The translations under genes were made by a program, and so were the position numbers. From the IMG/VR virus record IMGVR_UViG_3300013372_001588, positions 1-34,218 of that record: 34,218 bases of DNA; one strand, given 5' to 3'. Within the stretch, counting starts at the first letter, position 1; each line of letters starts with the position of its first letter. Origin of the DNA: a virus. This document shows positions 1-34,218 of the stretch, one piece after another. The notes below the pieces were generated by a model. That model worked only from the letters and a program-made list of their open reading frames with translations, did no database searches and was not told where the DNA came from.

Positions 1-99
1 GAGCGTGAGGCGTGTGCGAAGGTGTGTGATGAGTGGCCCAATGGCCGAGAGGATGTGTATTCAATCGGCGTAGCAATTCGAGCAAGGGAAAAAGAATGA
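1..99 (+). CDS. C-terminal part of small phage protein (continues from 33982)
   Basis: The frame is open from base 1 to a TGA at 97-99 and encodes the last 32 residues of the 70-residue protein that starts at 33982 at the other end of the window. The stop overlaps the next start in an ATGA junction at 96-99. It should not be counted as a separate gene once the contig is circularised. Function unknown. Confidence 0.75.
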   Translation, partial: EREACAKVCDEWPNGREDVYSIGVAIRAREKE

Positions 100-123
100 C
101 TGAAGAAGAGCGCAAGACCTGGA
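1..123. repeat. Terminal direct repeat, left copy (circular join)
   Basis: Bases 1-123 are identical to 34096-34218. The reading frame entering at base 1 is the exact continuation of the gene that starts at 33982. The repeat is therefore best read as the overlap of a circular or circularly permuted assembly. A true short terminal repeat is possible but less likely with P22-like packaging genes. Confidence 0.9.
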
Positions 124-236
124 ATGACGCAATTGATGCTGTGCTTGAGCTTCTTCGCACGCGCCCGCCACACAGGATGGGAGAGGCTGAATTTATGCGC
201 AGGCTGTTGGCTCTGAAGTTGCAGAAAAAGAAATGA
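96..236 (+). CDS. Small hypothetical protein (46 aa)
   Basis: This encodes a 46-residue charged, mostly helical protein beginning MTEEERKTWNDAI and ending in a lysine-rich tail. The ATG at 96 overlaps the previous stop (ATGA) and its own TGA overlaps the next ATG at 233, so it is embedded in a translationally coupled chain. An in-frame upstream ATG at 33 would extend it 21 codons back into the previous gene; I prefer 96 because of the ATGA junction. I do not recognise a family. Its role is unknown, probably an early accessory function. Confidence 0.6.
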   Translation: MTEEERKTWNDAIDAVLELLRTRPPHRMGEAEFMRRLLALKLQKKK

Positions 237-667
237 GGATCGGGCCTGCTGTTCGTGCGACCGCGGATAGGCATGTGACTTTTGATCCAGTGGTGCAAGT
301 CAGAATTTACGACCCGGCAGGCCCGATTGCGTTACAGCCAACACCCGCAGCATTAAGACTTGAGCGACAAATTCGAAGCATGCCTACCGTGGCACCGAGT
401 GTTGCGCAGCCAGTGCAAACAGAGAGTCGAAGCGATACAGCGGTTGGGTGCTACAAAAACACGCTGCATACAATCTCATTGGTTTGTGGGGTTGCGGTGC
501 TTCCATCCTTTGCGTGCGTGGCTTTTGGGCCGCTTTGGTTGATTGCGCCCGCTGTGCTGGCGTCACTTGCAATCACTTGCGTACTGCTTGGCGGGAAGCC
601 GACAGAACAAATGGCACGCGCACGAGCCGAGCGGGGAGTTGAAATGAGTCAATATGACCCGCGCTAA
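233..667 (+). CDS. Putative membrane protein (144 aa)
   Basis: The ATG at 233 overlaps the upstream TGA in an ATGA junction. Residues 1-75 are polar and proline-containing. Residues about 80-120 form a long hydrophobic stretch that could be two closely spaced membrane helices (segments around LVCGVAVLPSFACVAF and LIAPAVLASLAITCVLL). The tail is charged. No signal peptide is visible at the N-terminus, so the soluble part may face the cytoplasm. It is near the end of the rightward early operon. I recognise no family. Such proteins sometimes mediate superinfection exclusion, but nothing here shows that. Confidence 0.6.
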   Translation: MRIGPAVRATADRHVTFDPVVQVRIYDPAGPIALQPTPAALRLERQIRSMPTVAPSVAQPVQTESRSDTAVGCYKNTLHTISLVCGVAVLPSFACVAFGPLWLIAPAVLASLAITCVLLGGKPTEQMARARAERGVEMSQYDPR

Positions 668-684
668 TGATAAAAAATTATTAT

Positions 685-706
685 TGCAAAGCAACAATGC
701 TTTGCA
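685..706. promoter_or_regulatory. Perfect 9-bp inverted repeat in the 668-756 gap
   Basis: Bases 685-693 (TGCAAAGCA) and 698-706 (TGCTTTGCA) are perfect inverted copies around the four-base loop ACAA. No T-run follows on the plus strand, so it is not a standard terminator. It may be an operator or an RNA stem ahead of the small gene at 757. The rest of 668-756 is A-rich and holds an AAGGAGG at 719-725 with no well-placed start after it. Confidence 0.45.
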
Positions 707-756
707 TAAAGTGAAAGCAAGGAGGAATAAAAAAACAAACAACTAAGGGAATAATA

Positions 757-849
757 ATGTTTGCATGGCTTGGAATTGACGATGCAATGATTGCCAGCGG
801 AATTGCCCTGATTGTTTATGCGATCTGTGGCGGCGGGGCCGGAGAATAA
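757..849 (+). CDS. Single-pass membrane micropeptide (30 aa)
   Basis: A 30-codon frame begins MFAWLGIDDAM and continues with a hydrophobic segment (IASGIALIVYAICGGG) long enough to span a membrane. A Shine-Dalgarno-like AAGGGA lies about 7 bases before the ATG. It is the last rightward gene before the convergent lysis cassette, and its stop lies 37 bases from the holin-like stop at 887. Very short phage membrane peptides of this kind often go unannotated. No family is recognised. It could be a lysis accessory or a chance frame, though the ribosome site favours a real gene. Confidence 0.4.
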   Translation: MFAWLGIDDAMIASGIALIVYAICGGGAGE

Positions 850-861
850 TCCGCCCACCTA

Positions 862-892
862 TCTATTCGCAAATCTATTCGCAAATCTATTC
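862..892. repeat. 12-bp tandem repeat duplicating the holin stop codon
   Basis: The unit TCTATTCGCAAA is present twice (862-873, 874-885) plus a partial copy to 892. Read on the minus strand it repeats GAA TAG in frame at the end of the holin-like gene, giving three in-frame TAG codons 12 bases apart. It probably arose by slippage. Confidence 0.8.
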
Positions 893-1078
893 AGCTTTAA
901 AAATAGGCGTGGTGGTAACCCATCTGAGCACAAAGTTGGCAAGACCAACGACCGACAGCACAGCGCCAGCATGAGCGCCAAGCACTGGCGTAAAAAACGT
1001 GCCATTGGTCGCCAGCCAATCAATGATCGGGAGCGCAGCAAGCGCGCCGTTAAATACTGCCGTTTTGTAACCTCTCAT
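887..1078 (-). CDS. Putative holin-like small membrane protein (63 aa)
   Basis: The 63-residue protein beginning MRGYKTAVFNGALAALP has two hydrophobic segments, at about residues 8-23 and 37-55, separated by a short polar loop, with a basic N-terminus. This is the usual size and layout of a small phage holin or holin-associated protein. The start at 1078 is chosen over upstream codons because AGGAAAGG lies just before it and because its ATG overlaps the endolysin TGA (ATGA, 1075-1078). It is the last gene of the late leftward operon, where lysis genes are expected. The holin assignment rests on size, topology and context; an accessory membrane protein is the alternative. Confidence 0.6.
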   Translation of the reverse strand: MRGYKTAVFNGALAALPIIDWLATNGTFFTPVLGAHAGAVLSVVGLANFVLRWVTTTPIFKAE

Positions 1079-1506
1079 GCTGGCACCTTTCCTGATTGCA
1101 ATTCGGCAAGCGTAAGCCCGCCAGTGTATTGAAAATGCGCCATTTCGCGCAGCTTGCCCTTCCAACGCCCCGCCCACTCCAGCCCGACTGATTCCCCCAG
1201 CTCGCCGATCTTGCGCCACAGGTCGCCGTCCGGCCCCGTTGTGCCCCATACCGGCTTTCCATTACGCAATGGCACCACGTCCAACGCGCACCGCCAGTTG
1301 TGCCACGATTGCCCTGGCCGCGCATTGGTCACAATCACGCCCGGCTTTGTCCTGCCCTGCGCAAACAGCGCAGCCTGGCTTTCATTGTCACGATAGGTGC
1401 TGGTCACTAACAAATCAATGCCGGCATCCTTGGCGAGATTAAGAAAGCTTTCTGCCTTTGCCTTACATTCCGGCACAAGGTCTGCAAGACTGCGGCTGTT
1501 TATCAT
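1075..1506 (-). CDS. Endolysin, M15 peptidase family (L-Ala-D-Glu / D,D-peptidase type)
   Basis: The 143-residue protein carries the M15 zinc-peptidase signature: STYRDNESQAALFAQGR at about 36-52, then SWHNWRCALDV with candidate zinc ligands His69 and Asp76, and EMAHFQ with His124. Glu121 is a candidate catalytic acid. The family cuts peptide bonds in the peptidoglycan stem peptide, here to release progeny at lysis. There is no signal peptide or separate cell-wall-binding domain, as is normal for compact Gram-negative phage endolysins, so it would need a holin to reach the wall. It overlaps both neighbours by ATGA junctions, forming a three-gene lysis cassette. Confidence 0.88.
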   Translation of the reverse strand: MINSRSLADLVPECKAKAESFLNLAKDAGIDLLVTSTYRDNESQAALFAQGRTKPGVIVTNARPGQSWHNWRCALDVVPLRNGKPVWGTTGPDGDLWRKIGELGESVGLEWAGRWKGKLREMAHFQYTGGLTLAELQSGKVPA

Positions 1507-1784
1507 CGTTTGTCGAGTCTGTCGGACACCTTTTCAAGATTGCGCCGAATATCTCCGAGGGTTTCTTTGATCTGGCCCATTGCCTGATTAACTCGCTCGT
1601 CTTGATTCTGGTCAATCTGCGCCTGAACACGGCGAGATTCTTCAAGAACCGTGAGCCTTCGATCAATAGTAGACCAAGCCCCAAAACCCGTCAGCATAAA
1701 ACCAATGAAGGTTAGAACGTGGCCTAGATTGATCGTGGAGTCGAATTTCACGAGCTTATTGTCTTTAAGTTTTGAGGTTTCCAT
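1503..1784 (-). CDS. Membrane protein with coiled coil, lysis cassette (holin or spanin-like)
   Basis: This is a 93-residue protein with a short polar N-terminus, one hydrophobic segment at about residues 22-40 (VLTFIGFMLTGFGAWSTI) and a long charged helical C-terminus (about 45-93) with heptad-like spacing. One N-terminal membrane anchor plus a coiled coil fits an inner-membrane spanin subunit; similar one-helix proteins next to phage endolysins are also annotated as holins. The TGA overlaps the endolysin ATG (ATGA at 1503-1506), which points to coupled expression. No lipoprotein-type outer spanin is apparent nearby. The lysis link is well supported by position; the exact role is not. Confidence 0.55.
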   Translation of the reverse strand: METSKLKDNKLVKFDSTINLGHVLTFIGFMLTGFGAWSTIDRRLTVLEESRRVQAQIDQNQDERVNQAMGQIKETLGDIRRNLEKVSDRLDKR

Positions 1785-1790
1785 AAACCA

Positions 1791-1829
1791 CTATTTTGCC
1801 GGGATCAGAACTTTTACGGTGATAGTCAT
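1791..1829 (-). pseudogene. Remnant of a duplicated fibre-module gene (12 codons)
   Basis: Just after the tailspike stop, a minus-strand frame reads MTITVKVLIPAK then TAG. It matches 10 of 12 residues with the start of the 111-residue protein at 8249-8584 (MTVTIKVLIPAK, followed there by Gln). The TAG falls where that gene has CAG, and nothing after it resembles the rest of the gene. A ribosome site (AAGGAC) overlaps the tailspike TAA. I read it as the truncated 5' end of a second gene copy left by recombination at the tailspike end. It may still be translated as a short leader. Confidence 0.6.
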
Positions 1830-1838
1830 GTTTTGTCC

Positions 1839-3755
1839 TTAAGCTGAAATCGCGCCAAATGTTTTCCATGTGCCGGGGGTTCCCGCAGTTGTGCAAACCC
1901 ATCCGATAAACCCGCTTGCTGCGGGTGCAGTGTTTAATATAATGTCACCCACTGCCCAAGTCCCGGCTGCGGGTATTGCAGCCCCTGACAGCAGCTTTTT
2001 GGCTGTGCTTCCCGCGCCCGTCTGCGCAAAGGGTATTTGCAACAATCCACCCGTTCCAGTTGCCCCCGATGGCCCGACGTTGTTTAGGAAAGAAGAAACC
2101 GTCCCATAACTGGTGCCATTGGCAAGGCTGAACGCAACATTGGTTGCGCCAAGACAGATATTGTTTTCAAGAATGTCGCCAACCGACGAAGGCCCAACAC
2201 GAATACCAAAGTCCTGCGTGGCTTCTGTTGCAGAACCAAACGTGCAGTTGATGATGCGAGTATTCGTCGCCGTGGTTTCCATCCCTGCGTAACCGTTGGC
2301 GTAGGAATGCGCCCCATCTACAACGCAGTCGATGGCGTTGTTCTTAAGAAAAATACCGTCATCCGTGTTATTGCGGAATATCCCGCCCTGAATACGAATA
2401 CGCTGGCAGTTTGCGGTGTCCGACACAATGCCGTTTGCTGTATTAGCAACCAAGCACCCGATGAACTTTGTGTCTTGCGCGTATTGGAGGTTGATGCCGT
2501 TGTTTGTTGCAGCAAGAATTGACAAATTCTCAATAATCGCCGGAATTTTGTATATTGGTGCGCCAGGCGCAGAGGCTGCATCACCACGAATTACGCAGCC
2601 ATATTTATCAGAAGTCCAGACTGCGAAGTTCTTAACGGTGATGCCGGTATTTGCAAACCCCTGAACACTGGCCGGTGCATAATAGAAACCATAATCGCCA
2701 GAATAGATATAAAGCCCTGCGTTATGAGCATCTTTTATATCAACATTCTCAATACTTACGTTATAGCAAGCGGAAACCAAAACCTGCCCCGCATCGCTTG
2801 CCGTTGCGTAAGTCATTGCGCCAATTTTCAGATTCTTAACGCTAATGTTGTGCGGGTGCGTGGTTCCACTTGCAGGCGCATTTGCCCCACCCCAATGCAG
2901 CAGCACCGGAATCATCATGAAAGCTGAGTCCGGGAAGGTTATGTTTTCAATGGCTATGTCGTAAGAGTCGCCAGTAACCATGATCCCATTACCATCAGGT
3001 CGAGCAGTTTTGACGATCAGGTTTTCAAGGCGAATGTTGTTGTATCCTGTGCCAACACCGTAGTTACCAATGATAATTGGACATTGAAAGTCACCGCTGC
3101 TGGAAAAAGCCGAGCCTGCGTTTTCAATCGTTCCATTGCAAACAACAACGCCAGAACGAAGATCAAGGTTTCTTGTTGCGCCGGTCGTAACAAACTTAAT
3201 CGTGCTGCCGTTTAGATCCAACGTGGTATTGGCGGGCACCACAAGCGAAGCAGTTGCTCGATAAATTTTTCCCGGCTCAAACCAAAGTGTATTGCCAGCA
3301 GCAGCGGCAAGCGCATTGGATAACTTTGCAGTTTCGTCAGAATCGTCACCAACTGCACCAAAGTCTTTAACGCTGACCGTCTCGCGCAACTTCGCCTGGA
3401 CAGTCGTAGCGACTGCGCCGGTGCCGGACTGGATAAACGTCACGAATTCGCTCGAAATAAAATCTGTCTCAGATGCCGAGGTGTAAATAAAAGCCCCGTT
3501 TTTATCGCGCACAAGGATGCTGTAGTTCTCATTCGTATAAAACCGCGCAGGGCTGCCGTTATAAACTGGATAACCGCCGCTAGTGCGAATCGGCTGGGAT
3601 GCCGTGATGGTCAGTGCAGAATCCCAATAAACCGTGATTGGATTCGACACCGGGTTTTGATTAGCGGTGCCGATGTAGATATAGGCGTCATCGAGCGGCT
3701 GGCCATCGGCATCGGTGAAAAGCGGAAAAGGTGGATTGACGGCGATCGCGGGCAT
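1839..3755 (-). CDS. Tailspike: P22-type head-binding domain plus pectate-lyase-like beta helix
   Basis: The 638-residue protein has two clear parts. Residues 1-110 resemble the P22 tailspike head-binding domain: PPFPLFTDADG, then YIYIGTANQNPVSNPITVYWD, then GGYPVYNGSPARFYTNENYSILV. A linker with the motif VSVKDFGAVGDDSDET (about 125-145) opens the pectate-lyase-3-like region, followed by a right-handed beta helix with repeated Asn/Ile rungs (for example NVSIENVDIKDA). The last 60 or so residues are a Gly/Ala-rich trimerisation-like end. Tailspikes of this kind bind and often cut surface polysaccharide. Its length is close to P22 gp9. The ATG directly follows the gp16-like stop (TAAATG). Substrate and catalytic residues cannot be assigned by eye. 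Confidence 0.85.
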   Translation of the reverse strand: MPAIAVNPPFPLFTDADGQPLDDAYIYIGTANQNPVSNPITVYWDSALTITASQPIRTSGGYPVYNGSPARFYTNENYSILVRDKNGAFIYTSASETDFISSEFVTFIQSGTGAVATTVQAKLRETVSVKDFGAVGDDSDETAKLSNALAAAAGNTLWFEPGKIYRATASLVVPANTTLDLNGSTIKFVTTGATRNLDLRSGVVVCNGTIENAGSAFSSSGDFQCPIIIGNYGVGTGYNNIRLENLIVKTARPDGNGIMVTGDSYDIAIENITFPDSAFMMIPVLLHWGGANAPASGTTHPHNISVKNLKIGAMTYATASDAGQVLVSACYNVSIENVDIKDAHNAGLYIYSGDYGFYYAPASVQGFANTGITVKNFAVWTSDKYGCVIRGDAASAPGAPIYKIPAIIENLSILAATNNGINLQYAQDTKFIGCLVANTANGIVSDTANCQRIRIQGGIFRNNTDDGIFLKNNAIDCVVDGAHSYANGYAGMETTATNTRIINCTFGSATEATQDFGIRVGPSSVGDILENNICLGATNVAFSLANGTSYGTVSSFLNNVGPSGATGTGGLLQIPFAQTGAGSTAKKLLSGAAIPAAGTWAVGDIILNTAPAASGFIGWVCTTAGTPGTWKTFGAISA

Positions 3756-5675
3756 TTATTTTGGCTCCTTCAATGCTTCATTGATTCGGGCTTTGAGCTT
3801 ACGGTTTTTTGAGAATCTCGCTACTTCACGCAGTGCGGTAACGGCCGGCACTGGCAAACCAGTGGCCCCAAATGTTGCCACACTATCAAGCGCCACCTGC
3901 AATGCGCTTGCCGTGTTGCTGGTATTGATTGCGCCAGGTGGTGCCGTATAAATCACCGTCGACAGTTCCGCAAGATCGCGCAAAACTTGAGCTTGTTTTT
4001 TACCATACAACGACTCAAGCTTCCCCTCTCGATCCAGCGACTTAACAACACGATTCAATTTGTCTGGCGACAAAAGAGGATTTCCAGCTGCATCTTGCTG
4101 GCTTTTAGAAAACGCCGCGTCTTTTATGTAATCGACGCCCTTAGCCTTGAGGTCTGACCATGCCTGCTTGCCGTCTGGCCCCGCGGTAATCAGCGTTTTT
4201 CTAAGCTTGTTCATTTCCTCCACGGGGGAAACAAGAACAATCTTGTCGAACACATCTTCAAACGCAATGGCGCGCTCGTTTGTTTTGCCCTTTGTTCCGA
4301 GCAGTTTAGCCGTTAGCCCGACGTTTTCGAACTCATCGGAAAATTGTGCACGCGTTTTTCTGGCTTTTTTGTATAAGTCGCCGCCAGAGTCTTGTGTTGC
4401 CGCATCAATTGCGGAAGTAATCCTTCGACCAAACAGCGCCTCTCGTCTGTCTGTCCAATCGGTCGCCACATTCACAAATTGCCGCAATGTCTCACTGTCA
4501 TTCAAAGTAATTTGTTTCGGCACAAGCGCGCCTGTTTCATCGGCTGCAACAGCACCTAACCGTTCCGCTTCTTTTCGAACCGCGCCAATGTTTGGAGAAA
4601 GCTTCTCGTATTTGGTCAGATCATCGAGCATTGCCGCAAGTGGCGTCATCTCCACAGGCTGTGCAAGCTCTCCGGCCTGCCTTGCCGCTTCGTAGGACGT
4701 TTGGATTTGCTTTCTTTTTACCTCTGCCTTGTTGACCAATGCACGATCAACCACTTTCCCGATATCACGCGGGTCGACGTTAATCGGGCCGGCCCGGTCA
4801 ATCATTGCATCGAAGTTTTGCAGGAAAACAGCCGTCTGGTTTTCGACGCGCTCACGCAATGGCTGCCCGGTGTCGGCAAGTTTTGCCGATTCTTTTTCAA
4901 ACTGCAGCTGGGCAAAGTCCCTTGAGGCTTGACCCTTGGTCAATGCTGCGCCTTTTTCAAATGGCACCGGCATTGTTTCTGCGACAGCACGACGCTGCAT
5001 TTCGATCGGGGTAGCTGCTGCCCCAACGCTTTCTCGAGCGCCAACCCTGACGGCTTCTTCCGGCCTTGTCGGACGGACTATCTCAACCGCAGCCGCCGCG
5101 GCCTTTTTAACCGGGGCTGCCACTTTTTGAACGGCTGCTTGCACTTGTGGGGCCGCCTTGCGCGCCGCTTCAGCAACTGCCGGGGCCGCCATTCTTGCGC
5201 CGCCAACCACTGCGCCAGGAGCGCCAACAACAGGCACAACGGGAGGAAGAAAGGAAAGCGCCTCGCCAACGGCTTGCACCTGCTCCCGCCCGGCCTGTGT
5301 TCGTGGCGCATAGGTCAATGCCTGAGCACCTTTGGCCGCTGATTGTTCCACTAAGTTTGCAGCCTGCGGGGTGCCGAATTGCCCGCTGAGAATTTGCTCT
5401 GCAAGCCCTTTTAAGGTGCCGCCAACCATGCCAAGCGTTCCGCCCACAGCACCAGTGCCAAGAGTAAGCGCGGCCTCACCTGCGCCCACTGCGCGCTCGG
5501 CCAGTGTAGGTTCCATCGGCTGGCTTACAGCCGGCACAACTTGTTCGCCTGGTATCTGGCCTGCGGTCGTGGCGCGGAACGAAGTGATTGCTGCTGCCAA
5601 GTCTCGCGCTGCCGCAACATCGCCGGCCGCGTCAGCATTAATCAACGCTTGTTCGAGTTCTCGAATTGTTGCCAT
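3756..5675 (-). CDS. Ejection / internal virion protein, P22 gp16 position
   Basis: The 639-residue protein is rich in Ala, Gln and charged residues. It has an alanine/glycine/valine-rich stretch at about 65-200 that could be membrane-active and a largely helical remainder. It occupies the position of P22 gene 16 (609 aa), after gp7-like and gp20-like genes and before the tailspike. In P22 these three proteins are packaged in the head and injected with the DNA to form a path across the envelope. The assignment comes from order and size; I do not see strong residue-level identity to P22 gp16. The start overlaps the previous stop by one base (TAATG), so it is translationally coupled. Confidence 0.72.
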   Translation of the reverse strand: MATIRELEQALINADAAGDVAAARDLAAAITSFRATTAGQIPGEQVVPAVSQPMEPTLAERAVGAGEAALTLGTGAVGGTLGMVGGTLKGLAEQILSGQFGTPQAANLVEQSAAKGAQALTYAPRTQAGREQVQAVGEALSFLPPVVPVVGAPGAVVGGARMAAPAVAEAARKAAPQVQAAVQKVAAPVKKAAAAAVEIVRPTRPEEAVRVGARESVGAAATPIEMQRRAVAETMPVPFEKGAALTKGQASRDFAQLQFEKESAKLADTGQPLRERVENQTAVFLQNFDAMIDRAGPINVDPRDIGKVVDRALVNKAEVKRKQIQTSYEAARQAGELAQPVEMTPLAAMLDDLTKYEKLSPNIGAVRKEAERLGAVAADETGALVPKQITLNDSETLRQFVNVATDWTDRREALFGRRITSAIDAATQDSGGDLYKKARKTRAQFSDEFENVGLTAKLLGTKGKTNERAIAFEDVFDKIVLVSPVEEMNKLRKTLITAGPDGKQAWSDLKAKGVDYIKDAAFSKSQQDAAGNPLLSPDKLNRVVKSLDREGKLESLYGKKQAQVLRDLAELSTVIYTAPPGAINTSNTASALQVALDSVATFGATGLPVPAVTALREVARFSKNRKLKARINEALKEPK

Positions 5676-6970
5676 TATTGAGGCCCGTATTGCTTCAGCA
5701 ATTGATTGATGCGGTCTTGCGCTGGCCGTGGGGCTGCTGGCGTTGCTGCGGCCGCTGGCACTGTTGCAGGCGCGGCCGGGGCCACTTCAGTCGGCGTGTA
5801 AAAAATATTCTCTGTTTTCAGCCCGTAACCCGTAGCAATTCGACCGATTCCGTTTCTCACGGCTTCTTCCTGTGTTGCGGCGGTTTTATAAAGCTTGTTG
5901 GCCTGACCCTTGAATGATTGGCGCTGGCTAGAATTTAACCGCTCACCAGATGCCACCCTGTTATACAAATTCAAAACTCGCTCCGGCACACCAGCTGCGT
6001 TTTGCGCTGTGGCAAACTCGCCTTCACGCACAACAGATCCAGGGTCAAGCATTTTCATGTATCCGAAAATCAACGACAGGTCTCCTACCGCCGAATCCTC
6101 ACTGGCCAAAAGTCGCCCGTATGCCGACTTCACTTCCTGATAACCCTTCGTCTGGTCGCTGTATTCCTTTCGGAATTTTGACTCTGCCTCTGGGCGCTTA
6201 TCAAGCGGAATCACTCCAGCACCCATTTGGCGGGCTTCGGCCTGAGCGCGAGCGGCAGTTGCGCCAGACGCCGCAGCGGCTGCGCGTGATGCAGCAACGG
6301 CAGCCTTTGCCTGATCCGTCTGTGCTCTTGTTAGACCGAGATCGGCAGCGAGTTTATCCGGTGCAAATTTGTTGTTTATTTCTTTACCGATAGTTTCTGC
6401 GGTTTCCTTGCGCAGGCTAATTGGGGCCATCGCTTCAGCGCGCCCCGCTTCTGAAAGCTTGCCAAAGGTCTCCGCGAATTTATCAGGTGCCATGACTTGC
6501 GACAGGCCCATCAACGCGTAATTCCGCGCGGTCTGTGGGTCAGCATCAACCAATTTAGAAAGCGCCTGCAATCCGCTGGAATCCTGCCCTTCCGGGGTGG
6601 CTGCGATGCGTGCCTCAAGCAATTCTTTTGCCACTTTTGGATTGTTCGCCAGCAACGCACTTGCCACCGGCAAAGCGGCTGCAATTTCTCCCGCCTGGCG
6701 ATCTTTGCTCAGTTGATCAAACTGCGGTTTGATTGCGGCTTGATGCTCAGGAAAAAGCGTCATTAAGCGTGAAAACGCCTGCGGGGTGCCTTGCGTGAAA
6801 GCGGTTTCAAGCTCGCCACGATAGGATTGCAACCGCTGCTCGGCTTGCTGTTTTGCTGCCTGTTGCTGACGTAACTCATTAATCGTTGCGCCAAATTGAA
6901 ATCCTTCAACCACCGATCGGCCAAGATCAACCTGGGGCATTGCTTCCAAATAATTTATTGGCTGAACCAT
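5675..6970 (-). CDS. Ejection / internal virion protein, P22 gp20 position
   Basis: The 431-residue, Gln- and Ala-rich protein has a predicted helical body, including a coiled-coil-like region at about 30-55 (LRQQQAAKQQAEQRLQ) and an Ala-rich stretch at about 230-250. P22 gp20, an ejected virion protein needed for DNA delivery, is 471 residues and sits at the same place. I start at the ATG at 6970 because AAAGGG lies 7-8 bases upstream; the longer frame would need a TTG at 6985. The gene lies between gp7-like and gp16-like genes. Context is strong, sequence similarity not verified. Confidence 0.7.
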   Translation of the reverse strand: MVQPINYLEAMPQVDLGRSVVEGFQFGATINELRQQQAAKQQAEQRLQSYRGELETAFTQGTPQAFSRLMTLFPEHQAAIKPQFDQLSKDRQAGEIAAALPVASALLANNPKVAKELLEARIAATPEGQDSSGLQALSKLVDADPQTARNYALMGLSQVMAPDKFAETFGKLSEAGRAEAMAPISLRKETAETIGKEINNKFAPDKLAADLGLTRAQTDQAKAAVAASRAAAAASGATAARAQAEARQMGAGVIPLDKRPEAESKFRKEYSDQTKGYQEVKSAYGRLLASEDSAVGDLSLIFGYMKMLDPGSVVREGEFATAQNAAGVPERVLNLYNRVASGERLNSSQRQSFKGQANKLYKTAATQEEAVRNGIGRIATGYGLKTENIFYTPTEVAPAAPATVPAAAATPAAPRPAQDRINQLLKQYGPQ

Positions 6971-6981
6971 TTGATTCCCTT

Positions 6982-7698
6982 TCAAAACGAGGACGGCATC
7001 TTTAGTCCTGAGCCAAGCTGTCCACCAGCACCAGCACCAGCACCAGCACCAGCACCACCGCCACCGCCAAATCCACCCATTGCGCCAAAAATTGTTCCAC
7101 CAATTTTCAGAGCATCACCGAAAGCTTGTCGCACTACCCCGCCCCGAGCCAATTGACCGCCAGCCAGTGCAGCGCCGCTCTGCGCAAGCAAGTTGCCAAT
7201 AGATCCAGCCGTCTCCATGCCTGCCGCACCCTGTCCAGCCGCCGAGCGTTGGCCTAGCGAAGTTAGCCCGCCCAGCCGCTCGTATTGCTGCGCAATCTGG
7301 CTTTCAAGCATCTGCGGCCGGAATTGAGCAAGTGCCGCTTGGATGTTGCCGCCACGTAGCCCGCCGGTTGCCGATGCACGTTGTAACAATGCCTCTTCGC
7401 CTTGTCGCACCGCAGACTGAAAAAACGGGCTTTGCTCAAGGCCGGAAATTGCGGCCTGTTGCTCCGGTGCGCCGCGAAGTCCAATTAAAGCTTGCTGGCC
7501 TTGAAGAGCAGGAATTCCTGCTTGAACGTATGGCCGCAGCAGTTCGGTGAGCATGTCAAACTGACGTCGCTGTTCTTCGATGCCGGCTTGAGCTGCTCCG
7601 GATTGTGTTTGTGCCGCTGCTTCCGCTGCTTTGGCTTGTTGGCTTGCGCCAGTGATACCACCAACAATTTTTCCAATTGCGTTCCCGACAAAACTCAT
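6982..7698 (-). CDS. DNA transfer protein, P22 gp7-like ejection protein
   Basis: The 238-residue protein begins MSFVGNAIGKIVGGITGASQ and continues with Ala/Gln-rich helices (QAKAAEAAAQTQ), a pattern typical of gp7-like DNA transfer proteins of short-tailed phages. P22 gp7 is 229 residues. The C-terminus has a Gly-Ala run encoded by a hexanucleotide repeat at about 7022-7057. The start at 7698 is supported by GGAGGG upstream and by an ATGA overlap with the gene-14-like stop. It would be packaged in the virion and ejected at infection with the next two products. Confidence 0.75.
   Translation of the reverse strand: MSFVGNAIGKIVGGITGASQQAKAAEAAAQTQSGAAQAGIEEQRRQFDMLTELLRPYVQAGIPALQGQQALIGLRGAPEQQAAISGLEQSPFFQSAVRQGEEALLQRASATGGLRGGNIQAALAQFRPQMLESQIAQQYERLGGLTSLGQRSAAGQGAAGMETAGSIGNLLAQSGAALAGGQLARGGVVRQAFGDALKIGGTIFGAMGGFGGGGGAGAGAGAGAGGQLGSGLKMPSSF
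7022..7057. repeat. Hexanucleotide microsatellite in the gp7-like gene
   Basis: About six tandem copies of CCAGCA (plus strand; TGCTGG on the coding strand) encode an alternating Gly-Ala run near the C-terminus of the gp7-like protein. Copy number could vary by slippage in frame, since the unit is six bases. Confidence 0.8.
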
Positions 7699-8159
7699 TT
7701 TGCTGCCCTCCAATCTTGCCGGGTCATGCCCAGGATATGCACGCCGACAAGCTGCCCGTTTTTCATACAGGCATCGCGGCGCGTGCCTTCGTTTTTGAAT
7801 CCGAGTTTGACACAGTAATTTTTCGCGGATTCTAGCCCGTCAATGATGTATGCCGTGACTCGGTGAATGTTCTTGTGAGTGAATGCCCACAACAGGCAAA
7901 GCCGGCCAAACTCACGCGAATGTGGCAAGGCTTGTTTTGACAACATAGCGTGCAAATCAAACTCAACAAAGCCGGATTCAATCACCATGAACGCGCCCAC
8001 CTGCTCGCCATTTAGTCGCGCAGACAGATATTTTACGTGCGGGTGTTCAATCGGGGCGATCGCCCGATGATCGTGTCCAATGCGTGAAATATACGGATCA
8101 CTGAACAGATCGTTCAGCGTTGATAAATCTTTAACTGATTCGAGCGCCAGCGAAACCAC
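7695..8159 (-). CDS. GNAT-like protein, P22 gp14-like (DUF2824 type)
   Basis: The 154-residue protein has the appearance of a GNAT-fold acetyltransferase-like protein: an N-terminal part with SARLNGEQVGAFMVIESG, a central helix (EFGRLCLLWAFTHKN) and the late motif GLESAKNYCVKLGFKNEGTR typical of the GNAT C-terminal half. It lies immediately before the gp7-like gene, exactly where P22 has gene 14, a head-assembly gene of about 150 residues in the DUF2824 family, which also looks GNAT-like. The GTG start at 8159 is preceded by AAAGGGGG. The virion-assembly role comes from position; enzymatic activity is unproven. Confidence 0.7.
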   Translation of the reverse strand: MVSLALESVKDLSTLNDLFSDPYISRIGHDHRAIAPIEHPHVKYLSARLNGEQVGAFMVIESGFVEFDLHAMLSKQALPHSREFGRLCLLWAFTHKNIHRVTAYIIDGLESAKNYCVKLGFKNEGTRRDACMKNGQLVGVHILGMTRQDWRAAK

Positions 8160-8248
8160 AATTACCCCCTTTTGTAATTGGTGGCCGCTGGATGCCAGAA
8201 ATTCTCAGCTTAATGAATTTTCGCACAAAACCGCAATACCGCAAGAAA

Positions 8249-8584
8249 TCAAGTGATTTCTCTGCCACTAGCACGAATGGTGAGCGAGGTGGCTGCACTA
8301 GCAATCGTTGATATAAAGCCGCCAGCCTCAAGACTTTGCCCAATCAATTCCGGGAATGTATAAGTTTCATCAACAGCAATCGAGCGAGCATCAACAATCA
8401 AATTAGATGCGCCAGCACTGCCGCCGCTAGTCACCAAATTTACCGATATAGTTGCCACTGATGCACTGGTGTTTGTTGCAGTAAATTTATCAATGATTGT
8501 CTTGCAAAGAGAAGCAGTGTATTGCGTGGTCTGCGTATTTTCTGACTGCTTTGCAGGGATCAAAACTTTAATCGTAACAGTCAT
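8249..8584 (-). CDS. Small putative structural protein of the fibre module (111 aa)
   Basis: The 111-residue protein begins MTVTIKVLIPAKQSENTQTT and is rich in Thr, Ser and beta-branched residues (TISVNLVTSGGSAGASN), as in small beta-structured virion proteins. It follows the large fibre and a 106-residue protein. A 12-codon copy of its N-terminus sits after the tailspike (1791-1829), which ties this gene to receptor-binding modules in general. Downstream, 8160-8248 holds no gene I can support. I recognise the type from tail regions of environmental phages but know of no assigned function; virion decoration or fibre assembly are guesses. Confidence 0.6.
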   Translation of the reverse strand: MTVTIKVLIPAKQSENTQTTQYTASLCKTIIDKFTATNTSASVATISVNLVTSGGSAGASNLIVDARSIAVDETYTFPELIGQSLEAGGFISTIASAATSLTIRASGREIT

Positions 8585-8587
8585 TTT

Positions 8588-8908
8588 TTAACTCCAAGGC
8601 GAAGGCAACACTGCGTCTATCGGATTCTTTTGCAATTCAATCTGTTGGGCAATCGCAGCCTTATATGCTGCAACTTGTTCTTCCCCTAGCGCAGCTTCTA
8701 CCCAGCTCTGCACTTGTGCTTCAGTCAGATCATTATAGGGCGTAAAAACGCCATCTGGTGCAGGTACATTGACGTCGCCATATATCTGATTGTGATACGA
8801 ATCTTCGTCGCCAGCCAGAACCCAATTGACCCGATAAACCACGTTTGTAAGGCCATCGTCAGTGAGTTTGACGGCTAACGGATTGAGTTTCCAAGTGTAT
8901 GTAATCAT
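8588..8908 (-). CDS. Small fibre-associated protein (106 aa)
   Basis: The 106-residue protein starts MITYTWKLNPLAVKLTDDG and includes VVYRVNWVLAGDED and a C-terminal part FTPYNDLTEAQVQSWVEAAL ending ...IDAVLPSPWS. This pattern recurs in short proteins encoded right after tail-fibre genes of aquatic phages, where it is usually left as a domain of unknown function. Its start is one base from the fibre stop, indicating coupled translation, and four bases separate its stop from the next ATG. It may be a fibre chaperone or minor tail component. Confidence in coding is high, in function low. Confidence 0.65.
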   Translation of the reverse strand: MITYTWKLNPLAVKLTDDGLTNVVYRVNWVLAGDEDSYHNQIYGDVNVPAPDGVFTPYNDLTEAQVQSWVEAALGEEQVAAYKAAIAQQIELQKNPIDAVLPSPWS

Positions 8909-8909
8909 G

Positions 8910-11900
8910 TTAGTTGCTCATCATGGTAATCCAGTTAGTGCCGTCTGATTGAATCATTGCAAACTTGCCCAGCGTGGCGGCCAGAATCGCAGTGCCTGCG
9001 GTGTTCGACCCCAGCGGGATCACGTTGCTCGATGCACTAATCACGCTATTGGCTGTGATCGTGTTGAGATACAAGATGCGTCCAGGGTAGCTGGCTGCCG
9101 CAGGCAATGTCACGGTGCAGTTGGTGGTGGTGAAACGCAGCGAGCCATCCGTGGCTGCCACGGTGTAGGTCGCAGCACTTACTGTGCTGGGTGATTTGCT
9201 GGCGAACGAGCCATTGACGGTGAGCGTGCTGAGATTGGTTGTCGTGCCAATACCGACGTTGCCTGTGCTATCAATCCGCATCCGTTCAGTTGCAGTGCCG
9301 AGCGTGGTGCCGGAAGTGCCCGCCGGAGCAGTCAGGAATCTGACGTAGCCACCCGCGCCTGAGCCGGTGCCGCGCCCTGACTGAATGCTTAAGTTCGCGC
9401 CTGCAATGTCGGTTCCAACGCCATCCGTTGCCCGATAAACCGCGCTCACAGGTGCCGCAGAAGTGTCGCCGTTGCCAGAAATTACTTCGCCGTTTCCTTT
9501 AACCGAGAAAACAACCGTGGTGCCCGCATACCAGACAAAGCTGCGCGTGCTGCCGGGGATGCTAGTCCAAAAAACACTTGATGCAATGCCCAATGCGTAA
9601 TCTGTATTTGAGGCATCAACGCTGGGGAAAAGAACAATCTTTGTGCCTGCCGAGCGCGTGGTAAAAGTAGGTGCGGCAAAGCCCGCACTGCTGAAATCAA
9701 TACGATTCCCGCCAGTGCCGTTAAGGTAAATCTGACCGCCGCCCGTAGTCGCGCTGTTGGCTCGCGTTGACAGGAATTGACCGGTTGTTCTGACAGTGCC
9801 CGCAACGTCCAGTTTGTATGCCGGTGAGGCAGACCCAATACCGACGTTGCCATCGTATTGAATCCGCATAGCTTCGGCCAAACTGCCTGCGGTTGTGTTC
9901 GATACGCAGAATTTGAGGTTTGCGGAAGCGTCGCCATCGGTGGCGTTTGCTTTAATAGCCGAGATGTTTGCAAACGAAGTGACATCGTTTGCGTTGTTGT
10001 AAATTCCTGAAAGCAACACGCCCGGCTCAGGGAACGACGAATACGGATATAAGTCTTGCAGTTCCAAATTGGCATATTGCCCAAACGTGGGTTGCGCTAA
10101 AGCTTGCACCCGCGTAAATCCGCGCAGATTGGATTGCCCAACAACATCAAGCGGCGAAGCAGGGGATGCTGTTCCGATACCGACGTATCCGCTATCCAAC
10201 ACGCGCATTGCTTCGTTTGCGCCGTTATTGCCCACTTGGAAAACAATGTTTGAGCCAGTTGTGCCGACACCAGAGGTGGCACGCAGGGTCAGTGTGCTGG
10301 TTGTGGTTGTGCCGCCAATAACAAGCGGGACAGTTGCCGATGTTGTAATGGTTGGCGTGGCGATCGTGGGGCTAGTGCCAAACACCAGCGCGCCTGTGCC
10401 CGTCTCATCCGTCACCGCAGCCGCTAGGTTTGCACTGGTCGGTGTCCCCAGCCATGTGGCAACGCCGGTGCCCAAGGAGGTGATGCCTGTACCGCCGTTG
10501 GCCACGGGCAGCGTGCCGATCCCGGCAAGCACTGCTGCATTGGTCACGATCTCGGTACGCACGTTTGCGATAGTCTTGGGGCGCACAAACCCGTCAGTAG
10601 CAATCTCAACAAAGTAGTGCGTGGCGGCCGTAACGGTATCTGACGACCCCACCAAGTTGATGAACGTGGGGTAGAACCAACCGCCGTAATTGAGCCGCGT
10701 CGAACCCGTTGGGGCTGTGGTTCCCCCGTCGAATTGACCCGCTGTAGCCGTTGTGCCGTTGTATTCGACAAAGGACGAGGACGTAGAGCCTGACGTTACT
10801 CCTCGATCTCCGGCAATAGTCCCGGAGAGCACCGTGGCGGGGATGCTCGTCGATGCGGTCATCGCTCCAGTGCCGTTGCCAAAGACGTACCCTGTCAGGG
10901 TAGTCGCGCTTGTGCCGCCGTTGGCAACCGCCAGCGTGCCGGTCACGCCTGTGGTTAAGGGCAGCCCGGTGCAGCTTGTCAGCACGCCTGATTGCGGCGT
11001 TCCCAGCAGGGGCGTTACCAATGTGGGGCTGGTGGCCCGTACAACTGAACCCGTACCAGTGTTAATCGTCCATGTCGGCGCTGTGCCGGTGGAGGTCAGC
11101 ACGTAGTTAGCCGCGCCAATGCTTAGGAAAGTTGTGGCGCTGGCCGCAGATTGATACGGCACCGAACCTGCTGCACCGCCTGCCAGATTCGTAGCGGTGC
11201 CTGCAACAATACTAGACGGTGCTACGTTTTTCCAGTACGGCCCGGCGCTGTCGTATTGCAGCACATCATCCGGCTGAATAGATGTGATTTTTACGTTATG
11301 AAGCTCATCTAGCTCATAGCCGTTATCAACCTTAATAAATATTGAACCGACTGTGGCATGTACTCGTTCAATGAATCCTAAGATCACCAATTGATCCGGC
11401 GCGTCTGGCTTCGTGGTCGTAAAAGCGCCTGCAATCGTAGGAGAAAGATAGACGGTATCTCCGGCAATTGTTCCGAGCGTGTTTAATTTATAAATCGGCC
11501 CGGAGACTTGCACAAACCCTTCTGCACCAGCGGTAATCGTTTCTGCCACTATGCCAATAGTATGCGCTGAGTTTGCCTCGCTGTCGGCCTGTGCAAGTTT
11601 CACTGCAACGCGATTGCCCTGAGCGCCTGAAATATAAACGATCTGCCCTTTTGTCATTGTCAAAATGGTGTCGTTGTATGCTCTCACGTACTCTTGAACG
11701 CCGATCTTGCAAACTACATTCCCACCTTTGAGGCCGAAGTCAATTGTTCCTTCGCCATCGTCCCAAATCATCCGGCCAACGGCGTTTTCACCGTGTCCGT
11801 TTTCATTAATGGTGAGATAGTCAGTAACAATTGAATTGTTATACTGCTCCGCAGGCTCAAGCAATTTAAGTTGCAGTTCAGACTTGAGAGCCTGTAATTC

Positions 11901-12155
11901 TTGCAGGGCAAGCGTGGCTTTGGCATCAGTCACAGCTCCTTCAGCCGTGAGACTGTTTTCTAGTGCCTCAATCAATGCAAGCGCATCGTTTGCCGTTGCT
12001 TGCGCAGTTCCAGCAGAAATGGCCACTTCATTCACGAAGTCAGGCGCAATTGCATCAACGGTCGCAAACAGCCGTTCAAATTGCTTGATCGACTCGTGAT
12101 CCTTGAGAAACAGGGCCAGTTGATCACGCGTCAAATTGAGCTTTGAGTTAGCCAT
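8910..12155 (-). CDS. Large tail fibre / appendage protein with GIGT repeats (1081 aa)
   Basis: The 1081-residue protein has an N-terminal helical part (LTRDQLALFLKDHESIKQF, about 8-26, then a coiled-coil-like stretch to about 100) that probably attaches to the virion. A long Thr/Gly/Ala-rich shaft contains VANGGTS and LPVANGGTG segments at about 410 and 553. Three NVGIGT-type repeats follow at about 656, 768 and 964 (SGYVGIGTASP, DGNVGIGSASP, TGNVGIGTT), and the C-terminus is a beta-rich tip. Such proteins are fibres for host recognition. It sits after gp10, where P22 encodes the gp26 tail needle, so it may replace or be attached to the needle. It has no chaperone autoprotease motif that I can see. 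Confidence 0.8.
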   Translation of the reverse strand: MANSKLNLTRDQLALFLKDHESIKQFERLFATVDAIAPDFVNEVAISAGTAQATANDALALIEALENSLTAEGAVTDAKATLALQELQALKSELQLKLLEPAEQYNNSIVTDYLTINENGHGENAVGRMIWDDGEGTIDFGLKGGNVVCKIGVQEYVRAYNDTILTMTKGQIVYISGAQGNRVAVKLAQADSEANSAHTIGIVAETITAGAEGFVQVSGPIYKLNTLGTIAGDTVYLSPTIAGAFTTTKPDAPDQLVILGFIERVHATVGSIFIKVDNGYELDELHNVKITSIQPDDVLQYDSAGPYWKNVAPSSIVAGTATNLAGGAAGSVPYQSAASATTFLSIGAANYVLTSTGTAPTWTINTGTGSVVRATSPTLVTPLLGTPQSGVLTSCTGLPLTTGVTGTLAVANGGTSATTLTGYVFGNGTGAMTASTSIPATVLSGTIAGDRGVTSGSTSSSFVEYNGTTATAGQFDGGTTAPTGSTRLNYGGWFYPTFINLVGSSDTVTAATHYFVEIATDGFVRPKTIANVRTEIVTNAAVLAGIGTLPVANGGTGITSLGTGVATWLGTPTSANLAAAVTDETGTGALVFGTSPTIATPTITTSATVPLVIGGTTTTSTLTLRATSGVGTTGSNIVFQVGNNGANEAMRVLDSGYVGIGTASPASPLDVVGQSNLRGFTRVQALAQPTFGQYANLELQDLYPYSSFPEPGVLLSGIYNNANDVTSFANISAIKANATDGDASANLKFCVSNTTAGSLAEAMRIQYDGNVGIGSASPAYKLDVAGTVRTTGQFLSTRANSATTGGGQIYLNGTGGNRIDFSSAGFAAPTFTTRSAGTKIVLFPSVDASNTDYALGIASSVFWTSIPGSTRSFVWYAGTTVVFSVKGNGEVISGNGDTSAAPVSAVYRATDGVGTDIAGANLSIQSGRGTGSGAGGYVRFLTAPAGTSGTTLGTATERMRIDSTGNVGIGTTTNLSTLTVNGSFASKSPSTVSAATYTVAATDGSLRFTTTNCTVTLPAAASYPGRILYLNTITANSVISASSNVIPLGSNTAGTAILAATLGKFAMIQSDGTNWITMMSN
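9245..10210 (-). repeat. Three GIGT-type coding repeats in the fibre gene
   Basis: Related segments at about 10181-10210, 9840-9869 and 9250-9285 each encode an AMR(I/V)...(Y/N)VGIG(T/S) unit. The similarity extends to the bases (CCGACGT core on the plus strand). They mark repeating shaft or intramolecular junctions in fibres of this type and are likely sites for recombination between phages. Confidence 0.65.
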
Positions 12156-13558
12156 CAGAATTCCAGCGGCTCAAGTTGTGCTTCGAGTCGGATAAATGCC
12201 ACATGCGCCGAACTATCTCCCTGGAAACGCTGGATGCGCCAGTTCCGCATGTGGCCCTGCTGGAACCACACCAAACGCTTTAGTCGATCGCCAATCGTGC
12301 CTGCGCTGATATATTTTGATTGGCTCCACACTTGCCCATCAACCGAATAAGACGTGCTGATCTGTGGGTTATCCGCAAGTGACACGCGGCCAGTAAGCGC
12401 CACCAGTTCGAGCTGATTGAAGATCACGCCTTTGCCTTCTGCGTAAATAATCGTGGTGCCAAATTCCCAGCGCACTATCTGCCCGAAATGCGCGCTCGTT
12501 TCCTGCGCCATGTATCCGACCGTCGTACTAGTCGGGTCTCCAACGAGCCAGCGGTTGTAAGCCCACACGATGTTTCTGGCCCGGTACTGACTGAAACCTG
12601 CCAGCGAACTAGTCAGCGTAAACCACACCGGCTGGCTAAGTGCTTGCGTTGCAGCCGCATCAAAAACAATCGTGCGGTCTGGCAAATGCAAATATAGATG
12701 CTGGTGATTTCTGTCGTTTCGCGCCTCTAACTTTATGCTTGCGAGCGTTGACTCATCGTAAGTCAGCAAGATCTGGTCGATTTCTTGCGTGCTGATCTTG
12801 TTGGCGTTAGCGTTAGCAGCTACATACACGCCCGGCGCTTCATTTCTGCCACTGCCAATAAAAGCAATTTGCTCCAAAAACACACAGCAAGCGTGCGTCC
12901 CGACGGTGCCTTTTTGAACTTGCGCACCGTCAATGCGTTCGAACGGAAAAAAATCGCCGCCTACGTTGTCGAACACTTCGATTGTGTTTCGATTCAGCGC
13001 ATAGACTTCATTGCGTAGCTTCAACAAAGCCACAACCGGGTCCGGGTCGGCTTCACTTGAGCCATACTTCAGCGGATTAACCTGCGTCGGATCGGATAGC
13101 TCTGTGACAATCAGGAACTCTCCATCCGTCGTCATGAAGTACCCATCGACCCAGCACATATCAATCACGGTGCCAAGGTCTGGGTCGGTAACTTGCGTGA
13201 GCGTTGAGCCATCCCAATAAAACAGGTCGCCGCCCGATGCGATCGCCAGGCGGTCGAAACTGTAATCGAACGTCACAAGGCCGGTGCCGCCCACATCGCC
13301 AAGCGTGGTCACGGTGCCAGTGGATGACACCTCCACTAGCTTTGTGCCCATGACTCGATAGCAGGTGCCTTCCCACTGAATGCCGCCACGATCAATGCCG
13401 GGGCCAGTGCCGTTTGAGATAAGCCCATCAGCTGGGCGCAGATAGCCCTCACTGATTCCGTTACCCTTTGGCACTGGCGTCATGTTGACCGGGTAGCTGG
13501 TGCGCAGGTCTGGCCCGTTGTCGGTGTAAATGCCGTTCAGAATTGGGATCTGAGCCAT
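12155..13558 (-). CDS. Tail accessory / packaged-DNA stabilisation protein, P22 gp10-like
   Basis: The 467-residue protein begins MAQIPILNGIYTDNGPDLRT and then SYPVNMTPVPKGNGISEGYL, the typical opening of the Phage_stabilise (gp10) family. It continues with beta-propeller-like repeats (GGDLFYWDGSTLTQV, VDGYFMTTDGEFLIVTE, LKLRNEVYALNRNTIEVFD). P22 gp10 has 472 residues; it binds below gp4 in the tail machine, seals the packaged DNA and anchors the tailspikes. The gene lies between the gp4 cluster and the fibre. Its stop overlaps the fibre start (TGATG). Confidence 0.9.
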   Translation of the reverse strand: MAQIPILNGIYTDNGPDLRTSYPVNMTPVPKGNGISEGYLRPADGLISNGTGPGIDRGGIQWEGTCYRVMGTKLVEVSSTGTVTTLGDVGGTGLVTFDYSFDRLAIASGGDLFYWDGSTLTQVTDPDLGTVIDMCWVDGYFMTTDGEFLIVTELSDPTQVNPLKYGSSEADPDPVVALLKLRNEVYALNRNTIEVFDNVGGDFFPFERIDGAQVQKGTVGTHACCVFLEQIAFIGSGRNEAPGVYVAANANANKISTQEIDQILLTYDESTLASIKLEARNDRNHQHLYLHLPDRTIVFDAAATQALSQPVWFTLTSSLAGFSQYRARNIVWAYNRWLVGDPTSTTVGYMAQETSAHFGQIVRWEFGTTIIYAEGKGVIFNQLELVALTGRVSLADNPQISTSYSVDGQVWSQSKYISAGTIGDRLKRLVWFQQGHMRNWRIQRFQGDSSAHVAFIRLEAQLEPLEF

Positions 13559-13561
13559 TGA

Positions 13562-13723
13562 TTATTTTTTCCTGGCTGCGCGCATATTGTCGATGAGATT
13601 CGGGTAAGGCCGGCCCGCCTTTTTTGCATCGGATTTTGCGCTGGCGGTCTGCTTCTCGGTGAGCGGTTGCGGCTTGCCTTCCGCTTTTGGTCGCGCTTTA
13701 TCCCACACGGGCTTTTTCTTCAT
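13562..13723 (-). CDS. Small basic protein between gp4 and gp10 genes (53 aa)
   Basis: The 53-codon frame begins MKKKPVWDKARPKAEGKP and ends RPYPNLIDNMRAARKK. It is strongly basic (about 17 Lys or Arg), so it may bind DNA or another acidic surface. The ATG at 13723 follows the preceding TGA by 5 bases, and the sequence GGTGAGCAGC provides a weak ribosome site. Its end lies four bases from the gp10 start. I have the impression that similar Pro/Lys-rich short proteins occur next to gp10-like genes in other phages; function unknown. Confidence 0.6.
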   Translation of the reverse strand: MKKKPVWDKARPKAEGKPQPLTEKQTASAKSDAKKAGRPYPNLIDNMRAARKK

Positions 13724-13728
13724 GCTGC

Positions 13729-14010
13729 TCACCATTTCGTCTTGTCAGCCCAATAAGCCGCGCTCATTTTGCCTTTGGTAATGTTCTCAGCGTGCCGCGC
13801 CTTGAAAGATTTACGCCGCGCCTCGTCTGCTTGCGTCTCATTTTCCCGCTTTGGTGAGCCGCTAACACCCTGCTGGCCGAAACGAATCGTCTTGATCTTG
13901 TCGCCTTCTTTTGCAACGACGACGTGCGATTTTGTCGGGTGAGATGGGGTTTTCTTGGGCTTATTGAAGCCCTCAACACCCACACGCTCTAAACGCGGGT
14001 CTTTTTTCAT
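13729..14010 (-). CDS. Small basic phage protein of unknown function (93 aa)
   Basis: The 93-residue, Lys/Arg-rich protein begins MKKDPRLERVGVEGFNKPKK and contains KSHVVVAKEGDKIKTIRFGQ, QGVSGSPK and a C-terminal part KSFKARHAENITKGKMSAAYWA. This conserved-looking pattern occurs in short-tailed phages close to tail-tube genes and is described as a domain of unknown function. It lies in the gp4-gp10 interval and could be a minor virion or assembly protein. The start at 14010 is preceded by GAGAGGAG, a good ribosome site. Confidence 0.65.
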   Translation of the reverse strand: MKKDPRLERVGVEGFNKPKKTPSHPTKSHVVVAKEGDKIKTIRFGQQGVSGSPKRENETQADEARRKSFKARHAENITKGKMSAAYWADKTKW

Positions 14011-14078
14011 ACTCGCGTCACTCCTCTCAATTCGTTATTTTTGAGTCTGCGAGTGCAGTTAATATAAAAACTTTTACC

Positions 14079-14435
14079 TTAACCAATACGCCAGTTTGTG
14101 CCATCACAAAACACTGGAACGATGTTTGCCCCGCTACCTGCCACAATTGCGCCAATACCTGCCGTCAGCGTTTGTGTTGCATCGCTGACAGCTGCACGAG
14201 CGCCAGCGCCAGCAGTTGCAGCAGTGGGCAAATTTGCCACGGTTTTTGTAGTGACTTTTGAGTAGCTGGAAAGGGTAATCGTTGCTGCCTCAACATCAAC
14301 GAACGAGCCTTCCATAAACGCTCGCACCGTGTTGATGCTGGCCTTTCGTGCGTCCCCGTTGTCGTTCGAATAAACGATAAGTTTATCGGCTGATGTAACT
14401 TCGTTTAACGTTGATAGTTGGTTGATGGTCGGCAT
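14079..14435 (-). CDS. Small putative virion protein (118 aa)
   Basis: The 118-residue protein begins MPTINQLSTLNEVTSADKL and has IVYSNDNGDARKASINTVR, then an Ala/Thr-rich C-terminal half ending VFCDGTNWRIG. The opening is common to short phage structural proteins that lie near gp4-type connectors, and the C-terminus resembles the ends of fibre-type beta-structured domains. It follows gp4 by nine bases. It may be a head decoration or a fibre-anchor protein. It probably has a virion role; the exact place is unknown. Confidence 0.6.
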   Translation of the reverse strand: MPTINQLSTLNEVTSADKLIVYSNDNGDARKASINTVRAFMEGSFVDVEAATITLSSYSKVTTKTVANLPTAATAGAGARAAVSDATQTLTAGIGAIVAGSGANIVPVFCDGTNWRIG

Positions 14436-14444
14436 GGTTGCCCC

Positions 14445-14921
14445 TCAGTTAAGTTCGATCGGCCCATCTTGGCCGGCAAGCACAGGATCCACCGGCCCCG
14501 GCATAAATACATCATACATCCAAGGCTTATTACCCGCACCTGAAGGCAGGGTGTCCGGGAATTGCTGCTCAGGCGGCATGGCGGCCTTGGCGAGCAATGT
14601 GTCATAGGATGATTTCGCAATAGCCAGCGTGCCGGCCATCACCTGCTTGCCGTATGACGGCGCAAGCCTCACCGCCAGCCCGGTAATGATCGCCTGGTTA
14701 GCCATGTCAGGGACGTAGGTTTGCTCGTCGAGATCTGACTGTTGCGGACTCACGGACAGCGGAAACCCGACACGAATACCCTTGCCATTCCAGTCTGCCA
14801 CCATAGCATCAAGCCTGCGCAGTGCGCTTTCGAGCTGCTGCGGCTGCAAGTCAAACACATAGGATGCAAGCCCGATTTCTTCGAAGGCTGCCTCGATAAA
14901 CTGGCGCTTGCTGTATCCCAT
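14445..14921 (-). CDS. Head completion / tail accessory factor, P22 gp4-like
   Basis: The 158-residue protein starts MGYSKRQFIEAAFEEIGLAS and contains LQPQQLESALRRLDAMVADWNGKG, the signature helical pattern of P22 gp4-like adaptor proteins (166 residues in P22). The family binds the portal after DNA packaging, forming a ring that receives gp10 and the needle. Later residues (NQAIITGLAVRLAPSYGKQV) also fit. Its ATG overlaps the upstream TAA by one base (TAATG), showing translational coupling in the late operon. Confidence 0.87.
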   Translation of the reverse strand: MGYSKRQFIEAAFEEIGLASYVFDLQPQQLESALRRLDAMVADWNGKGIRVGFPLSVSPQQSDLDEQTYVPDMANQAIITGLAVRLAPSYGKQVMAGTLAIAKSSYDTLLAKAAMPPEQQFPDTLPSGAGNKPWMYDVFMPGPVDPVLAGQDGPIELN

Positions 14922-15283
14922 TACTCACCCCTCAATGATTCTTCAATTTTTTCGAGCAACTTTCGGTCGGTCGTGCGGCCGTCAAACTTGATGCCAAGCT
15001 CGTTTGCTTTTTGCTCAAGCTCTGCGCGGTTTGGCAGGTTTTGTTCGTCGCCTTCGTTGATTTCTTTGGCTGCGGAGGAATCAACATCTGGCACAGAGTT
15101 GGCCACAGAATCATCAGACTCCTTAAGGTAAGCAGACACAGCTTCAACAAGGCTTTTTGACCACCCCTTTTCGAGCGCAACGCAAAGTTGCGCGTCATCT
15201 TCAACGCCGAGCGCGTTATAGGTGGTGCCGTTAGGCCCAAAATTAGAGCCTGGGCAACGATAGACCAGTGCTGGATATTCCAT
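14921..15283 (-). CDS. Small acidic protein with HeH/SAP-like C-terminus (120 aa)
   Basis: The 120-residue acidic protein begins MEYPALVYRCPGSNFGPNGT. Its C-terminal 35 residues (RAELEQKANELGIKFDGRTT, then a Lys/Glu helix) look like the short helix-extended-helix domain seen at the ends of small phage head proteins. It is located between the capsid gene cluster and gp4, where head-completion or assembly proteins are often encoded. Its stop overlaps the gp4 start. A virion assembly role is inferred; no enzyme motif is visible. Confidence 0.6.
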   Translation of the reverse strand: MEYPALVYRCPGSNFGPNGTTYNALGVEDDAQLCVALEKGWSKSLVEAVSAYLKESDDSVANSVPDVDSSAAKEINEGDEQNLPNRAELEQKANELGIKFDGRTTDRKLLEKIEESLRGE

Positions 15284-15285
15284 TA

Positions 15286-15456
15286 TTACTTGCCTTTCTT
15301 TGCCGGCGCTTTGGAAGGTTTCTCGGCTTTCATTGCAGCGGTGCGCGCAGTTGAAAGCGCAATTGCCACGGCTTGTTTCTGCGGCTTACCAGCTTTCATT
15401 TCTTTTGAAACATTGGTGCTAATGCTTTTTTGAGAATAACCTTTTTTGAGCGGCAT
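15286..15456 (-). CDS. Small basic phage protein (56 aa)
   Basis: The 56-residue protein begins MPLKKGYSQKSISTNVSKEM, continues KAGKPQKQAVAIALSTAR and ends in a Lys/Ala tail. The KKG...SISTN...GKPQKQAVAIAL pattern recurs in short proteins near capsid genes of many tailed phages. An upstream in-frame start at 15501 exists, but the ATG at 15456 has AAGGGG before it and matches the usual N-terminus. Function unknown; the basic charge suggests nucleic-acid contact or a capsid role. Confidence 0.65.
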   Translation of the reverse strand: MPLKKGYSQKSISTNVSKEMKAGKPQKQAVAIALSTARTAAMKAEKPSKAPAKKGK

Positions 15457-15475
15457 AATTACCCCTTTTTTGAAC

Positions 15476-15499
15476 GGCCCCGGGATTTCTCCCAGGGCC
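15476..15499. promoter_or_regulatory. GC-rich stem-loop between capsid-region genes
   Basis: GGCCCCGGG (15476-15484) can pair with CCCAGGGCC (15491-15499) with one mismatch and a six-base loop. No T-run follows on the minus strand, so it is not a standard terminator. It could stabilise upstream mRNA ends or modulate read-through from the abundant capsid transcripts. Confidence 0.35.
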
Positions 15500-15513
15500 A
15501 ATTTTACAGATTA

Positions 15514-16125
15514 CTACAGACGATAGACAACAAAGGTATCAGCCGCGGTTTTGCGCACGCGGAAACGCGCAGTGGCGCCCGACGTGGCAGCCGTTGCAGC
15601 CGAGCCAACGATGGTTACATTAGTGTTGACCGTAATCGTCAGCGCGAATGCAGCCAAAGTAATCAGAGAAAAATCAATGCTGTCGCCAATTGCAAACTCA
15701 GAGACAGCATCAATTGCCGATCCCAGCGGAAGCTGGATGCTGCGGGTAGTGGTCGGCGTTGCGGTGACAATGCCGCCAAGCAACGAGGCAGCGGTGAAAA
15801 CCATTGATCCGCCGTCAGCGATGTTCGTCGGGTCGCCCTGCACTTGGTTATTCAGGCGCAGCTGCTGAACTACAGGTGCAGTGCCAACCTCGTAATACAC
15901 AGGCTGCGAGCCTACGGATTCCACCACAATAGTCGCGCCATTTGAATATGAACCGAACACAGTTTGGCCGGCCGTCACGGTGCCAATGAGCGTGGTCTGA
16001 TCGGGGTAGTTAGGATAACCAATCGTGCGCAAAACTTGCGCCTGACCTTGGGTAAAAACAGCGATCGACTCGCCGGACGGGATGGTGACAGTGGCTTTGC
16101 CATTCACTGCGATGATGTTTGACAT
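15514..16125 (-). CDS. Putative capsid-associated / decoration protein (203 aa)
   Basis: The 203-residue protein starts MSNIIAVNGKATVTIPSGES and is rich in beta-branched and small residues. It has a Thr/Ala-rich second half and the end TARFRVRKTAADTFVVYRL. The composition and the position directly after the coat gene suggest a head decoration or outer capsid protein. I use the ATG at 16125, which has AAAGGA six bases upstream, rather than 16146. Decoration is inference from position and composition; I recognise no specific family. Confidence 0.65.
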   Translation of the reverse strand: MSNIIAVNGKATVTIPSGESIAVFTQGQAQVLRTIGYPNYPDQTTLIGTVTAGQTVFGSYSNGATIVVESVGSQPVYYEVGTAPVVQQLRLNNQVQGDPTNIADGGSMVFTAASLLGGIVTATPTTTRSIQLPLGSAIDAVSEFAIGDSIDFSLITLAAFALTITVNTNVTIVGSAATAATSGATARFRVRKTAADTFVVYRL

Positions 16126-16149
16126 GGTAATCCTTTCAGAATTCAAAGA

Positions 16150-16169
16150 GGGCCGGGGAAACCCGGCCC
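16150..16169 (-). terminator. Stem-loop after the coat gene (partial terminator candidate)
   Basis: GGGCCGGG (16150-16157) pairs perfectly with CCCGGCCC (16162-16169) around a GAAA (TTTC on the minus strand) loop. On the minus strand it is followed by TCTTTG, which is only weakly T-rich. It directly follows the coat protein stop at 16177, so it may limit read-through or protect the coat mRNA 3' end and help set the high coat to low downstream ratio. Confidence 0.5.
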
Positions 16170-16176
16170 GTCATGC

Positions 16177-17451
16177 TTAGGTTTGCGAAAACATAATCAC
16201 GCCGGACATTTCGGGTTGTTTATTCACAACGCCAAACAAGGTGTCCAAACGGTACTTGGTTTTCATCGTGTTGATGTCATATTGCTTCTGCATCACCAGT
16301 TCGATACCTTGATCGGTCGATGCACGCATGACAGCTGCGCCGGCGTCCTGCGGCACTGCATACCGGCCCGGAAGGATTTCCAAGGCATCGCGCATCCAGA
16401 ACGGGTTGATGAAGTTGGTCACAGTGTTGAGGAACACGATCGCGGAATTCGATGCGGCAGTGTTGACCACCACGTTCTGATACTGCGCTTCGGCATCGGA
16501 ACCGCCCTGATTGCTGATAATCGGGGGGCTGATAACCAGAGTGGTCGAAGAAGGCACGCTGATCACGCGGAAGGTTTTCAGCTGGCCGGTATCGCCCTTG
16601 GTAATGTGATGCACAGCATTGAGACCAGCAATCGTGAAGGCATCGCCAGCAACAACGCTGGTTGTGCTGGAAATCGTGATGGTCTGGAAACGGTTGTCGA
16701 CGTTGGCGGTTTCGCCAGTGGTCGCCACGGAAGTTGCTTTTGGCGCGTAGTAATTGCCAGCCGATGCGCGGGTGTCCACGGTCAGGCTACCGCCACCAGC
16801 GGCAGCAACCTTGCGGTTGGCATAGTCCAGCTTGTAAGTGCCAAAGCTGGCCATTTCACCAACAAATGCCTTACGCAAAGCCTTGTCGCTGATCTCGTTG
16901 CCGAAAGAGCGGGAAGCCTTGGACAGGTCACTCGCCATGCCGTTGTAGTCACGGGTCGAGAGAGCGAGGTAGCGGTCATACATCGGCACGCCTTGCTCGT
17001 TCATGATCGCTTCGCACTGCGCCACATCGTCAAAGCCAGATGCCGCCGCGGTGCGCTTCACAAACAGGGTGCCCTGGTTGGCAGCCACGTTCATAATCGC
17101 CACGTTAATATCGCTGGCCAGTTTTTGCTTGGCAGCATCACCCAGGCGGCCTTCTTGCAGGCTATCGCGCAGCTCGGTGGCGGTCATCACCCACGGCACA
17201 GACTTCTGGAAACCGATGGTAGCCGGAACAGCCAACTGGGTGAAATCGTCAAAGTTTGACGACATATCGGTTCCGTTGTAGCTAGTGGCGATGTAAGGCT
17301 GCGGACGCCACAGAATGTTGTTAGTGCGCTCCATCATCGTCTGATCGGTATTGAATACCGCGACGTTACGGGACAGCACGAGAGCATCCTGAAAGCCTTC
17401 CAGAATGTCCTCAAACGCTACGCGTTCTTCCTTGCTGAAACTATTTGCCAT
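16177..17451 (-). CDS. Major capsid protein, P22 coat (gp5)-like
   Basis: The 424-residue protein has the P22-coat-type N-terminus: a helical opening (about 1-30) followed by NNILWRPQPYIATSYNGTD and the early beta region, with a long insertion of Thr/Ser-rich residues around 225-330. P22 coat is 430 residues and adopts an HK97-like fold with an extra inserted domain. The gene lies between scaffold and decoration genes, as expected. In virions of this kind it forms the icosahedral shell with the portal at one vertex. A good ribosome site (CAGGAG) lies before the start. Confidence 0.9.
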   Translation of the reverse strand: MANSFSKEERVAFEDILEGFQDALVLSRNVAVFNTDQTMMERTNNILWRPQPYIATSYNGTDMSSNFDDFTQLAVPATIGFQKSVPWVMTATELRDSLQEGRLGDAAKQKLASDINVAIMNVAANQGTLFVKRTAAASGFDDVAQCEAIMNEQGVPMYDRYLALSTRDYNGMASDLSKASRSFGNEISDKALRKAFVGEMASFGTYKLDYANRKVAAAGGGSLTVDTRASAGNYYAPKATSVATTGETANVDNRFQTITISSTTSVVAGDAFTIAGLNAVHHITKGDTGQLKTFRVISVPSSTTLVISPPIISNQGGSDAEAQYQNVVVNTAASNSAIVFLNTVTNFINPFWMRDALEILPGRYAVPQDAGAAVMRASTDQGIELVMQKQYDINTMKTKYRLDTLFGVVNKQPEMSGVIMFSQT

Positions 17452-17466
17452 GATTAAAACTCCTGA

Positions 17467-18348
17467 TTAGTTTGATTTTTGCCGAAGCTGGCGCTTGTAG
17501 GCCATGACCTTCGACATATTGCCGGTTTTGGCTGCATCTTCCCGCAGCCGTTCAAGGGTTGAGTCCACCGCACCACTCAGGCTGCCAGTACCCTTGACAG
17601 TCTTTTCAGGCGGCGGCGCTGCCTTACGATTCGTCACTTTCAATTGCGTCTCCAGTTTCGCAACCGCAAAGGCAAACTTCACGGGGTCTTTAATGTCAGC
17701 AAGTTCTTTTGCGCGCTTCGGGTTCTTGCCGAGTGCATACACAACCAACGCCGGGTTTTCCGCGCCTTGAAGCACAACACCTTGCTGCGTCACGTTGAAG
17801 ACTTCTTGAATCGCCATCTCAGCGTCATCGAAATCTTTAACACGCAGGCCGGTTTTCGCCTTCCCATACGCATCAAGTTTTGCCTGCCAAGCTTGCTTTG
17901 TTTCTTCTTCCGATCGCTTGGCCTGCTGCGCTTGCTGATCTACTTCTCGCTTTCGCTCAAACCAGTCAGACAGCGCAGATTCGTACTTGTCAGAGTCATA
18001 ATCGTGGCCTTCAAGCGTTGGCTTTACGCCCAACAAAGCCGGCTTGTTCTCGGTCTGTGTGGTTTCAATCTTTGCTTGCAACTCACGATTTTGACGCTGC
18101 AACTCCCGGTGCGACTTGCGCAGCTCTCGCACCCATTCAGGCGCACGCTGTTCCTGCTCTTGAGGTGGCGTTTCCTCACCGATTGAAACGATTACTTCGT
18201 CGCCGCTTTCCTCTTGTGCTTCGGTTTCCGGCTCTTGGTCGGCGTCGGTATTTTGCTCGTCGCCCACATTCTCAAGATCCGCATCCTCTTGCAGTTCGAT
18301 TTCTTCGGATACTTCGTTTTCGTCCTCTCGCTCTGCCATTTGACCCAT
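17467..18348 (-). CDS. Scaffolding protein, P22 gp8-like
   Basis: The 293-residue protein has a very acidic N-terminal 70 residues (Glu/Asp/Gln-rich), a central helical region with coiled-coil character (about 75-110 and 130-175), and a basic helix at the C-terminus (MSKVMAYKRQLRQKSN). P22 gp8 is 303 residues and binds coat through a basic C-terminal helix-turn-helix. It would direct procapsid assembly and leave the head before or during packaging. Placed between portal and coat genes, as in P22. The start could be 18348 or the in-frame ATG at 18339; GGGGTC precedes the former. Confidence 0.85.
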   Translation of the reverse strand: MGQMAEREDENEVSEEIELQEDADLENVGDEQNTDADQEPETEAQEESGDEVIVSIGEETPPQEQEQRAPEWVRELRKSHRELQRQNRELQAKIETTQTENKPALLGVKPTLEGHDYDSDKYESALSDWFERKREVDQQAQQAKRSEEETKQAWQAKLDAYGKAKTGLRVKDFDDAEMAIQEVFNVTQQGVVLQGAENPALVVYALGKNPKRAKELADIKDPVKFAFAVAKLETQLKVTNRKAAPPPEKTVKGTGSLSGAVDSTLERLREDAAKTGNMSKVMAYKRQLRQKSN

Positions 18349-18398
18349 TTAAGACCCCATAAACTCACCCGTGAATGGCCGGGTGGATGCCATGAAAA

Positions 18399-20456
18399 TC
18401 ATTCAACAATGGGTGCAGCTGATTGCTGAAGCATCCCGCCCAACATCTGAGCCGCTTCCATTGCTTGTTTCTGTTCTTGAAGATCAACCTTAGATAGTGT
18501 TTCAATGGTCTGCGCCCGCTTGAGTTCTGCGGCTGCCACCGTCTCAACGGTATCGGCCCGAGCCTTCGCCGCTTTTGCTACGGCTTCCTCTGCTGCGGCT
18601 TGCAAAAAGATCGCGTTCGGATCTTGCGGCTGGCCTTCCATTGCCGCCATCATTTCCTGCGCTTCTTCCTCGGTCGGCTTCATCACGCCAAGTTGCACCA
18701 GCTTTTTGCGGAAGTAGGTGCGCACATCGTCAATGCCTTCGCCCTCCATGTTCATCATCGCCATTGAGGTAAGCACCTGGCGGGTTTCCGGGTCGTCACT
18801 CACGGCAATCATGTTCGTGATTGAGCGGACGGTAGCTTCGCGGCGTGATACGAAAGACGGCCCAACGCTGGACACCACATCGAACGAGGCTTCGGACAGA
18901 TCGTTGTCGTTTTCGATCTCGCCGGTTTCTTCGTTGATTGTGGGCTTCATCAATTCGACGCCAGCCATTTCGCCCATGAGCCCAACCGTTTTCATTTTCC
19001 GGCCGGGTTCCACATACACATCACGGGCCATGCCGAGCCAAATCTCGCCAACGCGCCGCACCAACTTGGCCTGGTTGGACATGTAGATAAACGTCTGCAT
19101 ATCAACGCGGGCTTGGATTGCTTCCACGGCCTTGCCGGAAATGTTGGCGACCATCTTGTCAGCCCCTTGCGGGTTGCCGAGAATGTCGTTCATGTCCTGC
19201 TCGGTGAGTTGCAACAGGCCGGCAAGTGCCGGGGGAATTACTGCGCTGCGGGTGTAGGCCACCGGGCCGCCCACCTGCTGTGAGCCATCCGGCCCGGTGA
19301 TCGGGTTGATTAGCAGATAGGGGTAATTCTTGATGTTGTCCTCAGCCCACATCATCTGGTGGCCCGCGACTTGCTCGGGCGTGAGGATAGGCTTCTCAAC
19401 GCTAGACAGCGCACTGATCTCGCCAAGCTTTGACAGCTGCATATTCTTAAGCCGCTGAGCATCCTTCGCCAGGCGAACGTGGCCCATGCAACGCTCGACG
19501 TTATCGACAAACCAGCGTTTTCCATACGCCGGCACCACCGGGATCGCCTTGCCAGCGATGTATCCGCAGTCATCCAGCACAGCGTTACCGCTCAGGACGT
19601 ACTTGCGCACCTTGATGCGTTTAACGCGCTTCTGTCGCACCTCGCGGCTGCCGATCGCCTGCAAGGTTTCCTCAAGGCTTTCGTCGGCCTCAAAGTCGGC
19701 TTGAGAATACCGATCTTCTTCGCCATCAATAGTTTCGAAGATTCGAACAGTTTCTTTGACTTCTTCGATGCGGTAATACTCAGCGACAAACACGACGTCA
19801 GGCGTGAGCCAGTCGAATTCATATTGGTGGATTTGTTTGGGCCAGTTGGAAGGATCATCGTTCCATTCGGCCTCATACGCATCACGCGTCATTGAGGTGA
19901 TAACAAAGGCAAACTTTGCGTCGGCCTTATCCTGGCGCTTGGCGTCCAGATCAAAAAACACGCTTGAATCAGCATCGTAAATCGGCTCAATGCGGATCCG
20001 CTGCTTTTCGTTTTCGTCGTCCTCTTCGTCCTCATAGGCAGTGCGAAGGCGAACAGCCCCGAAACCGCCGCCCACGGCTTCCTCAAAGGCATTGTCGAAG
20101 GCTTCTTCGGCGCCGGAATCCTGCTCATCGGCGCGGTAAAGCCCGTCGCAAAGGTCTGCCAGCTTGTCGTATCCTTGGCCTTCCTTGCTTACAAAATCAA
20201 CCGTAATGCGGTTGTTTCGGTATTCGTTAATGATACGAATCACCGCGAGGTGGATTTTATTGACCTCGAATTTGGGCTTATTCTCGAACTGCTCACCAAG
20301 CGGGCCTTCCCACTGCGCCCCGGAAATAGAATAAAACCGGCGGTCTTGGAGGCATTGCAGGCGCTCATCACGCAGCGCAGATTGAATGTTGTCAAACTGG
20401 CGCATGGCCTCCTGGTGAATCTGTGCCAGTTTCTGCTCGTTTGACATTCGCGCCAT
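18399..20456 (-). CDS. Portal protein, P22 gp1-like
   Basis: The 685-residue protein begins MARMSNEQKLAQIHQEAMRQ and continues with the P22-portal-like pattern: RFYSISGAQWEG, then KFEVNKIHLAVIRIINEYRN, a stem and clip region with many acidic residues, and a C-terminal Ala/Gln-rich helical stretch (about 625-675) that may form the portal barrel. P22 gp1 is 725 residues. Twelve copies would form the ring through which the terminase packages DNA and to which gp4 binds. AGAGGG lies upstream of the start. The gene follows terL by 30 bases. Confidence 0.92.
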   Translation of the reverse strand: MARMSNEQKLAQIHQEAMRQFDNIQSALRDERLQCLQDRRFYSISGAQWEGPLGEQFENKPKFEVNKIHLAVIRIINEYRNNRITVDFVSKEGQGYDKLADLCDGLYRADEQDSGAEEAFDNAFEEAVGGGFGAVRLRTAYEDEEDDENEKQRIRIEPIYDADSSVFFDLDAKRQDKADAKFAFVITSMTRDAYEAEWNDDPSNWPKQIHQYEFDWLTPDVVFVAEYYRIEEVKETVRIFETIDGEEDRYSQADFEADESLEETLQAIGSREVRQKRVKRIKVRKYVLSGNAVLDDCGYIAGKAIPVVPAYGKRWFVDNVERCMGHVRLAKDAQRLKNMQLSKLGEISALSSVEKPILTPEQVAGHQMMWAEDNIKNYPYLLINPITGPDGSQQVGGPVAYTRSAVIPPALAGLLQLTEQDMNDILGNPQGADKMVANISGKAVEAIQARVDMQTFIYMSNQAKLVRRVGEIWLGMARDVYVEPGRKMKTVGLMGEMAGVELMKPTINEETGEIENDNDLSEASFDVVSSVGPSFVSRREATVRSITNMIAVSDDPETRQVLTSMAMMNMEGEGIDDVRTYFRKKLVQLGVMKPTEEEAQEMMAAMEGQPQDPNAIFLQAAAEEAVAKAAKARADTVETVAAAELKRAQTIETLSKVDLQEQKQAMEAAQMLGGMLQQSAAPIVE

Positions 20457-20486
20457 GTAGATAAACCCTCTGATTTTCTACATTAT

Positions 20487-21710
20487 TCACCACCGGCTGA
20501 TCGTTGGCAAGGCAGTAAATGTAACGGGCTTTTTATGCGCTGCTCTGCGAATGCCTTCGCAGGCATACCTTAACGCATCGATAACGTGATTCTTTTTGTC
20601 CTCAAGGATCGGCAATATCTTGCCGGTGAGTGGGTCTGTCTTGTATGAATACAGGGTGAGTTCATCAATCGTATGCACGCACCGCGGATGAACAACAACG
20701 TCATATGACTTTAGCCATTCAACGCCTTCCTCTACCGATTTCGGGCCTTTTACTGCTGTCATGATCTTTGGAAAGCCATGCTTCTGCATGAACGAAATTG
20801 TCTCGGGTCGTGCAGAATCGGCCACAATCGGCCACTTTTCCGACTCTGGCACAGTCATAAACAGGTCGGGCGTGTCCATGATCTCGCAGCCAACACGGTA
20901 GGCTTCAAAGTCAATGTAAAGGGTTCGGCCGATGATGTGGCAACGAACCAGAGTGGTCGGATCCACGGCAAAGCCCCAGTCAGCGCCCAAGCGGTGAATC
21001 GCGTCTGCCGGCGCTTCAAATTCTTCCACGCGCCAATTACGAAACACACTTGCCTCGCTGTTCGACAGATAGCCACCGCGCCAGACATGGTGAAACTTGT
21101 CCGGGTCGCGGCGCTTGTCGTACTCCATCTCCTCGCGCAGGACGTCCGGGAACCACGGGTTGTCCTCGTAATTGACGGGCAGCACAACACCATCGGGCGG
21201 TGGGTTTGGCCCTCGCAATAGGTGATCCACCGGGTCGCTTGCCTGCCGCGGGTTCCATGTGAACCAGAGCTCAGACTCCGGCTTGCGGATCGTCGGGCGT
21301 AGCAGGTCAAGCGATTTCTGGCTCAAACTTTGCGCTTCTTCCACCCATGCCCGGTCGTAACCTTCAAGCGACTTGATCGAGTCTGCCGTGTGGTTCTGCA
21401 TCCCCTGGAAGATAATCAGGCCGTCACCCTTTTTGCTTTTAATGACGGCCTCTTGCACCTCGAAGTAAGCGCCCGCGTTCATCTGCTCAATTTTCATTTC
21501 TAGCAAGCGCTTCACTGATTGGCTCAATGACTTCTGTACTTCGCGCACGCACACACTGCGACTTTTCGGGTCGATGATATGGGCCTCAATCATCATCTCC
21601 GCGAAGCAATGGCTCTTGCCGCTGCCCCGTCCACCGTGTGCACCCTTGTAGCGCGACGGTTTAAGCAGGGGCAAAGCCCATCGAGGAGTCTGTATCTTCA
21701 GCGTCGTCAC
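20487..21710 (-). CDS. Terminase large subunit (ATPase and nuclease)
   Basis: The 407-residue protein has a Walker A motif GGRGSGKS (about 26-33), a Walker B-type segment YDRAWVEEAQ (about 118-127) and an RNase H-like nuclease domain with LGADWGFAVDPT (Asp244), ADSARPE (Asp298) and HVIDALRYA (Asp378). This is the layout of the PBSX-like large terminase family. It pumps DNA into the procapsid and cuts it, by headful cutting if the P22 parallel holds. The start is GTG at 21710 in a GTGA overlap with the small upstream gene. Confidence 0.93.
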   Translation of the reverse strand: MTTLKIQTPRWALPLLKPSRYKGAHGGRGSGKSHCFAEMMIEAHIIDPKSRSVCVREVQKSLSQSVKRLLEMKIEQMNAGAYFEVQEAVIKSKKGDGLIIFQGMQNHTADSIKSLEGYDRAWVEEAQSLSQKSLDLLRPTIRKPESELWFTWNPRQASDPVDHLLRGPNPPPDGVVLPVNYEDNPWFPDVLREEMEYDKRRDPDKFHHVWRGGYLSNSEASVFRNWRVEEFEAPADAIHRLGADWGFAVDPTTLVRCHIIGRTLYIDFEAYRVGCEIMDTPDLFMTVPESEKWPIVADSARPETISFMQKHGFPKIMTAVKGPKSVEEGVEWLKSYDVVVHPRCVHTIDELTLYSYKTDPLTGKILPILEDKKNHVIDALRYACEGIRRAAHKKPVTFTALPTISRW

Positions 21711-21868
21711 TTAGCCCTTGCCCACGTTGCAATGCAGTCGGCCAGATACCGCGCTGTGTCAGCCAACCTCACCACCGCCTCGACGTCAGGCGTTGCAAAG
21801 GCAAGCTCGCGTTGCAATTCCTTGCAAACTTGCTTGAGAACAACAAGATCGAGTGCGGGGTTATCCAT
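21707..21868 (-). CDS. Small hypothetical protein upstream of large terminase (53 aa)
   Basis: A 53-codon frame starts MDNPALDLVVLKQVCKELQR and reads as an all-helical, mildly charged protein. It has a strong ribosome site (AAAGGAGAG) before the ATG at 21868. The ATG overlaps the end of the long frame 21861-23090 by eight bases, and its TGA overlaps the terL GTG (GTGA). This tight spacing on both sides supports a real gene. No family is recognised; a helper in packaging or modification is possible. Confidence 0.6.
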   Translation of the reverse strand: MDNPALDLVVLKQVCKELQRELAFATPDVEAVVRLADTARYLADCIATWARAK

Positions 21869-23090
21869 CAAACTCTCCTTTCAAAATTTCCCATGCTGTT
21901 GCTGCCACGATTGGAACTTGTCCATTTCCAATGGCTTTAAGTCTGTCCACTCTGGCGCTTATCCCCATCGCAACGCGGCTGATCGCTTGCCGTGTTCCCT
22001 GCTGCAAATCGAACTCCCGCATAGCACCGACCGCCGAGCCCGCTTCGGCTGGAACAGTGTCCCGCAGATCGAGCACGGCACCATCGCCAGCTGCTTGTGC
22101 TCGGCGTGGTGGCATGGCAAACAAAGCACCTCCACATTCTCCGGTGCGTTGTTCATCGGGTTGCGATCCTTGTGGTGGCGCTCCAGCTTCTCGGTTGAAC
22201 CACATTTCACGCACGAATGAGCCTCGATCATGCGTTGTGCTTGCCGCCTGCCAGTATTGAAATTCGCGCTCATTCAATGCCTCCAGTGAAGTCCAGCCTG
22301 TTGGCCAGTTCATCAGCCACTCGACCCACGTCGGGTTCAACGCGCCACTGTTCGCGTCCACGACCATAGAAAGCATCAACTGCTTTCCGATGGCCTTCCG
22401 GCGCTGGACTGAAGGCAGCGACAGATTGCCGCGATCCCTGTTGTCGTTGGCGGACGGGGTCGGGAATCTCGTGTAAATGGCGGTGTGCGGACCCTCGATG
22501 CCTTTCAGTGCTCGATCCATCTCCGCCGGGGATGCCGTCGCATGCTTTGCGTTCTGCGCTGTTGGCGTGGGCCACAATCCACAGCCGGTCCCGCTGATGC
22601 GGCGCGCCGACATCGGCAGCGCCCAGCACAGTCCATCGCGCGTCATACCCAAGCGCGGCCAGGTCACCGAGGACTCGTCCGAGTCCGCGAGTAACGAGAG
22701 CTGGGCTGTTTTCCACGAATGCGTGGCGGGGTCGAACTTCGCCAATGATGCGAGCGAACTCGGACCAGAGGCCGGAGCGTTCTCCGTCGATGCCTGCGCC
22801 CTTGCCGGCGACGCTGATGTCCTGGCAGGGAAACCCGCCAGAAACCACGTCAACACGTCCGCGCCACGGTCGTCCGTCAAAGGTGCGAACGTCATCCCAA
22901 ATCGGGAAAGGCGGGAGAAGGCCGTCATTTTGTCGGGCGGCAAGTACGCAAGCTGGGTATGGCTCCCATTCAACTGCACAGACTGTTCGCCATCCGAGCA
23001 GGTGCCCGCCAAGGATTCCTCCTCCTGCTCCGGCAAAGAGCGCAAGTTCTCGTAATCCTGCATCAGTGCGTTGCTGATTAGCCATGTCAT
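21861..23090 (-). CDS. Long overlapping frame: methyltransferase TRD / C-terminal-like protein (409 aa)
   Basis: This frame encodes 409 residues from the ATG at 23090, which overlaps the HTH stop (ATGA). It contains AFSRLSRFGMTFAPLTDDRG (about 57-76), LWPTPTAQNAKH (about 172), LNPTWVEWLMNWPTGW (about 251-266) and, at the end, VDRLKAIGNGQVPIVAATAW, which resembles motif X of cytosine-C5 methyltransferases. I recognise these motifs from phage proteins that look like target-recognition and C-terminal parts of methyltransferases. The frame completely contains the frames at 22270-23085 and 21959-22273 on the same strand, so nearly all its bases are read twice. It may supply motif X in trans or be a fusion relic. 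Confidence 0.6.
   Translation of the reverse strand: MTWLISNALMQDYENLRSLPEQEEESLAGTCSDGEQSVQLNGSHTQLAYLPPDKMTAFSRLSRFGMTFAPLTDDRGADVLTWFLAGFPARTSASPARAQASTENAPASGPSSLASLAKFDPATHSWKTAQLSLLADSDESSVTWPRLGMTRDGLCWALPMSARRISGTGCGLWPTPTAQNAKHATASPAEMDRALKGIEGPHTAIYTRFPTPSANDNRDRGNLSLPSVQRRKAIGKQLMLSMVVDANSGALNPTWVEWLMNWPTGWTSLEALNEREFQYWQAASTTHDRGSFVREMWFNREAGAPPQGSQPDEQRTGECGGALFAMPPRRAQAAGDGAVLDLRDTVPAEAGSAVGAMREFDLQQGTRQAISRVAMGISARVDRLKAIGNGQVPIVAATAWEILKGEFDG
21959..22273 (-). CDS. HNH endonuclease nested in the methyltransferase locus (104 aa)
   Basis: The 104-residue protein has an HNH core: CVKCG (21-25), LERHHKDRNP with His33-His34, NNAPENVEVLCLPCHH (41-56) with Asn45 and a CxxC pair, then a second Cys pair set (CSIC at 67-70, CGSSIC at 85-90). 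The family includes small homing endonucleases that lie in or next to conserved phage genes. The ATG at 22273 overlaps the TGA of the methyltransferase frame in ATGA. The whole gene lies inside the long frame 21861-23090 in a different phase. Cleavage site and activity are unknown. Confidence 0.78.
   Translation of the reverse strand: MSANFNTGRRQAQRMIEAHSCVKCGSTEKLERHHKDRNPMNNAPENVEVLCLPCHHAEHKQLAMVPCSICGTLFQPKRARRSVLCGSSICSREHGKRSAALRWG
22270..23085 (-). CDS. DNA cytosine-C5 methyltransferase, motifs I-VIII
   Basis: The 271-residue frame carries FAGAGGG (17-23, motif I), GGFPCQDIS with the catalytic Cys87 (83-91, motif IV), ENSPAL (125-130, motif VI) and QRDRLWIVAH (164-173, motif VIII). 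Homologues normally continue into a C-terminal part like ANRVDRLKAIGNG. Here the frame reaches GRVADELANRLDF and then stops at 22270, so motif X is absent. The start at 23085 is one base after the HTH stop; an in-frame ATG at 23187 would enter the HTH gene. The product would protect phage DNA from restriction if it is active, alone or with the overlapping long frame. Confidence 0.82.
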   Translation of the reverse strand: MANQQRTDAGLRELALFAGAGGGILGGHLLGWRTVCAVEWEPYPACVLAARQNDGLLPPFPIWDDVRTFDGRPWRGRVDVVSGGFPCQDISVAGKGAGIDGERSGLWSEFARIIGEVRPRHAFVENSPALVTRGLGRVLGDLAALGYDARWTVLGAADVGAPHQRDRLWIVAHANSAERKACDGIPGGDGSSTERHRGSAHRHLHEIPDPVRQRQQGSRQSVAAFSPAPEGHRKAVDAFYGRGREQWRVEPDVGRVADELANRLDFTGGIE

Positions 23091-23269
23091 CGTTTCGTTT
23101 TGATGCAAAACAGTTCAAACAACGCGGGGCACATCTTGCGCTCGCCCCGCTCCCATTGAAACCAGTTGCGCTGCGTGCGATACACAAGCGCCGCCGCTTT
23201 TGCTGCGGTGAGACCCGCGTTTGAGCGAGCCTCGCGCACTTGTTGTGGGGTTGGGTTTGCTGGTTTCAT
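23087..23269 (-). CDS. HTH DNA-binding protein, XRE/Cro-like (60 aa)
   Basis: The 60-residue protein contains a helix-turn-helix pattern: QQVREARSNAGLTAAKAAAL, then VYRTQRNWFQWERGERKM and a final helix FELFCIKT. This order (AGLT-x-x-x-A-A-A-L, then QRNWFQWERGER) is that of small Cro/XRE regulators placed ahead of phage methyltransferase genes. It sits downstream of a minus-strand terminator hairpin and directly upstream of the methyltransferase starts, so it could set expression of that locus. No repressor-type C-terminal domain is present. Confidence 0.72.
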   Translation of the reverse strand: MKPANPTPQQVREARSNAGLTAAKAAALVYRTQRNWFQWERGERKMCPALFELFCIKTKR

Positions 23270-23740
23270 TGACTTATTTTATGCTCACCGTTCATGCCGT
23301 CAAGCACAACGTGCAACAATTTTTCACTAGGCAATAAAAAACCCGCCTGGGTGCGCTTCAAAGAGAGGCGTGGCGGGTTGCCATGGGATTCTATGGGGTT
23401 TCTATAGGTGTTGGCAGGCGCGAATCCAACGCGCTTATCGGGTACTTCTGACGTCTCATTTTCACCTGGACTGTCGTTTGCCGCCAACAAGAAAGCAACC
23501 CGAACAACACCGAGTCTTCATCCCCATGAAAGTTTAGGGATGTCCGGCTTGCTTTCTTTTTGACTCAAACCAACACGGCTGGGCATCGGGGTTTCTTTTT
23601 GGTCGACGCCGCGGAACGTCTAGCCGCTGCCCATGCGTGTTGGTGGTGGCCTGCCCAATGCGCTGCCACCGTAGCGCTTTACCCTGCCGGGGGAGGCCGG
23701 CTCAACGTTGGGCTCGTTGAAAGGATACGTGAACTATATA
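23270..23740. other. Non-coding structured interval between terS and HTH gene
   Basis: About 470 bases hold no gene I can support. Several inverted repeats are visible: 23340-23379 (see terminator), 23489-23558 (10 bp, with inner CATCCC/GGGATG), 23569-23644 (9 bp ACCAACACG/CGTGTTGGT with an inner 5-bp GGGCA/TGCCC), 23642-23670, 23686-23701 and 23703-23719. A packaging (pac) site, a processed late-operon RNA or a structured regulatory RNA are possibilities. Confidence 0.55.
23336..23379 (-). terminator. Rho-independent-like terminator on the minus strand
   Basis: Plus-strand AACCCGCC (23340-23347) and GGCGGGTT (23372-23379) form an 8-bp GC-rich stem with a 24-base loop. On the minus strand the stem is followed by TTTTTT. 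It would end or reduce leftward transcription from the small terminase side before the HTH/methyltransferase genes, which implies a second promoter or antitermination for the late genes. Confidence 0.6.
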
Positions 23741-24175
23741 TCAATCCTTTTTGCTTTGCGCAGATTGATCCACAATAACGCGCTCAATTTTTTTGATTTC
23801 AATCGGCGCGCCATCTGCGCCCGTGTGCTCATGCTTCTGCGTTTCGGCCCACCGCATCTGCGTCTTTGACCACCAAATCATCGCCGCCGTGTCACCGCCC
23901 ATTGCCTTTTGAAACAAGGTCTTTCCAATCTGCCCGTTCGCCTTGCCTTTGCCCGTGACCAACTCAGCGCCAAAATGAGCGCGAAGCGTGTCGACGTGGA
24001 TGCCATCGCGCACCAAGACTGCAATCTGCTCAATAGGCAGGCCGTAGCCGGACAACGCCTCGACCTGTTTGCGCTCGGCATCGGTGGGTTCAAAGGCTGG
24101 TCTGCCTGCACCTTCTCTAGCACCGCCATTGATTTTTGTCTTTTTTAGTACCGATTTTTCAGTTTTTGTTTCCAT
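23741..24175 (-). CDS. Terminase small subunit
   Basis: The 144-residue protein has the opening GGAREGAGRPAFEPTDAERK, a helix-turn-helix-like middle (QVEALSGYGLPIEQIAVLVR, DGIHVDTLRAHF) and LFQKAMGGDTAAMIWWSKTQ, the usual pattern of small terminases of this class, which recognise the packaging site and recruit the large subunit. GGAGG lies just before the ATG at 24175. The start overlaps the Mom gene by 17 bases. The large terminase lies about 2 kb further on, separated by the methyltransferase locus, unlike P22 where the genes are adjacent. Confidence 0.8.
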   Translation of the reverse strand: METKTEKSVLKKTKINGGAREGAGRPAFEPTDAERKQVEALSGYGLPIEQIAVLVRDGIHVDTLRAHFGAELVTGKGKANGQIGKTLFQKAMGGDTAAMIWWSKTQMRWAETQKHEHTGADGAPIEIKKIERVIVDQSAQSKKD

Positions 24176-24899
24176 TTGTAACCTCCGCGAAAGGTTGTCC
24201 AGTTTCTGCGTGTATTGGAGCGGGTGGGTCGGTGTCGCGCCGCCGCTGTTCTGGCTGGTCGCCAGTCATCGCCTGCTTCACCCGCTTAGGATATGGTTTT
24301 GCAAGTGGTTGAATCTTAGCACTCATGTCTTTGTCAAGTGGCATCAGGTATTTGTGCTTGCCCTTAGATCTGAATTCTTTTGCATTTGGGTCAAGGCATC
24401 TGTGAACTTCTGCAATGCTTTGTTTTACGCCAAGGCTGTCAATTGATTTTCTGTGTGTTTTCTTGCCATTGATGATAAATGCACTGACTGAATCTTTGCC
24501 AAACAAGCCTTCATAAATCCAATTAGTTGCCTGATAAATGCCACCATGATGGTTTGAATCAAGATCGGCATAAGACACGACAAGACGAATCCCTGGGTTG
24601 GACTTCTTCAAGAACTTAATGGCCCACATTATGATCTTACTGACTGGCGTGTCATGCTTTGTCAAAGCCACACGAACAAGCTCAACACATTCATCTTGGC
24701 TTAATCTATAAGGACTGCCAAGGTTGGTGTTTGCTCCACGGCCAAAGATTACGACCCCAATGAATTTGCCATTTTCCCAAGCCCCGACTTTGACCAATTT
24801 GCCAACAGGCAAACTTTTGCTGTAATGCCAATTCAAACAAGCATACTTATCAGCCTCATGGCTTGCCCAGTCGATCTTTAGCTCAGGCTTGTCTTGCAT
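24159..24899 (-). CDS. mom: Mom-like adenine modification protein
   Basis: The 246-residue protein carries the Mom pattern: LNWHYSKSLPVGKLVKVG (about 22-39), GKFIGVVIFGRGANTNLG, VELVRVALTKH, then VVSYADLDSNHHGGIYQATN and WIYEGLFG, followed by KYLMPLDKDM and AKPYPKR. Phage Mu Mom is a GNAT-like enzyme that converts adenine to N6-(methylcarbamoyl)adenine and blocks many restriction enzymes. Compared with Mu, the C-terminal 45 residues here are a polar extension. I start at 24899, inside the ParB gene end (17-base overlap), with AAAAGAG upstream. No clear Com homologue is adjacent; several small zinc proteins upstream are candidates. Confidence 0.85.
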   Translation of the reverse strand: MQDKPELKIDWASHEADKYACLNWHYSKSLPVGKLVKVGAWENGKFIGVVIFGRGANTNLGSPYRLSQDECVELVRVALTKHDTPVSKIIMWAIKFLKKSNPGIRLVVSYADLDSNHHGGIYQATNWIYEGLFGKDSVSAFIINGKKTHRKSIDSLGVKQSIAEVHRCLDPNAKEFRSKGKHKYLMPLDKDMSAKIQPLAKPYPKRVKQAMTGDQPEQRRRDTDPPAPIHAETGQPFAEVTNGNKN

Positions 24900-25401
24900 C
24901 AAACTCTTTTCCGCAGTGTGGGCAGGCAATCCATTTTGGGTCTAGTTCATCCAGCTTGCCTTGGTCTTCCTCAGTGCCTGGTTCAAAGTCTGGTGTCTGC
25001 AATGACTGGATTTCTTCAGCCTTGAAGCCAACTAGATCAAGGTCAAACCCCAGATCGCCAATCTCGCCCAGCTCAAGCGCCAGCATCTCATTATCCCAAC
25101 CTGCATTCATAGCCAGCTTGTTGTCAGCCAGCACATACGCCCGCTTTTGCGCGTCCGTCCAGCCTTCTGCAACGATCACCGGCACCTCTTCCATGCCAAG
25201 CTTACGGGCTGCCATAATGCGCCCATGACCTGCAATGATCTGCCCGGTGTCATCCACTAACACAGGCGTTGTCCAGCCCCATTCTTTGATGCTGGCCGCG
25301 ATCTGCGCTACTTGCTCATCACTGTGCGTGCGCGAGTTTTTCGCATACGGAATCAGCTTATCGATTTTCCACTTCTCAATTTTGTCGGCAGGATTCGACA
25401 T
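24883..25401 (-). CDS. ParB-like nuclease-domain protein with C-terminal zinc knuckle
   Basis: The 172-residue protein has the ParB/sulfiredoxin-fold core: KIDKLIPYAKNSRTH, QIAASIKEWGWTTPVLVD, then GQIIAGHGRIMAARKLGM with the GHGR motif (58-61) and EVPVIVAEG. It ends with ACPHCGKEF (159-167), a CxxC pair. Phage proteins of this type often lie beside DNA modification or terminase genes. Here it overlaps mom by 17 bases, and its start overlaps the preceding TGA (TGATG). It may help recruit Mom to DNA, act as a nuclease, or sense phage DNA. The function is inferred from the neighbourhood only. Confidence 0.78.
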   Translation of the reverse strand: MSNPADKIEKWKIDKLIPYAKNSRTHSDEQVAQIAASIKEWGWTTPVLVDDTGQIIAGHGRIMAARKLGMEEVPVIVAEGWTDAQKRAYVLADNKLAMNAGWDNEMLALELGEIGDLGFDLDLVGFKAEEIQSLQTPDFEPGTEEDQGKLDELDPKWIACPHCGKEFDARQA

Positions 25402-25529
25402 CAAAACCCCCTGGGCTTTGGATAGCACACCACCACGCCTCGACTATCCACCTTGCACTGATAATCACCTGCAAACGCCTGAACTTCATTTGCAACAAAA
25501 AAACAAACTATTGCTAAAATTGTTTTCAT
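25401..25529 (-). CDS. Small putative exported peptide (42 aa)
   Basis: A 42-codon frame begins MKTILAIVCFFVANEVQAFA, a convincing Sec signal peptide (basic start, hydrophobic core, AFA|G or AQA-like cleavage zone near residue 20). It then encodes a 22-residue mature part with two Cys (CKVDSRGVVVCYPKPRGF). GAAGGTG lies before the ATG at 25529. The TGA overlaps the ParB start as TGATG, so it is in the operon. Exported phage peptides can act in lysis or superinfection exclusion, but I recognise no family. The signal peptide is a visual call. Confidence 0.55.
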   Translation of the reverse strand: MKTILAIVCFFVANEVQAFAGDYQCKVDSRGVVVCYPKPRGF

Positions 25530-25568
25530 CAATTCACCTTCTGTATAATTACGACTCATTCTGTGGAT

Positions 25569-25826
25569 TTAGGCCGGCTCATTGAGTCGGTCTTTTTTTT
25601 GCCATAATGCCATCATTGTTTCACGCAACGGGTTTGTTGCCTCTTTTCCCCTCTTTTCTTCGATCTGCATCAGCTGGTGCCTCCTGGCATCAAGCGGCAT
25701 TTTGAGCAACTGTCTGGCCTCGCATTCATTGCGCCAGGCGTCGCAATAACTACACACCTGACGCCCATCAACAAGCCCCACCGATCGGGGCTTGCTGCAC
25801 TGATTGCACTCAGTCTTGCTCGTCAT
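25569..25826 (-). CDS. Small zinc-finger-like protein (85 aa)
   Basis: The 85-residue protein begins MTSKTECNQCSKPRSVGLVD and contains two CxxC pairs (CNQC at 7-10, CSYC at 26-29), so a single zinc site is likely. A charged helical C-terminus follows (WRNECEARQLLKMPLD, EEKRGKEATNPLRETM). Similar proteins appear in phages of beta- and gammaproteobacteria as a domain of unknown function. The ATG overlaps the upstream 34-residue membrane peptide by 17 bases. A role in DNA or protein binding is inferred from the Cys pairs only. Confidence 0.65.
   Translation of the reverse strand: MTSKTECNQCSKPRSVGLVDGRQVCSYCDAWRNECEARQLLKMPLDARRHQLMQIEEKRGKEATNPLRETMMALWQKKDRLNEPA
25574..25598 (+). terminator. 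Plus-strand terminator-like hairpin inside a leftward operon
   Basis: CCGGCTC (25574-25580) and GAGTCGG (25584-25590) form a 7-bp stem (one G-T pair) with loop ATT, followed on the plus strand by T, C and eight T bases. It fits a rho-independent terminator for rightward RNA, yet the genes here run leftward. It may block antisense read-through. It sits at the 3' end of the gene at 25569. Confidence 0.45.
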
Positions 25827-25914
25827 TGTTGACGCTCATTAAACACATGACCGCAACGCCAATCAAAACGCCTGCGAGCAGGCATACCAAAGAAAAAAAC
25901 ACACAGGAACTCAT
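25810..25914 (-). CDS. Single-pass membrane micropeptide (34 aa)
   Basis: The 34-residue frame reads MSSCVFFSLVCLLAGVLIGV followed by AVMCLMSVNNDEQD: one long hydrophobic helix and an acidic tail. Its ATG overlaps the upstream TGA (ATGA) and its end overlaps the next gene by 17 bases, which supports translation within the operon. No signal-peptidase site is evident, so it probably stays in the membrane. Function unknown. Confidence 0.5.
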   Translation of the reverse strand: MSSCVFFSLVCLLAGVLIGVAVMCLMSVNNDEQD

Positions 25915-26123
25915 TCTTCGCTTGCCTCCCCAACGAACCCAATTTTTGACACTGTTTGAGGTGCGAACCCGAATGCCAACAATGCCGCCTTCATTGTGTC
26001 GACAAAGTATTCAAGCGATCCATCACCAGAAACTTTGAGCCTCACCTGCTCTTCTTCGCCCATTGGATAAAGCCCTCTCAAGATAATTTCAACGCTATGC
26101 AAGTTATCACTATTCACTGACAT
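25911..26123 (-). CDS. Small hypothetical protein (70 aa)
   Basis: The 70-residue protein begins MSVNSDNLHSVEIILRGLYP and continues with an alpha/beta-looking pattern (EEEQVRLKVSGDGSLEYFVD, then an Ala/Leu-rich helix). It lies in the leftward operon with an ATGA overlap at its end. AAGGAGCAAATAATC provides a strong upstream ribosome site. It somewhat resembles the small protein at 29952-30167 in size and style (both have a short beta-like half then a helix), but I do not claim homology. No family recognised. Confidence 0.6.
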   Translation of the reverse strand: MSVNSDNLHSVEIILRGLYPMGEEEQVRLKVSGDGSLEYFVDTMKAALLAFGFAPQTVSKIGFVGEASEE

Positions 26124-26125
26124 GA

Positions 26126-26341
26126 TTATTTGCTCCTTAATTGATCTGCTAGTTTTTGCGCTGCGCCTGCGTGAATGAGTTTGTTTTCACTGAACCATGC
26201 CTCAGCCCGTTTATCCAACAAAACCGCGGTCTGTTCCTTCAACTCTTCGAAAACTTTGTTGGCACATTCTTTAGGCAATTCTTGCTTCCAAACGCTAACT
26301 GCTTGGCGATAATTTTGCATCCCACGAATCATACTTTTCAT
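26126..26341 (-). CDS. Small helical protein of unknown function (71 aa)
   Basis: The 71-residue protein begins MKSMIRGMQNYRQAVSVWKQ and is a string of charged helices (ANKVFEELKEQTAVLLDKRA, GAAQKLADQLRSK). The start overlaps the nuclease stop as ATGA (26338-26341), so it is coupled to the upstream gene. Internal ATGs could shorten it by three or seven residues. No motif or family is recognised; it may be an accessory to the upstream nuclease because of the coupling. Confidence 0.58.
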   Translation of the reverse strand: MKSMIRGMQNYRQAVSVWKQELPKECANKVFEELKEQTAVLLDKRAEAWFSENKLIHAGAAQKLADQLRSK

Positions 26342-26658
26342 TTCGTCCCACCTTCATACTTCTTTGCCAGATTTTGACTGATCAACATGTCGGCCAAACT
26401 TTCGTTGTTGATGTAAATTTCTGCCAGAAAATAACCCCATTTACTAGGCTTTGATGTTTTTATTCTGACTTCTTTGTTCAGCACTGCATTTTTTACAAAC
26501 TCTTTTGCTGTTGTGTAATTTGCTTCGCTTCTTTCCGGCGTGTCAACGTGCGCTAACCGAAGCCTTTGTTTTGTGTAAATTTTGAAGCCTACGTCTACCT
26601 CTACATCAATCGTGTCGCCATCTACAACATTTATCACCTTTGCTTGATACTCAAACAT
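26338..26658 (-). CDS. Staphylococcal-nuclease-like protein (106 aa)
   Basis: The 106-residue protein has the SNase pattern: KVINVVDGDTIDVEVDVGF (8-26), then QRLRLAHVDTPE with Arg34, Asp39 and Glu42, which match the catalytic positions Arg35, Asp40 and Glu43, and GYFLAEIYIN (75-84). Where the family normally has Gly-Arg (Arg87), this protein has Gly-Tyr (Tyr76), so one catalytic arginine is missing. There is no signal peptide, so it would act in the cytoplasm. GGAAGG precedes the ATG at 26658. It may degrade DNA weakly, or bind nucleic acid without cutting. Confidence 0.8.
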   Translation of the reverse strand: MFEYQAKVINVVDGDTIDVEVDVGFKIYTKQRLRLAHVDTPERSEANYTTAKEFVKNAVLNKEVRIKTSKPSKWGYFLAEIYINNESLADMLISQNLAKKYEGGTK

Positions 26659-26818
26659 TTTGTTGCCTTCCTTCGTTGTTGCGAAACTTTGCACGAATCG
26701 AGCACTGATTACATCGCCAGCGCCAGGAACTAATGCCAGATTGTGTTTTAACTTTGCCCATCTGTTCTGGCGGGTAGTACTTGCAGCAACTCGGGCATCG
26801 GATTTCTTTATCAGTCAT
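26651..26818 (-). CDS. Zinc-ribbon-like small protein (55 aa)
   Basis: The 55-codon frame reads MTDKEIRCPSCCKYYPPEQM, then WRWRCNQCSIRAKFRN, giving two CxxC pairs (CPSC at 8-11, CNQC at 36-39) spaced like a zinc ribbon. It overlaps both neighbours: ATGA with the gene at 26815 and eight bases with the SNase start. Zinc-ribbon micro-proteins of phages may bind RNA, as does Mu Com, which controls mom translation. I only note the parallel, since the gene is 1.7 kb from mom and sequence similarity to Com is not obvious. Confidence 0.55.
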   Translation of the reverse strand: MTDKEIRCPSCCKYYPPEQMGKVKTQSGISSWRWRCNQCSIRAKFRNNEGRQQNV

Positions 26819-27069
26819 ATCGTCACCTTGGCAACCCGTGACAAAAAGTCACGGAATCGTTTAAACGGGCTTGGCTGCGTTTTTTCTGCCTTGGGTATAT
26901 GGTGATATGCCTCAGGGCTTAAACTCACGATGGCGGCCCGATTTGCCGCGTTTGCGGGCATTTGGGCGAGGATGATCCGCTGCATAACCGCATCTTCAGG
27001 GCTGATTCCGCGTTTTTCGCCGGTGTAAGCGCATCCGATGATGATTTTTCCGGTGTTGATGCCGTTCAT
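26815..27069 (-). CDS. Small phage protein of unknown function (84 aa)
   Basis: The 84-residue protein begins MNGINTGKIIIGCAYTGEKR and contains DAVMQRIILAQMPANAANRA and a Lys/Arg-rich end FKRFRDFLSRVAKVTI. I have seen comparable openings (MN..NT..VLIGCA) near replication genes of betaproteobacterial phages, without a known role. The ATG at 27069 overlaps the P-like stop in ATGA, ruling out the longer frame from 27174. A basic C-terminal helix could bind DNA or membrane. Confidence 0.6.
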   Translation of the reverse strand: MNGINTGKIIIGCAYTGEKRGISPEDAVMQRIILAQMPANAANRAAIVSLSPEAYHHIPKAEKTQPSPFKRFRDFLSRVAKVTI

Positions 27070-27566
27070 GCTGTCACCTCGCTGTCTGCGTAACCGTGAG
27101 CCTTCCGCGCTTCCTTGGCGAACTCTGCCGAAACTGCCGGGTGCTTCTCCGGGTTGGCCAGGATGCGCTGCCACCAGTCCGTGAATTTCGCGCCGCTCCC
27201 GATCTTCACTGCCTGCGCCGCGGCTTGGATCCGTTCGCGGTTGTCGTTGCGATCATCGTTGCTTGGCGTGTGCGCCAGCTGCTGCACGCTTTTCCGCGGG
27301 GCGGTTTTGCAAATCCCGAGGAACTGCACGAGATTCGGCGCACGCTCCGGCAGATTGCGCACGTCCAACGCAAACGCGATCGCCTCCGGGGTGTCAGCGT
27401 AACCGCCAAGCTCGTCGGACCAGGTTGCCTTTGCTGCCTGGATGCCTTCGTCACGCCCACCGACTACCCGCGAAAACTTGCCGGCAAACTCGCCGCCATA
27501 CACCCCGTCAAGCCTACTGAAAATCCGATCCACCCAAGCGGGCGGCAACATCTGCTTTGACTTCAT
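27066..27566 (-). CDS. Replication protein P-like (helicase-loader type)
   Basis: The 166-residue protein begins MKSKQMLPPAWVDRIFSRLD and has KFSRVVGGRDEGIQAAKATW, ALDVRNLPERAPNLVQFLGI and TDWWQRILANPE, the kind of helical pattern found in P-like proteins that follow O-like/DUF1376 genes. These bring the host DnaB helicase to the origin. The frame starts within the upstream gene, a 53-base overlap, with GGGGAG just before 27566. The second Met (27551) is an alternative start. The P role is inferred from gene order and helical style, not from verified similarity. Confidence 0.6.
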   Translation of the reverse strand: MKSKQMLPPAWVDRIFSRLDGVYGGEFAGKFSRVVGGRDEGIQAAKATWSDELGGYADTPEAIAFALDVRNLPERAPNLVQFLGICKTAPRKSVQQLAHTPSNDDRNDNRERIQAAAQAVKIGSGAKFTDWWQRILANPEKHPAVSAEFAKEARKAHGYADSEVTA

Positions 27567-28335
27567 GACACTCCCCTATCACGTCGAAAAAACTACCGTT
27601 TTTTTGCCCGTAGCCAAGCGCCCGGGCGGTTGCCTCTGCGTTGATCTGGTGCTGCGTCCTGCGTGGTGCTGCTGGTGCTGCGTGCTGCGTTAGCCAGTCG
27701 GCTTTGAATCCTGTCCAGCCCCTAGCGGTTGATTCAACCAGTGCCTGCTCAAGCGTCCAGCCGGCTTTCACAGCTTCCCCTGCGATCTGGTCAATGGCTG
27801 TTTGCGTAACCGGGGCGCGCTTGGCTTTTCGGAGTTGCATCCAATCGGCCCACGTCGTTTCGGAAACGCCTTCCGGGATTACGACGTCGCGCTTTAGCGC
27901 GGCAGGTTTTTCTTTTTGATTTATTTTTTCTTTGCTTTGGTTATTGGTTACTGGTTCATGGTTAGGGTTACCTTTGGGTTTCGTGTGGGTTTCCACTGGC
28001 AACCCACTGGAAACCCACTGGGTTTTTTTTGGCCTTCCTCCGGCCTTGCCGTTTTGCCTGTTTCTGTCACAAATCGCTTTGTAATCAGCAATTTCCGCGT
28101 CACACCGCTTGTGACTCCACAGGTTTCCGTCCTGGACAAAGAAAACCTCCAAAATCAGCGCCACGGCTTCAGGGTCAGCCCCGACTTTCAGTCCGATCAC
28201 CTTGGTGTTATTTGGTAACGGCTGTTCGGTTTCGTAATACAGCCACAACATGCGCAGGTAGGTCATGCTTTGCGCATCCGTGAGCCGAGCCGTAGCTTGG
28301 ATGAAGTCGCCAATGTGGTGTTGGTAGTAGTGCAT
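27514..28335 (-). CDS. DUF1376-domain replication protein (O-like)
   Basis: The 273-residue protein opens with MHYYQHHIGDFIQATARLTD and LRMLWLYYETEQPLPNN, the DUF1376 signature of phage replication proteins (residues about 1-90), followed by a polar linker (about 100-145, KEKINQKEKPAAL) and a C-terminal domain with SETTWADWMQLRKAKRAPVT, then RGWTGFKADW. Such proteins bind the origin and recruit the P-like helicase loader encoded next. The ATG overlaps the preceding gene's TGA (TGATG). A plausible origin lies inside this gene or in the upstream promoter region, but no clear iterons stand out. Confidence 0.75.
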   Translation of the reverse strand: MHYYQHHIGDFIQATARLTDAQSMTYLRMLWLYYETEQPLPNNTKVIGLKVGADPEAVALILEVFFVQDGNLWSHKRCDAEIADYKAICDRNRQNGKAGGRPKKTQWVSSGLPVETHTKPKGNPNHEPVTNNQSKEKINQKEKPAALKRDVVIPEGVSETTWADWMQLRKAKRAPVTQTAIDQIAGEAVKAGWTLEQALVESTARGWTGFKADWLTQHAAPAAPRRTQHQINAEATARALGYGQKNGSFFDVIGECHEVKADVAARLGGSDFQ

Positions 28336-28523
28336 CAGGCACCCCCGCGGGCTTCGCGCAGTGCTGACCGTAACTTTTCCCGGTAGGCCGCGCTATGGCG
28401 TTTCTGGCATTGCACACAGATTCCGCTGGAGGTGTAGCGCCACTCATGGCCGCAAGCGGCACATGGCTTGTTTTTGTACTGCTGTTTTCCCTGCTTTGCT
28501 GCCTTCAAACGTACTGCATCCAT
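28335..28523 (-). CDS. Zinc-finger-like small protein ahead of the replication genes (62 aa)
   Basis: The protein MDAVRLKAAKQGKQQYKNKP continues with CAACGHEWRYTSSGICVQCQ, which contains two CxxC pairs 12 residues apart, typical of a small zinc ribbon, then a basic helix (KRHSAAYREKLRSALREAR). A longer frame from 28562 exists, but I choose the ATG at 28523 because GGAGG lies nine bases upstream. It is the first gene after a promoter candidate at 28577-28607 and its stop overlaps the DUF1376 start. It is probably a nucleic-acid-binding regulator of the replication genes. Confidence 0.65.
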   Translation of the reverse strand: MDAVRLKAAKQGKQQYKNKPCAACGHEWRYTSSGICVQCQKRHSAAYREKLRSALREARGGA

Positions 28524-28576
28524 TCCGGTCGCCTCCGCTGTTTGCTGCACTGCACATATCATGCACTATAGCAAAA

Positions 28577-28607
28577 ATTATAACGACTGCAACCGGGTTT
28601 TTTACAA
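28577..28607 (-). promoter_or_regulatory. Leftward promoter candidate for replication genes
   Basis: On the minus strand a perfect TATAAT (28582-28577) is preceded, with a long 19-base spacer, by TTGTAA (28607-28602), four of six matches to the -35 consensus. It lies between the SSB stop (28611) and the zinc-finger start (28523), so it would drive the replication genes separately from the rusA-ssb pair. The long spacer lowers confidence. Confidence 0.4.
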
Positions 28608-28610
28608 ATT

Positions 28611-28940
28611 TTAGAAAGGCAAATCGTCGGGCAAATTGCCGAAACCATGATCGCCGGCCGGCGGTGGCGCGTAGCCGTTTGACTTCGCTTGCTGGTGCTG
28701 TCCCGGCCCCGCCTGGGCATCTCTGGGCGCGAATTTACTGATCAACACGCTGTCCCCTCCTTTGCCATTGAGATCCGGCACGCCGGCCGGGTTGAATGTC
28801 TTGTCCAGCAGCCAGAATTCCCCGCCGTCGTCGCCTGTCATGACACGACCAACAGTCATCCAGCGGCCCTTTTTTGCCCCGCTTGAATCGGTGTATTCGC
28901 CTACTTTTACCTTTAGGTCATGCGTCTTTTTTGATGCCAT
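28611..28940 (-). CDS. ssb: Single-stranded DNA-binding protein, short phage type
   Basis: The 109-residue protein has a beta-rich N-terminal 70 residues (KVKVGEYTDSSGAKKGRW, MTVGRVMTGDDGGEFWLLDK) that suit an OB fold, a polar Gly/Pro/Gln linker and the C-terminal acidic tip GNLPDDLPF. The terminal DDLPF is the hallmark by which SSB proteins dock to replication and repair partners. The start at 28940 has GAAAGG upstream and lies inside the end of rusA (23-base overlap), so the two are coupled. It would coat single strands made during replication and by the YqaJ-type exonuclease. Confidence 0.78.
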   Translation of the reverse strand: MASKKTHDLKVKVGEYTDSSGAKKGRWMTVGRVMTGDDGGEFWLLDKTFNPAGVPDLNGKGGDSVLISKFAPRDAQAGPGQHQQAKSNGYAPPPAGDHGFGNLPDDLPF

Positions 28941-29310
28941 CGGAAAGCCTTTCAATAGTAATTTCAAGTCGCCCAGGGGCTTGCACTGCGCATCGTTCAA
29001 TTGCCAGCCGATCAATCTGACTGTCATCAAGCATCACGCCGGCAAACACTAGAGCATCGAGTGCCGCCTTTAAAACATTGTCCAGATCGCGGCGGCGGCG
29101 GTCTGGCGGGTAACACAGGATGGCCACGGAAAGCCGGTCTGCAAGCTTGTGCTGATGCCCCTCCACGGTCAGTTGATTGAGCACTTTACCGCGGTACTTT
29201 CTACCCTGTTCCGAGATCAAATGACGGCCAGCAAGTGGCCCGCTTGACGGGTGCCGCCAGTATTGATTAACGCTCGGCGGCCACGGCAGATCTAGCTCAA
29301 TTGGTTGCAT
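28918..29310 (-). CDS. rusA: RusA-like Holliday junction resolvase
   Basis: The 130-residue protein has the RusA pattern: LDLPWPPSVNQYWRHP at the N-terminus, RRRRDLDNVLKAALDAL at about 71-87 and VMLDDSQIDRLAIERC at 92-107. Asp75, Asp77, Lys81 and Asp95/96 match the catalytic Asp70, Asp72, Lys76 and Asp91 of E. coli RusA. It cuts branched DNA formed in recombination before packaging. The ATG at 29310 is chosen over the longer frame from 29454, whose first 48 residues are Cys/Phe-rich and overlap the control region. The upstream ribosome site is weak. Confidence 0.9.
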   Translation of the reverse strand: MQPIELDLPWPPSVNQYWRHPSSGPLAGRHLISEQGRKYRGKVLNQLTVEGHQHKLADRLSVAILCYPPDRRRRDLDNVLKAALDALVFAGVMLDDSQIDRLAIERCAVQAPGRLEITIERLSDGIKKDA

Positions 29311-29446
29311 TTTTTGATTCTGGTTGTGAAGTGTTATATATCTTACACAAACACATAAAAAAACACATTGACACATTAAAAAGCATGTTGCACAATGAAC
29401 ACATAAGAACACAAAACAATTTACAACATCACAGAAAGAAACACAG
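29311..29446. promoter_or_regulatory. Divergent control region between the two operons
   Basis: These 136 AT-rich bases separate the leftward rusA start from the first rightward gene. ACACAT occurs four times (29351, 29363, 29371, 29399), and AACACA runs are frequent, so it could hold operator or iteron-like sites. A leftward -10-like TATATA lies at 29335-29340 without a convincing -35. No repressor gene lies next to it. Confidence 0.5.
29368..29396 (+). promoter_or_regulatory. Rightward early promoter
   Basis: A perfect -35 TTGACA (29368-29373) and a -10-like CACAAT (29391-29396, four of six) are 17 bases apart. Transcription would start about 45 bases before the first rightward ATG (29447). 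It probably drives the rightward early operon. Confidence 0.65.
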
Positions 29447-29731
29447 ATGAGCAATGCAGAACTTCAATGGGCAACGAAAGTTGCCGCAATTTTGAATGAA
29501 ACAGCTACTGATTTCGAGGCAGAAATCTCGCGCTTAGAATACAGCTGGAAAGTGCAACAAAAAGGTCGTGAAATTCTCGCCCTGCCTGTTGCTGAACAGA
29601 AAAGTGCGATGTACGCACTTGAAATGTGGTTCGGCCTTGACGTGCATCGGGCGATGAACGGATATTTTGATGGTTCGATTGGCGACAAGCGAATTGCAGA
29701 AGAACGTAAAAAAGGATGGTCAACTGACTGA
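29447..29731 (+). CDS. Hypothetical early protein (94 aa)
   Basis: The 94-residue protein starts MSNAELQWATKVAAILNETA, with a helical first half and a middle VAEQKSAMYALEMWFGLDVH. The AGAAAGAAAC upstream of the ATG is a weak ribosome site. It is the first gene after the rightward promoter and is followed directly by a strong terminator (29743-29765), so it is likely expressed at once and in excess of downstream genes. First early genes in phages often modify host functions. No family recognised. Confidence 0.65.
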   Translation: MSNAELQWATKVAAILNETATDFEAEISRLEYSWKVQQKGREILALPVAEQKSAMYALEMWFGLDVHRAMNGYFDGSIGDKRIAEERKKGWSTD

Positions 29732-29742
29732 TTAACAGACAA

Positions 29743-29765
29743 GGCGGGGAAACCCGCCGTTTTTT
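29743..29765 (+). terminator. Strong hairpin terminator after the first early gene
   Basis: GGCGGG (29743-29748) and CCCGCC (29753-29758) form a perfect 6-bp stem with a GAAA loop, followed by G and six T bases. This is a typical rho-independent terminator. The next ribosome site (GGAGG) begins immediately after it. Since genes continue on the same strand, partial read-through or antitermination is expected. Confidence 0.8.
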
Positions 29766-29775
29766 GGAGGCATCA

Positions 29776-29958
29776 ATGATTTATTTTTTGTGGTTGTTTA
29801 TGTTTGGCGTATTAGGCGCGATTTGTTTCGTACTGACAGCTTTTTTTTCTGGGGCGCAAACTCAACAAACATGCGTTTTATTAATGGTGTTGTTAGTGGT
29901 AGCAGGCTGGATCACGGCCGAATTCATTGACGAAGTGGAGAGCAAAAAAAAATGTTGA
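29776..29958 (+). CDS. Small membrane protein, two helices (60 aa)
   Basis: The 60-residue protein begins MIYFLWLFMFGVLGAICFVL and has a second hydrophobic helix around VLLMVLLVVAGWITAEF, followed by a basic end. GGAGG lies just upstream of the ATG at 29776; a TTG at 29764 would add four residues but has no better site. It is the first gene after the terminator at 29743-29765. The gene end overlaps the next gene by seven bases. Function unknown. Confidence 0.65.
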   Translation: MIYFLWLFMFGVLGAICFVLTAFFSGAQTQQTCVLLMVLLVVAGWITAEFIDEVESKKKC

Positions 29959-30167
29959 TCGAAGCAAAGACCACTATTTACTCACTCAAACTTGACGTGA
30001 CAGAAGCGTTGCCGCCTGGAATGGTCGAAACGAAACTGATATTTCAGCGACCAGGCCAGCCCGATGAAATCGTCATTGAAAAGGTCAGCCACGTTTCTGC
30101 GGTCAAGCAAATGATGGACGGCATTTTCAAGGAACTGTATCTGGCCACTCAAACAAAAACCAATTAA
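29952..30167 (+). CDS. Small hypothetical protein (71 aa)
   Basis: The 71-residue protein begins MLIEAKTTIYSLKLDVTEAL and has an alternating pattern (KLIFQRPGQPDEIVIEKVSH) suggesting a small beta sheet, followed by a C-terminal helix (VKQMMDGIFKELYLATQ). The ATG lies within the 3' end of the membrane gene, an overlap of seven bases, so translation is probably coupled. It precedes the exonuclease by nine bases. Function unknown. Confidence 0.6.
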   Translation: MLIEAKTTIYSLKLDVTEALPPGMVETKLIFQRPGQPDEIVIEKVSHVSAVKQMMDGIFKELYLATQTKTN

Positions 30168-30176
30168 CAAAAAAAA

Positions 30177-31118
30177 ATGAAAAAACTCATAAAAATCACC
30201 AGCCGGTTGCAATGGTTGGCCGAGCGCGCAAAAGACATAACTTCAACGGAAGTGTCCGCTCTTTTCGGACTGTCGCCTTACATGACAGAGTTTGAGCTTT
30301 ACCACCAAAAGCGCGACAAGGTAATCGTCACGCTGGAAGAAAACGAACGTCTGAAGTGGGGCCAGCGGCTGGAATCAGCAATCGCTCACGGTGCAGCCGA
30401 GGACATGGGCTGGAAGATTGCAAAGATGGATGTTTATATTCGCGATCAAGAGGCACGTATGGGATCAAGCTTTGACTTTGAGATCCTAAGCTCAAGCGAC
30501 GGCCCCGGCATCTTGGAAGTTAAAAACGTCGATCGCTTGGCATACCGCCAAAACTGGCTGGATGATGGTCAGGGAAACATCGAAGCCCCGGAGCACATTG
30601 AGCTGCAATGCCAGCATCAAATGGCCGTGACAGGTCGCTCTTGGTGCGCTCTCGTTGCCCTGGTCGGTGGAAACGAGCAAAAGATAGTCCTGCGGAATCG
30701 GGACGATGCAATCGGTGCGAAGTTGCGAGATAAGGTTATCGCGTTTTGGGAACGCGTGCAAACTGGGCGGGCACCAGCGCCTGATTACGACAGGGATGCC
30801 GAGTACATCATCAAACGCAGCTGGGCAAATGACGGCGAAGAAATGCAGGCCGATAAAGAGCTTGGTGAGTTGATCCGGTTGTATCAATTTGCTGCGCGTG
30901 AGTTCTCAGACCTTGAAAAGATCAAGGATAGGCGCAAGGCAGAAATCATTGATCGAATCGGCACCGCAAGCCGGGTTTTTACCGAATTCGGCACATTGGC
31001 ATGCGGGCAAGTGCAGGATGCACCCGCGGTCGTTATCACGCCCGAAATGGTAGGGCAATCAATCGGCGGCCGAAAAGGTTATCGGTCGTTTCGTTTCAAC
31101 AGCAAGAAAGGTCAGTAA
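30177..31118 (+). CDS. YqaJ-type recombination exonuclease
   Basis: The 313-residue protein matches the YqaJ viral recombinase family: ITSTEVSALFGLSPY (21-35), ERLKWGQRLESAIA (57-70) with Glu66, then GSSFDFEI (97-103) with Asp100, GILEVKNV with Glu114 and Lys116 and HIELQCQHQMAVTG (140-153). These positions correspond to the D...E-x-K core of lambda-exonuclease-like enzymes, which degrade one strand of double-stranded DNA. It is encoded two genes before RecT, its functional partner. The ribosome site is weak (A-rich). The C-terminal 60 residues are more variable. Confidence 0.85.
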   Translation: MKKLIKITSRLQWLAERAKDITSTEVSALFGLSPYMTEFELYHQKRDKVIVTLEENERLKWGQRLESAIAHGAAEDMGWKIAKMDVYIRDQEARMGSSFDFEILSSSDGPGILEVKNVDRLAYRQNWLDDGQGNIEAPEHIELQCQHQMAVTGRSWCALVALVGGNEQKIVLRNRDDAIGAKLRDKVIAFWERVQTGRAPAPDYDRDAEYIIKRSWANDGEEMQADKELGELIRLYQFAAREFSDLEKIKDRRKAEIIDRIGTASRVFTEFGTLACGQVQDAPAVVITPEMVGQSIGGRKGYRSFRFNSKKGQ

Positions 31119-31120
31119 TC

Positions 31121-31342
31121 ATGGAAATCAAGATTCAGAAAAACGTGCCGATTCCCGGCAAGGCAAAGAAAACAAGCAAATATCCGTTCGAGAAAATGGC
31201 TGTTGGCGATTCGTTTTCCGTACCCGTAAAACCGGCAGGTCTTTACGTAGCAGCCCGCAAGTGGGCAAAGGATAACAACGGGGATGCCCGCTTTGTAGTG
31301 CGCGCCGACGGCGAAGGATCACGCTGCTGGAGGGCAAAATAA
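31121..31342 (+). CDS. Small protein between exonuclease and RecT (73 aa)
   Basis: The 73-residue protein begins MEIKIQKNVPIPGKAKKTSK and has YPFEKMAVGDSFSVPVKPAG, then AARKWAKDNNGDARFVVRAD and an end RCWRAK. This pattern recurs in small phage proteins beside recombination genes. The charge and size suggest an accessory DNA-binding or protein-contact role. The ATG is two bases after the exonuclease stop. The stop overlaps the RecT ATG (TAATG), so the three genes are coupled. Confidence 0.65.
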   Translation: MEIKIQKNVPIPGKAKKTSKYPFEKMAVGDSFSVPVKPAGLYVAARKWAKDNNGDARFVVRADGEGSRCWRAK

Positions 31343-32157
31343 TGTCAAACGAAATCACGGCAATTGACAGCATGCGGAACACGCTCAAGGCAATGACTGT
31401 TGAATTTCAGGCCGCGTTGCCTCCGCAAATCCCGGTGGAAAAGTTTATCCGCACCACGATGACGGCAATTCAGATGCAGCCAGGGCTACTGAATGCCGAC
31501 AAACGAAGCCTGCTGGCCAGCACCATGAAGGCGGCCCAGGACGGTTTGCTGTGTGACGGGCGCGAGGCTGCCCTGGTTGTGTATCGCACCAAGGAAGGCC
31601 CCAAGGTTCAGTACATGCCGATGGTCGGCGGCATTCTCAAGAAGATCCGCAACTCGGGCGAGCTTGCCAGCATCGGGGCGCATGTAGTGTATGAGCGCGA
31701 TCAGTTCGAGTATCAGCTGGGCGATGATGAACAAATCGCGCACAAGCCGTTTCTTGGCGCAGACCGCGGCCAGCCAATCGCTGCTTACGCAATCGCCAAA
31801 ACTAAGGATGGCGCAATTTACCGCGAAGTAATGAGCGTGGCAGACGTTGAAAAGGTGCGCGCCGCCAGCAAAGCCCGCGACGCCGGCCCGTGGGTTGATT
31901 GGTGGGATGAAATGGCCCGCAAAACCGTTATCCGCCGCCTGGCAAAGCGCCTGCCATCAAGTGCCGATCTTGATCAGGTGCTCGACCATGACAACGAAAG
32001 CTTTGTGCAAGTTGAGCGCCGCGAGCCGGTCAATGTGACTCCCGCGCCTGAGCAACAGCAAGCGCCGCTGTCCAGGCTTAAGGCCTCGATGAACGAGCCT
32101 GAAGCGCCGGTGGTTGATATTTCCGAAGCGGTTGAGGTGCCCAATGATTCTCACTAG
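31342..32157 (+). CDS. recT: RecT-family single-strand annealing protein
   Basis: The 271-residue protein has the RecT pattern: FIRTTMTAIQMQPGLLNADK, then SLLASTMKAAQDGLLCDGRE, AALVVYRTKEGPKVQYMPMV, GGILKKIRNSGELASIGAHV, and WWDEMARKTVIRRLAKRLPS. RecT proteins pair single strands produced by their partner exonuclease, here encoded upstream. The last 60 residues are a polar, variable tail. The start overlaps the previous stop (TAATG). Together with SSB and RusA this makes a complete phage recombination set. Confidence 0.93.
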   Translation: MSNEITAIDSMRNTLKAMTVEFQAALPPQIPVEKFIRTTMTAIQMQPGLLNADKRSLLASTMKAAQDGLLCDGREAALVVYRTKEGPKVQYMPMVGGILKKIRNSGELASIGAHVVYERDQFEYQLGDDEQIAHKPFLGADRGQPIAAYAIAKTKDGAIYREVMSVADVEKVRAASKARDAGPWVDWWDEMARKTVIRRLAKRLPSSADLDQVLDHDNESFVQVERREPVNVTPAPEQQQAPLSRLKASMNEPEAPVVDISEAVEVPNDSH

Positions 32158-32341
32158 CCAGGAACTCGCCAGTCGCTGGAAAATGACAGACCAAATCTTG
32201 CGGAAGTGGCGCATGGAAAACAAAGGCCCGAGATATTTTAAGCTCGGGGAAGGAGAAAAGGCATCTGTCAGATACCGCCTCGATGACGTGGAAGCATGGG
32301 AAAGCCAGCACGATATTGGGGGAAAAAATGAGCCTGAATGA
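32144..32341 (+). CDS. Winged-helix DNA-binding protein, AlpA/excisionase-like (65 aa)
   Basis: The 65-residue protein begins MILTSQELASRWKMTDQILR and continues KWRMENKGPRYFKLGEGEKA, then VRYRLDDVEAWESQ. This is the HTH_17-type pattern (LTSQELA-x-RW...LRKWR..G..YFK...VRY-L-DVEAW) of AlpA/MerR-like regulators and excisionases. There is no integrase, so excision is unlikely; it may control the rightward operon. The gene overlaps the recT end by 14 bases, with GAGG before the ATG. Confidence 0.75.
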   Translation: MILTSQELASRWKMTDQILRKWRMENKGPRYFKLGEGEKASVRYRLDDVEAWESQHDIGGKNEPE

Positions 32342-32762
32342 CGAAATCAAGCCCGTGATAAACGGTCACGAAAAAGAGGGGGGCAAATTGCCACCACCCT
32401 CAGACCATATTGTCGATACGCAAGACTGGTGCGAACTCGAAGCCCTGCGCGAGACCTTGCGTGAGCATATGGCCGAGATTCATCGTCTGCGCGCTGCGCT
32501 TGCGGAGGGTGCTATGCAGCGGCTGACGGATGTGCAGCAGGAGATGGAGCAGTGTCCGTTCGGATACTTTAAAGCCGAACCGTTCGGATGGACAGACTGC
32601 GCTGAAACAGATGAAGGCGCAAGGCCGCTGTATGAGCACCCACCCCGCCGTGAATGGGTTGGGCTGACGGACGATGAAATTTGGGAAATCAGTCAGAACA
32701 ATGCAAATGAATGCGAGTATGTTCGCGCAATTGAAGTCAAGCTGAAGGAGAAAAACTTATGA
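32328..32762 (+). CDS. Phage protein with REWVGLTDDEI-type C-terminus (144 aa)
   Basis: The 144-residue protein begins MSLNDEIKPVINGHEKEGGK. It has a helical middle (LEALRETLREHMAEIHRLRA), a segment GYFKAEPFGWTDCAE and the end PLYEHPPRREWVGLTDDEIW. The last part recurs in many small phage early proteins, which often differ elsewhere, so it may be an exchangeable module. The start at 32328 has GGGGG upstream and overlaps the winged-helix stop. Biochemical function unknown. Confidence 0.65.
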   Translation: MSLNDEIKPVINGHEKEGGKLPPPSDHIVDTQDWCELEALRETLREHMAEIHRLRAALAEGAMQRLTDVQQEMEQCPFGYFKAEPFGWTDCAETDEGARPLYEHPPRREWVGLTDDEIWEISQNNANECEYVRAIEVKLKEKNL

Positions 32763-32935
32763 ACCGCGATGACATTATCCGCATGGCGCGTAAGGCTGGC
32801 ATGGAGCAAATCATTGCTATTCACGAAGATGGCACGCGCACTGTGGAACTGCCTGATTTCGTGTTGCTTGAACGCTTCGCCGCCCTTGTCGCCGCTGCCG
32901 AACACGACGCACTACTGAAAGAGCGCAACACATGA
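32759..32935 (+). CDS. Small MNRDDII-type protein, copy 1 (58 aa)
   Basis: The 58-codon frame begins MNRDDIIRMARKAGMEQIIA and has LERFAALVAAAEHDALLKER near its end. Its first 32 bases are identical to those of the gene at 33982, which also shares the later LE(R/S)FAALV(A/R)AAE segment, so the two are paralogues or share a mobile N-terminal module. It overlaps both neighbours by ATGA. This type is common in phage early regions; role unknown. Confidence 0.65.
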   Translation: MNRDDIIRMARKAGMEQIIAIHEDGTRTVELPDFVLLERFAALVAAAEHDALLKERNT

Positions 32936-33669
32936 GCCGGGTTGTCTCGTGGTTTTCCTGCGGCGCCGCCAGCGCGGTCGCCACAAAGCTGACCGCCCCG
33001 GACGTGATCGCCTACTGCGACACCGGCGCCGAGGATGAGGACAATTTGAGATTTATGCGCGATTGCGAACAATGGTTCGGCAAGCCGGTCACGTTGCTGA
33101 AAAACGAAAAGTGGACCGACACTTGGCATCTGTGGGAGAAGAGGCGTTTTTTAAGCGGGCATGAGGGTGCGCCATGCACAGGAGAGTTAAAGGTCGCACC
33201 ACGATTGCTGTTCCAGCAGCCTGACGACATTCATGTGTTCGGCTACACCGCCGACGCAAAAGACGTGCAACGAGCCGATGCACTGCGAGAGAACTGGCCG
33301 GAGCTTCGCATCATCACGCCATTGATTGACCGGGGCATCACAAAAGCCGGATGCCTAGCGATGATTGAGAACGCTGGCATTGCCCCGCCTCGCGTCTATG
33401 CGATGGGCTTTCAAAACGCGAACTGCATACCGTGTGTGAAGGCTACCAGCCCCGCATATTGGGCGCTAGTGAGGCAAGAGTTCCCGATGCAGTTTCATCG
33501 TATGGTCGATCTATCGCGCAGTCTCAATGCCCGATTGAGCCGCATCGACGATGTGCGGATATTCATTGATGAGATACCCGCCAACCATCCAACAACCGAA
33601 CCGCTTGCGCCGGAGTGTGATTTTTTGTGCTCGCTGGCAGAGCAGGAATTTGAGGAAGCGAACATATGA
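32932..33669 (+). CDS. PP-loop / PAPS-reductase-like enzyme (245 aa)
   Basis: The 245-residue protein has the PP-loop opening MSRVVSWFSCGAASAVATK (residues 6-19, with Cys in place of the second Gly of the usual SGG), YCDTGAEDEDNLRF, then CTGELKVAP (82-90) and HVFGYTADAKD. A CxxC pair (Cys165, Cys168) could bind metal or a cluster. PP-loop ATPases of this family activate substrates with ATP; phage versions are annotated PAPS reductase or DndC-like. The substrate is unknown. Context is an operon of small early genes. DNA or RNA modification is a possibility, not shown. Confidence 0.72.
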   Translation: MSRVVSWFSCGAASAVATKLTAPDVIAYCDTGAEDEDNLRFMRDCEQWFGKPVTLLKNEKWTDTWHLWEKRRFLSGHEGAPCTGELKVAPRLLFQQPDDIHVFGYTADAKDVQRADALRENWPELRIITPLIDRGITKAGCLAMIENAGIAPPRVYAMGFQNANCIPCVKATSPAYWALVRQEFPMQFHRMVDLSRSLNARLSRIDDVRIFIDEIPANHPTTEPLAPECDFLCSLAEQEFEEANI

Positions 33670-33842
33670 CCGAAACCATCAAAACCAAATACAAAGCCAG
33701 AATCCCTGGCAAAAGCAGCATTGAGATCGAACACGACGCGCTGCCGCTAGACCTTCACAAGCTGATCGTGTGGATCATGGCGAAGCCGGAGGAAGCGGTC
33801 GCGCTGGTGCCGGAGTATGAACGGTTGAGGAATGAGAAATGA
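33666..33842 (+). CDS. Small hypothetical protein (58 aa)
   Basis: The 58-codon frame reads MTETIKTKYKARIPGKSSIE, then IEHDALPLDLHKLIVWIMAK and an acidic end. It begins in an ATGA overlap with the PP-loop gene and ends in an ATGA overlap with the next. A short beta pair followed by helices is suggested. No family recognised. The coupling on both sides supports expression. Confidence 0.6.
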   Translation: MTETIKTKYKARIPGKSSIEIEHDALPLDLHKLIVWIMAKPEEAVALVPEYERLRNEK

Positions 33843-33985
33843 TCAAGGAAGAGTTGCTGCGAATTATGCGCTTGCTTTCTGCACTAGAGGCGGTCGGTCT
33901 GTACCGAGAGCCGGCATTTCCATCGTACTTGGTGGAACAAATTGACAACGCTGTTTCGATCCTTGAACGGGAAATACTGAAATGA
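33839..33985 (+). CDS. Small hypothetical protein (48 aa)
   Basis: The 48-codon frame reads MIKEELLRIMRLLSALEAVG followed by EPAFPSYLVEQIDNAVSILE. It looks like two helices joined by a proline-containing loop. ATGA overlaps on both sides place it in the coupled chain. No family recognised; the short length limits what can be said. Confidence 0.55.
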   Translation: MIKEELLRIMRLLSALEAVGLYREPAFPSYLVEQIDNAVSILEREILK

Positions 33986-34194
33986 ACCGCGATGACATTA
34001 TCCGCATGGCGCGGGAGGTTGGGTTTGCTGACGATAAAGGCGTGGTGCATGCTGCTTATCAGCTTGAATCCTTCGCCGCCTTGGTCAGGGCTGCCGAGCG
34101 TGAGGCGTGTGCGAAGGTGTGTGATGAGTGGCCCAATGGCCGAGAGGATGTGTATTCAATCGGCGTAGCAATTCGAGCAAGGGAAAAAGAATGA
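33982..34194 (+). CDS. Small MNRDDII-type protein, copy 2 (70 aa)
   Basis: The 70-residue protein begins MNRDDIIRMAREVGFADDKG and has LESFAALVRAAEREACAKVC in its middle, ending IGVAIRAREKE. The start shares 32 identical bases with the 32759 gene. The last 99 bases also appear at window positions 1-99 because of the circular join, which makes this the complete copy. It starts in ATGA with the previous gene and ends in ATGA with the next. The second half (EREACAKVCDE...) is a common module of small phage proteins. Confidence 0.7.
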   Translation: MNRDDIIRMAREVGFADDKGVVHAAYQLESFAALVRAAEREACAKVCDEWPNGREDVYSIGVAIRAREKE

Positions 34195-34218
34195 CTGAAG
34201 AAGAGCGCAAGACCTGGA
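34096..34218. repeat. Terminal direct repeat, right copy (circular join)
   Basis: Identical over 123 bases to positions 1-123. The duplicated stretch covers the end of the gene at 33982 and the start of the next gene. Removing one copy gives a circle of 34,095 bp. Confidence 0.9.
34191..34218 (+). CDS. Start of small hypothetical protein (complete copy at 96-236)
   Basis: The ATG at 34191 opens the first nine codons (MTEEERKTW) of the 46-residue protein encoded in full at 96-236. It is cut by the end of the window and is the same gene after circularisation. Confidence 0.75.

What the first reader, a model, noticed from the sequence alone, without database searches (positions are those of the whole stretch)
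23741..25529. Exported peptide - ParB - Mom - small terminase cluster
Four genes overlap or abut: a signal-peptide micro-protein, a ParB-like protein with a zinc knuckle, a Mom-type adenine modifier and the small terminase. The mom start lies inside parB and the terS start lies inside mom. Mom is best known from phage Mu, where translation depends on Com. Here, in a P22-like phage, coupling to parB could replace Com control, and DNA modification might be coordinated with packaging.
Basis: partly seen in the sequence, partly recalled or inferred. Interest (0 to 1): 0.62.

Follow-up and report, generated by a model that had tools for sequence, protein, structure and literature searches.

The report
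ParB-partnered Mom DNA-modification cassette beside terminase
This virus of bacteria carries a swappable gene cassette, in which a ParB-like protein is followed by an enzyme (here a relative of phage Mu's Mom) predicted to disguise the virus's DNA from bacterial defences, and near-twin viruses carry a completely different DNA-modifying enzyme in exactly the same slot.

Summary
On the minus strand a 42-aa signal-peptide-like protein, a ParB-domain protein, a Mom homologue and the small terminase overlap by 1, 17 and 17 nt. Mom is secure: Pfam Mom 4.8e-42, and its predicted fold matches the Mu Mom crystal structure 8bv8 (Z 17.5). ParB-Mom is a deep unit: 121 of 121 ParB-Mom loci examined have a ParB ending in a CPxC zinc knuckle, also in Enterococcus, Arthrobacter, Microbacterium and Salinibacter phages. 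TerS follows in 110 of 119 testable loci, but not in most of those distant phages. The micro-protein is not part of the conserved unit. The slot between ParB and terS is a swap site. Two contigs 95% identical to the window over 2.6 kb carry an N6/N4 methyltransferase fused to the same ParB in place of Mom. Others carry a C5-cytosine methyltransferase; more distant ParB relatives sit beside a TET-associated glycosyltransferase or an ABC-GNAT protein. The ParB tail travels with the enzyme: knuckle with Mom and C5, none when fused, other tails for other enzymes. Best reading: ParB is a chassis that recruits exchangeable anti-restriction enzymes. Com is absent, but coupling is generic; coordination with packaging is unsupported.

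The parts
25401..25529 (-). 42-aa protein with Sec-type signal peptide (MKTILAIVCFFVANEVQA), two Cys in the mature part; not part of the conserved module
   Evidence: identical protein only in near-twin L105; one look-alike in L025
24883..25401 (-). parB: 172-aa ParB/sulfiredoxin-fold protein without HTH or C-terminal dimerisation domain
24913..24924 (-). CPHC zinc knuckle (C160, C163) in the ParB tail; present in 121/121 ParBs paired with Mom and 7/7 paired with a C5 methyltransferase, absent in 25/25 methyltransferase fusions
24904..24912 (-). Shine-Dalgarno-like GGAAAAGAG for mom, encoded by knuckle codons G-K-E
   Evidence: sequence; junctions
24159..24899 (-). mom: 246-aa Mom-family acyltransferase
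24162..24275 (-). Mom C-terminal tail (residues 209-246), predicted disordered; the last 17 residues match the tail of ParB-methyltransferase fusions
24217..25034 (-). segment exchanged between the window and near-twins L105/L106 (Mom with knuckle tail versus N6/N4 methyltransferase)
24177..24217 (-). shared 3' joint including the terS ribosome-binding site GGAGG (24182-24186), 97.6% identical to L106
23741..24175 (-). terS, small terminase subunit (144 aa)

Best explanation
This is an exchangeable phage DNA-modification cassette built on a ParB-domain partner. Mom is the enzyme: by homology it transfers an acyl-derived group to adenine N6 of phage DNA before packaging, so that virion DNA resists host restriction. 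The ParB-domain protein is not a plasmid partition protein; it is a small DNA/NTP-binding partner that most likely helps load or target the enzyme on phage DNA. Its tail, with a CPxC knuckle, is specific to the kind of enzyme and is swapped with it, so it probably docks the enzyme or dimerises. Mom is made by translational coupling from parB, with its start and Shine-Dalgarno sequence inside parB. terS is next door because the slot lies at the head of the packaging operon. Shown here: homologies, overlaps, purifying selection, cassette exchange, and the tail-enzyme correlation. Inferred: modification activity, the chemistry, recruitment by ParB, coupling of translation.
For: Mom family and fold. 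ParB fold and invariant P-motif arginine R61. ParB-Mom pairing across hosts. Exchange: contig L105 is 95.5% identical to the window over 2567 nt up to parB codon 122, then carries an N6/N4 methyltransferase instead of Mom, then resumes 42 nt before terS; L106 shows the same. Both states have independent contigs (L002 for Mom, 99.9% identical). The named phage record MW202867 has the same ParB (75%), TerS (78%), TerL (83%) and portal (74%) with a fused methyltransferase. C5 methyltransferase in the slot. Glycosyltransferase and ABC-GNAT beside ParB. The ParB-domain tree needs at least 12 changes of enzyme type, and the window's nearest ParB is a methyltransferase fusion. Tail against enzyme type.
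Against: No activity, modified base or ParB-Mom contact was shown. Moms of Mu, Salmonella VSiP, Corynebacterium, Geobacillus and Acinetobacter JeffCo phages have no annotated ParB next door, so Mom can work without it. The ParB knuckle has only two cysteines. ParB could instead be a nuclease or regulator that shares the operon. The surveys are seeded from the window's own proteins and their relatives, so the percentages are not population frequencies.
Confidence: 0.7

Rival explanations
1. The ParB knuckle is a Com analogue: the zinc tail of ParB binds the mom mRNA and switches on mom translation, replacing Com.
For: Com is a zinc-finger translational activator of mom (PMC6483171) and in Mu the com and mom frames overlap. 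The ParB CPxC codons lie just before the mom start, and Com itself is absent.
Against: Com has a four-Cys finger, this tail has two. The same knuckle precedes a C5 methyltransferase. The mom start has a plausible SD, and its predicted structure is not unusual in the window (z 0.47), although the Mu control was not significant either.
Confidence: 0.1
2. The order is only packaging-operon synteny: ParB and the enzyme are independent genes co-inherited because they sit at a recombination-prone place upstream of terS, with no functional link.
For: The slot is clearly recombination-prone; MTase variation in packaging modules of near-identical phages is published (PMC7468147).
Against: ParB-Mom pairing persists in Enterococcus, Paenibacillus, Arthrobacter and Microbacterium loci away from terS. 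ParB is covalently fused to the enzyme in the methyltransferase form, and ParB tails track enzyme type 121/121, 7/7, 0/25, 0/57 and 0/4.
Confidence: 0.15
3. ParB is a nuclease arm and Mom the protecting arm of a miniature restriction-modification pair aimed at host or rival DNA.
For: A ParB-methylase of Bacillus cereus (Bce_0392) is reported to nick DNA non-specifically (cited in PMC5512222), and Mom in jumbo phages is fused to endonucleases (PMC7824862).
Against: This ParB has only the ParB/Srx fold, whose better-supported property is NTP binding (PMC12704722); no nuclease activity or motif was tested here.
Confidence: 0.1

Closest known systems
Phage Mu com-mom operon (Mom, PDB 8bv8)
   Same: Homologous GNAT-fold enzyme, 20-24% identical; conserved HYS, ExxR, S(F/Y)AD and GxxYxAxN motifs; translation start inside the upstream gene, which encodes a cysteine-knuckle protein
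   Different: No Com; the partner is a ParB-domain protein; packaging locus rather than the end of the genome; no ParB beside mom in Mu
Phage ParB-methyltransferase fusions (PF02195 + PF01555; surveyed in PMC12704722)
   Same: Same ParB domain (about 90% identical in near-twins), same place before terS, same 3' joint
   Different: Enzyme is Mom, on its own frame and translationally overlapped; ParB tail carries a CPxC knuckle instead of the fused enzyme
CmoX carboxymethylcytosine systems with neighbouring ParBc proteins (PMC12783734)
   Same: ParB-domain gene close to a DNA-modifying enzyme whose role with it is unknown
   Different: Different enzyme chemistry (C5 of cytosine with carboxy-SAM)
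Cryoconite Mu-like phage with MTase or 'acetyltransferase' in the packaging module (PMC7468147)
   Same: Near-identical phages differing by modification genes near ParB and terminase
   Different: The acetyltransferase was not identified as Mom there, and no ParB link or tail swap was described in the sections read

Membership tests
Mom (Mu Mom family, PF25680) | Match above the curated family cut-off | tested here: met
   144 bits against a cut-off of 27.1
Mom (Mu Mom family, PF25680) | Fold of Mu Mom (GNAT) | tested here: met
   8bv8 Z 17.5 over 187 residues; next GNAT 11.5
Mom (Mu Mom family, PF25680) | Serine whose mutation inactivates Mu Mom (S124) | tested here: inconclusive
   MAFFT puts invariant S87 opposite S124; HMMER places the gap differently
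Mom (Mu Mom family, PF25680) | Modifies adenine N6 in phage DNA | not testable with these tools
   needs virion DNA
Mu-type com-mom operon | Com zinc-ribbon activator (PF10122) | tested here: not met
   no match in the 34-kb record at E 10; Mu control found; the record may be incomplete
Canonical ParB partition protein (TIGR00180) | Score over cut-off; HTH and C-terminal dimerisation domains | tested here: not met
   39.1 bits against 58.45, only the N-terminal domain aligned; the 172-aa protein ends in linker and knuckle
ParB-CTPase/sulfiredoxin fold protein | Fold and P-motif arginine | tested here: met
   7bnr Z 12.6, sulfiredoxin Z 12.4; GHGR with R61 invariant in 17 sequences
ParB-CTPase/sulfiredoxin fold protein | Binds CTP, ATP or GTP | not testable with these tools
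   biochemistry needed
Small terminase | Match to TerS family, in packaging operon | tested here: met
   phrog_309 6e-13; followed by TerL and portal after an inserted methyltransferase block

The most novel reading that the evidence does not exclude
Phages use one ParB-fold NTP switch as a chassis for plug-in DNA-modification enzymes: an enzyme-specific ParB tail docks Mom, a C5 methyltransferase, a glycosyltransferase or an ABC-GNAT enzyme, or is replaced by direct fusion, and tail plus enzyme are exchanged as one piece between otherwise near-identical phages.
Probability: 0.4. Interest if true: 0.75.

Novelty: new variant of a known kind. Interest (0 to 1): 0.52.

Why it matters
ParB-domain proteins beside phage modification enzymes are common and unexplained; a 2025 paper states that their function in this context is unknown (PMC12783734). 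The near-isogenic pair found here (same ParB, same terminase, Mom versus methyltransferase) and the strict link between ParB tail and enzyme give a direct handle on that question, and identify a Mom subfamily that appears to work without Com.

Tried and rejected
The micro-protein as part of the module: rejected, not conserved. Com elsewhere in the record: none. RNA inhibition structure at the mom start: z 0.47 in the window, -2.1 only in the Yersinia-type L051, Mu control not significant, so inconclusive. ParB in distant Mom phages: not annotated next to Mom in VSiP, Geobacillus PK3.6, Corynebacterium Stickynote or JeffCo. Packaging coordination: no test available beyond gene order. Iyer et al. 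2009 and 2013, which may already mention ParB near modification genes, are not held, so priority could not be checked. No paper in the searched library was found to describe a ParB-Mom pair.

Full report
OBSERVATION. The peptide stop and parB start share one base (TGATG at 25403-25399). The mom ATG (24899) lies 17 nt inside parB and the terS ATG (24175) lies 17 nt inside mom. Both downstream starts have good Shine-Dalgarno sequences inside the upstream frame: GGAAAAGAG at 24912-24904 and GGAGG at 24186-24182. Family assignments are secure. mom and parB are under purifying selection: dN/dS 0.10-0.19 and 0.07-0.13 in the pairs that were not saturated.

THE ENZYME. The AlphaFold2 model of Mom (mean pLDDT 77.5; residues 209-246 disordered) matches the crystal structure of Mu Mom, 8bv8, first in Foldseek (E 1.4e-10) and in the second alignment (Z 17.5, 187 residues, against 11.5 for the next GNAT). 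A profile of 21 relatives finds 8bv8 as its only PDB match (5.5e-14). Alignment with Mu Mom and other distant Moms leaves E73, L74, R76, S109, A111, D112, G119, Y122, A124, N126, H149 and Y184 invariant. S87, invariant in the 21-sequence set, aligns with the catalytic-mutant serine S124 of Mu in one alignment, but gap placement is ambiguous. Chemistry by homology: acyl-type modification of adenine N6 (PMC7824862; PDB calls the Mu protein methylcarbamoylase).

THE PARTNER. ParB is a 172-aa protein with a ParB-CTPase/sulfiredoxin fold (7bnr Z 12.6, sulfiredoxin 12.4) and the invariant P-motif GHGR. It falls below the cut-off for partition ParB (39 of 58 bits) and has no room for the HTH and C-terminal dimer domains. 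Its tail is a conserved linker ending in CPxCGxxF. The tail has two cysteines only, so a full zinc site would need a dimer or a partner.

CONSERVATION. Eighty IMG/VR relatives of Mom were fetched. parB is directly upstream on the same strand in 79; the remaining one, L007, starts inside mom. Over all loci classed as ParB-Mom (Mom-seeded and ParB-seeded), the CPxC tail is present in 121 of 121, including phiEf11, Arthrobacter Shade, Salinibacter B2_17 and Microbacterium Appa, and terS follows in 110 of 119 testable. A small extra frame separates parB and mom in some (L027, L039, L054, Shade). In Microbacterium, Arthrobacter and Paenibacillus loci no terS is adjacent. The more distant Moms of Mu, VSiP, Geobacillus, Corynebacterium and Acinetobacter phages have no annotated ParB. 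In the Mom tree the ParB-linked Moms group together, with moderate support (90/90). So the ParB partnership marks one Mom subfamily, and the terS neighbourhood marks only part of that subfamily. Genome hits for this type are in Yersinia, Paenibacillus and a Methyloprofundus MAG; the window's own host is unknown.

THE SLOT IS EXCHANGEABLE. The closest ParB domain in the survey belongs to a ParB-methyltransferase fusion. Contig L105 is 95.5% identical to the window over 2567 nt, through the micro-protein and parB to codon 122. There homology ends; L105 continues as an N6/N4 methyltransferase fused to ParB (PF01555 2e-36), and homology resumes at window 24217, 42 nt before the terS ATG (82%; in L106 97.6% over the joint and 89% in terS). 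L105 and L106 are separate contigs with the same structure, and the window's own state is confirmed by L002 (99.9% over 2264 nt), so assembly error is unlikely. The named phage record MW202867 shows the same: ParB 75%, TerS 78%, TerL 83% and portal 74% identical, but a fused methyltransferase; 17 residues at the end of Mom match the end of that fusion, 13 of 17. A third group (L113, L116, L118, L119, L130, L149, L153; terS seen in six) has a C5-cytosine methyltransferase (PF00145 4e-49) between the same ParB and TerS, with its start inside the ParB tail. More distant ParB relatives precede a TET-associated glycosyltransferase (PF20691 8e-35; E. coli phage 611R4 and prophages, followed by terS) or an ABC ATPase-GNAT protein. 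The ParB-domain tree needs at least 12 changes between enzyme types; starred branches alone force at least five changes of the Mom label. Few columns were available, so many forks are unresolved.

THE TAIL GOES WITH THE ENZYME. CPxC tails: Mom 121/121, C5 7/7, fused methyltransferase 0/25, glycosyltransferase 0/57, ABC-GNAT 0/4. Many of these are near-copies (86, 6, 24, 43 and 3 distinct ParBs), but the contrast recurs between sister sequences: window against L105, L005 against L148, L028 against L145, L118 against L139. The left exchange boundary falls between the ParB fold and this tail, so tail and enzyme move as one piece.

MECHANISM. Best supported: a modification cassette whose enzyme is Mom and whose ParB partner loads or targets it on phage DNA. 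The fusion state is the classic argument that two proteins work together. Translational coupling would keep the two in proportion. Modification itself, recruitment and docking are inference. The three rivals (Com analogue, mere synteny, miniature restriction pair) are listed with their tests.

KNOWN AND NEW. Known: ParB-MTase fusions in phages and NTP binding by the fold (PMC12704722); ParBc genes near CmoX, function unknown (PMC12783734); MTase variation and one 'acetyltransferase' in the packaging module of a Mu-like phage whose map shows ParB and terminase (PMC7468147); Com control of Mu mom (PMC6483171). Not found in the searched library: the ParB-Mom pair as a unit, the knuckle-enzyme correlation, and the near-isogenic Mom-for-methyltransferase exchange. 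Papers by Iyer and colleagues could not be read.

Noticed in passing
window 21861-23187 (-): Between terS and terL an inserted block holds an HTH protein and a C5 methyltransferase. Two overlapping frames both match PHROG methyltransferase families over the same ~580 bp (phrog_363 6e-66 and phrog_1008 3e-29); either an overprinted gene pair or a frameshifted methyltransferase.
   Followed up: partly
L234 4522-5427, L235 4519-5649, L236 4519-5649: ABC ATPase-GNAT protein directly after a ParB, overlapping its end; PMC7824862 says such GNAT-ABC proteins were predicted to modify DNA bases.
   Followed up: partly
L027, L029, L039, L041, L054, L078; L084 4486-4710: A short extra frame (roughly 60-75 codons) lies between parB and mom in some relatives, overlapping or abutting parB; no family was assigned and no Com-like cysteine pairs were seen.
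   Followed up: no
window 24175-24300 and L069 1260-1420: The last ~70 nt before the mom 3' end are nearly identical between Moms only 60% identical elsewhere, as if this stretch serves as a recombination joint.
   Followed up: no
L113, L118, L130, L308: The C5 methyltransferases in the slot carry SPPC at the catalytic loop, the motif PMC12783734 uses for CmoX carboxymethyltransferases; they might be CmoX-like.
   Followed up: no
L216-L225, L231: In several Escherichia-type prophages the ParB frame is truncated or runs into unrelated genes such as tail-fibre sequence, suggesting that parB is a recombination breakpoint.
   Followed up: no
window 30177-32157 (+): YqaJ/RecE-like exonuclease and RecT annealing protein, a recombination pair that could drive such cassette exchange.
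   Followed up: no
window 25401-25529 and L025: Exported-looking micro-proteins with a signal peptide, two Cys and a C-terminal GF just before parB in two phages.
   Followed up: partly
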